A stretch of DNA of 64,000 nt from assembly GCF_902506655.1 (NCBI RefSeq), contig NZ_LR734808.1, positions 2,356,001 through 2,420,000 of the forward strand, written 5' to 3'. A program made the translations under genes and the position numbers. The stretch comes from Marinoscillum sp. 108 (lineage in GTDB: Bacteria > Bacteroidota > Bacteroidia > Cytophagales > Cyclobacteriaceae). The notes beneath the pieces were generated by a model, which ran no database searches, was not told the DNA's origin, and saw only the letters and a list, made by a program, of their open reading frames with translations. Shown piece after piece: positions 1 through 64,000 of the stretch; the first letter of the stretch is position 1, and each line of letters starts with the position of its first letter.

Positions 1-1441
1 TGATGGCCTTATCAAACTCCAGTGTTCCGATACCACCATTGCCTCCTCTTCCCAGCTGTGAGGAAGTAAAAGTGCCCTCTCTATAAGAAGTAACACCAGC
101 TCCCAGTGTAGATTTGAAACTAAGCCAATCAAGGATCTTAACCTCCGCAAAACTATTGACCTGAAACCTGTCAGTAATTCTTTCACGATCTATGCCATTG
201 GCAATGGCTACCGGGTTGTCAATATTATCTCCCAATTTGGATTGAGTATAATTGCCATCTGCATCACGCACCGGTGTGTCAGGTTCCAACCTGGCTGCTG
301 CTCCTAGCACGCCTGTGTTACTTGATCCTCCGGTAGTTTCCTGGGTAAGCACACCATTTTGGATGCTCCTTCTACCATAAAGATTCACTCCGAGATTTAC
401 CCTGTCAGATGCCGTAAAAGACAAATTACTGGTAATTGAGTAGCGCTCATAATCTGAATTCACTACGACACCTTCCTGCTCAAAATGCGTAGCAGATATG
501 TAATATTTCGATGAAGGACTCCCTCCACTTACAGACACCTGATTATTCCAAATATGACCTGATCTTAAAATTTCGTCCTGCCAGTCAGTATCTACATCAG
601 GATTGTAATCATAATTTGGAAGGACCTCCAGAATATAATCTCTGAAGTCTTCTCCTGATAACAAATCCAAACGGTCACTGGCCTCCTGATAAGAATAAGA
701 ACTATTGAAGTCAACCTTCATCTTACCTTCTCCACCACTTTTGGTAGTGATCAATAGCACACCATTGGCTGCCCGTGATCCGTAGATAGCAGTGGCAGAC
801 GCATCTTTCAAAATCTCCATGGATTGAATATCCTGTGGAGGTGGCATTTCACCGCCAACAAAGCCATCGACTACTCTAAGTGGCTCACTACTGGCATTGA
901 TAGAACTTCCTCCTCTTATTTTCAGGCTGAAGTTAGCTCCTGGCTCACCTCCGTTGGTAGATTGAATCTGCACACCGGCTGCCCGGCCTTGAAGTGTTTG
1001 TACAGCGCTCAACGCAGGAAAAGCGTTTAATTCTTCGGATTTTATCGAAGATAATGCCCCTGTATTATCACTTTTTCGCACTGATCCGTACCCAACTACC
1101 ACAATTTCATTGAGCTGCTGTAGATCCATCTCTATCGACACATCTATCTCAGACCTTCCAGCCACCTGCACCTCAGTGTTCACATACCCAACAAAACTCA
1201 CACGCAAAACAGCAGTCTGAGGGTCGGATACAGTAATTGAGTAGCGTCCATCCACATCAGTAATGGTACCATTGGAAGTACCTTTCTCGAGAACCGTAGC
1301 ACCCGGTATGCCGAGACCGTCCTCGGCCGAAGCAACAACGCCGGACACAGTCATTTGTGCAGACGCTAAATACGACACAAAGCACATCGCTAATAACGCT
1401 ACGTACTTGCTCTTAATCTTCAATAGTAATAGTCTTCTCAT
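1..1441 (-). CDS. SusC/RagA-type TonB-linked outer membrane receptor, N-terminal part (truncated by window edge)
   Basis: This is an open minus-strand frame from an ATG at 1439-1441 to the left edge, about 480 codons with no stop, so the C-terminal barrel lies outside. It reads a signal peptide (LLAMCFVSYLASAQ), a carboxypeptidase-like regulatory domain (GVVASAEDGLGIPGATV, then GTITDVDGRYSITV), then a TonB plug. The plug carries the family signatures VVGYGSVRKSDNTGALS, LRVVDGFVGGEM and LKDASATAIYGSRAANGV. SusC proteins import oligosaccharides or other large nutrients together with a SusD lipoprotein, which would lie beyond the left edge. Palindromic operator candidates sit just upstream and a GntR gene lies 2.1 kb away, suggesting substrate-controlled expression. 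The substrate cannot be read from this part. The family call is firm. Confidence 0.93.
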   Translation of the reverse strand, partial: MRRLLLLKIKSKYVALLAMCFVSYLASAQMTVSGVVASAEDGLGIPGATVLEKGTSNGTITDVDGRYSITVSDPQTAVLRVSFVGYVNTEVQVAGRSEIDVSIEMDLQQLNEIVVVGYGSVRKSDNTGALSSIKSEELNAFPALSAVQTLQGRAAGVQIQSTNGGEPGANFSLKIRGGSSINASSEPLRVVDGFVGGEMPPPQDIQSMEILKDASATAIYGSRAANGVLLITTKSGGEGKMKVDFNSSYSYQEASDRLDLLSGEDFRDYILEVLPNYDYNPDVDTDWQDEILRSGHIWNNQVSVSGGSPSSKYYISATHFEQEGVVVNSDYERYSITSNLSFTASDRVNLGVNLYGRRSIQNGVLTQETTGGSSNTGVLGAAARLEPDTPVRDADGNYTQSKLGDNIDNPVAIANGIDRERITDRFQVNSFAEVKILDWLSFKSTLGAGVTSYREGTFTSSQLGRGGNGGIGTLEFDKAI

Positions 1442-1496
1442 AATTTAAATCAACTAAACAATAGAAAAAAAATTGAACTGATTGATCGGTCAATTG

Positions 1497-1510
1497 ATTG
1501 GTCAACCAAT
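1497..1510. promoter_or_regulatory. Operator candidate, ATTGGT-CA-ACCAAT
   Basis: Perfect 6-bp arms around a 2-bp centre, about 56 bp upstream of the susC ATG. A looser copy (TTGATCGGTCAA) abuts it at 1482-1493. The layout fits FadR/FCD-type GntR operators, which typically resemble TGGTnnnACCA. The link to the GntR gene at 3577-4314 is inference. Confidence 0.55.
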
Positions 1511-1664
1511 TGCACTTGGGAGCAATATAACTATTTTCAATAAGATCACAAGGAAATTAAAAATAATTCAGTCTTGAGAGCACAAAGGCATTTCATTTTA
1601 TAAATATGGTAATTGGCTATTCTCGAACCCCTCAGGGGGCTTTCTCGCGTAAGAAATCTCAAAA

Positions 1665-1676
1665 TTGGTCGACCAA
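1665..1676. promoter_or_regulatory. Operator candidate, TTGGTCGACCAA
   Basis: A perfect 12-bp palindrome in the middle of the susC / PKD-lipoprotein intergenic region, with the same core as the copies at 1497 and 2316. Confidence 0.55.
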
Positions 1677-1964
1677 ACTTTTTTTTGTTGACTCTCCTGC
1701 AACGCATTGCACTCCATAGCCTGGAATTTTGAAGGCACTTATGCTGACATATATACCATAATAGGCTCATAAAGCACATATTTACACTTATGCCTGACAA
1801 TTCTTTTAGATCCTGACGCAAGTCTCTGCCGCTCTCGTGACTCACCCCCCACACTACCCAAATCATCCATTGATCACCATGTTTACGAACTCCTTTGGGC
1901 AAACTGGAGCTCACCAGATCACACCAACAATCAATTACCAAAATAGAATTTTTTAACGAAAAAC

Positions 1965-1974
1965 TGGTCTACCA
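1965..1974. promoter_or_regulatory. Operator candidate, TGGTCTACCA
   Basis: TGGT-CT-ACCA has perfect 4-bp arms and is followed by AAT as in the other copies. It is the weakest of the four sites. Confidence 0.4.
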
Positions 1975-2315
1975 ATTTAAAATTGCTTAATTTACCAATC
2001 AATAATTAGCAAATTCACTTTTTCATTCTTCTGAATGGTCGAATAATTAAGGACGAATCCAATGGAAATGGCACCTTATTTTAAGACCCGGACCAAATGC
2101 ATGAAGACTGGATTCAAATGAATGAAGAAGTAACTGGTGAAAAGGGAATTATTACCATTCAAAATCCCAAAAGCCCTTAGAATCTGCAACCTGTTGCATT
2201 TCATTAAAATAAAAATTCAACAAATCACTCAACGCTGACAGTATAAAAATTATAAAAAAAAGAATTTCAACACCATTTTGATTGATTTCTTGCAATACAA
2301 CTTTCAATACTCTAT

Positions 2316-2329
2316 ATTGGTCGACCAAT
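2316..2329. promoter_or_regulatory. Operator candidate, ATTGGTCGACCAAT
   Basis: A perfect 14-bp palindrome 50 bp upstream of the PKD-lipoprotein start, placed to block or modulate its promoter. A degenerate copy (TTGGAGAACCAT) follows directly. It has the same core as the 1665 site, so the two divergent genes probably share a regulator. Confidence 0.6.
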
Positions 2330-2378
2330 TATTGGAGAACCATTAATTATCTTTTTTTCTACTAAACTCAAATTAATT

Positions 2379-3287
2379 ATGAAACGAACATTTCTATCCG
2401 GCAAGAAGGCAACGGCCTTTTTCTCAAGAGGCCTAGCGGCAACTATATTGGCCTTTGGGGCTCTTACCTTCGCAACATCTTGTGGAGAAGATGAGAAAGT
2501 CGATCCTCCAGTACCCGCAGCAGCGTCTTTTGTCGCTCAAGTGGATGTATTCGAGGTGACCTTCGTTAACTCGTCTACTGGCGCTGTAAGTTCTGCTTGG
2601 GATTTTGGAGATGGCAACACCTCTACAGAGCTTAATGTAGTGCACACTTACACCTCACCAGGTGACTACACTGTAACACTAACCGTAACAGGTGAAGCTG
2701 AAGACACAGATACTGCTGAAGAAGTAGTGTCAATCGTTATCCCAGAGTCATCTTTTGAAAATGGTGATTTTGATCTGTATCCTGCTGACCATGAAATGTA
2801 CCAGGCCAACAATGACATGTGGGAACCACCAACTGCAGATGATGGCTGGACAGGACGTGAAGGCTTCAGAGCTGGCGGTATGACCACTGACGGTAAAAAG
2901 CTTGAGGATGGCACTAAAACCAATGGTCTTAAAATTTACGGCCCAGAGCGAGGCGCATACCAGGTAGTTGATGTGGTTCCAGGCGCTACTTACGTAGTTA
3001 CATTCGAAGCAGCAACTGAAGTAATTGACGAGCCAGCTGTTGACTTAGTATCTGCTTATATTCTCTCTGAGGAAATTAAAACAGAGGCGGCTATCACAGA
3101 GGCTAACACCATGGCCAAGGTCACGGTAACCAGCTACCCTACTGCAGCTAAGGGTGAGTTCCAAACTTATTCCATGGAATTCACAGCAACCACCGACAAA
3201 GTGCTTTTCTTCCTCATCAGTGATGATCCACTTGTGGATGGAACTCGTGAAGTTTGGACAGATAACTACGTTATCGATTTCAAATAA
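2379..3287 (+). CDS. PKD-domain surface lipoprotein with a putative carbohydrate-binding C-terminal domain
   Basis: 302 residues. The N-terminus is a long lipoprotein signal ending FATSC with the lipidated Cys at about residue 35, followed by an acidic linker (GEDEKVD). A PKD domain spans about 45-120 (AWDFGDGNTSTE, then VVHTYTSPGDYTVTLTV). Residues 126-302 look like a galactose-binding-like beta-sandwich of the kind found in CBM proteins (ENGDFD near its start, FFLISDDP near its end). Outer-membrane PKD lipoproteins of this plan are common in Bacteroidota polysaccharide loci as glycan-binding proteins. The gene is transcribed divergently from susC, has an operator candidate 50 bp upstream and a strong terminator after it. 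Binding function is inferred from architecture and context. Confidence 0.8.
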   Translation: MKRTFLSGKKATAFFSRGLAATILAFGALTFATSCGEDEKVDPPVPAAASFVAQVDVFEVTFVNSSTGAVSSAWDFGDGNTSTELNVVHTYTSPGDYTVTLTVTGEAEDTDTAEEVVSIVIPESSFENGDFDLYPADHEMYQANNDMWEPPTADDGWTGREGFRAGGMTTDGKKLEDGTKTNGLKIYGPERGAYQVVDVVPGATYVVTFEAATEVIDEPAVDLVSAYILSEEIKTEAAITEANTMAKVTVTSYPTAAKGEFQTYSMEFTATTDKVLFFLISDDPLVDGTREVWTDNYVIDFK

Positions 3288-3314
3288 GCGCTATCAAAGC
3301 TTAGAATCAAGTAT

Positions 3315-3354
3315 AAAAAAAGGCCGTCTCAAATGTTTGAGGCGGCCTTTTTAT
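3315..3354 (+). terminator. Rho-independent terminator of the PKD-lipoprotein gene
   Basis: A GGCCGtCTCAAA stem pairs with TTTGAGgCGGCC around a very short loop and is flanked by A-run and T-run, 30 bp after the stop at 3287. Confidence 0.85.
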
Positions 3355-3445
3355 TTCCAATTGATTTCTATGGAGTTAATTGTCGAGCTCTCAATTTCCC
3401 TAGTTCAAAGGCCGCTCACTTTATTGATCTCGGCCTTCTTTAATA

Positions 3446-3479
3446 AAAAAGGCTGCCCTTCTGAGACAGCCTCTTTTTT
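3446..3479 (-). terminator. Terminator hairpin between convergent genes
   Basis: GGCTG pairs with CAGCC between A6 and T6 runs, so it can act on both strands. On the minus strand it lies about 100 bp past the GntR stop. Confidence 0.6.
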
Positions 3480-3576
3480 ATATTTCATTCCGACATTCAT
3501 TGCTAAGTGTATCTCAAGCTGGAAACTTGATAAACTAGTAGGTCAAATTCAACCTAAGCTGTTCGTCAGTCTTTGC

Positions 3577-4314
3577 TTACTTTTCAGCAACTGCCGATTC
3601 ACTGATATTGCTTTGAGTCAATGAAAAACTCAATATATCACTCAAATGCTCTTTCATGGAGTCAGCAGCCTCATCAGGTCTTTTCTGCTCAATGTGCTCC
3701 AATATCTTGTAATGTTCATCCAAAGCGGTAACTGGGCGATCACCCCCGCATACATTGTTTTCCTTGAAGTAGGTAAGAATGTCTGGGGTTATAATCAACA
3801 TGAGGGATGTAAGCACCGAGTTCTTACTAGCTTCAGCTATTTTCAAGTGGAACAACAAGTCACACTCCACTGAATTTTTACCCTCTGAAACAACCTTTTC
3901 GTAATCCGACAATGCACTGGCAATGGATCCAATGTCCTCATTGGTTCTGCGCATAGCCGCAAAACGTGCAGCATTTACCTCCAAAAGAACTCTGGTTTCT
4001 ACCAAAGCATGAAAATCACTTCCCTGCAATTCAAGCACGTCGGAGATAAGTCCTTCAAGGGCCCCGATTCCAAAACCAGCCACCACTGTACCACTCTGTG
4101 GAAGAGTCTTTAAAATACCGTAAAATTCCAGTTTGCGAATAGCATCTCTCACATAAGTTCTGCCTACCCCAAAGCGTTCGCTCAGCATGCGCTCTGCTGG
4201 TAGCCTATCTCCCGGCTTCAATTGACCAGAAGAAATCAGTTCCTTAATCTGTTTGATGATTTTATCCCCCGGTTTTTCAATGACAATCTCCTTAAAGTTA
4301 TTTAGCAAATCCAT
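3577..4314 (-). CDS. GntR-family transcriptional regulator, FadR/FCD subfamily
   Basis: 245 residues. An N-terminal winged helix (about 12-80; RLPAERMLSERFGVGRTYVR and LKTLPQSGTVVAGFG) is joined to an all-helical FCD effector domain (about 95-230). Likely metal/effector residues are D152, H156, H201 and H223. FCD regulators usually bind small organic acids such as uronate or lactate derivatives and release a TGGT/ACCA-type operator. Four such palindromes occur upstream of susC and the PKD lipoprotein, so this is the probable local repressor. In marine Bacteroidota such regulators often accompany uronate (for example alginate) utilisation loci, but no lyase lies in the window, so the ligand is unknown. 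Confidence 0.9.
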   Translation of the reverse strand: MDLLNNFKEIVIEKPGDKIIKQIKELISSGQLKPGDRLPAERMLSERFGVGRTYVRDAIRKLEFYGILKTLPQSGTVVAGFGIGALEGLISDVLELQGSDFHALVETRVLLEVNAARFAAMRRTNEDIGSIASALSDYEKVVSEGKNSVECDLLFHLKIAEASKNSVLTSLMLIITPDILTYFKENNVCGGDRPVTALDEHYKILEHIEQKRPDEAADSMKEHLSDILSFSLTQSNISESAVAEK

Positions 4315-5030
4315 GACGTTTGGTTAATTATTGGTGTCGATTTTGACCAGCCCATTCTAAATTATATTCTCTTCAAAACTTAAACCACTTTTTATACATT
4401 TTTTTACTCCGAACAGTTCCGTCCACCACAAAAAGGACCCTTAAATATAATAAAAGCACATTTGAGCAAGCATTTAGTGGAAATGGACATTAATCGAATG
4501 AAAGATAAACATAAATTTTCAGCCTAAAATCCACGACTCACCAGAGATTATCTCTCTATCGTCATCGACGGGTAAATCACATATAAAGGAATTATAAAGG
4601 CCTTTCAGACGGGAATATATCATTATCGAGATAATTCCGGATCAAGCAATATTCGTGTGGGGTAACTCCATATAGTTATATTTTGTAAGACCAAATTAAT
4701 TTACTGCGGATTCAGAAACGTAGGGACGCAAAGGAGGGCGGGGCATCCAAGGCAAGTGTGAATCATTTTGACTCTAACAATTACTAAAAAAAGCCCTTAT
4801 GCGATTAGTCAAAATGATTTTTTGCGTTGGTGCCTTTTCTTTTGCTTCGTTTTCTTTGGGCAAGCAAAGAAAATGAAGAGTAAATAGCCAATGAGTTGGA
4901 TCGGGTCTATGAGATGTCAGATCACGTTTCACTGCCATCCTTAATGCAATCTCGCCACAGTAATTCCGCTTGATCCATAATTCCTCACTGCCTCCTAGGC
5001 CCAAGCACAAGGGAAATGATGGCAGTAAAC
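4315..5030. other. Intergenic region with no convincing gene; repeat-like and GC-rich blocks
   Basis: About 715 bp upstream of the GntR gene. A GC-rich block at about 4709-4760 (GTAGGGACGCAAAGGAGGGC) interrupts AT-rich DNA. A 78-codon minus frame at 4774-5010 contains a CLPKENEAKEKAP-type string, which I recall as a frequent spurious ORF from an interspersed Bacteroidota repeat. I therefore do not call it a gene. Confidence 0.5.
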
Positions 5031-5060
5031 AAAAAAAGCCACTCGAATGAGTGGCTTTTT
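5031..5060 (-). terminator. Terminator of tRNA-Glu
   Basis: AGCCACTC pairs with GAGTGGCT around a GAAT loop (5037-5056) and is followed on the minus strand by a T-run, directly after the tRNA 3' end. Confidence 0.85.
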
Positions 5061-5061
5061 G

Positions 5062-5133
5062 TAGTCCGTAGGGGAATCGAACCCCTGTTACCAGGATGAA
5101 AACCTGGCGTCCTAACCCCTAGACGAACGGACC
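5062..5133 (-). tRNA. tRNA-Glu (anticodon UUC)
   Basis: A 72-nt cloverleaf. The acceptor GGUCCGU pairs with ACGGACU (one G-U at the tip). The anticodon stem CCAGG/CCUGG encloses loop UUUUCAU (anticodon UUC). The T arm is AGGGG-UUCGAUU-CCCCU, and the discriminator is A. CCA is not encoded. It stands alone with its own terminator. Confidence 0.95.
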
Positions 5134-5396
5134 ATTTTGTTTTTGGTGCTGCAAAAATAGATAAGCTCTTTTATTATGCAAATGTTGACCGCAATTATTT
5201 TCAAAAAAAATTCCTCACAAAATAATTCTCTTCAAGAGCCCATCCCCGTTGTAAATTTTTCAAAATCCGGCTCAAAAAACTAAAAATCCACCAGCGTTGG
5301 AATTATATATGCCCACCAACCAAAGATAATATCGAAACAGCCCTGAGGCTCAGGACAGTAGAGCTGAAAATACTAAAAAAGTGTTCTTTTTGGAAA
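5134..5396. other. Intergenic region upstream of gapdh
   Basis: AT-rich and without an ORF of note. The only recognisable element is the promoter at its right end, listed next. Confidence 0.6.
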
Positions 5397-6472
<1,076 letters not shown>

Positions 6473-6490
6473 GCATTCACAAATCATTAA

Positions 6491-6527
6491 AAAAGGGGTT
6501 CGGACTATCGTCTGAACCCCTTTTTTT
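6491..6527. terminator. Bidirectional terminator between gapdh and the amylase gene
   Basis: GGGGTTCgGAC pairs with GTCtGAACCCC around TATC, flanked by A-run and T7. It can serve both convergent genes. Confidence 0.88.
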
Positions 6528-6551
6528 ATTCTGCTGGTTAGAACCACCGGA

Positions 6552-8894
6552 TTACTTCACCACAATCTTCCGCGTATATTGCTCATCATTCACCGATACC
6601 CTCACGATATACATGGCATTGGAAGGCGGCAACTGGCTCGCATGAAAAGTGATTTGATGCCCACCCTCAGCTAAATCTGAATCAAAAAGTTTCATACTCT
6701 GTCCGCTCGTATTGAAGACCTCCAACCTGACATGGGCGGCTGTTTTCAAACTAAATGACACACTGGCTTGAGAGAAAAATGGATTGGGATAGATGGTCAG
6801 GTCATTGTCATCAAAAATAGCTGCCCGGCTACCACTACCAGACCAGCTGCCATTGGCATAATAAGACGTAGGCCCACAGGTATACAAGTCAGCCGTCTGA
6901 TTGGCTCCATTGTTATTGAAGATCACATTGGAGCAATTGGCCGGGATCACTCCATAGTACCAACCGTCACCATTGTTAGTCAGTGTACTACCAGGCCAGC
7001 CATTGGTGTAGGTCTGTCCATCCCCCCAGGCATAAAAGTGGGAGTAGCCCTGAACGTAAACTGTGAGGGTACTTCCGCCTCCATTGGGATCAGTGGCATA
7101 CCATGCTCCATTGCTGTAATAGGGAGAGTCACTACAGGTGTACAAATCACTGGTCTGGTTACTTCCATTGTTGCTAAAAATGATGTTGGCACAGTCCTCC
7201 GAAATGCTAATTTCACTCCATCCATTAGGACCAGTACCCAGTGCTGACCCTGGCCAGGCGCCAAGAAGTGGGTTCAAATTGGCATCCCAGGCATAGGCGT
7301 GCGTGTAGCCCTGGGCATATACCGTCATAGAGCCAGAGGAACCTCCTCCGCCACCTCCTGGCTCGCTTGCATACCAAGTGCCATTCTCATAGTAAGGCAT
7401 GTCATTGCAAGTGCTAAGGTCTGCTGTCTGGCCAGCTCCATTGTTGCTGAAGATCACGTTCGAGCAGTCTGCGGAGATGGTCACTTCATTCCATCCACCA
7501 GCCCCGGCAGTCATCGCCGTGCCTGGCCAGGCGCCAAGGAGTGGATTTTGATTACTATCCCAGGCATAAGCATGACTATAACCCTGCACATATACGGTCA
7601 TGGAGCCACCTCCGCCTCCACCACCTGTGCCTCCTTCAGACCATACAGCATAGTTGGTTCCTGATGCAGCCAAAGTCCAGGTACTACCCATCCCCTCAGC
7701 CGCAGGATCTCCCCAGTTGCCATAACCCATCTTCAGGAAAACAGAATGGATATCTCCCGCAATGGAGGCCACGTACAATCCATTTTCGCTCCGATGAATC
7801 GTGACCGGGCTCTCACTATGAATCCCGGCATCCTTCCTCACCTGGATCAGCGCCTTGATCTCGTTGGTCACCGCTGATCCCCACTCATACATGTGCGGCC
7901 AGTAGATACAGGGTACTCCTGGGTGAGTCAGCAGGTAGGCGTAAGACTGACCTACATTGTTACCATTCAATACATTGTTGCCGGGATCGTAATCCGGAGT
8001 GTCATGGTTTTCAATAAAAGTGGTATAATGCCGTGGGTCCCAGCCAATACCTCCTGAAGGTGCCCCCTGAGTAGACAGATATGAATAATTATTATCCTTA
8101 ATCACCGCCTTGAGGGTGTAATAAGTGGAAAAATCAAAGGCTGTAGAGCCGGTGGCATTTACCCAGTCCTGAACCACTTGCTTGTTGGCACTCCAGTTTT
8201 CACCTACAGAAAATGTGGGATTGGTGTGACCGTTATATACTGTGAAATAATAAGGATCAAACCCATGTACAAAGTCGTAACGCCAGCCGTCATAGCCAAT
8301 GGCTTTCAGATTGTCCAAAAAAGCCTTGATGTCGTTCTGCACAAAGCCCTGCGAATGATCAATATCCCTGGCAGCAGCGTATGGGGTACCCGAGTCGTTA
8401 TTGCCTCTCAGAGAGATTCCACTATAAGCCGAATTGCTCCAGACCTCATCGTCACCGGTAATGGAGTTGGTTCCCCAGGTAGGGTTGGTGAAATCCACCC
8501 AATTGGTTGACCCCACCCGATGGTTGACCACAATGTCTGCAATGGCTTCTATACCCAATCCATTCAGGGTAGAGAGCAGGCTCTGATGCTCAGCCAGTGA
8601 TCCATACGAGTTAGCGAAATTATTGAGTTCTCTGGGGAGGTAGCCCTCCAATGACCCGGCATCACTCGGAGGCGGAAGCCAGATCATGTCAATACCGGCG
8701 GCATTCATATCCGCAGATTTGCCTTCCAAATGACTGTACCAGTCACCCGGATAATCATGAGAAGATTCCCAGTAAAAACCCTGGAGAAGCACCCGGCCAT
8801 CATTGGCGGCCTGGGCACCGGCGCTCATCATGAGCAGTAAAAAAGCGATAGAAAGTAAGAGGTGTTTCATCATTGATTGGATTTTGGTTAGCAT
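6552..8894 (-). CDS. Secreted alpha-amylase (GH13) with three tandem starch-binding-like modules and T9SS sorting domain
   Basis: It hydrolyses alpha-1,4-glucan outside the cell. I start it at the ATG at 8892-8894, because the longer frame begins with TTG; ATGs at 8873 and 8870 are alternatives that shorten the signal peptide (LLLSIAFLLLMMSAGAQA). In numbering of the longest frame the GH13 barrel covers about 40-410. Region I is DIVVNHR, nucleophile D214 is in GWRYDFVHG, acid E239 is in GENW, and D305 is in FIENHDT. Three modules of about 80 residues follow, each with VY-QGY, WPG and VIF-NNG-QT motifs (about 439-514, 530-606, 617-690). They resemble CBM26 and are separated by Gly-rich linkers. 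The last 85 residues are a T9SS type-A sorting domain (LTIYPNPF to RKIVVK). The CBM family number is my best judgement. Confidence 0.93.
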   Translation of the reverse strand: MLTKIQSMMKHLLLSIAFLLLMMSAGAQAANDGRVLLQGFYWESSHDYPGDWYSHLEGKSADMNAAGIDMIWLPPPSDAGSLEGYLPRELNNFANSYGSLAEHQSLLSTLNGLGIEAIADIVVNHRVGSTNWVDFTNPTWGTNSITGDDEVWSNSAYSGISLRGNNDSGTPYAAARDIDHSQGFVQNDIKAFLDNLKAIGYDGWRYDFVHGFDPYYFTVYNGHTNPTFSVGENWSANKQVVQDWVNATGSTAFDFSTYYTLKAVIKDNNYSYLSTQGAPSGGIGWDPRHYTTFIENHDTPDYDPGNNVLNGNNVGQSYAYLLTHPGVPCIYWPHMYEWGSAVTNEIKALIQVRKDAGIHSESPVTIHRSENGLYVASIAGDIHSVFLKMGYGNWGDPAAEGMGSTWTLAASGTNYAVWSEGGTGGGGGGGSMTVYVQGYSHAYAWDSNQNPLLGAWPGTAMTAGAGGWNEVTISADCSNVIFSNNGAGQTADLSTCNDMPYYENGTWYASEPGGGGGGSSGSMTVYAQGYTHAYAWDANLNPLLGAWPGSALGTGPNGWSEISISEDCANIIFSNNGSNQTSDLYTCSDSPYYSNGAWYATDPNGGGSTLTVYVQGYSHFYAWGDGQTYTNGWPGSTLTNNGDGWYYGVIPANCSNVIFNNNGANQTADLYTCGPTSYYANGSWSGSGSRAAIFDDNDLTIYPNPFFSQASVSFSLKTAAHVRLEVFNTSGQSMKLFDSDLAEGGHQITFHASQLPPSNAMYIVRVSVNDEQYTRKIVVK

Positions 8895-9077
8895 TTTAAA
8901 ATTTGTGATAACCAATCTCCCCTCTTATACCCTCTCATTCGCCTCATTTCATAACGCGAGACGGATCACATAGCCCGATTGATCCAGTGACACCATGATA
9001 TCTCACATCAAAAAAATGCCCCTGAGGCGCTCAAAATAGATTAAATGTAGAAAATCGTGTGAATTTTAGTGGTACTA

Positions 9078-11273
9078 TCAGACTGAAGCCAGCACCGCAT
9101 AGAGTTTTTCCTGCTCTATAGGCTTGAGCAAAAAACCGTTGAAAAACTGTGAAGATTCATCACCAAAGCCCACCATCACATCAGCGGTGAGGGCATATAT
9201 AGGCGTGTTAACATTGGGGTTGTTCGTATTCCGGATGCGCTGCGAGGCCTCTATGCCATCCATGCTAGGCATATGAATATCCATGAGAATACAATCAAAT
9301 ACCTGTGACTCGGCCAACTTTACCGCCTCCTCGCCATTGCGGGCGTGTACACTTTCCATCCCCCAGTTGCCCAGTAGCTTCAGGGAAACCATGGCATTGA
9401 TCATATTATCCTCCGCCAGCAAAATAGACTTGGGATTGAGTTTTTTCCTTCGGGTTTCGGTTTTCAAGCGGCGCGGCTCTGCCTTTTCCAGATATAGGGT
9501 AAAATAAAAAGTGGCTCCGTGCCCCACCTGACTCTCCACATGGATATTGCTTCCGTGCAACTCAATTAATTTTTTCACAATGGCCAGCCCCAATCCCGAG
9601 CCCCCATATTTTTTGCTTTTGTGAAACTGCGGCTGAGAGAAACTATCAAACACCTCATGAATAAAGTCCTCCTCTATGCCGATCCCCGTATCCACCACAC
9701 TGAATCTGAGCAGGTCTTTATTGTTTTTTGTCTCCCCGTATTCGATATTCAGACTGACGGATCCCTTCTCCGTGAATTTGATAGCATTACTTACCAGGTT
9801 GCCCAAAATCTGAGTAATACGTGTTTCGTCAACCTTATAAAAATCAGAGACCTGTTCTGAAATGTGCATTTTCAAACTGATGCCTTTCTCAATAGCCATG
9901 TTGCTATAGGTAAGACGTATATTTTCCATCAACTTCCTGAACGCCACGGTCGATGGCTGCAACCTCAGTTTGCCTACGTCCAGCTTGTTGAAATCCAGAA
10001 TATCATTAATGATCCTCAGAAGGTTGTTGGAAGAAAAACTGAGTGAACTCAATAGACTTACCTGATCCTCCCGGGCGCTCTCCTGCAATAATGAGGTGAT
10101 GGTGGTCACGGCATTCAGCGGAGTTCTGATCTCATGACTCATCGTAGAGAGGAAGTCCTGCTTCATCTTGGAGGACTGCTCTGCTTTATTCTTTTTATCC
10201 ATGATCTCAGCCTTCTCACGCTGATTTTCAGCATCTTTTTGTAGACGCTCCATGGTAGTGATGGCATCATAGCTGTGGATGACTTTCTGGGTCTGTGCAC
10301 CTATAAGGACTTCCTTTTCGGTCACATAATCCTCGATGTAGCCGAGGGCATTCTCAAAATCCCCACGCTCTTTGAAAATCCGATATAGCAGGTTGTTACA
10401 TTTGGATTTGATCACCACCAGGTTGTACAGTCCTGCGAAATTCAACGCTCCCTTCAGTGCTTCTATCGCCTTGTCCAGATCCCCCTCCTCATAGTACATC
10501 ACCCCAAGCTTGTGGTAGCACATGCCCAATCCCAGCAACTCTCCGATCTCCCTGTGCAGCCGTATGGCTTCCTGGTAGGCCTCTTTGGCACGGTTACTTT
10601 GCCCTTTTTTCACATAGACCTTGGCTTTTCCGTACAGGGCAAATGCCAAGCCCCGCTTATCCCCGAGCTCCTGCTTCATCTGAAATGACCGCTCAATAAG
10701 CTGTTCGGCCTTTTCTGTGTCGTTCTGGTTAAGGTAAATACCCGAAAGGGGGTTATAGGCGTCCGACTCCAGGTCTCTGGCACCGATCCTTCTGGCAGCC
10801 TGGGCAGATCGCTCATAGGCCATGATGGCATTGCGCTCATCACCAAAATACTCGTAAATCCCCCCGAGAAATTTCTGAACTCCAGCCAAATTATAGTAAT
10901 CCTTTGTCCGATTGTAGATATCCAGACAATCCAGGAGATAAATGAGGCTCAGGTGATAATTTTCTGACTTATAATGAATTTCTGCCAGTTGGAATTTGCT
11001 GCGGGCAATGAGCTCCTCCTCGCCCAGCACCTGATAAAGCCCGATGGCTTCCCTGATATAATGAATGGATTGATCAATTTCACCGAGGGCCTGGTGCAAC
11101 TCTGAGAGCTTATACAGACTTCTGGCCATCAGCCCGGTATCATCCAGCTTCATACTGAGCTCAAGCGCTCTGCTAGCCAATCCCAAGCCAATGTGCAAGT
11201 CGATATCCTGCTGATTGGCTCTTTTCAGAAATTGTAAAACTCTCTTCGCATCTGTCAGGTCGGTGTAATACAT
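9078..11273 (-). CDS. Soluble TPR hybrid sensor histidine kinase (TPR-HisKA-HATPase-REC)
   Basis: 731 residues without signal peptide or membrane segment, hence cytoplasmic. About 8 tetratricopeptide repeats (residues 20-330) are followed by a coiled linker (MERLQKDAENQREKAEIMDK). The kinase has phospho-acceptor H380 in MSHEIRTPLN, N-box N496 in GNLVSNAIKF, and G boxes VVDTGIGI and GGSGLGLAIV. A C-terminal receiver has acidic pair E621/D622, phospho-acceptor D665 in LMDIHMPSMDG and K717. TPR-HK proteins usually sense through protein contact. The output partner is not encoded alongside. Neighbours on the same strand are T9SS surface proteins, but each is separated by intergenic DNA, so co-regulation is not shown. 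Confidence 0.92.
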   Translation of the reverse strand: MYYTDLTDAKRVLQFLKRANQQDIDLHIGLGLASRALELSMKLDDTGLMARSLYKLSELHQALGEIDQSIHYIREAIGLYQVLGEEELIARSKFQLAEIHYKSENYHLSLIYLLDCLDIYNRTKDYYNLAGVQKFLGGIYEYFGDERNAIMAYERSAQAARRIGARDLESDAYNPLSGIYLNQNDTEKAEQLIERSFQMKQELGDKRGLAFALYGKAKVYVKKGQSNRAKEAYQEAIRLHREIGELLGLGMCYHKLGVMYYEEGDLDKAIEALKGALNFAGLYNLVVIKSKCNNLLYRIFKERGDFENALGYIEDYVTEKEVLIGAQTQKVIHSYDAITTMERLQKDAENQREKAEIMDKKNKAEQSSKMKQDFLSTMSHEIRTPLNAVTTITSLLQESAREDQVSLLSSLSFSSNNLLRIINDILDFNKLDVGKLRLQPSTVAFRKLMENIRLTYSNMAIEKGISLKMHISEQVSDFYKVDETRITQILGNLVSNAIKFTEKGSVSLNIEYGETKNNKDLLRFSVVDTGIGIEEDFIHEVFDSFSQPQFHKSKKYGGSGLGLAIVKKLIELHGSNIHVESQVGHGATFYFTLYLEKAEPRRLKTETRRKKLNPKSILLAEDNMINAMVSLKLLGNWGMESVHARNGEEAVKLAESQVFDCILMDIHMPSMDGIEASQRIRNTNNPNVNTPIYALTADVMVGFGDESSQFFNGFLLKPIEQEKLYAVLASV

Positions 11274-11440
11274 TCGGCGGTCTGGCTGTTAGCAATCCTG
11301 AAAATACAAAATCCCCACCTTTTGGAGGGCTTTCTATGTAAAAAGAATTTACATAGTCAGTCGGATCAAGAAAGGTTCTTTATCATACCGTTTTAAATAA
11401 ATATCCTCCGGAGCAAGCGCTTTCGGATTTCTGGAAACTC

Positions 11441-11482
11441 CAAAAAAAACAAAGCGCTCCTACAGTACCTGCAGGAGCGCTC
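11441..11482 (-). terminator. Second (distal) terminator after the giant T9SS gene
   Basis: A hairpin of GAGCGCTCC with GGAGCGCT (11453-11482) is followed on the minus strand by TTTGTTTTTTTT. Confidence 0.75.
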
Positions 11483-11491
11483 ATTGATTTC

Positions 11492-11519
11492 AAAAAAACC
11501 AGCCCCCTCGGGGCTGGTT
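11492..11519 (-). terminator. First terminator after the giant T9SS gene
   Basis: AACCAGCCCC pairs with GGGGCTGGTT and is followed on the minus strand by a T7 run, about 35 bp past the stop codon of the 8.1-kb gene. It forms a tandem pair with the hairpin at 11453. Confidence 0.85.
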
Positions 11520-11554
11520 GGAACAGACTCTGTGAGCCTGCCCCCGCCTTAGTA

Positions 11555-14500
11555 TCATTTTTTAACCAGTCTGAAAACCTGGCCTTCTACCTTGATCAAG
11601 TACATTCCAGCAGGCAATTCACCAATCTCCAGCTGATGATTGGTAACACCTGATCGTACCAGATGACCTACTGCATCATAAAGCTCCAATGGTTTGGACT
11701 CTGAAGATTTTATCATCACAAAGTTCACTGCCGGATTTGGATACACCTCTATGAGTTCCGCTCGTTCAACACCCAGTATTGGCTCACCAGCCTCGATGGT
11801 CAGGGTGCCATTTAACAGAACGAATGAATAATTATGATCCATCTCCGCCACCAATACAATGGGATATGCCCCAGGCATACTGGAAGGAGTTGCCGTAGTA
11901 GAAGCTACCGGCTCCTTCTGAAGGTCAGCTTTGGTATCTCCATTCACAAATCCTGAATAAGTCACTGTAAGTGCCGGGATCAAATCACCTTCTGTGATCA
12001 CCACATCATTGGCAGTCACCGTCAACGTGGCTTTCCCAATAGTTAATTCCGCGCTTTCATACTGAAGGTCATAGTTGACACCCGCTGATATGCTACCCAA
12101 GCTAATCAGGTACACGCCTGCGTTCTCTCCAGCTACCCTCATCAAAGCTCCCGATAGTACATCTTCTCCTATCAACTCCCCTCCGGAAATGGAATAGGTC
12201 AATTCAGGATCAGACTCACCATAAACTTTCGTTTTGGCATCAGCAGCCACAGTAAGGGCCGCCTTAGTGATCGTTAATTCTGCGCCTTCATACTGAAGGT
12301 CGTAGTTGACACCTGCTGATACGCTACCCAAACTAATCAGGTACACACCTGCGTTCTCTCCAGCTGCTCTTGCCAAAGCTCCCGATAGTACATCTTCTCC
12401 TATCAACACCCCTCCGGAAATAGAATAGGTCAATTCAGGATCAGACTCACCATAAACTTTCGTTTTGGCATCAGCAGCCACAGTAAGAGGTGCCTTAGTG
12501 ATCGTTAATTCTGCGCCTTCATATTGAAGCTCATAGTTGACTCCCGCTGATACACTACCCAAACTAATCAGGTACACGCCTGCGTTCTCTCCAGCTGCTC
12601 TTGTCAAAGCTCCCGATAGTACATCTTCTCCTATCAACTCCCCTCCGGAAATGGAATAGGTCAATTCAGGATCAGACTCACCATAAACTTTCGTTTTGGC
12701 ATCAGCAGTCACTGTAAGGACAGCTTGTTCAATGGTCAGGTCAGCCTCCTCAAAGTGAAGCTCATAATTGGCTCCAGCCAGCAATGTTCCTTGATTGATT
12801 GTATACGATCCCACATTTTCTCCACTCTCTCTCTCCAATGCTCCCGTGAGCACATCCTCCCCTACCAGATCACCTGCGGTAATCGCATAAGTCAATTCAG
12901 GATCTGACTCGCCATAAACCTTCACCTGATCTATAGCACTCACCGTGAGGCCCTTCGAACTAATGGTCAGCAAACCATCTGTATAGCCTATCTGGTAGTT
13001 GGCTGCAGTGGCTCCCGAAGCGGTGATGGCATACGCTCCAACAGAACTCTCCGCTGATGCCGCTGAGAGCACTACAACAGGGCTATTAAGTACCGTCTCA
13101 TCCTCATCCTTCACAAAACCCTGATAGCTCACTGTCAATGGAGGGTTTTCATCTCCATAAACCTTTGACACATCGTCTGCACTAATCATCAGGCTAGCCT
13201 GATGCACTGTCAATGCACCACTGGTGTATGTAAACGCATAGTTATTGTCTTCTGCATCTTCATTGGCCAGCAGGGTATAAGTACCTGCATTGGTGACCAA
13301 AGCAGAAGCAACTGCCCCGCTACCAGGGGTAGCTATATCTGTAAGATCATCACCATTTACAAACCCGGTATAGCTCAGTGTATAAATGGGTTCTGCTTCA
13401 CCATAGGTTATTGCTGCATCCTCTACAGTCACCTCCAGAGTGGCTTTGCCAATGGTCAGCACATTCTGAACTTCTTCGGCTGCCACATACACATCATCAC
13501 CCACCTGAGTAGCCGTGATGGTTGCACTTCCTGCGCTTACCACGGTAGCTAATGTGCCATCTATGGTCACAATGTCCTCATTCGAGCTAACAAAAGACAC
13601 TTCCAAACCTGATGATGCAAATGCGACCAGCTCAAAAGCGCCATCTCCATAGACTTTCACATAGGTGGTATCAAAAGTAATCTCCTGATGGAGAGCGCTT
13701 ACATTTACAGCAAACTCCTCCGTAACCGAGCCACCTAATGGATCAGTGACCGTAAGTGACACCATGGAGGTACCCACTGACAACTGAGTAATGGACAGTA
13801 CGGTGCCTGTTAAACTCACTTCAGCTACCACATCAGAACCATTAATCATAGTATAAGACAGTTCCTGACCTTCGGGGTCTTCAAAGTTGGCTGCAATGTC
13901 GAGCGTAAACACTTCGGAAGACCTGGTTAATTCCACATCCTCGAGAGGGGTGACCACCGGGTTGGCGTTCACATCGATTTCGAATTTTTCGGTAGCAGTG
14001 TTTCCGGTAGCATCGCGGGCGGTGAGGGTGATTAACGAATGACCATATCCAGTCTCTGTCAGTACCAGATTACCATCCAGAATAGTGGCCGCAATGGCGG
14101 TTTCATCTGAATTGCTCACCGAAAGGCTCAACACATCTCCTTGAGCATCCACAAATACATCACTCACATCAATAGAGAGAGTACCAAACCCTTCGTTTAG
14201 CTGTAAGTCCTCAAGGAACCGATCAACGATAATTCCCTTCACGGAAAGTGAAATTGGAGTCCTCACTTCCCTATTTGCTGGGTCATTGCTCAAAATAGCA
14301 AGTGGTAATTCGAAATCTCCGTCAAAACTGGAGTTCGGATTATAGGTAACTAACACAGTGACCGTTTTACCTGGAGCAATCACACCTTCCGTATCAGAAA
14401 AGGATACTGCGTTGTACTCCGGACCGAATGCGACTTTTCTTCTATAGGAGAAGCCTCCCCCATTCCCATCCTCCGTCCAGCTATCCCAGCTGATGTCATA

Positions 14501-17500
14501 GTATTGATCTGATTTAATATCATGCATGGAAAATGTTCTTCCCGGCTGTTCATTGGGTGGGTAGGCCACATCTCTCCACTTGCCATATTCGTTGGCACTA
14601 ACAGTGATAAAAGGACCTGGTATCGCAGAGCCATCACCGAGCCATTCTGTGCCCTTAGGTGATTCGTAATTGGACCTGTTGTATTGCGTTTCCAGGGCTA
14701 TATTGAAAATACCCCGCTCATTTTGTCTGGTGATCCAGAGATGATCAGAGACTCTATCCTGAAATGCTTCAAGTTTGTAATCTGCATAATCCGGCTTGAC
14801 AAATGAGATTTCCTCTCCATAGGTGCCCAGTGACCAGTTTAGGTCAAAGTCTCCACTATTAGAGATTGCGAATGATCGCGTAATCGTTTCTCCCAAAAAC
14901 AGTGAAGCATTGAGGTTGGGTTTCACTACGGATATGGTAGCTGCAGTAGCTCCTGATCCGGAAACGCCCACCTCGAAACTTGGATTGGCAGCATCGTCTG
15001 TAGTGATGGTGATAAGGCCACTAAAATCACCGGAGGATGGTGGATTGAAAGCCACTGCTACCGTTTTGGTTTCATTTGCTTTGATGCGAACACTCTCAGA
15101 ATCCACTGTGAACGCCGGATGATCTGAAGCCAAACTGATCACACCACTGGCCGAACCGGAGTTGGTGATGGATATTTCCTGATAAGATTTATCTCCTATT
15201 GGGGATATCCCAAAAGCCAAGGACTCCTCTGCCACCGACAATGCCGGAGCTCCAAGTACAGTGATTTTACCTACCACCTTTTTTGATGGCGCCAGGCCAT
15301 TGTGGAACAGGGTAAACTCCTGATAATGCACGCCGGCGTCCAGCCCTTCCGCACTCAGACTCAACTCCACAACTTCCGCTTCGCCCGGAAGAATTTCGCC
15401 CTCATTTGGAGAAATGCTACCAACTTCGGCGTAGTAAAATCCCATTGCTCCATTGTTGGTATAGTTGGTAAAAAAGAAATCAAAATATCGACCCTCCTCT
15501 ACCATATAGAGAGATACCACTTTCCCGGGTAGGTTGTTAAAATTGTAACTCAAAGAATAAACCAGACTATTCCAATCGGCGGAATATGCCGTTGATAAAA
15601 GATCTTTCGTAGCTCCCAAAGCCCATTTGACCGAAGACGGGTTATAGCTATAGTTACTGGTTTCCTTGATGTTAAAAGGCCCATTGTAGCCATTTCTGGT
15701 AATCCAGACCTTATCGCTTAAATGAAGCTGATTTGCTTCCAGTTTGTAATCAGTCAGCTCTTCCTTCATGAAGAATCCGGACCATAGGCTCCACCCAAGG
15801 TTGGTACCTCCGGTATTGGAGAGGGTAACTGTCTTTTTAACCAACCCTCCACTTATCATCGTGGCAGCTATGGTATCCGCACTCACCGTCACCTCAGGGC
15901 CATAGAAACCCTCAGCAGAAACTGCAAGGTTTAATACAGGCTCATCAGCGTCATTGCTACTGATGGTGATGGTTCCTTCGTAGATGGTTTCAGTTTCCGG
16001 TGTGAATCGGGGATAAATGGCTTTGGAAGTACCACCAGGAATCACAAACGAAGAAGTTTCGAAAGAGAATACCTCATTATCAGTACTCAAGGTGATTTCG
16101 AGATCAGCGCCACCAAGGTTGTTTATTTCTATTGCGGATTCTGCAGTATGCGTTTTTCCGATAGGAAAAGAACCAAAATCCAGGGGATCCATCGCTACTT
16201 CGATCTCAGGCTCACCATCTACATGTAGCTTGAAAGTAATCAGCTGTTCTGGATTATTAGGGTCATTCGTCGCAATCCTATAGGTAAACTCATGATCACC
16301 CGCCGTAGTATTTACTGCAGAGAAGTATAGGGGAACGTCTACCGATGCTCCGGCCTCCACTACACCCTCATATGCTCCCAGGCCAAGCCACCTCACACCT
16401 GCGCGCCGCTCATAAGCAAAACCACCTCCGCCAAGGCCTTCACCAGATGTCCAACTGGTAAAATGAAAATCATAGTACAAATCATCAGGAATCATGTGCA
16501 TGGAGATCTTAGCATTATTCATAAGGTCTCCGCCATCCCAGAAATCGGTGAAATAACTGTATTCGGTAGATTCATAAGTAGAAGCCCCATTACCCCACTC
16601 GAATGTCTCCGCAACCCGAGTATACTCATCTGCTTCCAAAATATTGAAAAGCCCTCGCTCATTCGCGCGAGTCAACCATACATGATCCGTAATCCTGTCC
16701 TGAGCAGACGCATCAGTGGTCAGCGCAAAATCTTCCTTCTCGAAGTAAACATCATAAGCCACTGCCCATTCCATCTGCCCGAGTCCGTTGTTCTGAATAG
16801 ACAGTTGCTGCACAGAGCTGCTACCAAACGCCAGCGTATCATAGAATATCACCTCGTTCATGGCAAAAACCGGCACATCCAGTATTAGACCTGAAACCTC
16901 AATGGTATATTCAGAATGCTCAGAATCATTGGTAGTCAATGTGAGTGTGGCGACAATAGGTCCAACAACTGATGAATGAACCGTCACTGGAAGCTTATGT
17001 GAGCTCCCCGCAGGAATAGAAATACCGTCATAGCTTATCTCAAAACTACTATTATCAATAACCACAGAAGCGATCTCCAGCACATCCGAGCCACTATTTC
17101 GAATCCTTACTTCAAATGTCTTAGCCACCCCTTGAACCGTAGACCCGAAATCGTAGGTCTGATCCGTCTCCGAAATATCAGGAGTTCCTGTAGTGGTAAT
17201 GGTAATTGGCACGATGGCCGATGGTAAAAGGGGATCGTTTGATTCCACGGTAACCGATCCTGAATAGGTACCCGCCGGCATATTGCCGTTCACATTGATT
17301 ACGGCATAGTCTGTCATGCCTGCAGCTGTGGATGTTGGCAGAATCTCCCTGCGCACATACGAATACCCTCCTGGGGTGTAGTTACTATAATTATCCGGTG
17401 ACCAGGTAATGAAATCCAGATCAAAATACCTGTCTTCCGCAGGAATGTAGATGGAAACCGTCTTTCCGGGCAGCTCGCTCGCATTGCCCACAGCATTCGG

Positions 17501-19660
17501 GAAGTAACTTACATAGTCTTCCGCACTCAGGTATCGGGCAGAGCCCAATGCATATCTGATTTCAGGACTACCATTGTAGTTACCCATATTACTGTAGAAG
17601 TTCCGCACCAGCGATACATTTTCCGTCAGGCTATCCCGATACTCCGGCAAGTTGGTGTTTACATTTTCTGGCTTTTCAAAAAACACCTCCAGCTCGGGGT
17701 TACTCTTATATTCCGGATTGATCCACTTAAATACCTCATAGCGAGTGTAAGACAGACCTCCACCAGCTCCGCAGCAAGTCCATGAATCGATGTGTAAATC
17801 GAAGTATCTTTCCTCAGAAGGTATATAAATCGAAAGAATCTGACCAGGTAGATCACTGGCACTACTATTAACCCCAGACCTGAAATCACTCTTGTATTTG
17901 GTGGAATTATTCTCTTTGGCAGACCCCAATGCATACATTATTGGCGCAGAAAGGTAGTTATATATCCCTCCTTCATCATCCCTTGCCAGCTCCACGTTTG
18001 GAGTGAGTCGGTCACGATTCTGTGACAGAGAGATGTCGGCATGGTCTTTCTTTTCAAAAAAAGAGCCAGCAGATGAAACGGCCCCAGTGACCGAAAAATC
18101 CCATTTCAAATCAGATGTTCCATTATTGAAAATGGCCAGGCTGTCTTTAGTGCTTTCTCCATGGCCCATATCAAAGGCCAGGCTTGAAGGAGAGATGGAC
18201 AAAACAGGTGCCCCTACCGCCGAAGCGGACAAGTCAACATACAGAGAGTCTTCTTCATGGTCACTCACTATCAGCAATTGACCGGAATGTGATCCGGCAG
18301 ACTTGGGGATAAACTTCACAGGAACGGACATACTGGCTCCCGGCTTTATCGTAAGTGTTTTCCTGGTAGGGGAAAAAACAGGGTTATCACTCGAAATATC
18401 TGTGATGTGCAGATCTGCAGTTCCTGTAGAATGAAGGATCAAAGTCCCGGTCGAGGATGCTCCAGTATATGTTTCCATAAATACGGGTGTAGTGTAATCC
18501 AGCTCCGGACTTCCGTCCACCACTGCAGTCAACTGTAGCGTTACGTTCGGGCGGCCAGTATCATTGGAGGTGATCACGAACGGCCACTGATAGGTGCCCT
18601 CATTACATACCGCAAATGTGATGGTATACTCTGCGGAGGCTCCGGCCTCAATAGAACCACTCAACGCACTAAAGTTGGCACACATTCCCTGAGTATTGGT
18701 GCTCGTGCTACCACTCCAGTTCAGTGTGGATCCACCATTGTTGAAAATTGTAAACGTCCTTTCAATCGGCCCCTCTGCATTGTCCATACTCACAGAGATG
18801 GTAGATTCCGATAACTCAATTTGGGGTACCGGAAGTACCTCAAGCTTCACCACCACTGTGGTGACAGGCTGGCTGGGGTCATTACTGGCAATGTCGACAT
18901 GCCCGAAATGAGTGCCTGATTCCAATCCCGCATCACTTAGCAGGATACTCACGGACTCGGTATTACCTGCTAATATCTCCCCGGTATAGGAAGCAGTCAG
19001 GTTGTAAAAGGGGAGCATCTCCTTTCTGATATACGTAAAACCTCCACCGGTTTTTCCACCACTCCATTGCTGCATGTAAATAGAATAGTATTTACTGGAG
19101 GATCCATTGGCGAAATCAATCTTCAGAGTAGCCGTATCCCCCACTAGTGACTGAGGATCATTACCATGCATGGTGTTGAAGGTAGTGAAATCTCCTGGCG
19201 ACACCTCATTGACAGTGCCCAGTGCCCAGGAAGTACCCTCCGGTGAGCTGGTCTCTGAAGCTACTTCGCTTTTGGCGTTGAACAAACTCTTGGTTTCATC
19301 TCTGGTAAGCCAGACATGAGTTGCAATGCGATCCTGGTTAGCAGGCAAGAGCCAGTTGGCATAATTCGCTTTCGTGAATACTACCGACTTGGCAGTACCA
19401 TAGGCATTTCGCTCCGTATAGGAGTCAATGACCAAAGGAGCATCTCCCGAATTGGTAATATTAAAAGATACCCCAGCGGTCCCTCCTGATTGAACAACCG
19501 CCGAGATGGTATCCGTGGAAACATATAATTGCTGCTGAGCAGTAGCCATCGAGGCTCCGAAGCTGAAGACGATCACAAAACTCAGTGCTTTCCATAGCAC
19601 ACGTGCAAATCCGGGTCTCTTACCCGATTCGGTCTGAAATAAATGGTAAACTTGATTCAT
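11555..19660 (-). CDS. Giant repeat-built cell-surface protein with T9SS sorting domain (choice-of-anchor/ASH-like, Ig-like and MBG repeats)
   Basis: About 2,700 residues from the ATG at 19658-19660. This start is chosen because it gives a proper signal peptide (ALSFVIVFSFGASMATAQ), while the longer frame adds 79 residues of non-signal sequence. The N-terminal two thirds alternate ASH/choice-of-anchor-D-like beta-sandwiches with six copies of a 115-130 residue module (see repeat entry). Then come two cadherin/Ig-like domains (about 13.7-14.2 kb) and an Ig-like repeat. About seven MBG-type repeats (KVYGESDPELTY, GDVLSGAL) follow at about 11.8-13.5 kb. The T9SS CTD is EVYPNPAVNFVMIKSS to GMYLIKVEGQVFRLVKK. 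No catalytic motif is seen. It is probably an adhesin or matrix protein at the cell surface, by inference from architecture. Confidence 0.88.
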   Translation of the reverse strand: MNQVYHLFQTESGKRPGFARVLWKALSFVIVFSFGASMATAQQQLYVSTDTISAVVQSGGTAGVSFNITNSGDAPLVIDSYTERNAYGTAKSVVFTKANYANWLLPANQDRIATHVWLTRDETKSLFNAKSEVASETSSPEGTSWALGTVNEVSPGDFTTFNTMHGNDPQSLVGDTATLKIDFANGSSSKYYSIYMQQWSGGKTGGGFTYIRKEMLPFYNLTASYTGEILAGNTESVSILLSDAGLESGTHFGHVDIASNDPSQPVTTVVVKLEVLPVPQIELSESTISVSMDNAEGPIERTFTIFNNGGSTLNWSGSTSTNTQGMCANFSALSGSIEAGASAEYTITFAVCNEGTYQWPFVITSNDTGRPNVTLQLTAVVDGSPELDYTTPVFMETYTGASSTGTLILHSTGTADLHITDISSDNPVFSPTRKTLTIKPGASMSVPVKFIPKSAGSHSGQLLIVSDHEEDSLYVDLSASAVGAPVLSISPSSLAFDMGHGESTKDSLAIFNNGTSDLKWDFSVTGAVSSAGSFFEKKDHADISLSQNRDRLTPNVELARDDEGGIYNYLSAPIMYALGSAKENNSTKYKSDFRSGVNSSASDLPGQILSIYIPSEERYFDLHIDSWTCCGAGGGLSYTRYEVFKWINPEYKSNPELEVFFEKPENVNTNLPEYRDSLTENVSLVRNFYSNMGNYNGSPEIRYALGSARYLSAEDYVSYFPNAVGNASELPGKTVSIYIPAEDRYFDLDFITWSPDNYSNYTPGGYSYVRREILPTSTAAGMTDYAVINVNGNMPAGTYSGSVTVESNDPLLPSAIVPITITTTGTPDISETDQTYDFGSTVQGVAKTFEVRIRNSGSDVLEIASVVIDNSSFEISYDGISIPAGSSHKLPVTVHSSVVGPIVATLTLTTNDSEHSEYTIEVSGLILDVPVFAMNEVIFYDTLAFGSSSVQQLSIQNNGLGQMEWAVAYDVYFEKEDFALTTDASAQDRITDHVWLTRANERGLFNILEADEYTRVAETFEWGNGASTYESTEYSYFTDFWDGGDLMNNAKISMHMIPDDLYYDFHFTSWTSGEGLGGGGFAYERRAGVRWLGLGAYEGVVEAGASVDVPLYFSAVNTTAGDHEFTYRIATNDPNNPEQLITFKLHVDGEPEIEVAMDPLDFGSFPIGKTHTAESAIEINNLGGADLEITLSTDNEVFSFETSSFVIPGGTSKAIYPRFTPETETIYEGTITISSNDADEPVLNLAVSAEGFYGPEVTVSADTIAATMISGGLVKKTVTLSNTGGTNLGWSLWSGFFMKEELTDYKLEANQLHLSDKVWITRNGYNGPFNIKETSNYSYNPSSVKWALGATKDLLSTAYSADWNSLVYSLSYNFNNLPGKVVSLYMVEEGRYFDFFFTNYTNNGAMGFYYAEVGSISPNEGEILPGEAEVVELSLSAEGLDAGVHYQEFTLFHNGLAPSKKVVGKITVLGAPALSVAEESLAFGISPIGDKSYQEISITNSGSASGVISLASDHPAFTVDSESVRIKANETKTVAVAFNPPSSGDFSGLITITTDDAANPSFEVGVSGSGATAATISVVKPNLNASLFLGETITRSFAISNSGDFDLNWSLGTYGEEISFVKPDYADYKLEAFQDRVSDHLWITRQNERGIFNIALETQYNRSNYESPKGTEWLGDGSAIPGPFITVSANEYGKWRDVAYPPNEQPGRTFSMHDIKSDQYYDISWDSWTEDGNGGGFSYRRKVAFGPEYNAVSFSDTEGVIAPGKTVTVLVTYNPNSSFDGDFELPLAILSNDPANREVRTPISLSVKGIIVDRFLEDLQLNEGFGTLSIDVSDVFVDAQGDVLSLSVSNSDETAIAATILDGNLVLTETGYGHSLITLTARDATGNTATEKFEIDVNANPVVTPLEDVELTRSSEVFTLDIAANFEDPEGQELSYTMINGSDVVAEVSLTGTVLSITQLSVGTSMVSLTVTDPLGGSVTEEFAVNVSALHQEITFDTTYVKVYGDGAFELVAFASSGLEVSFVSSNEDIVTIDGTLATVVSAGSATITATQVGDDVYVAAEEVQNVLTIGKATLEVTVEDAAITYGEAEPIYTLSYTGFVNGDDLTDIATPGSGAVASALVTNAGTYTLLANEDAEDNNYAFTYTSGALTVHQASLMISADDVSKVYGDENPPLTVSYQGFVKDEDETVLNSPVVVLSAASAESSVGAYAITASGATAANYQIGYTDGLLTISSKGLTVSAIDQVKVYGESDPELTYAITAGDLVGEDVLTGALERESGENVGSYTINQGTLLAGANYELHFEEADLTIEQAVLTVTADAKTKVYGESDPELTYSISGGELIGEDVLSGALTRAAGENAGVYLISLGSVSAGVNYELQYEGAELTITKAPLTVAADAKTKVYGESDPELTYSISGGVLIGEDVLSGALARAAGENAGVYLISLGSVSAGVNYDLQYEGAELTITKAALTVAADAKTKVYGESDPELTYSISGGELIGEDVLSGALMRVAGENAGVYLISLGSISAGVNYDLQYESAELTIGKATLTVTANDVVITEGDLIPALTVTYSGFVNGDTKADLQKEPVASTTATPSSMPGAYPIVLVAEMDHNYSFVLLNGTLTIEAGEPILGVERAELIEVYPNPAVNFVMIKSSESKPLELYDAVGHLVRSGVTNHQLEIGELPAGMYLIKVEGQVFRLVKK
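12030..12722 (-). repeat. Three near-identical 231-bp tandem repeats encoding MBG modules
   Basis: The landmark CCATAAACTTTCGTTTTGGC starts at 12219, 12450 and 12681, giving an exact period of 231 bp (77 codons). The copies differ at only a few scattered positions, while the neighbouring MBG copies at 12.7-13.5 kb are clearly diverged. This implies recent duplication or gene conversion. Confidence 0.92.
14423..19380 (-). repeat. Six diverged copies of a 115-130 residue module inside the giant protein
   Basis: Copies lie at about 19010-19380, 17718-18065, 17335-17690, 16386-16755, 15410-15780 and 14423-14815. Each has the same order of motifs. First is an F-x-K start. Then comes Q-[DN]-R-[IL]-[ST]-x-x-VW[LI]TR with G-[LIP]-[FY]-N-I soon after. 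A WALG/WGNG patch follows, then L-x-G-x-x-x-S-[IM]-[YH] near YYDFxFxSWT. The end is GGGFSYxRR. I recall similar SWTxGxGGGFSYxR segments in other bacterial secreted proteins but know no named family. Confidence 0.85.
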
Positions 19661-19999
19661 AGATTTATTGGAGAAAGAAAACACCTTGATATTGAATTTT
19701 TGATGATCATGGACGAGCTGTTCGTCATCATAGATTAGCAGGTTTGAGATTTGATTCTTGTTGGTGATAGTATGTCTGTTGGTCTGAATAGCATTTGTCT
19801 TGGCATATGAATTGGTCATTCTGACCATAAAGAAGATCAATTGGCAAATTGCCCTTGGGTTTTTGTCCACGAATGCCGTGCTTTGTGGCGCCAACACCAG
19901 AATTCATGTCGTGAATCTTGCCGCCCCTCACCGACATATTTCAAAAAAGGACAAATGATTAGATGAAACCAGCTCATTGGCAGGCCGCTGGAGAATTGT
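19661..19999. other. Divergent intergenic region between giant gene and TPR kinase
   Basis: 339 bp. The minus frame of the giant gene stays open across most of it, but the residues show no signal or domain. I treat it as promoter and leader DNA for both divergent genes. No clear palindrome is seen. Confidence 0.45.
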
Positions 20000-22186
20000 A
20001 TGAGCTACCCGATAAAGCTGTTGTTATTAATTGTACTTAGTATTACCCTTCAACACAGTGGCTTTGGGCAAAGCCAACGGATAGACAGCATTAAATCCAC
20101 CCTTCACCGTGAAACCCCGGCGGACAGCACCCACATAGATCTTTTATTGGAATTGGCTGAACGTTACCACCAAAAACGGATGCCCGATTCTACACTCTCT
20201 TATGCCCGATGGGCGTTATCTCTGGCAGAAAAGCAAGGCAAATACCACCAGCACATTAAAGCACTGCGCCTGATGGGCGCCGCTCACATCATCAAGAACG
20301 ACTTCATTGCGGCTCAAGCCTCTTTGGAAAAAATAGTACCCTCTAAGGCAACATCAGACAAGCTTACACAAGCTGAACTGGCCAATGCACTGAATTATAA
20401 AGGCATCGTGGCAGGCTATCTGGGAGATTTTCAGACATCTATTTCATACTATAATCAATCACTCATTATCCACAAGGCTCTAAAAGATTCTATTTCCATA
20501 GCTGGCAGGTTCATCAACCTTGGAAATGTGTACATGCGGCAAGGCGACTACCCGGCTGCCATCCGGTCCTTTTTCGAATCGTTCAACTACCTCAGTGAAG
20601 ATGGCGGAGAAACCCAGGCCATCCTCAACCTGAATCTTGGCGAATGTTATGAGCTTCTGGAAGACTATAGAAAAGCCAGGCAGCACGCACTCAAAGCCCT
20701 GGATGGATTCGAAAATAGCACCCAGTCGCCAGTGGGGATATCTGAGAGTCATTACACCCTGGGCAATGTGTATTCACAAATTGGCAATCGGGATTCCTGC
20801 ATTTTTCATATCAAAAAGGGTATCTCTGTTGCGCTAAAAACAAACGACGCAGATCGGGTTGCCGAGGGACACCACTATTTGGCACTCCATTATAAACGCA
20901 ACGAGGAATGGAATAAAGTAGCCGAGAATGCCTCCATTGCTTACGAGTATTTCAGGAAAGTGAAGTCTCCGAGAAGATATACTGCTGCCCAATTGGTTTT
21001 GTCTGAGGCCTATCTGAATCTTCACGACATAAAAAAATCAGTTTCGCTGGCAGAGAAAGGCCTTTCACTCTCTCGTGAACTTGAGCTCAAAGACACTGAA
21101 AAGGACTTTCTGTTGCTTCTATCCAGGCTTTATGCTTCACAGAAAGACTTCTCCAAAGCCTACCAACTTAGTCTGGAATACTCCGCTGTGAAGGACAGTG
21201 TACTGAATCAGGAAAAAACCCGCCAGATTGCCAACATAGAGGCGCTTTATGAAAATGAAAAAAAGGAGCAGCAACTGGCTCTGGCAGTTGCCAGACAAAA
21301 GGCTGCACAGTCAAGCCTGGAAGAACGTAAAACCCGGGAGCTCTTTCTGATCGCCGGCCTTATGATGACCATGGTGGTGCTTGCATTGGGTATTTTTCTC
21401 TATGTCACCCTGCGACAAAACAAAAAGGTGGTGGAGGATCAAAATACCAGACTTCAAAACCTAATCAGGACAAAAGACCGCTTCTTTAGTATCATAGGGC
21501 ATGATTTAAGAGGACCTATCACCTCCTTTGCAGGCATCAATAATCTCATAAAATGGTATATCGAAAAGAAAGATGAAAAGAAGCTGCGGGCGCTTGGTGA
21601 AAATATTTCCAAATCGGCAGAACAGCTGGACACACTCCTCAACAACCTGCTGAACTGGGCCATGGCTCAAACAGGAGGTCTCCCTTATCACCCGGAAAGC
21701 TTCCAACTAGAACCCGCGATCCATGAAATAGAAGGCCTTTTCACCAACCAACTGAAAGTGAAAAACATTGCTCTGACGGTTAAAATCACTGAGCCTACCT
21801 GTGTTCTGGCAGACAGAAACGCACTCCTGCTGGTACTGCGAAATCTCATTTCCAATGCCCTCAAATTCACCCCTATGAATGGTGCTATCCTGATAGGGTG
21901 CCAGACAGAAAATGAGCAGGTGCTCATTCAGGTTCGGGACTCAGGGGTTGGTATTCCCAAGGAAAAACTGGAAACCCTCTTTGAGTTGAATGAGAGCAAG
22001 TCCACCTTTGGCACCGCAAATGAGAAAGGCACAGGACTTGGGCTCATCCTTTGCAAGGAATATGTGTCACTCAACAAAGGCACCATCAGCGTGGACAGCA
22101 CCCCGGGCCACGGCACAGTGTTCACTTTTACATTGCCAATCTCCTCCATGAACGAGGAGCCTATCTCCAGCATCCATCAACCCTAA
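20000..22186 (+). CDS. Membrane-anchored TPR sensor histidine kinase
   Basis: 728 residues. A signal peptide (LLLLIVLSITLQHSGFGQ) precedes an exported TPR array (about 25-400), a coiled coil (NEKKEQQLALAVARQKAAQ) and one membrane segment at about 446-470 (FLIAGLMMTMVVLALGIFLY). The cytoplasmic kinase has H501 in IIGHDLRGPITS, N619 in LRNLISNALKF, then RDSGVGIP and GTGLGLILC. No receiver is fused. The LytTR regulator starts 75 bp after the stop, so the two form a two-component pair. This TPR-kinase plan is common in Bacteroidota. It is divergent from the giant surface-protein gene, a possible target. Confidence 0.93.
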   Translation: MSYPIKLLLLIVLSITLQHSGFGQSQRIDSIKSTLHRETPADSTHIDLLLELAERYHQKRMPDSTLSYARWALSLAEKQGKYHQHIKALRLMGAAHIIKNDFIAAQASLEKIVPSKATSDKLTQAELANALNYKGIVAGYLGDFQTSISYYNQSLIIHKALKDSISIAGRFINLGNVYMRQGDYPAAIRSFFESFNYLSEDGGETQAILNLNLGECYELLEDYRKARQHALKALDGFENSTQSPVGISESHYTLGNVYSQIGNRDSCIFHIKKGISVALKTNDADRVAEGHHYLALHYKRNEEWNKVAENASIAYEYFRKVKSPRRYTAAQLVLSEAYLNLHDIKKSVSLAEKGLSLSRELELKDTEKDFLLLLSRLYASQKDFSKAYQLSLEYSAVKDSVLNQEKTRQIANIEALYENEKKEQQLALAVARQKAAQSSLEERKTRELFLIAGLMMTMVVLALGIFLYVTLRQNKKVVEDQNTRLQNLIRTKDRFFSIIGHDLRGPITSFAGINNLIKWYIEKKDEKKLRALGENISKSAEQLDTLLNNLLNWAMAQTGGLPYHPESFQLEPAIHEIEGLFTNQLKVKNIALTVKITEPTCVLADRNALLLVLRNLISNALKFTPMNGAILIGCQTENEQVLIQVRDSGVGIPKEKLETLFELNESKSTFGTANEKGTGLGLILCKEYVSLNKGTISVDSTPGHGTVFTFTLPISSMNEEPISSIHQP

Positions 22187-22260
22187 AAAACATTAAAATC
22201 ACCCTTAAAACCTAAACAATCTATCACCCTTCTAGTTTGCCTTTGTACCCTAAAAACTAT

Positions 22261-22983
22261 ATGTCCAATATCAGAATACTGTCCGTGGAGGACGACCCCA
22301 TTTACGCAGAAACCATACGTTTTACAGTGGAGCAGGCAGGCTATCAGGTGATAGATGTAATAGCCGATAGCACAGAGGCCCTACGCGTCATAGAATCCAC
22401 CAGGCCCGACCTCCTCCTGCTGGACATCCACATTTCCGGGCCGCACAATGGAATAGAGTTGGCCAACAAACTGAATCCGGCCATTCCTATTATTTTCATC
22501 ACCTCATTGCGCGAACGTTCCATTTTCGAACAAGCCAAACAAACCAAGCCTTTTGCTTTTATCCTGAAGCCTTTCGACCCACTGATGTTGACCAATGCGA
22601 TAGAGCTGGCAGTAGCCAATCTTGCCGGAGAGAAAAAGGATGTCTGGAAAGAAAAAGATGTCATTCTATCAGACAGCTTTTTTATCAAGGAAAAAAATGT
22701 CCTCGTCAAGGTAATGGTAAAGGACATTCTCTACATCAAGGCAGAAGACAAATACTGTATACTTCACACCCCTCAAAAGAAATATATCATTCGGATTTCC
22801 CTGAAAGACCTACTGGCCAAAATACCCTCCAATTATTTGCAGGTGCACAGGTCTTATGTGGTAGATTCACTTCGGATCAGCCAGATCATCCTGGAGGATT
22901 TCATGCTATATATAGAAGGGGAGCCTGTACCCATAGGCATGTCGTATAAAGACCAGGTACTTTCTCAAATCAAAAAATTGTAG
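22261..22983 (+). CDS. LytTR-family response regulator
   Basis: 240 residues from the ATG at 22261; an in-frame TTG at 22237 adds eight residues before the receiver and is unlikely. The receiver has D11/D12, phospho-acceptor D55 in LLLLDIHIS and K103 in ILKPFDP. The C-terminal LytTR DNA-binding domain (about 145-240) carries DILYIKAEDKYCILHT, IRISLKDLLAKIPSNYLQVHR and IPIG-like VPIGMSYK. It is the output partner of the upstream TPR kinase. Its targets are unknown. Confidence 0.94.
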   Translation: MSNIRILSVEDDPIYAETIRFTVEQAGYQVIDVIADSTEALRVIESTRPDLLLLDIHISGPHNGIELANKLNPAIPIIFITSLRERSIFEQAKQTKPFAFILKPFDPLMLTNAIELAVANLAGEKKDVWKEKDVILSDSFFIKEKNVLVKVMVKDILYIKAEDKYCILHTPQKKYIIRISLKDLLAKIPSNYLQVHRSYVVDSLRISQIILEDFMLYIEGEPVPIGMSYKDQVLSQIKKL

Positions 22984-23001
22984 TACCGAGACACCTTCTT
23001 A

Positions 23002-23841
23002 TCACTTCTTAAAAACCACATTGCCTATAACCCCGGCCAGCACCAGCCCCATGCCCACATAGGTCATCAGGTTAAACGTCTCATCAAAGAGAAGCCAGCC
23101 AAATCCCAGTGCATACACAATACCAATATAATTGAGAATAGAGACCTTAGAAAGCTCTGCAGACTGATAAGATTTGGTCATAAAAAACTGAGCAATCTGT
23201 GTACACAAACCTACGGCCAGCAGCACCAGCCAGTCCCACCCCACCGGCTGAACCCACACCATCACGGACCACAGACCTGCCACTGGCAGCATGACCAGTG
23301 GGAAATAGAAAATGATCACCAGTGGATGTTCGGAGGTCTTCAGCATTCTGATAAAATTGTAAGCCAGCCCCATAAAGAGAGAAGCACCCACCCCCATGAG
23401 CAGGTGCAGGGTAGAAATTCGCGGATCAAAACCCTGTACCACTACCACTCCCGCGAAACTGATCGCAAAGAAAAGCCACTGCCAGGACCGCACCTTTTCT
23501 TTGACCAGAAAAATACCCAAAATAGCCGTGAAGATCGGGGCCAGGTACTGCAGCGTAGAAGCGGTGGCAAGGGGTATTTGCTGTAACAAACTGAAGTAGG
23601 TGATCAATGCGATGGCTCCGGTAACGCCTCTCAGAAGTAGTATGGGCTTATTATTACCCCACACACTTACCTGCTGTTGGTACAGGTAAAAGACACTGAT
23701 GACCAAGGAAATAACCGATCGGAAAAGAATGATTTCAATGGCCGGAATATGAGGAATCAGCTTTACACAAACCTTCATCAGGGTGAAGGTAAAAGTGGCC
23801 AGGAGCATGAATTTTACGCCAGCGGACAGTTGAGCCTTCAC
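23002..23841 (-). CDS. EamA/DMT-superfamily permease
   Basis: 279 residues with about ten hydrophobic segments and an internal duplication typical of EamA pairs. The first half includes [20 protein letters not shown] and [17 protein letters not shown]. The second half includes [20 protein letters not shown]. These inner-membrane carriers export or import small metabolites; the substrate cannot be told. Its start codon overlaps the stop of the upstream ABC ATPase gene by 4 bp (ATGA), so the two are translationally coupled, an odd pairing for a LolD-like protein. Confidence 0.9.
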
Positions 23842-24488
23842 AGGATCACCCCATCTTCAATCTCCAGCTTTCGGTCTGCCATCTCCGCCAATTCTTTATT
23901 GTGGGTGACAATCACAAAAGTCTGGTTAAGCTCCTTTCTTAGATCAAAAAATAGCTGATGCAGTTCATCTGCATTTTTGGAATCCAGGTTTCCACTGGGC
24001 TCATCAGCAAATACAATGGAAGGGTCATTGATCAGTGCACGCGCTACAGATACACGCTGCTGCTCTCCACCTGAGAGTTCGCCTGGCTTATGATCTTTTC
24101 GCTCCAACAGCCCTAGTAGCCCCAGCAGCTCCATCGCCCTACGTTTGACCTCTGTACCTGATCGCTTAGCGATGAGCCCGGGAATCATCACATTTTCCAG
24201 TGCTGAAAATTCGGGTAGCAGGTTGTGAAACTGAAAAATAAATCCAATGTGCTTATTTCTAAAACCAGCCAGTTTCTGTTGGTTGAGCTGAAAAACGTCG
24301 GTATTGCTGATGAAAATTTTTCCTTTTTCAGGCGAATCCAACGTACCCAGCAAATGCAGCAAGGTACTCTTGCCTGCACCCGATGCCCCTACGATAGAAA
24401 CAATCTCCCCTTCTCTGATGTGGAGGTCTATTCCCTTCAGGACGGGAAGCTTTCCATATGCTTTATACAGGCCCTCAGCTTTTAGCAT
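23838..24488 (-). CDS. LolD-like ABC transporter ATP-binding protein
   Basis: 216 residues, usual for the LolD/MacB class. Walker A GASGAGKS is at 34-41, a Q-loop is in [20 protein letters not shown], the signature is [15 protein letters not shown], and Walker B is [12 protein letters not shown]. The H-loop is in [10 protein letters not shown]. In Bacteroidota the LolD ATPase is often encoded apart from its LolC/E permease, which is absent here. It could power lipoprotein release to the outer membrane. A non-Lol MacB-type partner is possible. Confidence 0.88.
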
Positions 24489-24646
24489 GCCGCAAATATA
24501 TAGATGTTCTTTAGTTGATAACCTCCCTTTTTACGGTTTAGTCATTGGATCCCCTCATATCAGACCCCTCCTCGCTGAAAGCAATATGTGGTCACTCACT
24601 TTTCACTCATATTGTCCCCGATCTACTGAACTTTCAATGCCATTCG

Positions 24647-24678
24647 GTTGAATAAGCAAGCCGTTTGCCGTAGATTCG
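24647..24678 (+). promoter_or_regulatory. Probable promoter of sucC
   Basis: GTTG at 24647-24650, a 20-bp spacer, then TAGATTCG (one mismatch to TAnnTTTG) at 24671-24678, 18 bp before the start codon. Confidence 0.5.
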
Positions 24679-24696
24679 CAAGAAAATTCAGACAGC

Positions 24697-25908
24697 ATGA
24701 ACATCCACGAATATCAAGCTAAAGAGATATTGAAAAGCTATGGTGTAACCATCCAGGAAGGAATCGTAGCTGATACCCCAGAAAAAGCCCATGAAGCAGC
24801 CAAAGAACTCAACAGAGAAACCGGAACAGAATGGTATGTGATAAAGGCACAAATCCACGCTGGTGGACGCGGCAAGGGAAAAATTAACGAAACCGGATCC
24901 AATGGAGTGGTATTGGCAAAAGGTTTGGCAGAGGTAAAGCCCAAAGCTGACGCCATCCTGGGCGGTACGCTGGTCACACACCAAACCGGACCTGAAGGCA
25001 AAAAAGTCAACAAGATATTGATTGCACAGGATGTGTACTACCCTGGCGAGTCTGAGCCAAAAGAATATTACCTCTCTATTTTGCTTGATCGTGCAAAAGG
25101 ATGTAACGTCATCATGGCTTCTACAGAAGGCGGTATGGATATCGAAACAGTGGCTGAAGAGACTCCTGAGAAGATCGTCAAAGAATGGATCGATCCTGCT
25201 GTCGGTTTGCAAGGATTTCAGGCCCGAAAAGTGGCATTCGCCCTTGGACTGGAAGGTCAGGCATTCAAGGAAATGGTGAAATTCATTTTCAACCTTTACA
25301 AAGCATACGAAGCTACTGATAGCTCTCAGTTTGAGATCAACCCGGTACTCAAAACATCAGACAACAAAATCCTGGCAGTAGATGCTAAGGTCAACGTGGA
25401 CGACAATGCCCTGTATCGCCACAAAGACATTGCCGAAATGAGAGATCTGTCGGAAGAAGATCCTTTGGAAGTAGAAGCTGGCCAAAATGGGCTGAACTAT
25501 GTGAAGCTTGACGGAAACGTAGGCTGCATGGTGAACGGAGCTGGTTTGGCCATGGCTACTATGGACATCATCAAGCTATCAGGTGGTGAGCCTGCCAACT
25601 TCCTGGATGTAGGGGGTGGGGCCAATGCACAAACGGTAGAGGCCGGTTTCAGAATCATCCTGAAAGACCCTAATGTAAAAGCCATTCTCATTAACATCTT
25701 TGGTGGTATTGTGAGATGCGACCGGGTAGCCAATGGTGTGGTAGAAGCTTACAAGAGCATCGGAGACATCAGAGTACCGATCATTGTACGTCTGCAAGGC
25801 ACCAACGCCGAAGAAGGTGCGAAAATCATCGAAGAGTCAGGGCTGAAGGTAACATCTGCCATTGTACTCAAAGATGCCGCTGAGAAAGTAAAACAAGTAC
25901 TGGCGTAA
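24697..25908 (+). CDS. sucC: Succinyl-CoA synthetase beta subunit (ADP-forming)
   Basis: 403 residues. The ATP-grasp and CoA-ligase beta subunit interconverts succinyl-CoA and succinate in the TCA cycle with the SucD alpha subunit, which is not in the window. Evidence: [17 protein letters not shown], the ATP-binding [13 protein letters not shown], the FEINPV motif and the phosphate-site loop [12 protein letters not shown] followed by NFLDVGGGA. It is monocistronic with its own promoter and terminator. Confidence 0.97.
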
Positions 25909-25925
25909 GACTTACATATCAAAAC

Positions 25926-25961
25926 AAAAAAAGGCTTCCAGGTTACTGGAAGCCTTTTTTT
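25926..25961. terminator. Terminator between sucC and the barrel-protein gene
   Basis: AAGGCTTCCAG pairs with CTGGAAGCCTT with A and T runs on either side. It is usable by both convergent genes. Confidence 0.87.
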
Positions 25962-25981
25962 ATGCAATCTAAGCTGGATCA

Positions 25982-26536
25982 TTAGAATGCGTAACCGATC
26001 GCAAAGTGCAATTCCGGACTAAAGCCCTGGAACAGATTTTCATTATCAAAATCATCTTCGCTGCCTTCTTTTACTTTCAGATTAAAATCTGAGTACTTGC
26101 CGCCGAACGCCAGATCCATCACGAAGCTCTTGCGCTTACCCATCAGCCACTGAAAACCAGCCTTGGCTCCAAATCTGTATGCATTCAAGCTGCCTTTGAA
26201 GTCTTCCTCATCATTCTTCAATGTGAAATTGTTATACTTCATAAAGGGAGCCAGATAAAATCCATCAAGCGCTTCCTTGGTCACATAAAACCGATACTCT
26301 GGCAACAAACCAAGTCCTGAAAACGAGGTGCCATCAGAGGAATAGCTGAAGTAAGAAACGCCAAGCTGAGCAGAGCTGGCATCACCAAGCTTGCGCTCGT
26401 AGTTGATCTTGCCAAGCCCGATAATCAGACCCATTGGGTTGGCTTTTAGCGTATTCTTCTTTTCAGCATCCTGTGCGGATACACTGGTCATTCCAAATAC
26501 TGCAATGAGAAAAAATGAGGTTAGAACCTTTTTCAT
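25982..26536 (-). CDS. Small outer-membrane beta-barrel protein (DUF3575-like)
   Basis: 184 residues. A signal peptide (VLTSFFLIAVFGMTSVSAQ) is followed by alternating amphipathic strands. Features are LKANPMGLIIGLGKINYER, LLPEYRFYV, YLAPFMKYNNFTL, FGAKAGFQWLMGKRKSF and a C-terminal aromatic ending (LHFAIGYAF), typical of eight-strand barrels. The KANP...YER start resembles DUF3575. Function is unknown. Confidence 0.75.
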   Translation of the reverse strand: MKKVLTSFFLIAVFGMTSVSAQDAEKKNTLKANPMGLIIGLGKINYERKLGDASSAQLGVSYFSYSSDGTSFSGLGLLPEYRFYVTKEALDGFYLAPFMKYNNFTLKNDEEDFKGSLNAYRFGAKAGFQWLMGKRKSFVMDLAFGGKYSDFNLKVKEGSEDDFDNENLFQGFSPELHFAIGYAF

Positions 26537-26733
26537 AAGTATATAAGTTTGTTTGGCCGGGGAAAAACAAATGCCATGCCAGAACGACTTATGCCCTTGA
26601 ATCTAACCACTAAACATCGTAGATAAAAGAAGGTGGAAATACTCAATTTGAACCAATACTGAGCTTGATTCAAAAATCAATCTTCTTTGATATCGTAATT
26701 ATTATTATTTCTGTAAAAAAATCGAAGAGGTAG

Positions 26734-26766
26734 GTTGTCAATTTGCTGGCTTATATATTAGCTTTG
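26734..26766 (+). promoter_or_regulatory. Probable promoter of the ilv-thr operon
   Basis: GTTG at 26734-26737, a 21-bp spacer, and TAGCTTTG (full match to TAnnTTTG) at 26759-26766. Transcription would begin only a few bases before the leader-peptide ATG at 26777, so the leader would be nearly leaderless. An upstream promoter is not excluded. Confidence 0.5.
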
Positions 26767-26776
26767 ATTTCGAATA

Positions 26777-26863
26777 ATGAAAAGAATCAACCTAAATATT
26801 GTCATTGTACCAATTATTATTCTGGTCACCACTGTGATTAGGAATGGGAATGGCTGTGTTTAG
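26777..26863 (+). CDS. Branched-chain amino acid leader peptide (attenuator control peptide)
   Basis: A 28-codon ORF from ATG 26777 to TAG 26861-26863. Fourteen of 28 residues are Ile (7), Val (5) or Leu (2). The core reads IVIVPIIILVTTVI, with three consecutive Ile codons at 26813-26821 and two Thr codons at 26828-26833. It sits between a promoter and a strong terminator ahead of ilvE, exactly as ilv/thr leader peptides do in enterobacteria. Ribosome stalling at Ile, Leu, Val or Thr codons would report shortage of the operon's own products. It is too short for ordinary gene calling. Confidence 0.85.
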   Translation: MKRINLNIVIVPIIILVTTVIRNGNGCV

Positions 26864-26884
26864 CAGAAAATATAAAATAAACAC

Positions 26885-26921
26885 AAAGCGCCATTCCTAA
26901 CACGGAATGGCGCTTTTTTTT
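26885..26921 (+). terminator. Attenuator terminator of the ilv-thr operon, with competing antiterminator arm
   Basis: Stem 26885-26897 (AAAGCGCCATTCC) pairs with 26904-26916 (GGAATGGCGCTTT), followed by T8, and ends 13 bp before the ilvE ATG. The octamer GGAATGGC inside the end of the leader ORF (26847-26854) is identical to the 3' arm (26904-26911). It can therefore pair with GCCATTCC at 26890-26897 instead, giving a mutually exclusive antiterminator. A ribosome that finishes the leader peptide covers that arm. Confidence 0.85.
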
Positions 26922-26934
26922 AATCAAATTGACC

Positions 26935-27825
26935 ATGTACTACGACGATCGTACAGAAGTATTTTTGGATGGGGAATGGATCAAGGCCAAGGACGCAAAA
27001 GCCAGCCTTTTTGATCAGACCCTCCACTATGGCACAGGCGTTTTTGATGGGTTGAGGTCCTATAACAATGGTAATGGGTTCAACATCTTCAAACCTGCCG
27101 AGCACTTCAAAAGGCTGCATAAAGCCGCCGAAAAGGTTTTCTTAAAAATACCCTACCCCATTGAAGACCTCATCAAAATAGCCTACGACCTGATAGACCG
27201 AAACAACCTCACCAACGCCTACATCAGACCCCTGGTTTTTGCCGGACCCAACATGATCCTGGCCCCATCAAAGGAATCACACTTTTTCATGACTGCATGG
27301 AAATGGGCCAAGTACCCCGGATACGAGCCACTCAATACCATGATCTCGTCCTATCTGAAGCCCAGCCCCAAATCCACCGTGGTAGATGCCAAAATCGTAG
27401 GAAACTACTCGGCCAATACCCTGGCATCTGCAGAGGCTAAGCGACTGGGCTACGATGAAGCCATCCTCCTGGACCACAATGGTCACCTCGCGGAAGGCCC
27501 TGGCAGCAACATCTTTTACGAAAAAAATGGAGAACTCTTCACTCCCAAGCTGGGCAACATCTTCCCCGGGATCACCAGAAGCACTGTGCTGGAAATTTGT
27601 GAAGAGCTCAAGGTGAAAGTCACAGAAAAAGACATCACTCCCGAAGAGTTTTACAAAGCTGATCACGCCTTCTTCTGTGGCACCGCCACCGAGATCACGC
27701 ACATCAGCTCTGTGAATGGAGAAAAATTCAAAAAAGAGTGGGAAGGGTCCATCGGACACAACCTCCACTTGATCTACCAACAAAAAGTAATGTTTGACGA
27801 GTACCAGGGACTCACGATTGTATAA
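26935..27825 (+). CDS. ilvE: Branched-chain amino acid aminotransferase
   Basis: 296 residues from ATG 26935; an in-frame TTG two codons earlier is rejected. This PLP fold-type IV enzyme transaminates the 2-oxo acids of Ile, Val and Leu with glutamate. Lys153 in [12 protein letters not shown] is the Schiff-base residue; other landmarks are [18 protein letters not shown] and [13 protein letters not shown]. It is the first structural gene after the attenuator and is followed by ilvD after a single base. Confidence 0.95.
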
Positions 27826-27826
27826 A

Positions 27827-29503
27827 ATGGCGCAAGAACTCAACACTTTTAGCAAAGTAATCACACAAGACCCTACACAACCTGCCTCTCAGGCGCAGCT
27901 CTATGCTACAGGCCTCACCGAGGAAGATATGGACAGAGCTCAGGTGGGCATCGTATCCACAGGTTTTGAGGGCAATCCATGCAACATGCACCTCAACATC
28001 CTCGCCCATCAGGTGAAAAAGGGGGTAAGAGAAGCTGACCTGGTAGGTCTTATTTTTCACACCATTGGGGTGAGTGATGGTATTTCTAATGGTACCGTAG
28101 GGATGAAATACTCCCTCATTTCCAGAGACATCATCGCCGACTCTATTGAAACGGTGGTCAACGCCCAGTTTTATGATGCGGTGGTGCCGGTAGTAGGATG
28201 TGATAAAAATATGCCTGGGGCCATCATGGCACTTGGAAGGCTCAACAGACCCGGACTTATGGTCTACGGGGGTTCTGTGAAACCTGGAAAATGGAAAGGT
28301 GAAGACCTGAACATTGTATCGGCTTTTGAAGCCTATGGTGCACGCATGCAGGGCAACATGTCTGATGAAGATTACAAAGGCATCATCAAAAACTCCATCC
28401 CGGGCCCCGGAGCCTGCGGCGGCATGTACACGGCCAACACCATGGCATCAGCCATTGAGGCTATGGGGATGAGCTTACCTTTTAGCTCCTCTAACCCTGC
28501 CGTGAGCGATGAAAAACAGACGGAAACACAAAAGGTAGGAGCGGCGATCAGAAACCTGCTGGAGAAAAATATCCTCCCAAGGGACATCATGACAAAAGAG
28601 GCATTTGAAAATGCCATCACCACTGTTATGATACTTGGTGGCTCTACCAATGCGGTACTTCACCTCATTGCCATGGCCAGATCAGTAGATGTAAACATAG
28701 GATTGGACGACTTTCAGCGAATTAGCGATAAGACCCCTTTCCTGGCCGACCTGAAACCAAGCGGCAGGTTCCTCATGGAAGACCTTCATAAGATTGGCGG
28801 GGTACCCGGCGTATTAAAGCTTTTGCTAAAAGAAGGCTACCTGCATGGCGACTGTATGACGGTCACAGGCAAGACACTGGCCGAAAACCTGGCCGAAGTT
28901 CCTGATCTGCATGATGACAAAGGACTGATGTACAGCTTTGATAAACCTATCAAAGCCAAAGGACACCTCCAGATACTCTATGGCAACCTGGCACCTGAAG
29001 GGGCCGTGGCGAAGATCACGGGCAAGGAAGGTGAAGTTTTCGAAGGACCCGCCAGGATTTATGAAGATGAATTTGATGCCATCCGAGGTATACAGGAGGA
29101 AGTACAAAAAGGAGAAGTGATTGTGATCAGATACTCCGGACCAAAAGGTGCTCCCGGAATGCCGGAAATGCTCAAGCCTACTGGTGCTGTGATGGGTAAA
29201 GGCCTGGGTAAAGATGTAGCGCTCATCACCGATGGCAGGTTCTCAGGCGGATCGCACGGTTTTGTGGTGGGTCACATCACTCCTGAAGCCCAGGAAGGTG
29301 GCCCGCTCGGACTGATCCAAAACGGAGACATCATTCGCATAGATGCCATCACCAACAAACTGGAAGTGAAACTTTCGGACGAAGAGCTGGAAGCACGCAG
29401 AAAAGCCTGGAACAAGCCACCTTATAAGGCTACGAAGGGCATATTAAGGAAATATATCAATTCAGTAAAATCAGCCTCGGAGGGTTGCGTAACTGATGAA
29501 TAA
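27827..29503 (+). CDS. ilvD: Dihydroxy-acid dehydratase
   Basis: 558 residues from ATG 27827, one base past the ilvE stop. It dehydrates 2,3-dihydroxy-isovalerate and -methylvalerate, the third common Ile/Val step. The Fe-S ligands C52 (GNPCNMH), C125 (VGCDKNMPG) and C197 ([14 protein letters not shown]) are all present. The C-terminal domain has [16 protein letters not shown]. It overlaps the start of ilvB by 8 bp, indicating coupling. Confidence 0.96.
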
Positions 29504-31247
29504 ACATAAGACTATGAATTCACCATCTTTAGCGGTAGAGAAGGAGCCCAAACAATCCACGATCAAGGTATCGGGAGCAGAGGCGGTTTTATTATGCCTG
29601 ATCGAAGAAGGAGTTGATGTCATATTTGGCTATCCCGGAGGGGCCATCATGCCTATTTATGATGCGCTGTATGGTTATGCCGACAAGCTCAACCACATTC
29701 TGACCAGACACGAGCAAGGCGCGGCACATGCTGCACAAGGATATGCCAGAGTCAATGGTCGTACTGGCGTCTGCTTTGCCACCTCAGGCCCGGGAGCCAC
29801 CAACCTCATCACCGGCATAGCCGATGCTCAGATTGACTCTACGCCTTTGGTCGCCATCACCGGCCAGGTACCTTCGCACCTTTTGGGCACAGATGCCTTT
29901 CAGGAAACGGACGTGGTAGGTATCTCCATGCCCGTCACTAAGTGGAACTATCAGGTCACACGCGCTGAAGAAATCCCGGAAGCCATTGCCAGGGCATTCT
30001 ATATTGCCGGTACAGGTAGACCAGGCCCCGTATTGGTGGATATTACCAAAGACGCACAGTTTGGTGAGTTCGAGTTTAGCTATAAGAAATGCACTAAAAT
30101 CAGAAGCTATCACCCTTACCCCATTTTGGAAGAAGACAAGATAGCGGCGGCTGCCAAAATCATCAATGAAGCCAAAAAACCATTTTTGCTGGTAGGGCAC
30201 GGCGTGTTGATTTCGGAAGCTCAAAAAGAGCTACTTGCTTTTGCAGAAAAAGCCAACATCCCGATGGCCTCTACCCTGATGGGCCTCTCTGCAGTACCAG
30301 TGAACCATCCACTCTATGTAGGCTATCTGGGAATGCATGGAAACTATGGCCCCAACATCAAAACCAATGAGTGTGATGTGATGATCGCCATTGGGATGCG
30401 ATTTGACGACCGGGTAACCGGAGATCTCAAAAAATATGCACGTCAGGCCAAAGTCATTCACATAGAAATAGACCCGGCTGAGATTGATAAAAATGTAAAA
30501 ACAACTGTGGCCATCAATGCAGACGCCAAGCAGGCACTGCAATCATTGATCAAGCAGACGGAGTCCAATAATCACCAGGCATGGATCGCAGAATTCAGGG
30601 AGTGTGACAAACTGGAAGAAGAGAAGGTGACCAAAAAGGAGAAATTCCCTACGGAAGGCCCCATTTTGATGGCTGAAGTGATCCGAATGATCTCTGACAA
30701 GACCGAAGGTAAAGCAGTGATCGTGACGGACGTAGGGCAGCACCAGATGGTAGCCAGCCGCTACTACGAGTTTGCAGACACCGACTCCAATATCACCTCA
30801 GGTGGTCTGGGTACCATGGGGTTTGCCCTGCCGGCCTCCATGGGCGCACAGGTAGGTCGTCCGGACCGTACCGTCATTGCAGTGATCGGGGACGGTGGCT
30901 TTCAGATGACCATACAGGAGCTGGGTACAATCGCTCAGAATAACCTGGGTGTTAAAATTCTGATCCTCAACAATAACTTCCTGGGGATGGTACGTCAGTG
31001 GCAGCAGCTTTTCCATGACAGAAGATATTCTTTCACCGAATTGACCAACCCCGACTTTCAGAAAATCACTGAAGGCTACGGCATCAAAACCAACAAGGTC
31101 TCCGAGAGAGCCGCATTGAATGCAGCGATCGACGAATGGTTGGCTGATAAAGGTCCTACCCTGCTGGAAGTAGTGGTAGAGAAAGAAGAAAACGTATTTC
31201 CAATGGTACCATCAGGAGCCTCCGTATCTGACATCAGATTAGAGTAA
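29496..31247 (+). CDS. ilvB: Acetolactate synthase large (catalytic) subunit
   Basis: 583 residues from ATG 29496; ATG 29514 is an alternative start. This TPP- and FAD-dependent enzyme makes acetolactate and acetohydroxybutyrate. Evidence: [16 protein letters not shown], the TPP-activating E73 in [25 protein letters not shown], and the TPP-binding [15 protein letters not shown] then [13 protein letters not shown]. It lies within the operon, with the regulatory subunit next. Confidence 0.96.
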
Positions 31248-31266
31248 CCCATTTAATAAACAAACC

Positions 31267-31860
31267 ATGTCAAACTCTATATATAGCGAAGACAGTAGTG
31301 AGAAAGTGGAAAAAGACTTCACACTTTCGGTGCTTACCGAAGACAAAGCGGGGCTTCTGAACCACATCACGATCATTTTCACCAGGCGGAAAATGAACAT
31401 TATCAGCTTGAATGTATCCACTACGGAGGTGGCGGGAGTTTCCCGATTCACCATCGTGCTGCATTCCACCCGCGAAACCATCGAAAAAGTGGTGAAGCAG
31501 ATCAGAAAGCTCATCGATGTACTAGGAGCCTTTGTTTATGAAGACCATGAGATCTACTATCAGGAAATAGCCCTCTACAAAGTGCCTACCAAGGTGTTTT
31601 TGAACGGCAGCAAGATTGAAGATCTGGTGAGAAACAGCGGCGCACGCATACTGGTGATCGAAGAGGATCACATCATCATAGAAAAAACCGGTCACAAGAA
31701 AGACACTCATGATCTTTACAAAAAACTCGAGCCCCATGGTTTGCTGGAGTTTGTGAGGTCCGGAAGGGTGGCCATTTCCAAATCAAAAAGAAAGACCGAG
31801 GCCTACATCAAGCAATTGGAGGATGCCCCGTCACATTATTTAAGCATAAAAGATTTTTAA
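31267..31860 (+). CDS. ilvN: Acetolactate synthase small (regulatory) subunit
   Basis: 197 residues. The N-terminal ACT domain (about 18-95; FTLSVLTEDKAGLLNHITII) binds valine for feedback inhibition, and the C-terminal ALS_ss_C domain continues to about 175. It starts 19 bp after ilvB. The symbol ilvH would be equally valid. Confidence 0.93.
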   Translation: MSNSIYSEDSSEKVEKDFTLSVLTEDKAGLLNHITIIFTRRKMNIISLNVSTTEVAGVSRFTIVLHSTRETIEKVVKQIRKLIDVLGAFVYEDHEIYYQEIALYKVPTKVFLNGSKIEDLVRNSGARILVIEEDHIIIEKTGHKKDTHDLYKKLEPHGLLEFVRSGRVAISKSKRKTEAYIKQLEDAPSHYLSIKDF

Positions 31861-31888
31861 ACTTATTTTATTACAAACAAACAAAACA

Positions 31889-32935
31889 ATGGCGAAAATC
31901 AATTTTGGAGGTGTAGAAGAGGAAGTAGTAACAAGAGAAGAATTTCCTTTATCAAAAGCTCAGGAAGTACTAAAAGGTGAAACAGTAGCGGTATTAGGCT
32001 ACGGTGTGCAAGGCCCTGGTCAGGCACTCAACCTCAAAGACAATGGCATCAACGTGATCGTTGGTCAAAGAAAAGATTCTAAAACCTGGGACAAGGCAGT
32101 AGCCGACGGATGGGTACCAGGTGAAACGCTTTTCGAACTGGAAGAAGCTTGCGAAAGAGGCACAATCCTACAGTTCTTGCTTTCAGATGCTGGTCAGATA
32201 GCCCTTTGGCCTACCGTAAAGAAATACCTTACTCCAGGAAAAGCACTTTACTTTTCTCACGGGTTTGGTGTGACTTACAAAGAAAAAACAGGCATCATTC
32301 CTCCTGCTGACGTAGATGTGATCCTGGTAGCTCCTAAAGGCTCAGGAACTTCTCTCAGAAGACTTTTTGTAGAAGGAAAAGGACTTAATTCCAGCTTTGC
32401 CATCCACCAGGATGCGACCGGAAAAGCCAAAGACAGAGTAGTTGCTCTGGGTATCGCTGTGGGATCAGGTTACCTGTTCGAAACAGATTTTTACAAAGAA
32501 GTTTCTTCTGACCTTACAGGTGAAAGAGGTACTTTGATGGGTGCTATTCAGGGAATCTTCCGTGCACAGTACGAAGTATTGAGAGCCAATGGTCACTCAC
32601 CTTCCGAAGCTTTCAACGAAACTGTGGAAGAAGCTACTCAGTCACTTTATCCACTGATCGCAGAGAATGGAATGGATTGGATGTATGCCAACTGCTCTAC
32701 TACTGCACAAAGAGGTGCTTTGGATTGGATGGGACCTTTCTATGAAGCGACCAAGCCAGTATTCGAAAAACTCTATAAGTCTGTGACAGATGGTATAGAA
32801 GCTCAGAAATCGATCGACAGCAACTCTCAGCCAGACTACCGGGTAAAACTGGAAGCCGAACTGAAAGAATTGGAAGAATCTGAAATGTGGCAAGCCGGCA
32901 AAGCTGTAAGAAAGCTGCGTCCAGAAAACAGTTAA
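31889..32935 (+). CDS. ilvC: Ketol-acid reductoisomerase (NADP)
   Basis: 348 residues. It converts acetolactate or acetohydroxybutyrate to the dihydroxy acids. The Rossmann motif is LGYGVQGPGQALNLKDNG (G37-x-G-x-x-G), where most bacteria have GSQGHAHA; I recall this variant from Bacteroidota. Other motifs are APKGSGTSLRRLF, the metal-binding DLTGERGTLMGAIQG and EATQSLYPLI. Following ilvN by 28 bp, it completes the common pathway. Confidence 0.95.
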   Translation: MAKINFGGVEEEVVTREEFPLSKAQEVLKGETVAVLGYGVQGPGQALNLKDNGINVIVGQRKDSKTWDKAVADGWVPGETLFELEEACERGTILQFLLSDAGQIALWPTVKKYLTPGKALYFSHGFGVTYKEKTGIIPPADVDVILVAPKGSGTSLRRLFVEGKGLNSSFAIHQDATGKAKDRVVALGIAVGSGYLFETDFYKEVSSDLTGERGTLMGAIQGIFRAQYEVLRANGHSPSEAFNETVEEATQSLYPLIAENGMDWMYANCSTTAQRGALDWMGPFYEATKPVFEKLYKSVTDGIEAQKSIDSNSQPDYRVKLEAELKELEESEMWQAGKAVRKLRPENS

Positions 32936-32943
32936 TCAATAGA

Positions 32944-34215
32944 ATGACTACAAATACTACCCATACGGCTTTTTATCCGGAGGTAGAAGAGGTAAAAAAA
33001 GCACACAATATACTGAGCAAGGTGATCTATCAGACCGCCTTGCAGTATAGCTTCAATCTGAGTGAGCGCTATGACGCCCACATCTATCTCAAAAGAGAAG
33101 ACACCCAGATTGTGCGCTCATACAAAATCAGAGGTGCTTATAATAAAATCACTTCGCTCGCTCCTGATCAGCTCATCAATGGAGTAGTATGTGCCAGTGC
33201 TGGCAACCATGCACAGGGCGTAGCATTCTCCTGTTATAAACTTGGGGTGAAGGGCGTGATTTTCATGCCCGCTCCCACCCCCAAACAAAAAGTGCAGCAG
33301 GTCAAAATGTTTGGCAAAGACAAAGTGGAAGTGATCCTGGCAGGAGACACCTTCGATGATGCCTACCAGACAGCCATGGAATACTGCACAGTGAATAAAA
33401 GCACGTTTGTGCACCCCTTCGATGACCCTAAAGTCATAGAAGGTCAGGCCACCATCGGCCTGGAGTTGTTCAAAGATGCCAACTTCAGCATCGATTATCT
33501 TTTTTTACCAGTAGGTGGCGGCGGATTGTCTGCCGGAGTATCCTCCATTATCAAAGCCCTGAGCCCACATACCCAAATGATCGGTGTGGAGCCTGCCGGA
33601 GCCCCTGCCATGCATGAAGCATTTCAGCAAGGCCATGTGGTGACATTGGAAGAAATAGACAAGTTTGTAGACGGCGCGGCCGTAAAGCGTGTAGGCGAAC
33701 TCACCTACCCGCTCTGCAAAGCCAATCTGGATGAAATAGCCCTGGTAGACGAGGGGAAGCTCTGCTCCTCCCTCATCAGCATGTACAACGAAAGCGGCAT
33801 AGTACTGGAGCCCGCAGGCGCACTTTCGGTGGCCGTACTGGATCAGTACAAAGATCAGATCAAAGGCAAAAACATCATCTGCCTCCTGTCTGGCAGCAAC
33901 AACGACATCACCCGCACCGAAGAAATCCGGGAGCGGTCTTTGCTCCATGAAGATCTGATGCACTACTTTATCATCCGTTTTCCCCAACGCGCCGGAGCAC
34001 TGAAGGAATTTGTGGCCGAAGTACTCGGGCCCGACGATGATATCGTGCACTTTGAATACACCAAAAAGACCTCACGAGAAAAAGGCCCCGCACTCGTAGG
34101 TATCGAACTCAAAGCCAAAGAAGACTTTGAGCCCCTATTGACCCGAATGAAACAAAGGAACTTTTTCGGCGAGTATCTCAATGAAAAACCAGATTTATTT
34201 AGTTATATGATCTGA
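32944..34215 (+). CDS. ilvA: Threonine deaminase (threonine ammonia-lyase, biosynthetic)
   Basis: 423 residues from ATG 32944, eight bases after the ilvC stop; the longer frame into ilvC is rejected. It makes 2-oxobutyrate from threonine, the committed step to isoleucine. PLP Lys61 lies in VRSYKIRGAYNKI, with SAGNHAQGVAFSC and PVGGGGLSAG. The C-terminus has a single ACT-like regulatory domain (about 335-423; FIIRFPQRAGALKEFV), so it is the short form and probably Ile-sensitive. Its placement ties the Thr genes to the Ile genes. Confidence 0.94.
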   Translation: MTTNTTHTAFYPEVEEVKKAHNILSKVIYQTALQYSFNLSERYDAHIYLKREDTQIVRSYKIRGAYNKITSLAPDQLINGVVCASAGNHAQGVAFSCYKLGVKGVIFMPAPTPKQKVQQVKMFGKDKVEVILAGDTFDDAYQTAMEYCTVNKSTFVHPFDDPKVIEGQATIGLELFKDANFSIDYLFLPVGGGGLSAGVSSIIKALSPHTQMIGVEPAGAPAMHEAFQQGHVVTLEEIDKFVDGAAVKRVGELTYPLCKANLDEIALVDEGKLCSSLISMYNESGIVLEPAGALSVAVLDQYKDQIKGKNIICLLSGSNNDITRTEEIRERSLLHEDLMHYFIIRFPQRAGALKEFVAEVLGPDDDIVHFEYTKKTSREKGPALVGIELKAKEDFEPLLTRMKQRNFFGEYLNEKPDLFSYMI

Positions 34216-34311
34216 AATTATTAGACTTTTGGACATTGGATCAGCCAAGTGAACAAAGATTTTTTAAAACCTGTAAACGCGGAGGCCATAAGCCGAAGCT
34301 AAGCGTCAAAT

Positions 34312-36741
34312 ATGAAAGTACTAAAATTTGGAGGTACCTCGGTAGGTAGTGAGGAAGCAATCAGACAAGTAGCCAGAATTGTTCATTCATCTATAGATCA
34401 GTTGGTGTTGGTCACATCGGCTGTGGGTGGAGTCACCGATCAGCTGGTACACATCGGAGAGCTGGCCGCTTCCGGCCGCAAAGATTACGCTTCATTCATA
34501 GAAGGAGTGAAAGTGCAACATGAGCAGCTCTATTATAACCTCATAGAAAACAAACCCGATGAGCAATTCTACAAAATCATCGAAGAGTTTGAAGACATCT
34601 GCAAGGGCGTGTGGCTCCTTCGCGAACTCACCCCCAGAAGTGCAGACTACATCTACAGCACTGGTGAGCGACTTTCTACTTTGATCATTTCTGAGTTTTT
34701 CAGAAACGAGGGAATCGACGTGACCCTCTATGACAGCCGTGACTACATCATCACCGATGATCATTTTGGTCATGCCCACGTAGATTTCAAAGAAACCACT
34801 AAAAGACTCAAAGAAGTCAGCAAGACCTTCAGCAAAGTAAACCTGTTTCCGGGATTCATTGCCTCTACAGCTGACAACCAAACCACCACCCTTGGACGGG
34901 GAGGCTCAGACTACTCTGCCGCCATTCTGGCCGGAGTGCTCGATGCGGATCATTTTGAAGTGTGGACCGATGTGGACGGACTCATGACCGCCGACCCGCG
35001 CATGGTCAAGCGTGCACATTTCATTGAGCACGTTTCCTATGAGGAAGCGCTCGAGCTTTCACACTTTGGCGCTAAAGTGATCTATCCGCCCAGCATCCAG
35101 CCAGCGCTGGAAAAAGGCATCTCCATCACCATCAAAAATACTTTCAACCCGGAGCATCCGGGTACGCTGATCACCAAAGAATGGGATCAGGACAAAGAAT
35201 TGATCAGAGGGATTTCCAGCATCAAAGACATCTCGCTGGTCACCCTCAGTGGCAACAGCATGGTGGGCGTCCCGAAGTTCTCCTACCGCTTCTTCAGGGC
35301 CCTGTCGGAAGCACACATCAATGTGATCCTGATCACTCAGTCCAGTTCTGAGCATTCGATCACCGTGGGGATCGACACGAAAGATTCAAAGGCCGCCGTG
35401 AAAGCCCTCAATGCAGAGTTTGAAGAGCAAATTGAAAATCACAAGATCGACCCGATCCAGGCTGAAAACAACCTTTCGATCATCGCGCTGGTGGGCTCCA
35501 ATATGAAAAATCAGGTGGGGGTTAGTGGCCAGATGTTTAACGTACTGGGTAAAAATGGCGTGAGCATCAAAGCCATCGCTCAGGGATCCTCTGAGCGTAA
35601 TATCTCCGCTGTGATTGCCAAAGATGACCTAAACAAAGCACTGAACGTACTTCATGAGAGCTTCTTCCTTTCTGTCACCAAGAGGATCAACCTCTTCATC
35701 ATCGGTACAGGCAATGTCGGAAAGGCCTTCATCCAGCAGTTGGTTCAGCAATTTACTTACCTCAAGAAACACCATCAGCTGAACATCAAAATCATTGGTC
35801 TGGGCAACTCCCGACTCATGCACTTTGAGAATGATGGAATCCCCCTTTCGAAATGGGAATCCATCCTGCAGGCAGGAGAAAAATACTCCAGCGAGCAGTT
35901 TTTGGAGAAAATGTACAACGCCAACCTACGCAACAGTATTTTCATAGACATTACAGCCTCTGAAGATGTAGCCGGACTCTATCCGCAAATACTGAAAAAG
36001 AGTATTTCGGTGGTTACACCTAACAAAATAGCCGCAACAGGATCCTATGCAGACTACCTCAACCTGAAAGGGATGAGTAGACGCTACGGAAGCAGATTCC
36101 TTTTTGAGACCAACGTATGCGCTGGCTTGCCGGTGCTCTCTACGCTGAGTGATCTGGTAAGAAGTGGCGATCAGATCCACCAGATTGAAGCAGTGCTTTC
36201 CGGTACCCTGGTCTTTTTGTTCAATGAATACAACGGCAAAACCAAGTTTGTAGACGTGATCAAAAAAGCCAAACAACTGGGATACACCGAGCCTGACCCT
36301 CGACTGGATCTTTTCGGATCGGATGTCAAACGAAAAATAGTGATTCTGATCAGAGAAAGTGGCTACAAATGCGACTATGAAGACATTCAATTAAATTCTT
36401 TCCTTCCTGAAAGCTGTCTGGAGAGCAATTCGGTAGAAGACTTCTACACCAAAGTGGAAAAAGAAGAAGCCCACTTCAAAAACCTTTATGAGGCTGCCAA
36501 CAAGGAAGGAAAACGCCTGAAGGTAGTCGCCAAATACAAAAACGGACATGGCTCTGTGGGGCTGGAGGCTGTGGATTCGGCCCATCCTTTTTACAACCTG
36601 GAAGGCAAGGACAACATTGTGCTGTTCTATACCAACCGCTACAAAGAGCAGCCTATGGTGATCAAAGGTGCCGGTGCCGGTGCTGAAGTGACCGCCTCGG
36701 GGATTTTTGCCGATGTACTGAGGCTTGCCCAGACCGACTAG
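34312..36741 (+). CDS. thrA: Bifunctional aspartokinase I / homoserine dehydrogenase I
   Basis: 809 residues. Aspartokinase (1-290; LKFGGTSVGSEEAI, TTTLGRGGSDYSAA) is followed by two ACT domains (about 310-455) and homoserine dehydrogenase (about 460-809; NLFIIGTGNVGKAF, NKIAATG, KGAGAGAEVTASGIFADVLR). It catalyses the first and third steps from aspartate to threonine, normally Thr-inhibited. It begins 96 bp after ilvA; that gap shows no hairpin, so read-through from the ilv genes is likely. Confidence 0.96.
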   Translation: MKVLKFGGTSVGSEEAIRQVARIVHSSIDQLVLVTSAVGGVTDQLVHIGELAASGRKDYASFIEGVKVQHEQLYYNLIENKPDEQFYKIIEEFEDICKGVWLLRELTPRSADYIYSTGERLSTLIISEFFRNEGIDVTLYDSRDYIITDDHFGHAHVDFKETTKRLKEVSKTFSKVNLFPGFIASTADNQTTTLGRGGSDYSAAILAGVLDADHFEVWTDVDGLMTADPRMVKRAHFIEHVSYEEALELSHFGAKVIYPPSIQPALEKGISITIKNTFNPEHPGTLITKEWDQDKELIRGISSIKDISLVTLSGNSMVGVPKFSYRFFRALSEAHINVILITQSSSEHSITVGIDTKDSKAAVKALNAEFEEQIENHKIDPIQAENNLSIIALVGSNMKNQVGVSGQMFNVLGKNGVSIKAIAQGSSERNISAVIAKDDLNKALNVLHESFFLSVTKRINLFIIGTGNVGKAFIQQLVQQFTYLKKHHQLNIKIIGLGNSRLMHFENDGIPLSKWESILQAGEKYSSEQFLEKMYNANLRNSIFIDITASEDVAGLYPQILKKSISVVTPNKIAATGSYADYLNLKGMSRRYGSRFLFETNVCAGLPVLSTLSDLVRSGDQIHQIEAVLSGTLVFLFNEYNGKTKFVDVIKKAKQLGYTEPDPRLDLFGSDVKRKIVILIRESGYKCDYEDIQLNSFLPESCLESNSVEDFYTKVEKEEAHFKNLYEAANKEGKRLKVVAKYKNGHGSVGLEAVDSAHPFYNLEGKDNIVLFYTNRYKEQPMVIKGAGAGAEVTASGIFADVLRLAQTD

Positions 36742-36776
36742 TAAACAATTTTTCTCGAACTCTTGACTTTAGAAAC

Positions 36777-37697
36777 TTGGAAAGCATTCAAGTATTTGCA
36801 CCGGCCTCAGTGGCCAACGTAGGACCGGGTTATGACACTTTTGGCTTTGCCATAGAGCAGCTGGGAGATGTGATTACACTTACCAAACGAAATGATCATA
36901 AGCTGAAGGTACTGAAGGCAGAAGGTGCCGACCTTCCGACCGATCCTAAAAACAATGTGGCCACCGTGGCCATCCAGTCACTGCTGGACTATCTGGAAAG
37001 TGATCAGGGCATGGACGTGCACATTAAGAAAATATTCAAACCGGGAAGCGGCCTGGGAAGCAGCGCCTCCAGCGCCTCAGGTGCGGTGTTTGCGGCCAAC
37101 CACCTCCTGGGCAACCCGCTGAAACTCGAGAAACTCCTTGATTTTGCGTTGGAGGGTGAAGCACTGGCTTCCAAAAGTTATCACGCCGATAACGTAGCCC
37201 CCTCCCTGCTCGGGGGCTTTCAGGTGGTGCGGAGCTACGAGCCTCTGGAGCTGTTCCGCATTCCCACTCCGGCCGCATTGCGGGTGCTCATCATCTTTCC
37301 GGATGTGGAAATCAAAACCTCAGAAGCCAAAGGATTAATTCCCAAAGAACTCTCCGTGAAGGATGCCCGTGAGCAGTGGGGCAACGTGGGCGCACTGATC
37401 CACGCCATGCATAGTGAGGATTATTCGCTACTTTCCCATGCGGTAAGGGACCGGATCGCTGAGCCTGTCAGAAAACAGCTGATCCCAGAATACGGCAAAG
37501 TCAAGCAAACGACCCTCGACTTTGGAGCTGTGGGTTTCAATATTTCCGGATCAGGGCCCAGCATGTTTGCCTTTTTCAAGAGTTCGGAAGCTGCCAAGGC
37601 CTGTATGGTTAAAATTGAAAAAATGTACCAAAAGGTGAATCTCCCGGTCATGCTGCATTTGACCAAAATCAATCCAAACGGGTGTCAGATCCTTTAA
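36777..37697 (+). CDS. thrB: Homoserine kinase
   Basis: 306 residues, starting at TTG 36777. No ATG or GTG fits, since the family N-terminus (VFAPASVANVGPGYDTFGFA) begins six codons later. The GHMP ATP-binding loop PGSGLGSSASSASG is at about 89-102, and the GHMP C-terminal motif VGFNISGSGPSMFAFF is present. It phosphorylates homoserine for ThrC. It is 35 bp from thrA and 16 bp from thrC. Confidence 0.94.
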   Translation: MESIQVFAPASVANVGPGYDTFGFAIEQLGDVITLTKRNDHKLKVLKAEGADLPTDPKNNVATVAIQSLLDYLESDQGMDVHIKKIFKPGSGLGSSASSASGAVFAANHLLGNPLKLEKLLDFALEGEALASKSYHADNVAPSLLGGFQVVRSYEPLELFRIPTPAALRVLIIFPDVEIKTSEAKGLIPKELSVKDAREQWGNVGALIHAMHSEDYSLLSHAVRDRIAEPVRKQLIPEYGKVKQTTLDFGAVGFNISGSGPSMFAFFKSSEAAKACMVKIEKMYQKVNLPVMLHLTKINPNGCQIL

Positions 37698-37713
37698 AAG
37701 AACCGAATTCAAG

Positions 37714-38997
37714 ATGAAATTTTACTCCACCAATGGCCAGTCCAGTCCGGTATCGTTTAAAGAAGCAGTCATCAAGAGCCTGCCCTCAGACAAAGGGCTG
37801 TACTATCCTGAGGAAATACCAGAACTCGATTTCCTGTTTTTGGAAACCCTCAGCTACTACTCCCTTCCTCAGATAGGGTTTGAAGTATTGAGGCAATTCT
37901 GCAAGGATGATATCCCTGAGACCAAACTGCAGGAAATCCTGGAGGGGGCGCTCAACTTTGAGATCCCCGTGGTAGAAGTAGAAAAAAACATCCATGCCCT
38001 GGAGCTATTTCATGGCCCCACCTACGCCTTCAAAGATGTAGGTGCCCGGTTTCTGGCCAGATGCCTGGGCTATTTCAACGAAACAGAAAATAAGGAAGTC
38101 ACCATACTGGTGGCCACCTCTGGTGATACCGGCGGAGCGGTAGCCTCCGGCTTCTATGAAGTACCTGGTGTCAATGTGGTCATCTTGTACCCTAGCGGGA
38201 AGGTGAGTGACTTACAGGAAAAGCAACTCACTACACTGGGCAAAAACATCAAAGCCATCGAAGTAAAAGGCAACTTTGATGACTGCCAGGCCATGGTGAA
38301 AAAGGCTTTTCACGACACTGACATTAATGCAAAGCTCAACCTGAGCTCAGCCAACTCCATCAACATCGCCCGATGGCTACCTCAGTCGCTCTACTACTTC
38401 GAGGCATACAAGCAGCTCCAAAAAGATAAGCTGGTGGTGTCCGTGCCTTCGGGAAATTATGGCAACATCACGGCCGGTATGCTCGCCAAAAAAATGGGTC
38501 TGCCCATTCATAGATTTATTGCTGCCAGCAATGCCAACGACGTGGTGCCCAGGTACCTCATCGACGAACAATATTCGCCCCGGCCTACAGTACCTACCCT
38601 ATCCAATGCCATGGATGTGAGTGATCCAAGCAATCACCCCAGGATGCTGGAACTGCACGAAAAGAGTTTCAAAGACATCATCAAACACATCTCTGGCTTC
38701 ACCCTCAGCGATGAGCAAACCCTGAAGGTCATGAAAGAATGCGATCAGGAAAACAACTACATCCTGGACCCGCATGGGGCCATTGGGTATGCAGCCCTGA
38801 AAGCTGGTCTACAAAAGAAGGAAACAGGCCTCTTCCTGGAAACCGCCCACTATAGCAAGTTTCTCAGCACGGTAGAGCAGGCACTGGGGAAAGAAATACA
38901 ACTGCCCGATTTCGTATCTGAACTCATGAAAAAAGAGAAAGAGGCAATCCTGATCAACAATGATTACGAGGCTTTTAAGGCATTTTTAATGGAGTAA
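37714..38997 (+). CDS. thrC: Threonine synthase
   Basis: 427 residues. This PLP fold-type II enzyme releases phosphate from O-phosphohomoserine to give threonine. Lys107 lies in GPTYAFKDVGARFLAR, with TSGDTGGAVASGF and SVPSGNYGNITAGMLA. It is the last gene of the nine-gene operon. No clear hairpin terminator follows before the methyltransferase gene, 68 bp on. Confidence 0.95.
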   Translation: MKFYSTNGQSSPVSFKEAVIKSLPSDKGLYYPEEIPELDFLFLETLSYYSLPQIGFEVLRQFCKDDIPETKLQEILEGALNFEIPVVEVEKNIHALELFHGPTYAFKDVGARFLARCLGYFNETENKEVTILVATSGDTGGAVASGFYEVPGVNVVILYPSGKVSDLQEKQLTTLGKNIKAIEVKGNFDDCQAMVKKAFHDTDINAKLNLSSANSINIARWLPQSLYYFEAYKQLQKDKLVVSVPSGNYGNITAGMLAKKMGLPIHRFIAASNANDVVPRYLIDEQYSPRPTVPTLSNAMDVSDPSNHPRMLELHEKSFKDIIKHISGFTLSDEQTLKVMKECDQENNYILDPHGAIGYAALKAGLQKKETGLFLETAHYSKFLSTVEQALGKEIQLPDFVSELMKKEKEAILINNDYEAFKAFLME

Positions 38998-39065
38998 TCT
39001 GATACTTTCCAGATTCTTTATTTCAAACAGGCCTGTAGATCGGCCAATAGTGAACCCTAATCAAA

Positions 39066-39647
39066 ATGAACCAATCCAATATCCTCGACATCCCCAGAGT
39101 ATACCCAAAACTGGAAGCCAGGTGCAGCGAAATTGGCTTCACCATGCCCTCTGATATATACATAGGAACACTGCTGAAATCCCTGATTGCCTCCAAGCCA
39201 AATGCCCGGGTGCTTGAACTGGGCACAGGCATGAGTCTATCACTCGCCTGGATGGTGGAGGGACTGGATGAGCATTCGGAGTTGATCAGTATTGACAATG
39301 ATCCTCAACTTATTAAAATAGCCAGGGAATTTTTCGCCAATGAGCCCAGGGTGAGCCTAGTCTGTACTGATGGAGCCGATTGGATAAAAAGTTATCAAGA
39401 TGGGGCTTTTGACCTAATCTTCGCAGATGCATGGCCGGGTAAATATAGCGAACTCAACGAAACGCTCAGCCTCTTAAAAGTAGGTGGTATCTATGTTATA
39501 GACGACATGAATCCTCAGCCCAACTGGCCGGAGGGACATGCCGCCAAAGCAGAAAAACTGACCGCCTATCTCGAATCAAGAGAGGACTTTACTATCACAA
39601 AGATGAACTGGTCAACAGGCGTCATTATTTGTACCAAAAGGTACTGA
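39066..39647 (+). CDS. SAM-dependent O-methyltransferase-like protein
   Basis: 193 residues with a class I Rossmann fold: VLELGTGMSLSLAWMV (motif I), SIDNDPQLIKIARE (motif II), FDLIFADAWPGKYSELNETL and GGIYVIDDMNPQPNW. It resembles the small O-methyltransferase / Methyltransf_24 group. The substrate is unknown. It sits 68 bp after thrC on the same strand and may be co-transcribed, though no pathway link is evident. Confidence 0.82.
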   Translation: MNQSNILDIPRVYPKLEARCSEIGFTMPSDIYIGTLLKSLIASKPNARVLELGTGMSLSLAWMVEGLDEHSELISIDNDPQLIKIAREFFANEPRVSLVCTDGADWIKSYQDGAFDLIFADAWPGKYSELNETLSLLKVGGIYVIDDMNPQPNWPEGHAAKAEKLTAYLESREDFTITKMNWSTGVIICTKRY

Positions 39648-39673
39648 TGAGCATTGTGTTCAGAGGCTCAGGA

Positions 39674-40210
39674 TTAAGGAATGTACTGCATATCGAAGCG
39701 TCCATCGGTTATCCGAACTGTATCCTGGCAATCTTTGGAATAGGCATCAAATTCAAATGTACCAGCCAGTAAATAATCTAGTGAGTCTAATTTTGATATA
39801 TATATATATATGTATCCTTGAAATATACTAGAAGTTTCATATATACAATTTCCTATTTGATTATCATACTTCCCCTTATGTGTTGTAGCATTGTCTAATT
39901 GGTATTTTTCACCCTCCTTGATTGTATTGCCAATAAACATGGATACATTTTCATCAACTTCTGAGTTATCAATTTCCCCTGACAGAGAAAGTGCTCTCTG
40001 ATTTATACCCTGATATATTGCTGACATTCGTGACGTATTCGTCACAACAAACGCCTCCCCATTTACCAGGCATCCGAAGGTATTCTCCCCTGTAGTAGTC
40101 AGAGGCGGGAGTTTTTCCAGTTCCGTAGGTTCGTGAATACCCAGGCCCAGGTCGCAGGAGATGCACAGGCCGAGGGAAATAAACAGGACACACACAATCA
40201 ATACTCTCAT
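39674..40210 (-). CDS. Putative lipoprotein (DUF6252-like)
   Basis: 178 residues from the ATG at 40208-40210, chosen because it opens a lipoprotein signal (VLIVCVLFISLGLCISC) with Cys at about 18; the upstream extension in frame is not signal-like. The mature part has LPPLTTTGENTFGCLVNG, a pattern I associate with DUF6252 lipoproteins of Bacteroidota. An (AT)8 tract lies within the coding region. Function is unknown. Confidence 0.75.
   Translation of the reverse strand: MRVLIVCVLFISLGLCISCDLGLGIHEPTELEKLPPLTTTGENTFGCLVNGEAFVVTNTSRMSAIYQGINQRALSLSGEIDNSEVDENVSMFIGNTIKEGEKYQLDNATTHKGKYDNQIGNCIYETSSIFQGYIYIYISKLDSLDYLLAGTFEFDAYSKDCQDTVRITDGRFDMQYIP
39796..39811. repeat. (AT)8 dinucleotide microsatellite inside a lipoprotein gene
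   Basis: Sixteen bases of alternating A/T within the 39674-40210 reading frame, encoding alternating Tyr-Ile. Loss or gain of a unit would shift the frame. Confidence 0.85.
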
Positions 40211-40364
40211 AGATAATGGTCTGGCATTCAAAGATAGATAAAGACCCCAATTGGAAGCCAATGGTTGTGTGAAGTTTGGCAGTGGTAGGTGGTAAACTTC
40301 ACCTCCAAAGTAGGGTTTTTTGAAGGCCTCCCGTTTTACACTCAACTAATCGGAAATCCAACCT

Positions 40365-40856
40365 ATGATGAGTGTAAAAAAAGCTGCAGGCCTGGTGGGC
40401 CTTCTTCTTATCCTCCAGATCCCCTCTCTGGCACACAGCGAGATGGCAGGTCAGTTGATCTTTGAGAATTTCAAGAACGAACTCTACGTCAAAAGCATCA
40501 TCGACAAGCGCATGCTCAGCCTGGCCCTGATGCAGGAAGCAGACTGCACGCCCGATCAGATGATTTCTATCTGTGGAGATGAGTACCTCCAAGAGCACAT
40601 CCAGATCACCGTCAATTGTCAGCCGGTCACTTATGAGAAGGTGTCTGTGACCCTGGAGAAAAACGCAGTGGTCTATTCCTACCGAATGATCAAAGCGGAT
40701 GAACCCATCACTTCGGTAAGTGTCACCAGTGATTTTCTACTCCGATACAACGAACATGCCTTTGTTCGCGCCCAGTTCGCCATCGATAACATCAGCAAAT
40801 CATTTGACCTAAAGGCCTCAAAGAAGACCATTGAAGCCAACTTCATTCAGCCATAA
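40365..40856 (+). CDS. Exported protein of DUF6702 type
   Basis: 163 residues (ATG at 40365 or 40368). A signal peptide (AGLVGLLLILQIPSLAHS) is followed by a beta-rich domain with QLIFENFKNELY, DEYLQEHIQITVNCQPVT and VVYSYRMI, the strand pattern I associate with DUF6702. No catalytic motif is seen. It is divergent from the lipoprotein gene and 30 bp upstream of the YHYH surface-protein gene, so the latter two may be co-transcribed. Confidence 0.65.
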   Translation: MMSVKKAAGLVGLLLILQIPSLAHSEMAGQLIFENFKNELYVKSIIDKRMLSLALMQEADCTPDQMISICGDEYLQEHIQITVNCQPVTYEKVSVTLEKNAVVYSYRMIKADEPITSVSVTSDFLLRYNEHAFVRAQFAIDNISKSFDLKASKKTIEANFIQP

Positions 40857-40886
40857 ACCAGCTTTCTAACCCGCAACCCCTGACTT

Positions 40887-43800
40887 ATGAAAAAGTTGAT
40901 CCTGTTAATAGCCTGTATGCCACTCTTCACCTACGGACAGACCTGTGTGCCGGAGGACATCTATGCGGTGGAAGATGCCAATGCCGTATGCTACGAAATT
41001 GTGGACAATGTCCGATATTTCCATACCAACAACTATCCTGACCACACAGACAGTTACAATTCGCCCTTTGATCTCCTCACCAGTGATACGGAGTATGCCA
41101 TGTGTGCGTACCCCGAAGAGGCCAGCGAGCTCACACCGCTGTATGAGGAAACCGAAACCACCAAAGGTTGTACTTTCACCTACACCTTCGGTGTGGGGGT
41201 GAATGGGGTAAAATATGACCCCAGCTCTGCTGAGTATTTTGAAAACACTTCCACTGGCGAAAATAACATCGACTGGCACGTAGAAGCCCGCTACATTTTT
41301 AGCGCCAATTTTGGCAATAATGGCGGCCACCTCAACCCTTTTGGAGAATACCACTACCACGACGTACCAGCAGATTATTTCGCTGATGACCTGAGCATTA
41401 ATGGCTCGGCACACTCTCCGATCGTGGGCTACTCGGCAGACGGTTTTCCTATGTATTACAAATACATTTATTCAGATCCTGAGGACAATACCAGTGCCAT
41501 CATGGAGGCTGCTTCCGGGTTTACACTAAAAACTGGCACGCGCCCGGGAGATGGTGTATCGGCTCCAGATGGAGACTACACAGGCCTCTATTATGAAGAT
41601 TATGAATATTTCTTTGCCAACACCGTCCTCGACGAGTGCAACGGCCGGTATGGGGTCACTCCGGAATATCCCTATGGCACGTATTACTACGTGCTCACAG
41701 ACTCCTATCCCTACATCCCCAGATGCTTCAAAGGAACATCTGTAGATAACACCTTCCGGGTGGGACCAGGCCCCTCGTGTCCTGAATCTTCCGCCGCCAC
41801 CGACTGTGCTGTGGCAGTAGCTGGCTGCATGGATCCATTTTCAATGAATTATAATGCCAATGCCAATGTAGACGATGGCAGTTGTACCTATTCCTCTACC
41901 TGCGAAACCAGCATTTCGATTGCCTCAAAGGACAATGCCTCCTGCTTTGGAGAATCTGACGGATCAGTGACGGTATCTGTCACCGGCTTTGGGGATAATC
42001 CCACCTACGAATGGACGGGTGGTGGCACCTCCGAGACTAAAACCGGACTGGCTGCTGGCACCTATACTGTGACAGTCTCTGGCGATGACTGCACAGATGA
42101 ATTGGAAATAACCATCACCGAGCCCGCTGAGATCACTTATTCTGTGTCTGCTACTGATGCCACTTGTGGTGGCGGTACTGACGGCACTTTAACATTCACA
42201 GCTTCAGGGGGAGCAGGAACTGATTACCTCTTCAGCATCGATAATGGCTCAACCTTTCAGAGTTCCGGTCTCTTTGAAAATCTGGCCGCGGATAGTTATT
42301 CGATCCTCATACAGGAAACTTCCTCTGGTTGTGAAATCACTGCCTCGGGTACGGTGGGCGAATCAGGCGCACCTGATGCTCCTGCTACTTCAGGAGATGC
42401 CAGCTACTGCTTTGGTGATACCCCCAGCGCAATGACCGCCACGGGGGGAAATGGTACCCTCACCTGGTACGCAGATGCCAACCTGGCTTCACCACTGACC
42501 ACCGGAGCATCATACACCCCATCAGACGCAGTAGGCACCACCATCTACTATGTTACCGAGACCCTGGACAACTGTGAAAGCGCAGCTTCATCCATTAGCA
42601 TTACCGTCAATTCCCTGCCGGAAGTGCAGGCCACTGCAGACAATACGGCTATCTGTGCCGGAGAATCCGTAACACTCAGTGGCACCGGGGCGGCTACCTA
42701 CGTTTGGGATCAAGGGATACTTGATGGTGAATCCTTCACCCCCGAAGCAACCACCACCTACACGGTCACTGGTACTTCAGCAGAGGGCTGTTCATCATCT
42801 GATCAAATAACCATCACGGTCATGGAGCTGCCGGAGGTGACTGCATCGGCTTCAGCCACCACTATATGCGCTGGAGAATCGGTAACACTTTCCGGCTCGG
42901 GGGCGCTTACTTATGCCTGGGATCAGGGTGTAGAAAATGGAGTGGCCTTTACCCCAGCGCAGACCACCACGTATACCGTCATCGGGACAGATTCGGGAGG
43001 GTGTAGCGCATCTTCCGAAATCACCATCACCGTGCAAAGCGCGAGTGTAGAGGCTAGTGCCTCTTCAGAAAGTATTTGTCTGGGCGAATCAGTAACCCTT
43101 TCCGGTTCGGGAGCACTTTCATACAGCTGGAGTGATGAGGTCACTGACGGAGTTCCCTTTTCACCCACAGAAACAAAAACCTATACCTTAACCGGCACAG
43201 GAGAAAACGGATGTACAGCCACGGATGAAATCACCGTAGTGGTGAATACGCCACCCACTACAGTCGCCAACGCTTCATCCACTACCGTTTGCAGTGGAGA
43301 GGAAGTCATCCTCACCGGAACTGGCGCCAGCACTTATGCCTGGGATCAAAATGTAATCAATGGGGAGGCTTTTACCATCGAGTCCACTACCACCTTCACG
43401 GTGATCGGAACGGATGCAAATGGCTGCTCCAGCACAGATGAAATCACAATCACCGTGAATGAAGCACCGCAAATCAGTGCCACAGCCAGCTCAATGGAGA
43501 TTTGTGCAGGCGAAGAGGTAACACTCAATGGCTCTGGAGGAGCCACCTATGAATGGGACAATGGCATCACTGATGGAGTGCCCTTTGCCCCTACTCAAAC
43601 AACCACTTACACGGTGGCGGGAACTAACGATAACGGCTGCACAGGCACTACTCAGATCACCATCACCGTCAACCAGCCCCCAGCCGTCTTGGCCAATGCT
43701 TCTGCCACCACCCTCTGTAAAGCTGAAAGCCTGACCCTCACAGGATCTGGCGCCGCTAGTTATACCTGGAGTGACGAAGTGGAAGATGGTGTACCCTTCA

Positions 43801-44354
43801 CCCCTGAAGCAAGTGGTGTTTACACAGTGACAGGTACTGACAACAATGGCTGCTCCGCGAGTGCTGAGGTCACCATTACCGTGATCGACCTGCCCGCTGA
43901 AATCAGCCTGGATAATTCTACGCTGAGTGCAAGCACCCTGACTGGGCTTACCTACCAATGGGTGAATTGTGCGGATAACAGCATCATCGATGGCGCTGTG
44001 TCCCGAGAGTTCGTTCCCGACCGAAGCGGAAGCTATGCGGTCACCACCAGCATGGATGGGTGCTCAGTTACTTCATCTTGTATAGAAGTAAGCGTTACGG
44101 TATTGCAATCCAAACCACCTCAGGAATCCATAGGAATCTATCCCAATCCGGTGACCGAAAGGCTGTTCATTTCGAATCCAACAAATGAGATTCAGCTGGT
44201 GGAAGTTATCAACCTTTCGGGTGAGCTGATGGTCAGAAAAACAGACATTCATCAAACGCTCACCCTGGATGTATCCAATTGGAAAACAGGGATTTACCTG
44301 ATACATATGATCTCCGGGGAGGGTGAATCCTGGACCCGGGTGGTCAGAGACTAA
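40887..44354 (+). CDS. Secreted YHYH-domain protein with SprB-like and Ig-like repeats and T9SS sorting domain
   Basis: 1,155 residues. The signal peptide is LILLIACMPLFTYGQ. The YHYH domain (about 100-300) has the namesake GEYHYHDVPADYF near 152 and FKGTSVDNTFRVG. A short CMDPFSMNYNANANVDDGSC linker resembles a calcium/TSP3-like motif. Two SprB-type repeats (about 345-495; ASCFGESDGSVTVSVTGFG) and an Ig-like module precede six 70-75 residue PKD/Ig-like repeats (CAGESVTLSGTG, YTVTGT) to about 1,000. The T9SS CTD is IGIYPNPVTERLFISN to GIYLIHMISG. It is a cell-surface or secreted protein of unknown activity. Confidence 0.87.
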   Translation: MKKLILLIACMPLFTYGQTCVPEDIYAVEDANAVCYEIVDNVRYFHTNNYPDHTDSYNSPFDLLTSDTEYAMCAYPEEASELTPLYEETETTKGCTFTYTFGVGVNGVKYDPSSAEYFENTSTGENNIDWHVEARYIFSANFGNNGGHLNPFGEYHYHDVPADYFADDLSINGSAHSPIVGYSADGFPMYYKYIYSDPEDNTSAIMEAASGFTLKTGTRPGDGVSAPDGDYTGLYYEDYEYFFANTVLDECNGRYGVTPEYPYGTYYYVLTDSYPYIPRCFKGTSVDNTFRVGPGPSCPESSAATDCAVAVAGCMDPFSMNYNANANVDDGSCTYSSTCETSISIASKDNASCFGESDGSVTVSVTGFGDNPTYEWTGGGTSETKTGLAAGTYTVTVSGDDCTDELEITITEPAEITYSVSATDATCGGGTDGTLTFTASGGAGTDYLFSIDNGSTFQSSGLFENLAADSYSILIQETSSGCEITASGTVGESGAPDAPATSGDASYCFGDTPSAMTATGGNGTLTWYADANLASPLTTGASYTPSDAVGTTIYYVTETLDNCESAASSISITVNSLPEVQATADNTAICAGESVTLSGTGAATYVWDQGILDGESFTPEATTTYTVTGTSAEGCSSSDQITITVMELPEVTASASATTICAGESVTLSGSGALTYAWDQGVENGVAFTPAQTTTYTVIGTDSGGCSASSEITITVQSASVEASASSESICLGESVTLSGSGALSYSWSDEVTDGVPFSPTETKTYTLTGTGENGCTATDEITVVVNTPPTTVANASSTTVCSGEEVILTGTGASTYAWDQNVINGEAFTIESTTTFTVIGTDANGCSSTDEITITVNEAPQISATASSMEICAGEEVTLNGSGGATYEWDNGITDGVPFAPTQTTTYTVAGTNDNGCTGTTQITITVNQPPAVLANASATTLCKAESLTLTGSGAASYTWSDEVEDGVPFTPEASGVYTVTGTDNNGCSASAEVTITVIDLPAEISLDNSTLSASTLTGLTYQWVNCADNSIIDGAVSREFVPDRSGSYAVTTSMDGCSVTSSCIEVSVTVLQSKPPQESIGIYPNPVTERLFISNPTNEIQLVEVINLSGELMVRKTDIHQTLTLDVSNWKTGIYLIHMISGEGESWTRVVRD
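42615..43890 (+). repeat. Six tandem Ig/PKD-like repeat units in the YHYH protein
   Basis: Units of about 210-225 bp, each encoding [AS]SxTxICAGExVTLSGxGAxxYxW, FTPxxTTTYTVTGT and GCSxxxEITITV. They are diverged at DNA level, unlike the MBG repeats of the giant gene, so this array is older. Confidence 0.85.
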
Positions 44355-44511
44355 AGACAAATGTTGCGGTGATAAGACGTCATCGGGTATTGTGGCTGCC
44401 CGGTGCGTCTTTATCTCCATCTCTGAACCATTATTCAATAAGATCACTTTCAGCCAGCAGCTTCTGCCCGTTCAATGGATTATTTTTTTCCGGTTTACTG
44501 ACCAAAATTTT

Positions 44512-44519
44512 TACCTTTG
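44512..44519 (+). promoter_or_regulatory. Possible -7 element of the ECF sigma gene
   Basis: TACCTTTG matches TAnnTTTG and lies 24 bp before the ATG at 44544. A clear -33 TTG at proper spacing is not seen. Confidence 0.35.
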
Positions 44520-44543
44520 GTAGCCAACCACTCTACCTATTTC

Positions 44544-45071
44544 ATGAATCACCAATCGGTCTGTGAGGAGCAAACCTTTCATCAGGTGCATAGTGACCAC
44601 TCTACGTCACTGAGAAATTTCCTGTTTTACAAGTTCGGTGACCTGGAAAAGGCAAAAGATTTTGCCCAGGACGCATTCATCAGGCTTTGGGATAATTGTA
44701 GCAAAGTTCCTTTTGAAAAAGCCAAAAGCTATTTATTCACCATTGCCAACCGGCTCTTTCTGGACGATGTGGATCATCAGAAAGTGGTTCTGAAATTTCA
44801 GTATCGGCAGGGTACCACAGAAAAACAAATGGAGACAAACCCAGAATACATCTATCAGCACGATGAATTCAAAGAGCGGCTGGAACTGGCTGTATCAGAG
44901 CTACCCGACAAGCAACGGGCGGTTTTCCTGCTCAGCAGAATAGACAAAATGAAGAATAAAGAAATAGCCGAAACACTTGATATTTCGCTGAAAACAGTAG
45001 AAAAACACATCGCCAGCTCTCTTCAAAATCTTAAGGGCAAACTGGATGAGCTAACCAATTCAAAATTGTAG
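44544..45071 (+). CDS. ECF RNA polymerase sigma factor, FecI-like
   Basis: 175 residues from ATG 44544; the frame also opens at an upstream TTG inside the probable promoter, which is rejected. Region 2 is LRNFLFYKFGDLEKAKDFAQ with AFIRLWDN, and region 4 is LPDKQRAVFLLSRIDKMKNK with EIAETLDISLKTVEKHI. It is followed by fecR and a TonB receptor gene, so it is the transcription switch of a FecI-FecR-receptor cell-surface signalling unit. Confidence 0.92.
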   Translation: MNHQSVCEEQTFHQVHSDHSTSLRNFLFYKFGDLEKAKDFAQDAFIRLWDNCSKVPFEKAKSYLFTIANRLFLDDVDHQKVVLKFQYRQGTTEKQMETNPEYIYQHDEFKERLELAVSELPDKQRAVFLLSRIDKMKNKEIAETLDISLKTVEKHIASSLQNLKGKLDELTNSKL

Positions 45072-45124
45072 GTAGGGTTTATGGAGAGGTACCCGTTTCA
45101 CTATTAGACATAATCTAGGTCCAA

Positions 45125-46027
45125 ATGGCTGACAATGAACATAATGATCAAATCATCAAATGGCTGAACGGTGAGCTCCCCGAGGAGCAACTGATGCAGG
45201 AGATAGGCGCAGACAATCTGCTAAAATATAAGCAGATCATTCAGGAGGTGGATCAGTGGACTCCGGACAACGAGTCCGTGATTTTCGATCCTGCGGTGGT
45301 CACCAAAAAAGGCAAGGTGATGACCATGACCAGGCGGATGTCTCTGTCTGTAGCAGCTTCGGTCGTGTTGGTAGCGCTTTTCAGTATATGGATGCTCCGA
45401 TCCGATCGCACTGTCCATTTTACCAAAGCTGGTGAAACCAAGCAAATCACCCTGCCAGATGGACTGTCTATCGTGACACTGGCGGCCAATTCTAAAGTAT
45501 CCTGGACGGAAGACGACTGGAATTCATCAGAAAGACGACTGCAAATAGATGGCAAGGGCTTTTTTCAGGTGGAAAAGGGCACTCCCTTTTCAGTGGCTTT
45601 TCAAACTGGCGAAGTAACTGTGCTGGGTACGTCCTTTGAAGTGTCAGAGTTCGACGAATCTTTCCAGGTGATCTGTTTTGAGGGGAAAGTAAGGGCCACC
45701 GATAAAAATCAGGGATCGCGAATAGTATCTGCAGGTGAAGGCTATCTGTATCACCATGACCAATGGGAAGAAAAACTCAACGTCACGGATACCCAACCTT
45801 CCTGGCTTCAGGAGGAAACCAAATTTGACAATGTGCCTCTGGCCATGGTGCTGAAAACCCTGGAAAACGAGTATGACATACAAATCATCAAAAACAATGT
45901 GAAGCTGGAGCGTAGGTTTACGGGATCTATTCCTAATAAAAACCTCACCCTCGCTTTGAAAATCGTTTTTGACCCTCTGGGCATTTCCTACGAAATGAAA
46001 GAAAGTAAACTCACACTTAGTGAATAA
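45125..46027 (+). CDS. FecR-family anti-sigma factor
   Basis: 300 residues. A cytoplasmic sigma-binding N-terminus (1-70) precedes a membrane segment at about 72-91 (MSLSVAASVVLVALFSIWML) and a periplasmic FecR domain (FTKAGETKQITLPDG, VTVLGTSFEVSEF). The C-terminal DUF4974 domain is at about 233-298 (FDNVPLAMVLKTLENEYDI, TGSIPNKNLTLAL). It transmits receptor occupancy to the ECF sigma factor encoded 53 bp upstream. Confidence 0.93.
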   Translation: MADNEHNDQIIKWLNGELPEEQLMQEIGADNLLKYKQIIQEVDQWTPDNESVIFDPAVVTKKGKVMTMTRRMSLSVAASVVLVALFSIWMLRSDRTVHFTKAGETKQITLPDGLSIVTLAANSKVSWTEDDWNSSERRLQIDGKGFFQVEKGTPFSVAFQTGEVTVLGTSFEVSEFDESFQVICFEGKVRATDKNQGSRIVSAGEGYLYHHDQWEEKLNVTDTQPSWLQEETKFDNVPLAMVLKTLENEYDIQIIKNNVKLERRFTGSIPNKNLTLALKIVFDPLGISYEMKESKLTLSE

Positions 46028-46036
46028 CACAAGGGT

Positions 46037-48601
46037 ATGATCAAAACGCTTTTGGTATCACTGGGACTCCTCTCCACCATGTGGGTGGTCGGACAGTCCA
46101 CTGATCACATGTCGCTGACCACTGCTCTTAACAGTTATCAAGAGCGAAATGAGATAAAATTCTCTTACGATCCCGAGTTGCTGGAGCAAATAGCTATGCC
46201 CAAGGGCCTGGACACGCTGAGCCCTGCCAACTTCATCAGGTTCATTGAAAATCAGTACCCCCTCAAGGTAAGTCAGGTACAAGACGCATATTACACCATC
46301 GCACTCACGGAGCGTTTGTACTCCATCAGCATTTCTGACTCGGTGGATGGAAAAACGATCGCTCCATCCCAGGCTACCGTCCTGGTCAATGGGCAGCCCA
46401 TAGCCAGCACAGTGTCTGCAAACCAACTTGATTTTCTCTATAAACCCAACCCTACAGATCAGGTAGAAATATATGCCCTGGGCTACAACCGCAAACCCAT
46501 CTCCTTTGAGCAACTGATAAACAAGAAATCAGTAGCACTTAGCCTCCATCCCCAGATCATTGAATTGCGTGGGGTGATCATAGAGGATTACCTAACCAAA
46601 GGGATTAACATGAACCCGTCCAACCAGAGCATTTCTATCAAAGTGTCAGACCTTCCCCTGCTTCCGGGCGAAACTGACGGTGATATTTTTGCCTCTCTGG
46701 CAGCCCTCCCGGGCATTACCACACCAGACAACCGGCCGGGTAACCTTTTCATCAGGGGGAGTTCTACAGACCAATCATTGATCCTTTTCAATGACATCCC
46801 CATCTATCACCGTGGACACTACTATGGGACTATTTCGCCCTACAACCCCAAAATGGTGGATGATGTGAAGGTATACCGAAATGGCTTTCACCCTAAAATG
46901 GGCGGCCGTGTAGGTGGTGCCCTGGAGATCAACTCCACAGATGAGCCACAGAAAAACCTGAATGCCGGCTTAGGATCCAATACCCTCTACGGAATGGGCT
47001 ATGCCAAACTGCCTTCCAAAAATAAAAAAACAGGCTTCTCGGTAGGTGCCAGAAGATCTTATCCTTATTCTTTCAGTTCCCCAAAACTCAGGTCCATCTC
47101 TCAAATGGTCTTCGCTGGCTCCGCGCTCCTTGACTCTGCTGGAAACCTGCAGGAGGATATCGATGTGCTCTTTGAAGATTATGTAGGAAAAATCACTCAC
47201 CAGGTGAATGACAATAATCTACTGACACTCACTTCCGTCTATTCGCGATCTGACGTGGCCTATAAGGTTTCTCAAAAAAATTCGGATGAATCCAATCGGA
47301 TTGAAAATCTGGGACTTAACCTAAAGTGGAAATCGGTGATTAACTCCAGGTTGGTATCCAGGTTCTCGGCCACCTCTTCCGACTATCGGTTTGCCTTCAG
47401 AAACCTGATCACTCCACCAAAATCAGCAAATCTGAGATTGCTGGAAATCTACTCGACCAACGAGCTTACTGACTTCCGTATTCGGGAGGAATTTTCTCTG
47501 GATATGGAACAAGGAAACCGACTGCAATTTGGGGTGGACTATAAGTATCAGAACGCCTATTACGATTATCAGGACATTCCTGTACGAGATACCATCGTGC
47601 AAACCCGCGGCGCTGACCAATATGCCCATACGGCCTCCCCTTTTGTGAATTTCGAATGGAACTCATCCAAAAAACTGTACGTCCAGATAGGTGCCCGGGC
47701 CAACTACTATAGCAAGCTGAATGACCTCAAAGTGGCCCCACGTATTTTCATCAACTACTTTGCCAACAAGCAACTCACGGTGAAAGGTTCTGCAGGATGG
47801 TACTACCAGTACCTGAGCCAGGTAAAGGTTCTGGAGTTCAGTGGTGGTGGGTTTGACAATGAGCTTTGGTTACTCGCCGATAATAAGGATACGCGAATAA
47901 TCAATGGTTTTCAATCTATGACCGGGGCCATACTCAACCTGAAATCATGGATTATTGACTTGGAAGGGTACTACAAGACAGCAGATAACATCTCCTACTA
48001 CAGCGCCGGGAGGTTTTCATCGCGCGGGGAGTTTTACTTTGCTTCGCATCTGATGTATGGTGCAGACCTGTTGATCAAGAAGCAACTCAGCAGCAATGCT
48101 TCTGCTTGGGTAGGGTACTCATGGGCCGAATCCAAAATCATGGTGGATACGATAAGCGACACCCGTTTTGAGTCCCAATTTAGTCAACCACATGTATTTT
48201 ATGTTGGGGGTTCTTTGCAGCATGGAGGATGGAAATTTTCACTCGGCTGGAACTACGCCTCCGGCCAGTATGCCAGGTCGTTCCGCGTGAGTGAGGCTGA
48301 AACCAGCTACTACAGGTTTGTTAACCAACTACCCCCAGATGCGCCACGACCAATTGATAGCTATACCGACCTGGCAGACAGGTACCCGGCAGTGCACACC
48401 CTGAACCTCTCTGCCTCCTATCAACTACCTAAAACTGAAGATCGAAAATGGAGCTCTACCTTCGGCATCTCACTGATCAATGTGTACAACCAGCAAAACC
48501 TCACGGACAAAGCCGTTCGGGCAGGTAGGCCAACAGCCTTTCTGGTCGATCGTTATGCCATTGGCTTTGCGCCCAATCTGATGATCACTGTGGAGTGGTA
48601 G
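46037..48601 (+). CDS. TonB-dependent outer-membrane receptor of the FecA-like signalling type
   Basis: 854 residues. A signal peptide (LLVSLGLLSTMWVVGQ) precedes an N-terminal STN-like signalling domain (about 25-95; SLTTALNSYQERNEIKFSYD). A short beta domain, a TonB plug (about 195-310; RGVIIEDYL, GNLFIRGSSTDQSLILFNDI) and a 22-strand-type barrel follow, ending FAPNLMITVEW. It starts 9 bp after fecR. No SusD partner is present, so a small ligand such as a siderophore or vitamin is more likely than a glycan. The substrate is unknown. Confidence 0.9.
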   Translation: MIKTLLVSLGLLSTMWVVGQSTDHMSLTTALNSYQERNEIKFSYDPELLEQIAMPKGLDTLSPANFIRFIENQYPLKVSQVQDAYYTIALTERLYSISISDSVDGKTIAPSQATVLVNGQPIASTVSANQLDFLYKPNPTDQVEIYALGYNRKPISFEQLINKKSVALSLHPQIIELRGVIIEDYLTKGINMNPSNQSISIKVSDLPLLPGETDGDIFASLAALPGITTPDNRPGNLFIRGSSTDQSLILFNDIPIYHRGHYYGTISPYNPKMVDDVKVYRNGFHPKMGGRVGGALEINSTDEPQKNLNAGLGSNTLYGMGYAKLPSKNKKTGFSVGARRSYPYSFSSPKLRSISQMVFAGSALLDSAGNLQEDIDVLFEDYVGKITHQVNDNNLLTLTSVYSRSDVAYKVSQKNSDESNRIENLGLNLKWKSVINSRLVSRFSATSSDYRFAFRNLITPPKSANLRLLEIYSTNELTDFRIREEFSLDMEQGNRLQFGVDYKYQNAYYDYQDIPVRDTIVQTRGADQYAHTASPFVNFEWNSSKKLYVQIGARANYYSKLNDLKVAPRIFINYFANKQLTVKGSAGWYYQYLSQVKVLEFSGGGFDNELWLLADNKDTRIINGFQSMTGAILNLKSWIIDLEGYYKTADNISYYSAGRFSSRGEFYFASHLMYGADLLIKKQLSSNASAWVGYSWAESKIMVDTISDTRFESQFSQPHVFYVGGSLQHGGWKFSLGWNYASGQYARSFRVSEAETSYYRFVNQLPPDAPRPIDSYTDLADRYPAVHTLNLSASYQLPKTEDRKWSSTFGISLINVYNQQNLTDKAVRAGRPTAFLVDRYAIGFAPNLMITVEW

Positions 48602-48604
48602 TGC

Positions 48605-49174
48605 CTATAACCACTTAACTTTTTCCTCTATTGGTTTTCTTTTGATCCGGCCACTTGGCGGGTTGGCGTAGCCCATGTAAAACAGGCCTATGCAGCGCTC
48701 TTCTTCTGCCAGCGGCTCAAACTCTGAAAAATACTCCAGCAGATCGGGTGTACTCCAATAGCAACCAATGCCATAGGCACAGGAGGTAACCCACATGTTT
48801 TGCACGGCCATGGCCACAGAAGCAACCTCTTCCCACTCGGGCACTCTTTTCCTGGGGTCACGCTGCATGCATATGGCGATCAGGGCCCCGGCTTTCTGAG
48901 GGTTCATCTTTAACTTTTCGTATTTGGCCACCGAGAACGACTCCAGGCCATGGAGTGACCTATACTTTTCCGCCATGAAGGTGCCAAATTTTTTGAGGGT
49001 AGCACCTTTCATGACTTTAAATCGCCAGGGCTCTGTGAGCTTATGTGTGGGTGCCCAGTTGGCGTTTTCCAGGATGTTTCGGATAATCTGATCCGGGATT
49101 ACCTTATCTAAATATTGATCCGGATATACAGACCTTCTGTTTTGCAATAGCTGGTGCACTTCTTCAATCGTCAT
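48605..49174 (-). CDS. Nitroreductase-family FMN oxidoreductase
   Basis: 189 residues. LLQNRRSVYPDQYLDK, then WAPTHKLTEPWRFKVMKG and AVQNMWVTSCAYGIGCYWS are the nitroreductase FMN-site patterns. It reduces nitro compounds or quinones with NAD(P)H in the cytoplasm; the physiological substrate is unknown. It is convergent with the receptor gene, the two stops being separated by only 3 bp. Confidence 0.9.
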   Translation of the reverse strand: MTIEEVHQLLQNRRSVYPDQYLDKVIPDQIIRNILENANWAPTHKLTEPWRFKVMKGATLKKFGTFMAEKYRSLHGLESFSVAKYEKLKMNPQKAGALIAICMQRDPRKRVPEWEEVASVAMAVQNMWVTSCAYGIGCYWSTPDLLEYFSEFEPLAEEERCIGLFYMGYANPPSGRIKRKPIEEKVKWL

Positions 49175-49330
49175 GTCGCAAAATTATAAGCCTCAGGCTA
49201 GAGTAGTGCCGTATTTATCCATGAATTTCTCAATCTTATTTAAATGTAGTCCGGTAGCATTGACTTTATTAAATGTTTGCTTCATTCTTAAGCGGATAAG
49301 CCTTTATATTTGCAATCCAAAATTGGAAAT

Positions 49331-49404
49331 GCACTCGTAGTTCAACTGGATAGAATACCAGATTTCGGCTCTGGGGGTTGAGGGTTCGAATCCTTCCGAG
49401 TGCA
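49331..49404 (+). tRNA. tRNA-Arg (anticodon UCG)
   Basis: A 74-nt cloverleaf. The acceptor GCACUCG pairs with CGAGUGC. The anticodon stem CCAGA/UCUGG has loop UUUCGGC (anticodon UCG). The T-arm contains GGGUUCGAAUCC, and the discriminator is A. CCA is not encoded. Its last 14 bases plus four flanking bases recur at 49595. Confidence 0.95.
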
Positions 49405-49415
49405 CAAAATAGTGA

Positions 49416-49449
49416 AAGCATCTTCATTAGCGTATGGAGATGCTTTTTT
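49416..49449 (+). terminator. Terminator of tRNA-Arg
   Basis: AAAGCATCT pairs with AGATGCTTT and is followed by a T-run, 12 bp after the tRNA. Confidence 0.8.
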
Positions 49450-49490
49450 TGTTTCAAATGTATTTTCGGGAAGGATGAGAACCGTTTGAA

Positions 49491-49596
49491 ATGAGCGCAG
49501 CGAATTCACGAGGGGCCAAGCGCATGGATGTGCGTATGAGTAAATGAGCGCAGCGAATTCACGAGGGGTAGCGCGCATGGATGTGCGTATGAGTAA
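49491..49596. repeat. Two 53-bp tandem repeats downstream of tRNA-Arg
   Basis: ATGAGCGCAGCGAATTCACG begins both units (49491-49543 and 49544-49596) and both end with GCATGGATGTGCGTATGAGT. The units differ only in the few bases after AGGGG. Each contains CGCATGGATGTGCG, able to form a small hairpin. Confidence 0.9.
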
Positions 49597-49613
49597 TCCT
49601 TCCGAGTGAACAA
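49595..49613 (+). repeat. Duplicate of the tRNA-Arg 3' end (att-like direct repeat)
   Basis: AATCCTTCCGAGTG is identical to 49389-49402 in the tRNA, and the match extends over 18 of 19 bases (CACAA versus AACAA). Such duplicates are left by site-specific integration into tRNA genes or by repeat spread. No integrase gene is present. Confidence 0.8.
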
Positions 49614-49621
49614 TTGGAGAA

Positions 49622-49658
49622 GAGGCTATCCCAAAAGTATTTGGGATAGCCTCTTTTG
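49622..49658. terminator. Strong bidirectional terminator hairpin
   Basis: AGAGGCTATCCCAAA pairs with TTTGGGATAGCCTCT around a very short loop, then TTTT. It lies just past the stop of the minus-strand dehydrogenase gene. Confidence 0.85.
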
Positions 49659-49671
49659 TTTAAGAATATGT

Positions 49672-50493
49672 TTATTTGCCGTGTGCAGCAATGGCAACAT
49701 GATTAAATTTCTCCCACTCGATCAATCTTTCAGCATAAACCTGCTTGGTTCGTTGCAGACCAACTTTCCCTAAAAAGTATCTCAATGGAGGGTTATCAGA
49801 ATCAATTAGTTGAAGGATAGCAGGAACTGTTGCTTCCGGTATTCCAGTTGCCGGCGCTTGCATGCCCTCATTGGCTGTCAATGCCGACCTTACAGAGTCA
49901 TAGTCAGAAATAGGCTGACTCAATACTGCGGAATCACCTGCAAAACTTGTTGCATAACCATTCGGTTCTACTAAAGTCACATGTAAACCAAAGCGTTCTA
50001 CCTCTTGAGCTAGAGCCTCACTTAGCCCTTCTACTGCAAACTTGGTAGCACTGTATAATCCGAGGGTTGGAAGGGTCCAAAGGCCTAGAACGCTAGATAA
50101 TTGAATCAGGTGACCATTTCCTTGCGCTCTGAATAATGGCAAAACAGCCTGTGTCACCCATAATGTTCCAAAAAGGTTTACATCAACAACTTCTTTAGCG
50201 TCCTTCTCTGATAGTTCTTCGGTAGCTCCAAACACGCCATAGCCTGCATTATTGATGACAACATCCAAAACTCCCCAACGTGCATGGGCTTCTTTTACCG
50301 TTTCGAATACTGCATTTCTATCAGTGATATCTAGCGATAATGGCACAAATGCATCAGAATACTGCGCTTTCAATTCATTGAAACTTGTAATATCTCTGGA
50401 AGTGGCAATCACGCGATCTCCTCTTTGTAAGAGTGCTTCAGTCCAGAGCCTCCCAAATCCTCTGGAAGCTCCGGTTATAAAAATCGTTTTCAT
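49672..50493 (-). CDS. Short-chain dehydrogenase/reductase (SDR), paralogue 1
   Basis: 273 residues, classical SDR. NAD(P)-binding TGASRGFG is at 7-14, then NNAGYG at 81-86, the catalytic Ser in LSSVLG near 133, Tyr147 and Lys151 in YSATKFAVEG. The substrate is unknown. It is 30 bp downstream of a paralogue of identical length (50524-51345) and is probably in one operon with it and the esterase at 51368. The N-termini of the paralogues match almost residue for residue over the first 20 positions. Confidence 0.92.
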   Translation of the reverse strand: MKTIFITGASRGFGRLWTEALLQRGDRVIATSRDITSFNELKAQYSDAFVPLSLDITDRNAVFETVKEAHARWGVLDVVINNAGYGVFGATEELSEKDAKEVVDVNLFGTLWVTQAVLPLFRAQGNGHLIQLSSVLGLWTLPTLGLYSATKFAVEGLSEALAQEVERFGLHVTLVEPNGYATSFAGDSAVLSQPISDYDSVRSALTANEGMQAPATGIPEATVPAILQLIDSDNPPLRYFLGKVGLQRTKQVYAERLIEWEKFNHVAIAAHGK

Positions 50494-50523
50494 TTATATT
50501 GTATCTATGTATTGTTATATCAT

Positions 50524-51345
50524 TTAATGACCATGAGCTTTAATGCTCACATCTTTCCAATGGTGAATTTGTTGAAGCCTACTGTTTAGTGATTGCTCTA
50601 CAGCTGCATAAGCTACTTTACCAAACAATAGGCGAAGTGGTGGCTCGGGATTGTCAATCAAGTCAAGAACAGGTGAAATGGTAGCCCCAGGCTTGCCCCA
50701 TGAAGAGACATCTTCTCCTGCTGTTGCAAAAGCATCTCGAACCGGCTGATAATCAGTAATCCCACTTTCGGTTTGTACTGCAGAAGCCCCAGCCCAGTCG
50801 GTTGCATATCCATTTGGTTCTATCAGCGTGATTTTAATATTCTGATGCACAACCTCAGTGGCGAGTGTCTCACTGAGCCCTTCCACAGCAAATTTGGATG
50901 CATTATAGAGGCCTAGCATTGGTAACGTTGTAAGTCCAAGGAAGCTGGAAACCTGTATGATATGACCACTTTTCTGTGATCGCATTACTGGAAGAATCGC
51001 TTGTGTTACCCATAGTAAACCGAAGAAATTGGTTTCCATCTGTGCACGGGCTTGTTCTTCTGTCGTTTCTTCTACCGTTCCAAATAGACCGTATCCAGCA
51101 TTGTTAATAAGAACATCTATTCTCTCAAAGTACTTCAGAGCTTTGTTCACAGCATCAATGCTGGCATGACGGTCAGTCACATCAAGTTGAAGGGGAAGGA
51201 ACCGATCCTTGTATTGTTCCTTTAATCCTTCAAGATCTGTCAGGTTTCTAGCGGTCGCTACGACCCGGTCTCCTCGCTCAAGGAGAGCCTCTGTCCAGAG
51301 CCTTCCAAATCCACGAGAAGCCCCGGTTATAAAAATAGTCTTCAT
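50524..51345 (-). CDS. Short-chain dehydrogenase/reductase (SDR), paralogue 2
   Basis: 273 residues with the same motif positions as its neighbour: TGASRGFG at 7-14, NNAGYG at 81-86, Ser in VSSFLG, Tyr147/Lys151 in YNASKFAVEG. It lies between the paralogue and the esterase with gaps of 30 and 22 bp. No operator copy sits upstream of either SDR, so both are probably transcribed from the esterase promoter, which carries a TetR-type operator. Confidence 0.92.
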   Translation of the reverse strand: MKTIFITGASRGFGRLWTEALLERGDRVVATARNLTDLEGLKEQYKDRFLPLQLDVTDRHASIDAVNKALKYFERIDVLINNAGYGLFGTVEETTEEQARAQMETNFFGLLWVTQAILPVMRSQKSGHIIQVSSFLGLTTLPMLGLYNASKFAVEGLSETLATEVVHQNIKITLIEPNGYATDWAGASAVQTESGITDYQPVRDAFATAGEDVSSWGKPGATISPVLDLIDNPEPPLRLLFGKVAYAAVEQSLNSRLQQIHHWKDVSIKAHGH

Positions 51346-51367
51346 TTCGACTTTTGATCTATTGATA

Positions 51368-52414
51368 TTATTTGTTGGAATTGGAGGAGTCTAATCCTTC
51401 CTTCAGTACAATGGCAGCTTGTATAATTGCTGTTTGAACCGCCGGAACATGCGCAAGTGGGTTGAGTAGACCATAATCATGGATGAGTCCCTGATAGCGA
51501 GTAAGTGTAACTGGTACCCCAGCCTCGCTCATTTTTCTGGCATAAGCTTCGCCCTCATCTCTGAGAATATCATTTTCCGCAGTTTGAACCAAAGCTGGTG
51601 GCAGACCTCTCAACTCTTCAATGGATGCATGTATAGGTGTTGCATACTTTTCTTTTCGTTCGTTAACATCCGTCGTATAATTGTCCCACATCCACTTCAT
51701 CAAACTGGTAGTAAGAAACCGCTCCTCTCCGAAAGACTCATAAGATGCCCTTGAGAAATCGGAATCTGTCACTGGCCAGAGTAAGATTTGCTGACTGATA
51801 GTTGGTGTCCCTTTATCCTTTGCCATCAAGGCCACTACTGCCGCCATATTTCCACCAACACTATTTCCAACTACCGCAAGACGACTGCCATCTACACCAA
51901 TCTGACGTCCGTTTTTTGCCACCCACTTTGTGGCTGCATATGCCTGATTGATTGCTTTAGGATATTGCGCCTCTGGCGATGGAGTATAATCAGGAAATAC
52001 AGCTACTGCACCACTATTTACTACCAGGTCCCTTACTAATCTCCTATGAGTGGCATAGTCTCCTAAAACCCAGCCTCCTCCATGAAAAAACATGAATACC
52101 GGTGGGTTTGCGTCAGCTCCTTCAGGTTTAACGATATGAATAGTTATTGTTTCGCCATCTTGCGTAATGGTTTTTTCTGACTCTTCAATACCAGAATAAT
52201 CGACTTCCACAGATTGTTGAGCACTGACCAGAACCTGCCTGGCTTCCGCAGGACTAAGCGTCTCCAAGGGCTTGCCTCCACTATTGTTTAACGCTTTCAG
52301 AAATTCTCTGATTTGAGGGTCTATGCTAGGGTCATTTTCTGCCGAAATGCTTTGAGCCTTTATCGCCGATACGGATGTTAAAAAAGTTAATAGAAATAAT
52401 ATGAAATTTTTCAT
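51368..52414 (-). CDS. Exported alpha/beta-hydrolase esterase of the HSL/acetyl-hydrolase type
   Basis: 348 residues with a signal peptide (FILFLLTFLTSVSAIKAQ), hence periplasmic or outside. The oxyanion motif HGGG is at 111-114, nucleophile Ser185 in GNSVGG, Asp282 in ENDILRDEG and His312 in LIHDYG. It hydrolyses an ester of unknown identity. It is the first gene of a likely esterase-SDR-SDR operon with an 18-bp operator 24 bp before its start codon. Confidence 0.9.
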   Translation of the reverse strand: MKNFILFLLTFLTSVSAIKAQSISAENDPSIDPQIREFLKALNNSGGKPLETLSPAEARQVLVSAQQSVEVDYSGIEESEKTITQDGETITIHIVKPEGADANPPVFMFFHGGGWVLGDYATHRRLVRDLVVNSGAVAVFPDYTPSPEAQYPKAINQAYAATKWVAKNGRQIGVDGSRLAVVGNSVGGNMAAVVALMAKDKGTPTISQQILLWPVTDSDFSRASYESFGEERFLTTSLMKWMWDNYTTDVNERKEKYATPIHASIEELRGLPPALVQTAENDILRDEGEAYARKMSEAGVPVTLTRYQGLIHDYGLLNPLAHVPAVQTAIIQAAIVLKEGLDSSNSNK

Positions 52415-52437
52415 CGCTTTATATGTTAAGTTTTAAA

Positions 52438-52455
52438 TTGTACCTTTTAGTACAC
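52438..52455. promoter_or_regulatory. TetR-type operator copy 1 (upstream of esterase operon)
   Basis: TTGTACCTTTTAGTACAC, 24 bp before the esterase ATG. It is one of four matches to TTGTACy-N3-yAGTACAn in the 51-55 kb block. Confidence 0.65.
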
Positions 52456-52465
52456 AATTATTGAT

Positions 52466-52491
52466 TAAAAAGCTCCACCTTTTATGGAGCC
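52466..52491 (-). terminator. Terminator after the 34-codon small ORF
   Basis: On the minus strand GGCTCCA pairs with TGGAGC and runs into TTTTTAAT, about 11 bp after the stop of the small ORF at 52502. It has no other plausible upstream gene unless the hydrolase mRNA reads through. Confidence 0.6.
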
Positions 52492-52501
52492 AGGTTTTTA
52501 T

Positions 52502-52606
52502 TTAAGAGACCAGTGTTGCAGATAACTTTATTTCAAAGCCAAGTGCATTGCTCACAGGAAATATCTTTTCTGCATTTTGTGCTACTTTTTTTTTGAAACT
52601 CGTCAT
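52502..52606 (-). CDS. Candidate 34-residue small protein under operator control
   Basis: ATG at 52604-52606, stop at 52502-52504. The peptide begins MTSFKKKVAQ and ends IKLSATLVS: a basic N-terminus followed by a mixed hydrophobic stretch, without signal peptide or clear membrane helix. Support for reality is contextual. A perfect 20-bp palindrome lies 28 bp upstream and a hairpin terminator follows the stop, so it is a complete transcription unit. I recognise no family. It could instead be a non-coding RNA or a remnant. Confidence 0.45.
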   Translation of the reverse strand: MTSFKKKVAQNAEKIFPVSNALGFEIKLSATLVS

Positions 52607-52634
52607 TCTCTTTTCCTCGAATGTTTAGTCCGTA

Positions 52635-52652
52635 TTGTACTAATTAGTACAA
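52635..52652. promoter_or_regulatory. TetR-type operator copy 2 (perfect palindrome)
   Basis: TTGTACTAATTAGTACAA is fully palindromic, extending to 20 bp at 52634-52653. It lies between the hydrolase stop and the small ORF and is the best copy in the set. Confidence 0.75.
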
Positions 52653-52671
52653 TTTTTCGCACATAAAATCA

Positions 52672-53532
52672 TTATTTAAAATGATCAAGAAAATCATTGG
52701 CCTGTACAGCAAATGTCTCCGGATACTGATAAAATGAACCGTGAGCAGCATCAGGGTAATAGCTTAATGTTGCATTGGGAAGTGATTTAAAAAGTACATA
52801 TGAATTGTTGGAATCCATCATTTCATCATCGCTTCCCTGTACAATGAATACGGGGTGATCAATTTGAGATAAATGATCCTCAACTGGGGGTGTTGCCCAT
52901 GCTGAAATGGCCTTCATTTGAGCCATAATGCTATCAACACTGGTCTCCACGTCTCTATCATGCTTCCTTGCATTAAGTCTTTGTAATACACTTCTACCTG
53001 CCTCACGGCTAGATTCTGAATCTGTGAAGAAAATTTTCAGAAAGCGCTCTTCAGGATCAAGGCTCATTGCATGCTCTATTAGTTGCGCGAATCCTGTCAA
53101 AACCTCAGCTCCTTGAGGTGCAGTTCCAACCATAATAATTCTTCTGATCAGGTCAGAATAATAGATACCAAGATGCTGAGCAATGAATCCACCTAATGAA
53201 AAACCTAAGACATCTATTTTAGATAAACCTAATGCTTTGATAAACAAAACAGCATCGGCTGTCATAGATTCAACAGTATTTGGCGTATTTCCTCCACTAT
53301 TGCCTACTCCAACATTATCAAATACGATAACTTCTCTTTCTGCTGCCAATGCATCCATTATCAAAGGATCCCAGTTATCTAACGTGCCAGTAAAGTGTTG
53401 AAAGCCTACTAGAGGGACCTTATTTTTGGAATTCCCAAACCTTCGGTAGGCAAAATCAATCCCATTGACCTTTAGGTACTGCGTTGAAGCTTTGGCGAAA
53501 TGTTTTGTAACTTTTGTCATGGCTAATCTCAA
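52672..53532 (-). CDS. Alpha/beta-fold hydrolase
   Basis: 286 residues, cytoplasmic. QHFTGTLDNWDP forms the oxyanion-side loop, nucleophile Ser112 lies in GFSLGGFIAQ, an acid is in VQGSDDEMMDS and the catalytic His is in DAAHGSFYQYPE. It is similar to the haloperoxidase/esterase branch of the fold; the substrate is unknown. The start overlaps the upstream gene by 4 bp (ATGA), so both form one operon controlled by the operator at 54273. Confidence 0.9.
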   Translation of the reverse strand: MRLAMTKVTKHFAKASTQYLKVNGIDFAYRRFGNSKNKVPLVGFQHFTGTLDNWDPLIMDALAAEREVIVFDNVGVGNSGGNTPNTVESMTADAVLFIKALGLSKIDVLGFSLGGFIAQHLGIYYSDLIRRIIMVGTAPQGAEVLTGFAQLIEHAMSLDPEERFLKIFFTDSESSREAGRSVLQRLNARKHDRDVETSVDSIMAQMKAISAWATPPVEDHLSQIDHPVFIVQGSDDEMMDSNNSYVLFKSLPNATLSYYPDAAHGSFYQYPETFAVQANDFLDHFK

Positions 53533-54254
53533 TTGAATGTTAAACCTTTTATATCGATGGAAACCAAAACGGGATCCTTGGCATAACTCCCATCTTCATT
53601 CAGAATGTATATTCTCCTTTTCGTTCCAGTTTGAATGCCAGAAAATGATTTATAGTTTTCTACAATCTGGGTTGCAGATGACCCTCCAAGCACCTCAGGC
53701 CAATAATCATGACGTCTTAGAAAGCCCTCTTCACTATAATAAAAGATCTGCCTTCTGCTATGGGTTGCAAAATCCGCTGGATATATAACCTCGAGCCTTC
53801 TTAATACTTCATTTCCTTCCTCCCTAGGCTCTAACTCCTTCACTTGGACTCCAGACATTAGGAAATTGAAAGGAGTAGTCAGGTAGTTCCAAGTCGCATA
53901 GCTAGAGAAATAAACCAACTGTAGTTTACTCCATGGGGTCTCGATAGTGTGGCCCTGAAAGGAGTCTTTAGGCTGAAACAAGCTTTCTTCCACCTTATCC
54001 CCATCCAAAAGAGAAACTTTTAGAGGACTAAATTCTGAGCTGGTATTTGTACTAAAAATTCCTTTCCATATTCCTTTTTGCTGATGAAGATCCGCTTTGA
54101 ATTGTACGTCCTTCAAAGGATCATCATGCCCTTTCAATGGCCAAGTTACACCTCCAATATTTAAGTGAGCCTCTAACCCTTGCTGTTGATTCCAGAAATC
54201 TGCGCCTCCGTGAAAGTCAATTACTTTTTCTAATAGTTCTGCCGTGTTTTTCAT
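53529..54254 (-). CDS. Conserved hypothetical protein with LolA-like beta fold
   Basis: 241 residues from the ATG at 54252-54254. The longer frame starts inside the operator at 54273-54290 and is rejected for that reason. No signal peptide. KVIDFHGGADFWNQQQGLEA opens a beta-rich domain containing WPLKGHDDP and YSEEGFLRRHDYWP. The HGG-x-x-x-W start is one I have seen in uncharacterised proteins next to TetR genes. There is no catalytic motif. It is co-transcribed with the alpha/beta-hydrolase. Confidence 0.72.
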   Translation of the reverse strand: MKNTAELLEKVIDFHGGADFWNQQQGLEAHLNIGGVTWPLKGHDDPLKDVQFKADLHQQKGIWKGIFSTNTSSEFSPLKVSLLDGDKVEESLFQPKDSFQGHTIETPWSKLQLVYFSSYATWNYLTTPFNFLMSGVQVKELEPREEGNEVLRRLEVIYPADFATHSRRQIFYYSEEGFLRRHDYWPEVLGGSSATQIVENYKSFSGIQTGTKRRIYILNEDGSYAKDPVLVSIDIKGLTFN

Positions 54255-54272
54255 AATTAAAATAGATTTATT

Positions 54273-54290
54273 TTGTACCAATCAGTACAG
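54273..54290. promoter_or_regulatory. TetR-type operator copy 3 (upstream of hypothetical-hydrolase operon)
   Basis: TTGTACCAATCAGTACAG, 19 bp before the chosen ATG of the 241-residue gene and 18 bp past the tetR stop. Confidence 0.65.
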
Positions 54291-54307
54291 TTTAAGTTAA
54301 AAAATTT

Positions 54308-54886
54308 TCATTCCAATATTTCGAGGTTCAATTTTATCACCTCTCTAACTTCCTTTGCACTCCTGCCTGCATTTCGAATCACATTGACTCCAGCCCACAA
54401 GCTTTGGAGGTGCAAGCCAATCAACTCAGTTGAAAGTGCAGTTTTTAGGTATCCCGCATTTTTTTCTCGATCAATCGCTTCCATGAATAGTTGCCTGACA
54501 ACATCAAGCTGATTGGCAGCTACACATTTCAAATGTTCATCATCAACCTGCAAAACCGCATTGACAAAATAGCAGCCAAATTTTCCAAACTGACTTTCCG
54601 GATCTGCTACTGCATAGAAAAATTTTCTGATCTCCTCAGTTGGTCTGGCTGAATCCCGTAAGGCCTGCTTAAAGTCCTTCATGTAGTGACTACCAACTCT
54701 GTTCACCGACTTTTCAAATAACTCTTGCTTACCACCTTTATATGAATGATAAAAACTTCCTTTCCCGATACCCATCGCTTTAAGTAAGTTTTCAGCCGAA
54801 GCATTTTCGTATCCCTTTTCCCAGAAAACAGCAATAGCTTTATCTAGTGCCTGTTCTTCATCAAAAATTTTAGGTCTCCCTGCCAT
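54308..54886 (-). CDS. TetR-family transcriptional repressor
   Basis: 192 residues. MAGRPKIFDEEQALDKAIAV leads into the helix-turn-helix NASAENLLKAMGIGKGSFYH (about 28-47), then a helical ligand domain. It belongs to the AcrR/YcfQ-like group that senses small hydrophobic or electrophilic molecules. Four copies of one palindrome flank the genes at 51.4-54.9 kb, one of them 33 bp before this gene's own start, so autorepression plus control of the neighbouring hydrolases and SDRs is likely. The ligand is unknown. Confidence 0.93.
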   Translation of the reverse strand: MAGRPKIFDEEQALDKAIAVFWEKGYENASAENLLKAMGIGKGSFYHSYKGGKQELFEKSVNRVGSHYMKDFKQALRDSARPTEEIRKFFYAVADPESQFGKFGCYFVNAVLQVDDEHLKCVAANQLDVVRQLFMEAIDREKNAGYLKTALSTELIGLHLQSLWAGVNVIRNAGRSAKEVREVIKLNLEILE

Positions 54887-54918
54887 ATTCTCCTTATTTC
54901 TTACGTAAAGATATAGTA

Positions 54919-54936
54919 TTGTACTATTTAGTACAA
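54919..54936. promoter_or_regulatory. TetR-type operator copy 4 (tetR promoter)
   Basis: TTGTACTATTTAGTACAA, 33 bp upstream of the tetR start, a near-perfect palindrome. Confidence 0.7.
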
Positions 54937-55011
54937 AATAGGTTGCATTAAATCTTTACTTTTTTTCAAATCTTTTCTGAAAATCAATTATTTAAGAGAG
55001 ACAGGGCATAT

Positions 55012-55812
55012 TTAATTGATCTTAGAAGGAGAATATCCAAAGTGTTTTTTAAATGAATAGGAGAAATGAGAGAGATTCTCAAACCCTGACACAAAGTAAA
55101 CTTCAACTGGTTTTTTATTGTCTTCTTTCAAGAGATAATGAGCTAACTCTAGTCTTTTCTGAATTAGCCACTTTTGTGGCGAAATGTGATAGGCTTTACG
55201 AAAATCCCGGTTGAATGTCGCAATGCTGCGTCCTGTCAAATAGCTAAATTTCTTCAATGGCATGTTAAACATGTAATTCTTTTCCATGTAGTCTACAAGA
55301 TTAACCTTCCCTGGTTCAGAAAAGTCTGTAAGTAGACCATCCACGGCTTTATCGATGGACCGCAATATCCCTATGCCCTCCTCTATTTTTAGTTTCGCTA
55401 TTTCTTCAGGCAGTTGGCTTTCTAATTCAAAATAAGGCTCAAGGGAAGCAAAATAACTTTCAAGTAAAGCATGTGGAGGATAAGTCTGTATCTTTTTATT
55501 CGGTACTTGTGTAGCTAATTGATCGACTTTCGAATAATATACCTTCAATCTTTCGGTTTTAAAGGCTACGGCAATTGATTTATAAGGTCTACCATCTTTT
55601 GGACGTTTGATTACCATACACAATTGATTTCGCGGAACAAGTAGTATATCACCTACCCGAAAAGTATAAGTCATGTCTGCCGAAACAATATTCATTTCTC
55701 CGGAGATCACCCGAATTAAAGTGTGGTATTCAGCAATTGCTTCAGTTTTGAAATCCTTTTCATCAACACATGCTTGAACAATCTCAGCGAACTTTGCTTC
55801 TCTTTTATCCAT
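55012..55812 (-). CDS. AraC-family transcriptional regulator 1
   Basis: 266 residues. An N-terminal cupin-like effector domain (TLIRVISGEMNIVSADMTYT, RVGDILLVPRNQLCMVIK) precedes a C-terminal double HTH (about 165-266; MPLKKFSYLTGRSIATFNRD, then FENLSHFSYSFKKHFGYSPS). This is the exporter/xenobiotic-type AraC plan. The target is not evident; nearby are the TetR regulon and the SDR at 56431. Confidence 0.9.
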   Translation of the reverse strand: MDKREAKFAEIVQACVDEKDFKTEAIAEYHTLIRVISGEMNIVSADMTYTFRVGDILLVPRNQLCMVIKRPKDGRPYKSIAVAFKTERLKVYYSKVDQLATQVPNKKIQTYPPHALLESYFASLEPYFELESQLPEEIAKLKIEEGIGILRSIDKAVDGLLTDFSEPGKVNLVDYMEKNYMFNMPLKKFSYLTGRSIATFNRDFRKAYHISPQKWLIQKRLELAHYLLKEDNKKPVEVYFVSGFENLSHFSYSFKKHFGYSPSKIN

Positions 55813-55842
55813 TTCTAAAGCTTTGATAAATACGTTTTTCTA

Positions 55843-56356
55843 TCACTTAATACACTTACTTCTTTCAAAATAGGTTTTCAAAGATTCAAGGTATTCATCG
55901 TTTCTTTTTGAATTGTAGGTATCGGCTATTAATATCAGCAACACTAAAAACAAGAGTCCTATAAAAAATCCTTTCCAGAAATAACTCGGTGTAGCTACCA
56001 TCAACCATGCCAATATTGTGATGAAACAAGCAAACCCCAAGAAAGCACAGCGAAAAGAAATTCATAACTTTTTCCATTCTTCCTATTTCAGATTGTTGCA
56101 ATTCCAACTCAGTTTCATCTATACGATTCGGTAGCTCCTTGATCATCATATCATTATAATATTTGTTAGAAAGAATAATAACAATTAGCAGGCCTCCTGA
56201 AATCAAAAAACCTGTCGCAATCCCCTTGGATATGGGATGAGCTGAGGCTTTGAAAAGTATCAAAATGCCAGCACCCACGAGGAGTATACCAGCTAGAACT
56301 ACATATGGCACACCGGCCTTCTCGGCTGTATAATAATTATGAATTTCTTCAATCAT
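55843..56356 (-). pseudogene. Frameshifted multi-pass membrane protein
   Basis: Two overlapping frames make one protein. The frame 56356 to 55895 encodes two membrane segments (VVLAGILLVGAGILILF, GFLISGGLLIVIILS) and a helical ELQQSEIGRMEKVMNFF. The other frame, open to 55843, continues with FACFITILAWLMVATPSYFW, WKGFFIGLLFLVLLILIA and DEYLESLK. Removing one G from the GGGG run (plus-strand CCCC at 56035-56038) joins them as SLCFLG-FACFITILAW. I recall intact relatives with RMEKV-x-K-NF and WKG-x-GxGLL at these places. It is a sequencing error, phase-variable tract or true pseudogene. Function unknown. Confidence 0.78.
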
Positions 56357-56430
56357 GGAATTTTTAAATAAATGTAGGATGGCATGGCATGGAAATATCC
56401 ATTATCATCCTACATATTGATAAGGACACC

Positions 56431-57303
56431 TTACTTCTTCATCAATTCTGGAAGAACCATTTCATTCTCGAAATCAGCATAAAAGCTTAAATCTTTCCAC
56501 TTTTCGGCTTCTTCCCATCTTTTAGCACTTGCTTCTTTTACCAGGTTATATGAATCACTTCCAACCAAAATATGTGAGGGAACTTCATCTGCTTCACTCA
56601 CTTTAAGGATGATTTCAGCCACCTTTTGAGGGTCACTATTCTCATTTCCCCAATAATTTTCAAGAAATTTAATAGTGTTTCCTACTGTAGGTTCATATTC
56701 GGGCAATAGCTCTATGGTGTCCGCATAGGCTCGTTTACCCCAGTTGGTACGCATACCTCCAGGCTCCAGTGCTGTGACTTTCACATTAAAAGGAGCAGTT
56801 TCTTGAGCGAGCCCTTCTGTGAAGCCGCCTATCGCCCATTTGGATGCATGATAAGCTGCCTGGCCTGCTACAGCCATTCTTCCACCTCCTGATGATATCT
56901 GTATAATGTGGCCACTCCGTTGTTTTCTCATATAAGGCAAAACCTCACGGGTAAGTGTAACAACGCCAAAAAAACACGTCTCAACTAGTTTGCGAAAATC
57001 TGCTGCTGGCATTTGCTCAAATGGTCGGTTATCTCCATAACCGGCATTGTTCACCAGTACATCAATACGTCCAAAATGTTTAATGCCTTTGCTAACTACT
57101 TCTTTGGCCTGACCTTCATCCGTAACATCCAAAGTTTTCACAAGTATCTGATCTCCATACAAAGATTTCAGATCTGATAACTGTTCAACTTTCCGTGCTG
57201 TAGCTACCACTTGATGTCCAGATTTTAGAGCTGTTCCTACTATGTTTCTTCCAAGTCCATTCCCGCTTCCGGTCACGAACCAGACTTTACTGTTTGTTTC
57301 CAT
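56431..57303 (-). CDS. Short-chain dehydrogenase/reductase (SDR) 3
   Basis: 290 residues. TGSGNGLG at 11-18, NNAGYG at 85-90, Ser in ISSGGG near 138, Tyr151 and Lys155 in YHASKWAIGG. It is only distantly related to the two SDRs at 49.7-51.3 kb. It is separated from neighbours by 75-355 bp and so is probably its own unit. The substrate is unknown. Confidence 0.9.
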   Translation of the reverse strand: METNSKVWFVTGSGNGLGRNIVGTALKSGHQVVATARKVEQLSDLKSLYGDQILVKTLDVTDEGQAKEVVSKGIKHFGRIDVLVNNAGYGDNRPFEQMPAADFRKLVETCFFGVVTLTREVLPYMRKQRSGHIIQISSGGGRMAVAGQAAYHASKWAIGGFTEGLAQETAPFNVKVTALEPGGMRTNWGKRAYADTIELLPEYEPTVGNTIKFLENYWGNENSDPQKVAEIILKVSEADEVPSHILVGSDSYNLVKEASAKRWEEAEKWKDLSFYADFENEMVLPELMKK

Positions 57304-57658
57304 TTTACTATTGATTTATATAGCAAAATTAGAAGTGGCCCTAGTATGAGACTTTGTTGAAAATATCAAGTTTACTTTGTTGAGCGGATCAACCTGTATA
57401 GTTTAATAGTTTGCAGCATCCTTTGTGGTTTAAAAATTGAGGTTGCGATATCTCCTTAGCATTTTGAATTGTGCTTTTAATCAAGTTTGGCGTCAAGAAT
57501 CGAGTAGTGCCAGATATGAAGTGGCATGAGCAGCTAATAGTATGTTTTGCAGGATAATGCCACAATCAAGACTACTGACGTGATAAATGTCAGGGCGAAA
57601 CCAAGGCAATCAGAAAATAATGTGCTATTCTTTTCATCTTAATAATATTCAGTAATTA
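57304..57658. other. Intergenic region without recognisable gene
   Basis: 355 bp of AT-rich DNA between two minus-strand genes. On the minus strand TAATTTTG, about 20 bp before the SDR start, fits the -7 element, but no good -33 is seen. I find no ORF, hairpin terminator or repeat worth calling. Confidence 0.5.
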
Positions 57659-58195
57659 TTACTCAAGTCCTGGAGCCAGAGGCCAGTCAATCTCAAACCC
57701 GACAAGGTTATGTATGTAGTTAGCCATGGTTCGGCCTCCGGCCAGTACCACTACATCGATCATGTTGGCTTCAGAATATCCGGCTTCAAAGAATTGCTCT
57801 TTCGTTGCCTCGGAAACCTTTCCGTTTTTGGAGGATAATTCAAGGGAAAACTCAGCCAATGCATGAAGCTTGGGATCAAACGTTGCTGACCCTTTTCGTA
57901 TCTCTAGTATCTGTTCATCGCTAAACCCTCTTTTCAATGCCAGTTGTGTATGTGCAGAAACACAATACTTGCAGCCATTGTATTGGCTCACCACCAAATT
58001 CACCACTTCTTTTTCTTTGGCATTCAAGCTGGACTTTCTGTTTTCCAGAGCGAGAAGATCTGTTAGCGCTGTGGCGTTTTTTGCATAGTATGCATACAGA
58101 TTTGGCACAAAGCCGATACGTTTCTCTAAGGTGTCAAAAAGTACCTGATCGCTGGCAGACACATCGTCTCTGCCTGGAATAAGATATTTTTCCAT
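57659..58195 (-). CDS. Carboxymuconolactone decarboxylase/AhpD-like peroxidase-related protein
   Basis: 178 residues. The redox motif CKYC-x-x-x-H is present with Cys75, Cys78 and His82, preceded by KEKEVVNLVVSQYNG and followed by LALKRGFSDEQI. This is the AhpD/CMD alkylhydroperoxidase core, which reduces peroxides or reacts with electrophiles. It is followed by a 36-bp gap from the fusion gene upstream at 58232 and is likely co-transcribed with it. Confidence 0.9.
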   Translation of the reverse strand: MEKYLIPGRDDVSASDQVLFDTLEKRIGFVPNLYAYYAKNATALTDLLALENRKSSLNAKEKEVVNLVVSQYNGCKYCVSAHTQLALKRGFSDEQILEIRKGSATFDPKLHALAEFSLELSSKNGKVSEATKEQFFEAGYSEANMIDVVVLAGGRTMANYIHNLVGFEIDWPLAPGLE

Positions 58196-58231
58196 GATTT
58201 TAAATTGTTTTGATAATAGTAAATGGGAACC

Positions 58232-59749
58232 TTAAAGCTTCACAACTCCCAGTTGCTGAAAGAGGCTCAGGTTATCTTCCAAATGCCAGTTTTCTACAAT
58301 TTTGCCATCCTCAATTCGGAGGATGTCGATAGCGTTAAACTCAATAGGTTTTCCACTTGGCGCTACTCCGGCAAAAGCCCCCAGATGGGTTCCACTAAAT
58401 ACCATTCGAATAGTTACCTTATCCTTTGTTATAAGTAAATCCTTCACTTCGCATTTCAAATCCGGTACGGCCTTTCTGAATGCATCGGAAGCAAAACTTG
58501 GTCCCCCCGGTCCCTGCGGGCGACCTTCCGGGAGGGTTCTATCCATAAACTTCTCCGAGATAGACCTGTCCAGATATTCCTGTTTACCTGTATTCCAGAA
58601 AGCATAGAAATACAAGGCTGTTTCTTTTAGCTTATTGGCTTCTTTGGTTGATAGTCCGCCATCAATTGAAACCCGGTCAGGTATGGGAATATCATTATGA
58701 GATTGAGGTTTAAAGCGATAAATGTAATAAGGCGGTTTACCATCATCTTCCCCTCCTGTAAATGCAGGTGTGGTATTAAGCTGATTAACCGAAATATAAA
58801 AAGAGCCGTCTGGAGCGAGATAGGCATTGTCCGGCCATTTTAATTGATCATCCTGAATAATATGCTCAAGCGTACCATCAGGATTTAATCGAGTGATAGC
58901 ATGCGCAGTGAGATTAGTGAAATAATGATTTCCCATACCATCAGAAGATGCTCCGTCACTTATTGGTTTTTCACCTACTCGTACAATACTGCTTTGAATA
59001 GACTCATCACTGGCGCCATCTCGAAAAAGTTGTGCATCCAGACTATACCAATTGGTTCCATTCATTGCTCCGAAAAAGACTGTATTACCATCAGGACTGA
59101 TGGTTATTGGGTCGACGGCTACACGGGCTGGTTTCCCACCAAAATAAACCAATTCCCCATCGATCACCATATCGACATCTTCGGCTTCCAGTTCTTTAGC
59201 TCCTCCAAGTCTTCGGGTATTTTCGGTGGCTAAGTCCATGGCTATAATGCCCGGATTGTTGATATCTGCCATATATGCCCATTGGTGTTCATGATCAATG
59301 GCTACATCCTGTATAAAGCTACCTTTTGGGGCTACACTTTCGGGTAGCTCGATTTTTCTAAGAACTTTCCTTTGATCAATATCAAAACACCAAAGTCTGG
59401 TTTTACCCAGCTCTTGCCCCATATCAATCACCCAAAGCTTGTCTTCTTTATCAAAGATCAATCCTAAGGGAGAGTCCAGCATTTGGTCGTTTGCTGGGTT
59501 TTCATTCTTTTGAAGCGACTTGGCTGGAAAGGGTTCAAATCGCTTTTTACTCTTAATTTCTATAAGCTGAAGATTTCTACTGCCAAGGCTATGGATGGTA
59601 GCAAAAACGCGCCCTGATTTGGAAACTGCAACGTCTCCGGGTCTTATGGGCAGCTCTGCAACGATTTCAAGAGATCCATTTTGCCCAACGACCTGATTGA
59701 TAATACTTAAGCAAAGTATTAGTAGGATTATAAATTGATTGGTTTTCAT
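58232..59749 (-). CDS. Exported major-royal-jelly-like beta-propeller fused to a SnoaL-like domain
   Basis: 505 residues. After the signal peptide (FIILLILCLSIINQVVGQ) comes a propeller of the major royal jelly/yellow family (about 25-365; DSPLGLIFDKEDKLWVIDMG, FIQDVAIDHEHQWAYMADIN, ITISPDGNTVFFGAMNG). A SnoaL-like cyclase/NTF2-fold domain follows (about 372-505; FYAFWNTGKQEYLDRSISEK, VFSGTHLGAFAGVAPSGKP, FNAIDILRIEDGKIVENW). SnoaL-like domains are usually stand-alone, so the fusion is unusual. The activity is unknown; a lactonase-like role is conceivable. Confidence 0.83.
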   Translation of the reverse strand: MKTNQFIILLILCLSIINQVVGQNGSLEIVAELPIRPGDVAVSKSGRVFATIHSLGSRNLQLIEIKSKKRFEPFPAKSLQKNENPANDQMLDSPLGLIFDKEDKLWVIDMGQELGKTRLWCFDIDQRKVLRKIELPESVAPKGSFIQDVAIDHEHQWAYMADINNPGIIAMDLATENTRRLGGAKELEAEDVDMVIDGELVYFGGKPARVAVDPITISPDGNTVFFGAMNGTNWYSLDAQLFRDGASDESIQSSIVRVGEKPISDGASSDGMGNHYFTNLTAHAITRLNPDGTLEHIIQDDQLKWPDNAYLAPDGSFYISVNQLNTTPAFTGGEDDGKPPYYIYRFKPQSHNDIPIPDRVSIDGGLSTKEANKLKETALYFYAFWNTGKQEYLDRSISEKFMDRTLPEGRPQGPGGPSFASDAFRKAVPDLKCEVKDLLITKDKVTIRMVFSGTHLGAFAGVAPSGKPIEFNAIDILRIEDGKIVENWHLEDNLSLFQQLGVVKL

Positions 59750-59829
59750 TTCTTTCTAAGTTGATTTTAAAAAAGGCTGATGAAATCCTCATATCGTAAG
59801 AGCTGGGGATAGCTTCAGCCTATGACATT

Positions 59830-60777
59830 TTAATCATTAAGGGTTACCACTAATTTTCCAATGACATGTCCGGTTTCTTGAAGTTCATGGGCTTTTGATA
59901 TTTCATCGAATGGGAAGCTTGCTGATACGTGTGGCTTCAAATATCCATTTTCGAGTAATCCAGCAAGAGCCTTCATGTCTTTGCCACTTGACTGTACCAG
60001 AAAGAAGAAGCCATTGACTCCTTTGTCCTTTGCCTTTTGCGATACTTCCGCGTTCAGACCGGTAGGAATACTAATGATGGTTCCACCCGGCTTTACTACC
60101 TCAAGCGATCGGTCAATATTTTCACCACCAATGGTATCCAGTACAAAATCGATATCCGAAGTTGCTTCCTCAAATTTCACAGAGCGATAATCAATATGTT
60201 CATCTGCCCCCAGACCCAAAACAAAATCTCGATTAGCGGCTGAGGAAGTGCCTATCACATAAGCACCTAGATGTTTAGCTAGCTGAACAGCAAAATGGCC
60301 TACACCTCCAGAAGCTGCATGAATAAGAACTCTGTCCCCGGCCTTAACAGGATATTGATGGATCATCGCTTGATAAGCGGTAAGCGCTGCTAAGGTTGTT
60401 ACCGCAGCTTCTTCATGGCTGATCTCACTGGGCTTTAATGCCAATTGATTTGCAGGAGCTGCCACATATTCCGCATAGGCCTGTCCATGACCTGGGAAAT
60501 TAACCATTCCAAATACTTCATCACCAACTTCAAATTCTTTAACAGCACTACCTGTCTTGGTCACCACTCCAGAAATATCCCACCCAATTACTAAAGGGGA
60601 GTGATCCTTCAGTCGACCATATACTCCTTTTCCAGCTCGGGTTTTTACATCTACAGGATTGATACTAATCGCTTTGACTTGTACGAGTACTTCATCATCC
60701 TGAATTTTAGGAGAATTGACAAAAGTCACCTGTAGTTGTTCGATTCCTCCAGGCTCGTCCAGTATAATTGCTTGCAT
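59830..60777 (-). CDS. NADP-dependent quinone-oxidoreductase-like MDR enzyme
   Basis: 315 residues of the zinc-free medium-chain reductase group. SINPVDVKTRAGKG and IGWDISGVV are in the catalytic domain; the cofactor loop is HAASGGVGHFAVQLAKHLGA; DFVLDTIGGENIDRSLEV is also diagnostic. No zinc-binding Cys cluster is seen. It likely reduces quinones or enones and is transcribed divergently from an AraC gene at 60891, its probable regulator. Confidence 0.92.
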   Translation of the reverse strand: MQAIILDEPGGIEQLQVTFVNSPKIQDDEVLVQVKAISINPVDVKTRAGKGVYGRLKDHSPLVIGWDISGVVTKTGSAVKEFEVGDEVFGMVNFPGHGQAYAEYVAAPANQLALKPSEISHEEAAVTTLAALTAYQAMIHQYPVKAGDRVLIHAASGGVGHFAVQLAKHLGAYVIGTSSAANRDFVLGLGADEHIDYRSVKFEEATSDIDFVLDTIGGENIDRSLEVVKPGGTIISIPTGLNAEVSQKAKDKGVNGFFFLVQSSGKDMKALAGLLENGYLKPHVSASFPFDEISKAHELQETGHVIGKLVVTLND

Positions 60778-60890
60778 TTCTTTATTGTTTTTGGTTTGTA
60801 TTCATAAACGACAAAAAACACCGATGGATTGGGTGATATTCGGTACATATTTGATATAAATCAGTACTTTTACTACTTCACTGATTACTT

Positions 60891-61745
60891 ATGAAACGGG
60901 AAACATTATTTCAGCCATTCGAAATCGTGACGAAGACAGTAGATGAATGTCCTAAGCTTGAGCATATGCATATGTTCTTTGAGTTGGTCTATATCATGGA
61001 AGGAACTGGTCAGCAATGCATCAATCAAAATAAGTTTCGATATCATCCCGGACATATGTTCCTGATTACTCCACAGGATTGTCACTCATTTGATATCGAA
61101 ACCACTACTACATTCTTCTTTCTTAGATTCAATGATATTTATATCAAACAAAGTGGCTTGTGGAAAGATAAGATTGAACAACTCGAGTACATTTTACAAA
61201 ACGTCAGCCACAAACCAGGCTGTATACTAAAGAACCAAACAGACAAACAATTGGTCAAACCAATGGTGGATGCAATTATACGGGAGTATGTGAATAGGGA
61301 TTTATACAACAAGGAATTGATAGAACACCTGGTAAATACGATGATTGTGGTGGTGGCAAGAAATATTGCTAAATATCTTCCAGATACGGTTGGTGAACAT
61401 ACAGAAGAGAAAGCCATGGATATTTTGCAGTATATCCATAAACATATTTATGAACCCGAAAAATTAAGAGCTAAAGCAATTAGTGATGAATTCGGAATAT
61501 CTGAGTCATATTTAGGACGATATTTTAAAAAACACGCTGAAATTAGCTTACAGGAGTATGTTTCAAACTACAGAGTTCAGTTGATAGAACACCGACTGAA
61601 ACATAGCGACCTTCGAGTTGGCGAAATAGCTAATTCACTTGGTTTTTCTGATGAGAGTCATTTGAATAAGTTTTTTAAGAAGGCCACAGGATTAAGTCCT
61701 GTGGCATTTCGTAAGGAATTCAGAAAGGAAATAGCGCAATTTTGA
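60891..61745 (+). CDS. AraC-family transcriptional regulator 2
   Basis: 284 residues. An N-terminal cupin (about 15-95; HMHMFFELVYIMEGTGQQCI, YHPGHMFLITPQDCHSFDI) is joined to a helical linker and a C-terminal double HTH (about 180-280; LRAKAISDEFGISESYLGRY, IANSLGFSDESHLNKFFKKA). This plan is sugar-/stress-type AraC. It is divergent from the oxidoreductase, with a 113-bp shared region between them that holds a spaced GTAC pair (N18) and no copy of the TetR operator. Confidence 0.92.
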   Translation: MKRETLFQPFEIVTKTVDECPKLEHMHMFFELVYIMEGTGQQCINQNKFRYHPGHMFLITPQDCHSFDIETTTTFFFLRFNDIYIKQSGLWKDKIEQLEYILQNVSHKPGCILKNQTDKQLVKPMVDAIIREYVNRDLYNKELIEHLVNTMIVVVARNIAKYLPDTVGEHTEEKAMDILQYIHKHIYEPEKLRAKAISDEFGISESYLGRYFKKHAEISLQEYVSNYRVQLIEHRLKHSDLRVGEIANSLGFSDESHLNKFFKKATGLSPVAFRKEFRKEIAQF

Positions 61746-61955
61746 CCATCTAAGAGGTAAACTATGGCAGGTATATGCACTCTTTTAAATATGTTGAGTG
61801 GAATAGCACGCTTCCAAATGCCACTCGAACCTTTCTGCGTTCAAAAGTGAGTGTAGTGATTGGTTTCGCATGAATCCAGAGTAAATTCATGAGGGTATAC
61901 ACAGAGCCGTCCCCAATAAATTGGCCAATCCATCAACATCTTTTATCTTAGGGCC

Positions 61956-62150
61956 ATGGTAAGAAAAATACTCCTTTCAGTCATCCTATTTTGCGCATTC
62001 ATGATGGCCAAAGCCCAGGAAACCGTCGCCGAAGCACCCGAGAGCGGTGACTACTTCTCCGATCAAATCAAATTCTACATGGTGGCTTTTATCTTTGCCT
62101 TGTCGATCTTCTTTACCGTTCGCACGTTCAGAAATAAGCCGGAAGCTTAA
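61956..62150 (+). CDS. Small exported membrane protein, unknown
   Basis: 64 residues. A cleavable signal (ILLSVILFCAFMMAKAQ) precedes an acidic stretch (ETVAEAPESGDYFSDQ), one transmembrane helix (FYMVAFIFALSIFFTV) and a short basic tail (RTFRNKPEA). The topology is N-out, C-in. No family recognised. The coding bias and clean start support it as real. Confidence 0.7.
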   Translation: MVRKILLSVILFCAFMMAKAQETVAEAPESGDYFSDQIKFYMVAFIFALSIFFTVRTFRNKPEA

Positions 62151-62160
62151 TCGCAGGCAT

Positions 62161-62889
62161 CTAGATCAACTCAAACGCCTGAGCAAAACGCACAAGCTCT
62201 GCATTGCTGGTGATTTCCAGCTTGGCCAAAATATTTTTGCGATGGGTCCTCACCGTATGCTCAGATAAAAACAACAACTCTGAGAGCTCCTTGCTGGTGT
62301 ATCCACGGGCCACCAGTGCCAAAACTTCGCGCTCGCGCTTACCCAGAGACTCAAACCGCTCCCAGGCATTTTTCTCCACAAACACCTCGTCCAGCAAATT
62401 TCTGATCAGGGCCCCAGGCTTTCCCAGTGTTTGAATGTTATACCCACAGTTGAGATACGTGTGATGGTCAAAAACCGTCTTATGCGTGGAAATCCACTGA
62501 TAGCCACCCCTGAAATAGAGGCGCTGCAGATAGGAACAAAATCGCTGACCATCAGGATATGCACGCTCAAAACTCTGAACCTCACGAATGGCCCTGCTCA
62601 TTACCTCAGGATCTGAAATCTGCCGAATACGCTTAAATCCAAGCGCAATGATCATCTCCCGATCCAGCTCCATCCAGTTTTCCAGCGTATGATTGGCGTA
62701 GGTAGTATTCAGGGTTTGGCGGTCATTGAAGGTCACAAAAAAGTTGACGTGATCGCACACCGCTCTGAAAGTAGCCTCATCTGTGGAGGCAAGCTTCGCC
62801 AGTCGATAAATCTGAGTTTTATCGGCATTGATCAATTCCCTCTCTGTATGAAGCTTCCCCAAAATCGCAACGACAAGTTTTCTTTGCAT
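62161..62889 (-). CDS. LuxR-type HTH transcriptional regulator
   Basis: 242 residues from the ATG at 62887-62889; the upstream TTG/ATG extension lacks domain support. The first 170 residues are an uncharacterised alpha/beta sensor-like domain. The C-terminal GerE/LuxR domain (LGKREREVLALVARGYTSKE, SEHTVRTHRKNILAKLEI) is canonical. It has no receiver domain, so it is not a response regulator. It ends 10 bp after the convergent small-protein gene. Confidence 0.88.
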   Translation of the reverse strand: MQRKLVVAILGKLHTERELINADKTQIYRLAKLASTDEATFRAVCDHVNFFVTFNDRQTLNTTYANHTLENWMELDREMIIALGFKRIRQISDPEVMSRAIREVQSFERAYPDGQRFCSYLQRLYFRGGYQWISTHKTVFDHHTYLNCGYNIQTLGKPGALIRNLLDEVFVEKNAWERFESLGKREREVLALVARGYTSKELSELLFLSEHTVRTHRKNILAKLEITSNAELVRFAQAFELI

Positions 62890-62992
62890 AATTTTAACGA
62901 ATCGAGCCTTGAAATCACAGTGACACGGTGAAAACCTCAAACAAGGGGATCACTCCCACAACTGTATTTCTTTCATTCAGAATCAATGGCCA

Positions 62993-63097
62993 ATGGATTT
63001 AGAATACCTCCTCACCCTGCTTTTGCTACTACTTAGTGGAATGGCAGCATTCAGTATCATCAGTGGACTCATGCTAATCGCGCAGGCCATTTGGTAA
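62993..63097 (+). CDS. Candidate 34-residue single-span membrane peptide
   Basis: ATG 62993 to TAA 63095. MDLEYLLTLLLLLLSGMAAF begins a peptide that is hydrophobic almost throughout, ending LIAQAIW. It lies between the divergent LuxR gene and the nuclease-like gene. A chance AT-rich open frame cannot be excluded. Confidence 0.35.
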   Translation: MDLEYLLTLLLLLLSGMAAFSIISGLMLIAQAIW

Positions 63098-63144
63098 AAT
63101 TTCGGCAAACCACTCTATATTGAGTCAGAACAACAAAAGCCTAA

Positions 63145-63987
63145 ATGGAATCATCGTCTGTACAGATCGTCAAGTATTCGGGAGAAACCACCCCTTTTGA
63201 CATTGATAAACTGCGGCAGAGTCTGCTGGATGCCGGCGCCACAGAATCCGCCACGACGCGCATTTCCAGAAAAATAGCTGATGAACTCTACGATGGCATC
63301 AGCACCAAACAAATTTACCAGCGCGCGCACCGCCTGCTCCGAAATCATGCCCAGTCCAAAGCTTCAAGATATGGCCTAAAAAAAGCCATCCTCAACATGG
63401 GACCTACAGGATATCCCTTTGAACTGTTCGTAGGGGAGCTGATGAAGGCCCAGGGGTTTAAGGTAAAGGTAGGCACGGTGATGCCCGGTAAGTGTGTGAC
63501 TCACGAAGTGGACGTCTATGCCGAAAATGAAAAAATGGTGCGCATGATGGAGTGCAAATTTCATAACCGGCTGGGGTATAAAACAGATGTGAAGGTGACG
63601 ATGTACATCAAGTCTCGCTTTGAAGACCTGGAGTCCGTCTGGAAAAATGATGCGCAGATCAGCCATAAAAAGCACGAAGGCTGGGTAGTGACCAATGCCC
63701 GGTTCACCAAAGATGCCATTGATTTCGGCACGTGCTCGCGGCTGCAGCTACTCAGCTGGGACTATCCTGCACAGGGCAGCCTGAAAAGTCTGGTGACCAG
63801 ACACAGGCTGTATCCGATCACCACCATCGGCGTACTTTCCAAATCCAATAAAGAGCTCCTGATGAAAAAAGGGATTGTGCTTGCCAAAACCCTCTGGGAG
63901 CAACCTGAGGCCCTGGAAGGATTGGGCCTGGAAAGCTCCAAAATAGACAAAATACTTACAGAGGCTCGGACGATTTGTGATTTGTGA
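63145..63987 (+). CDS. ATP-cone domain fused to a PDDEXK (Mrr-like) nuclease-like domain
   Basis: 280 residues, soluble. Residues 6-85 form an ATP-cone, as in NrdR and ribonucleotide reductases (VQIVKYSGETTPFDIDKLRQ, ISTKQIYQRAHRLL). Residues 88-205 have the PDDEXK order: E93 in PFELFVGELM, D123 in THEVDVYAEN, then E136-x-K138 in MMECKFH, followed by WVVTNARFTKDAIDF. The tail (240-280; PEALEGLGLESSKIDKIL) resembles a helix-hairpin-helix. Nuclease activity gated by ATP/dATP is inference. No methyltransferase neighbour is present, so it is not a classical restriction pair. Role could be repair or defence. Confidence 0.8.
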   Translation: MESSSVQIVKYSGETTPFDIDKLRQSLLDAGATESATTRISRKIADELYDGISTKQIYQRAHRLLRNHAQSKASRYGLKKAILNMGPTGYPFELFVGELMKAQGFKVKVGTVMPGKCVTHEVDVYAENEKMVRMMECKFHNRLGYKTDVKVTMYIKSRFEDLESVWKNDAQISHKKHEGWVVTNARFTKDAIDFGTCSRLQLLSWDYPAQGSLKSLVTRHRLYPITTIGVLSKSNKELLMKKGIVLAKTLWEQPEALEGLGLESSKIDKILTEARTICDL

Positions 63988-64000
63988 AAAATCCTAGTTT

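Follow-up and report, generated by a model that had tools for sequence, protein, structure and literature searches.

Transcription attenuation, worked out in Proteobacteria, is the textbook case of translation being linked to transcription. The E. coli leader ilvL is multivalent, presenting Ile, Val and Leu codons before the branched-chain operon, and the Bacteroid-trp RNA is a trp leader. As to the printed record, the E. coli ilvGMEDA operon is named in the available portion of PMC1183508, and Bacteroid-trp (RF01692) is listed as a Bacteroidetes cis-regulatory RNA candidate in that of PMC2864571. The accessible passages on B. thetaiotaomicron mention sORFs 'reminiscent of leader peptides' (PMC7366714), and those on F. 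psychrophilum speak of 'strong clues' that amino acid operons are preceded by leader-peptide attenuators, with hisG and pheA among the conserved elements (PMC9723704). These F. psychrophilum passages describe neither tandem units nor a near-leaderless leader, and the main text, to the extent that it was available, never uses the term 'ilv'. The word Bacteroid- is likewise absent from the available main text of a survey of premature terminators (PMC2965389). Tandem attenuators have been described for Salmonella mgtCBR, where, according to the excerpted text, two short ORFs share one transcription-controlling leader (PMC3641672).

Here we analysed a 64,000-nt stretch (the window) of the 5.2-Mb genome of Marinoscillum sp. 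108. We conclude, from sequence comparison and folding, that a ribosome-mediated transcription attenuator very probably controls the ilvEDBNCA-thrABC operon in this window, and the original prediction to this effect is supported by conservation of the unit, compensatory changes and near-empty controls. By Pfam assignment, the leader is followed on the forward strand by ilvE (26935..27825, ATG at 26935; a class IV aminotransferase, PF01063) as the first structural gene, and then by ilvD, ilvB, ilvN, ilvC, ilvA, thrA, thrB and thrC (27836..38997; the order was compared with that of genus relatives), the thrA product being an aspartokinase-homoserine dehydrogenase. We take this run to be an operon for Ile, Val, Leu and Thr synthesis. 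The closest named match to ilvE in our scan, from Fulvivirga imtechensis, shares 61% identity, and an ilvD match lies at the same locus as ilvE in 65 of the 67 loci L001-L067. One member of the same genus, listed as complete (G004), has no close ilvE match (best E 5.4e-29), and its ilvE operon may have been lost or replaced.

The original prediction described a 28-codon ORF before ilvE, half of it Ile, Val and Leu, with Ile-Ile-Ile-Leu-Val-Thr-Thr in a row, followed by a perfect GC-rich terminator with eight Ts, and an arm within the ORF that repeats the terminator 3' arm; each of these elements is present. The leader ORF lies on the forward strand at 26777-26863 and reads MKRINLNIVIVPIIILVTTVIRNGNGCV up to its stop codon. 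It is enriched in codons for the end products of the operon, with I, V or L at 14 of 28 residues (leaders of relatives and codon bias are treated below); the run occupies codons 13-19 (26813-26833), and the putative sensor codons are 8-21. An intrinsic terminator (26885-26921, forward strand) stands between the leader ORF and ilvE, with a 13-bp stem (26885-26897/26904-26916) that includes seven G-C pairs and a loop of 6 nt. Its Ts span 26914-26921, three of them in the stem and five forming the free tail. The nearest ORF upstream of the leader (25982-26536) is on the opposite strand, so this terminator serves no co-directional upstream gene and most likely acts on transcripts initiated within the 240-bp gap.

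The repeated sequence GGAATGGC is found at 26847-26854 and again at 26904-26911, and its partner GCCATTCC at 26890-26897, which makes the terminator and an antiterminator mutually exclusive. The antiterminator is longer than had been noted. Its 5' arm (26845-26862) contains the core and a second helix, and its 3' arm (26878-26899) overlaps the terminator 5' arm, so that 26845-26854/26890-26899 is extended by an 8-bp helix, 26855-26862/26878-26885, reaching into the leader stop codon. The comparison of folding energies that the original prediction called for gives -21.8 kcal/mol for the antiterminator versus -22.3 for the terminator. None of 200 shuffles is as stable as the leader region (z -5.4) or as the terminator (z -8.2). 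In the minimum free energy fold of the whole leader, Ile-Val-Ile codons (26801-26806) pair with the antiterminator arm (26849-26854) while the terminator is kept. This protector fold (26792-26863, forward strand) consists of 26792-26799/26856-26863, 26801-26806/26849-26854 and an inner hairpin at 26820-26843; as modelled, it can hold the antiterminator arm, and its layout is that of a classical protector.

In the mechanism that we propose, transcription would start a few bases before the leader ATG and a ribosome would load at once, without a Shine-Dalgarno sequence. When Ile-, Val- or Leu-tRNA (perhaps also Thr-tRNA) is short, the ribosome would stall within codons 8-20, leaving the arm 26845-26862 free to pair with 26878-26899; the terminator would then come too late, and ilvEDBNCA-thrABC would be transcribed. 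When amino acids are plentiful, the ribosome would reach the stop codon and cover the arm, the terminator would form, and transcription would end. If the leader is not translated, the protector may hold the arm and cause termination by default, a step that is not borne out by the equilibrium model.

We modelled the ribosome with an assumed footprint ending 15 nt after the first base of the P-site codon, on a truncated RNA whose 3' end lies just past the terminator 5' arm. The antiterminator probability is 0.98-1.0 with the P-site at codons 1-19, 0.57 at codon 20, which is the last position permitting it, and at most 0.01 from codon 21. The model thus agrees with the prediction that a stalled ribosome leaves the arm free and a ribosome at the stop codon covers it, with the antiterminator formed up to codon 20 of 28 and absent at the stop. 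Given this switch point, stalls at any of the Ile, Val, Leu or Thr codons as far as 20 or 21 would permit antitermination. Once the full terminator has been transcribed, it wins at every ribosome position in the equilibrium model, and E. coli thrL with its full terminator likewise folds into the terminator; consequently, antitermination must be kinetic in both leaders. On the truncated RNA, the antiterminator reaches 1.0 even without any ribosome, and the protector by itself does not prevent it, so the model gives no default termination enforced by the protector.

Among known systems, E. coli thrL (Thr_leader, RF00506) is alike in having a leader ORF whose 3'-end arm repeats the terminator 3' arm and a terminator before the first gene, and the same model gives it the same ribosome-position switch, at codon 15 of 21. 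It differs in that the sensor codons of the window are Ile/Val/Leu instead of Thr/Ile, and in phylum and promoter type. Thr_leader is the best sub-threshold cis-regulatory Rfam match to 26600-27100, and its 27.6 bits (E 0.0038) against a gathering score of 55 do not place the leader in this family; SraB, an unrelated sRNA family, scores about equally (26.9 bits, E 0.0028). E. coli ilvGMEDA shares the multivalent Ile/Val/Leu leader before a branched-chain operon, but gene order, promoter type, the predicted ultrashort 5'UTR and the presence of thrABC in the same run set the window apart. Bacteroid-trp, unlike the unit in the window, concerns tryptophan, and it has no match either at gathering score in the window or in 26600-27100 with the E limit raised to 5. 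The F. psychrophilum elements come from the same phylum and are, in the passages available, structured 5' regions read as leader-peptide attenuators (PMC9723704).

The upstream regions of ilvE were sampled in three draws. The first gave 30 loci from 98 relatives, including the window's own, and the second 80 named loci, from which L031-L067 entered the analysis. The third gave 30 matches across 295 class genomes, and 29 of these were new loci. The 66 loci counted are L001-L067 minus L064, which has no upstream sequence, and include the window itself (L001) and one locus titled as actinobacterium (L039). L068-L110 were left uncounted, most being titled as other phyla, and so was L088 (Cyclobacteriaceae, with a cut ilvE), although a leader and terminator are present there. 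The class sample (L153-L181) comes to 27 loci once the repeats L167 and L176 are removed. Our detector accepted a unit when a terminator had a complementary arm 12-100 nt upstream and an ORF rich in I/L/V/T came to its end at that arm. For a strict unit, the terminator had to reach -10 kcal/mol or better, the ORF had to have 8-60 codons, at least 40% of them I/L/V/T, and end near the arm, and the duplex had to be reached by at most 5% of 200 shuffles; the loose rule put 36% and 20% in place of 40% and 5%.

Relatives with ilvE largely keep the leader ORF, arm and terminator, as a conserved attenuator was expected to: the unit is present at 53 of the 66 loci by the loose rule (52/65 without the window) and at 44 by the strict rule, and at 21 of the 27 class-sampled loci by the loose rule (20/26 without L170, which repeats L063) and 19 by the strict. 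No unit is found by the loose rule at 13 of the 66 and 6 of the 27 loci; among detector-negative loci, inspection by eye shows a leader in L009 and L017 and none in L016, L060 and L065. Since the detector itself demands an I/L/V/T-rich ORF, these counts gain meaning only via controls. The reverse complement of the same regions yielded 1 strict unit among 35 terminators, compared with 46 of 93 on the real strand. Across 913 kb of operon loci (both strands), 26 strict units were found among 503 terminators; by our own reading, 23 of them are ilvE leaders, including a newly found one (L142), and three are unrelated.

These controls bear directly on a rival reading in which the hairpin acts as a roadblock or constitutive 5' terminator, or responds to a protein or ligand in the manner of a riboswitch, the ORF being incidental. 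The greater stability of the complete terminator at equilibrium speaks for such a hairpin, which we nevertheless consider very unlikely: the terminator is joined by the arm and an I/L/V/T-rich ORF far more often on the real strand than on the reverse, the leader Ile and Val codons are biased relative to ilvE, and no Rfam cis-regulatory family reaches its cut-off in the window. A T-box or riboswitch was rejected separately, as two tRNAs are all that Rfam reports in the window at gathering score.

The strongest evidence for selected pairing in a ribosome-mediated attenuator comes, in our reading of the sequences, from the fit of each arm to its own terminator. Arm sequences differ widely among loci (GGAATGGC, GGGGCGGT, GTCGGATGAGA and others). 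In 66 of 71 units, the leader arm matches the terminator of its own locus more closely than the arms of other loci do on average (Wilcoxon p 8e-13); this also holds for 50 of 53 arm classes, kinship being uncorrected. Closer to the window, the compensatory changes looked for in the antiterminator are seen in alignment A2 (the window, four genus members and G036), where 6 of 18 pairs have changed on both sides and 86.9% of cells are paired. The covariation score of 0.226 is reached by 0 of 500 shuffles and by none of six slides (0.000-0.089). Five of the six pairs with two-sided changes belong to the second helix, and the core arm hardly varies within the genus; covariation of the core arm therefore rests on the wider comparison, on which we also place more weight because six related sequences are few. 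In the protector fold, 6 of 27 pairs show two-sided changes in the genus alignment. The window has GGAATGG twice, overlapping, at 26841 and 26847 (26841-26854), which offers a second antiterminator register; the other rows of A2 appear by eye to have a single GGAATGG each.

The leader peptide is hydrophobic and alike within the genus, which would suit a stable small protein acting in trans, with the terminator as just the end of its transcript. We regard this as highly improbable: the peptide belongs to no Pfam family, beyond the genus its composition is kept but its length (9-40 residues) and residue order vary, and its last codons carry an arm fitting the terminator. Equally improbable is translational control, in which structure would gate the ilvE start or the terminating ribosome would re-initiate there: the T-run does end 13 nt before the ilvE ATG, and leader genes 11-14 bp from a gene are proposed to raise translation in Bacteroidetes (PMC4833913, in the part available), but 71 nt separate the leader stop from the ilvE start here, and the terminator-ilvE distance varies from 6 to >150 nt in relatives, which favours transcription termination.

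Codon choice within the leaders is itself distinctive. Before the arm, ATT accounts for 249 of 335 Ile codons in leaders versus 392 of 1032 in ilvE, and GTC for 97 of 182 Val codons versus 97 of 868. Counted by locus, with kinship between loci uncorrected, the ATT share is higher in the leader than in ilvE in 44 of 47 and the GTC share in 36 of 36. We rejected the view that the bias is a mere by-product of protector pairing: it persists outside the predicted protector duplex (GTC 47/108, ATT 125/173), so pairing alone is insufficient to explain it. ARAGORN, run on 30 fetched loci of 35 tRNA matches, finds one tRNA-Val GAC and one TAC gene in the window's own genome. Attenuator leaders with biased codons are known and have been explained via selective charging of isoacceptors, as set out in the available portion of PMC1183508; the bias described here would be a new case of this explanation.

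On threonine, the original prediction does not hold well. It had read Thr-Thr as a match to thrABC in the same operon, but Thr-Thr occurs in 0 of the 4 other genus members examined, all of which have thrABC downstream. In these genomes (G001, G002, G003 and G005), ilv and thr genes form one run (ilvC is not listed for G001), and the leaders have 1-3 scattered Thr each; leaders without linked thr genes have 0-6. As Thr-Thr is not conserved, we rejected the idea that Thr sensing belongs to the design of these leaders within the genus. Outside the genus, Thr sensing may still occur, as there are Thr-richer leaders in two more distant thr-linked genomes: in G041 (ilvE-ilvA-thrA), one leader contains three Thr and a second, recognised by eye, contains four, and G023 (thrABC linked) has a Thr-rich leader (4/21) that the detector rejected.

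Directly upstream of the leader ORF lies TTG-N21-TAGCTTTG, which was absent from the original prediction; it was spotted by eye and the box was then checked. We read it as a predicted sigma-ABfr promoter (26735-26766, forward strand), with TTG at 26735-26737, 21 nt, and the -7 box TAGCTTTG at 26759-26766, which fits the phylum -7 box TAnnTTTG; a -33 consensus is quoted in the available text of PMC7366714. An E. coli-type sigma-70 promoter was rejected, with 0 found in 26000-27200 and the Bacteroidota box fitting instead. The F. psychrophilum box sits at -12 to -5 in the passages of PMC9723704, which would place the start at about 26771. The box is present as TAGCTTTG in 5/5 genus leaders and as TACTTTTG in G036, giving predicted 5'UTRs of 4-7 nt in the four genus relatives and 5 nt in G036. 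Within the window, 11 of 2404 ATGs, including that of the leader, have such a box 4-12 nt upstream. The published median 5'UTR, as given in the parts of these papers available, is 24 nt in F. psychrophilum (PMC9723704) and 32 nt in B. thetaiotaomicron (PMC7366714), leaderless cases making up 5.5% and those under 10 nt 3.7%; Bacteroidota are described as largely without Shine-Dalgarno sequences (PMC7366714). We rejected a near-leaderless start as a rule of the phylum. An exact TAnnTTTG occurs within 70 nt in 23 of 51 leaders, with predicted 5'UTRs of 0-52 nt (median 15). In 8 of these 23 the 5'UTR is at most 7 nt (five of the window's genus, G036, L029 and L054), which ties the trait to this genus and a small number of others.

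The window has a single unit. Two units before ilvE are found by the loose rule at 11 of the 66 and 5 of the 27 loci, both being strict in 2 of the 11, which include loci from Tenacibaculum (L050, L053, L066), Roseivirga (L038), Myroides (L046) and Chryseobacterium (L054); second units are weak in L012 and L154. There is no exact TAnnTTTG box between the units at any of the 11 loci, and the second ORF begins 14-111 nt past the first hairpin, so that the second unit is probably reached by read-through only. Units in series are mostly both Ile/Val-rich, and no split between different amino acids was seen. Salmonella mgtCBR likewise has two short ORFs in one leader, but it is not an amino acid biosynthetic operon (PMC3641672). 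In Tenacibaculum and look-alikes (L050, L053, L061, L066, L169), the two complete Ile/Val units have closely similar leaders. In Myroides sp. 1354 (L046), the unit recurs past a run of N, as either a further real copy or an assembly duplicate.

Elsewhere in the genome that contains the window, hisG is preceded by the His-rich ORF MTYALHHHPHHCS (L144, C1:454943). The box TACATTTG ends 5 nt before its ATG, which would make this leader-like ORF near-leaderless, and the terminator scan found no terminator between it and hisG. Upstream of a trpE-like gene (L145, C1:295896), the Trp ORF MIRTNTYYWWHILLLGL is followed by a perfect terminator, by appearance a trp attenuator. For the HMGL-family (leuA-like) and PDT-family (pheA-like) genes of this genome, inspection by eye of the 330 nt immediately upstream revealed no leaders. 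Within the operon, a second attenuator before thrA was rejected, as the gap 34216-34311 has, by eye, no hairpin-plus-T unit.

The original prediction knew of no worked example for such a combined operon in Bacteroidota; as a claim of novelty for the phylum, this does not hold well, as the trp motif (PMC2864571), the B. thetaiotaomicron sORFs (PMC7366714) and the F. psychrophilum clues (PMC9723704) are already in print, even in the parts of these papers available. A survey that Lopatovskaya and colleagues published in 2010, and to which the accessible text of PMC4833913 refers, may already list Bacteroidetes attenuators, and we therefore claim no priority. Three features appear new here: the predicted 5'UTR of 6 nt (4-7 nt across the genus), the preference of the leaders for Ile ATT and Val GTC, and the occurrence of two units in series. 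The mechanism appears to be the classical one, well supported in a phylum for which the print searched offers a trp motif and clues, and the series arrangement and near-leaderless start could be parts that make a variant.

Taken across the phylum, we lean towards the view that Bacteroidota have an attenuation of their own at ilv operons, with leaders lacking a Shine-Dalgarno sequence, in some lineages almost at the mRNA 5' end, written largely in ATT and GTC, and in many lineages with two complete attenuators that follow one another downstream of a single promoter. If this is true, RNA polymerase passes two ribosome-controlled terminators sensing the same amino acids, and the series arrangement would steepen the response, like tandem riboswitches. 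Conservation through much of Bacteroidota makes the coupling of translation and transcription in this phylum testable with one leader. The leader codon bias provides an independent test of the selective-charging theory as presented in the available portion of PMC1183508, and the in-series arrays would show, in a natural setting, how the stacking of attenuators determines sensitivity.
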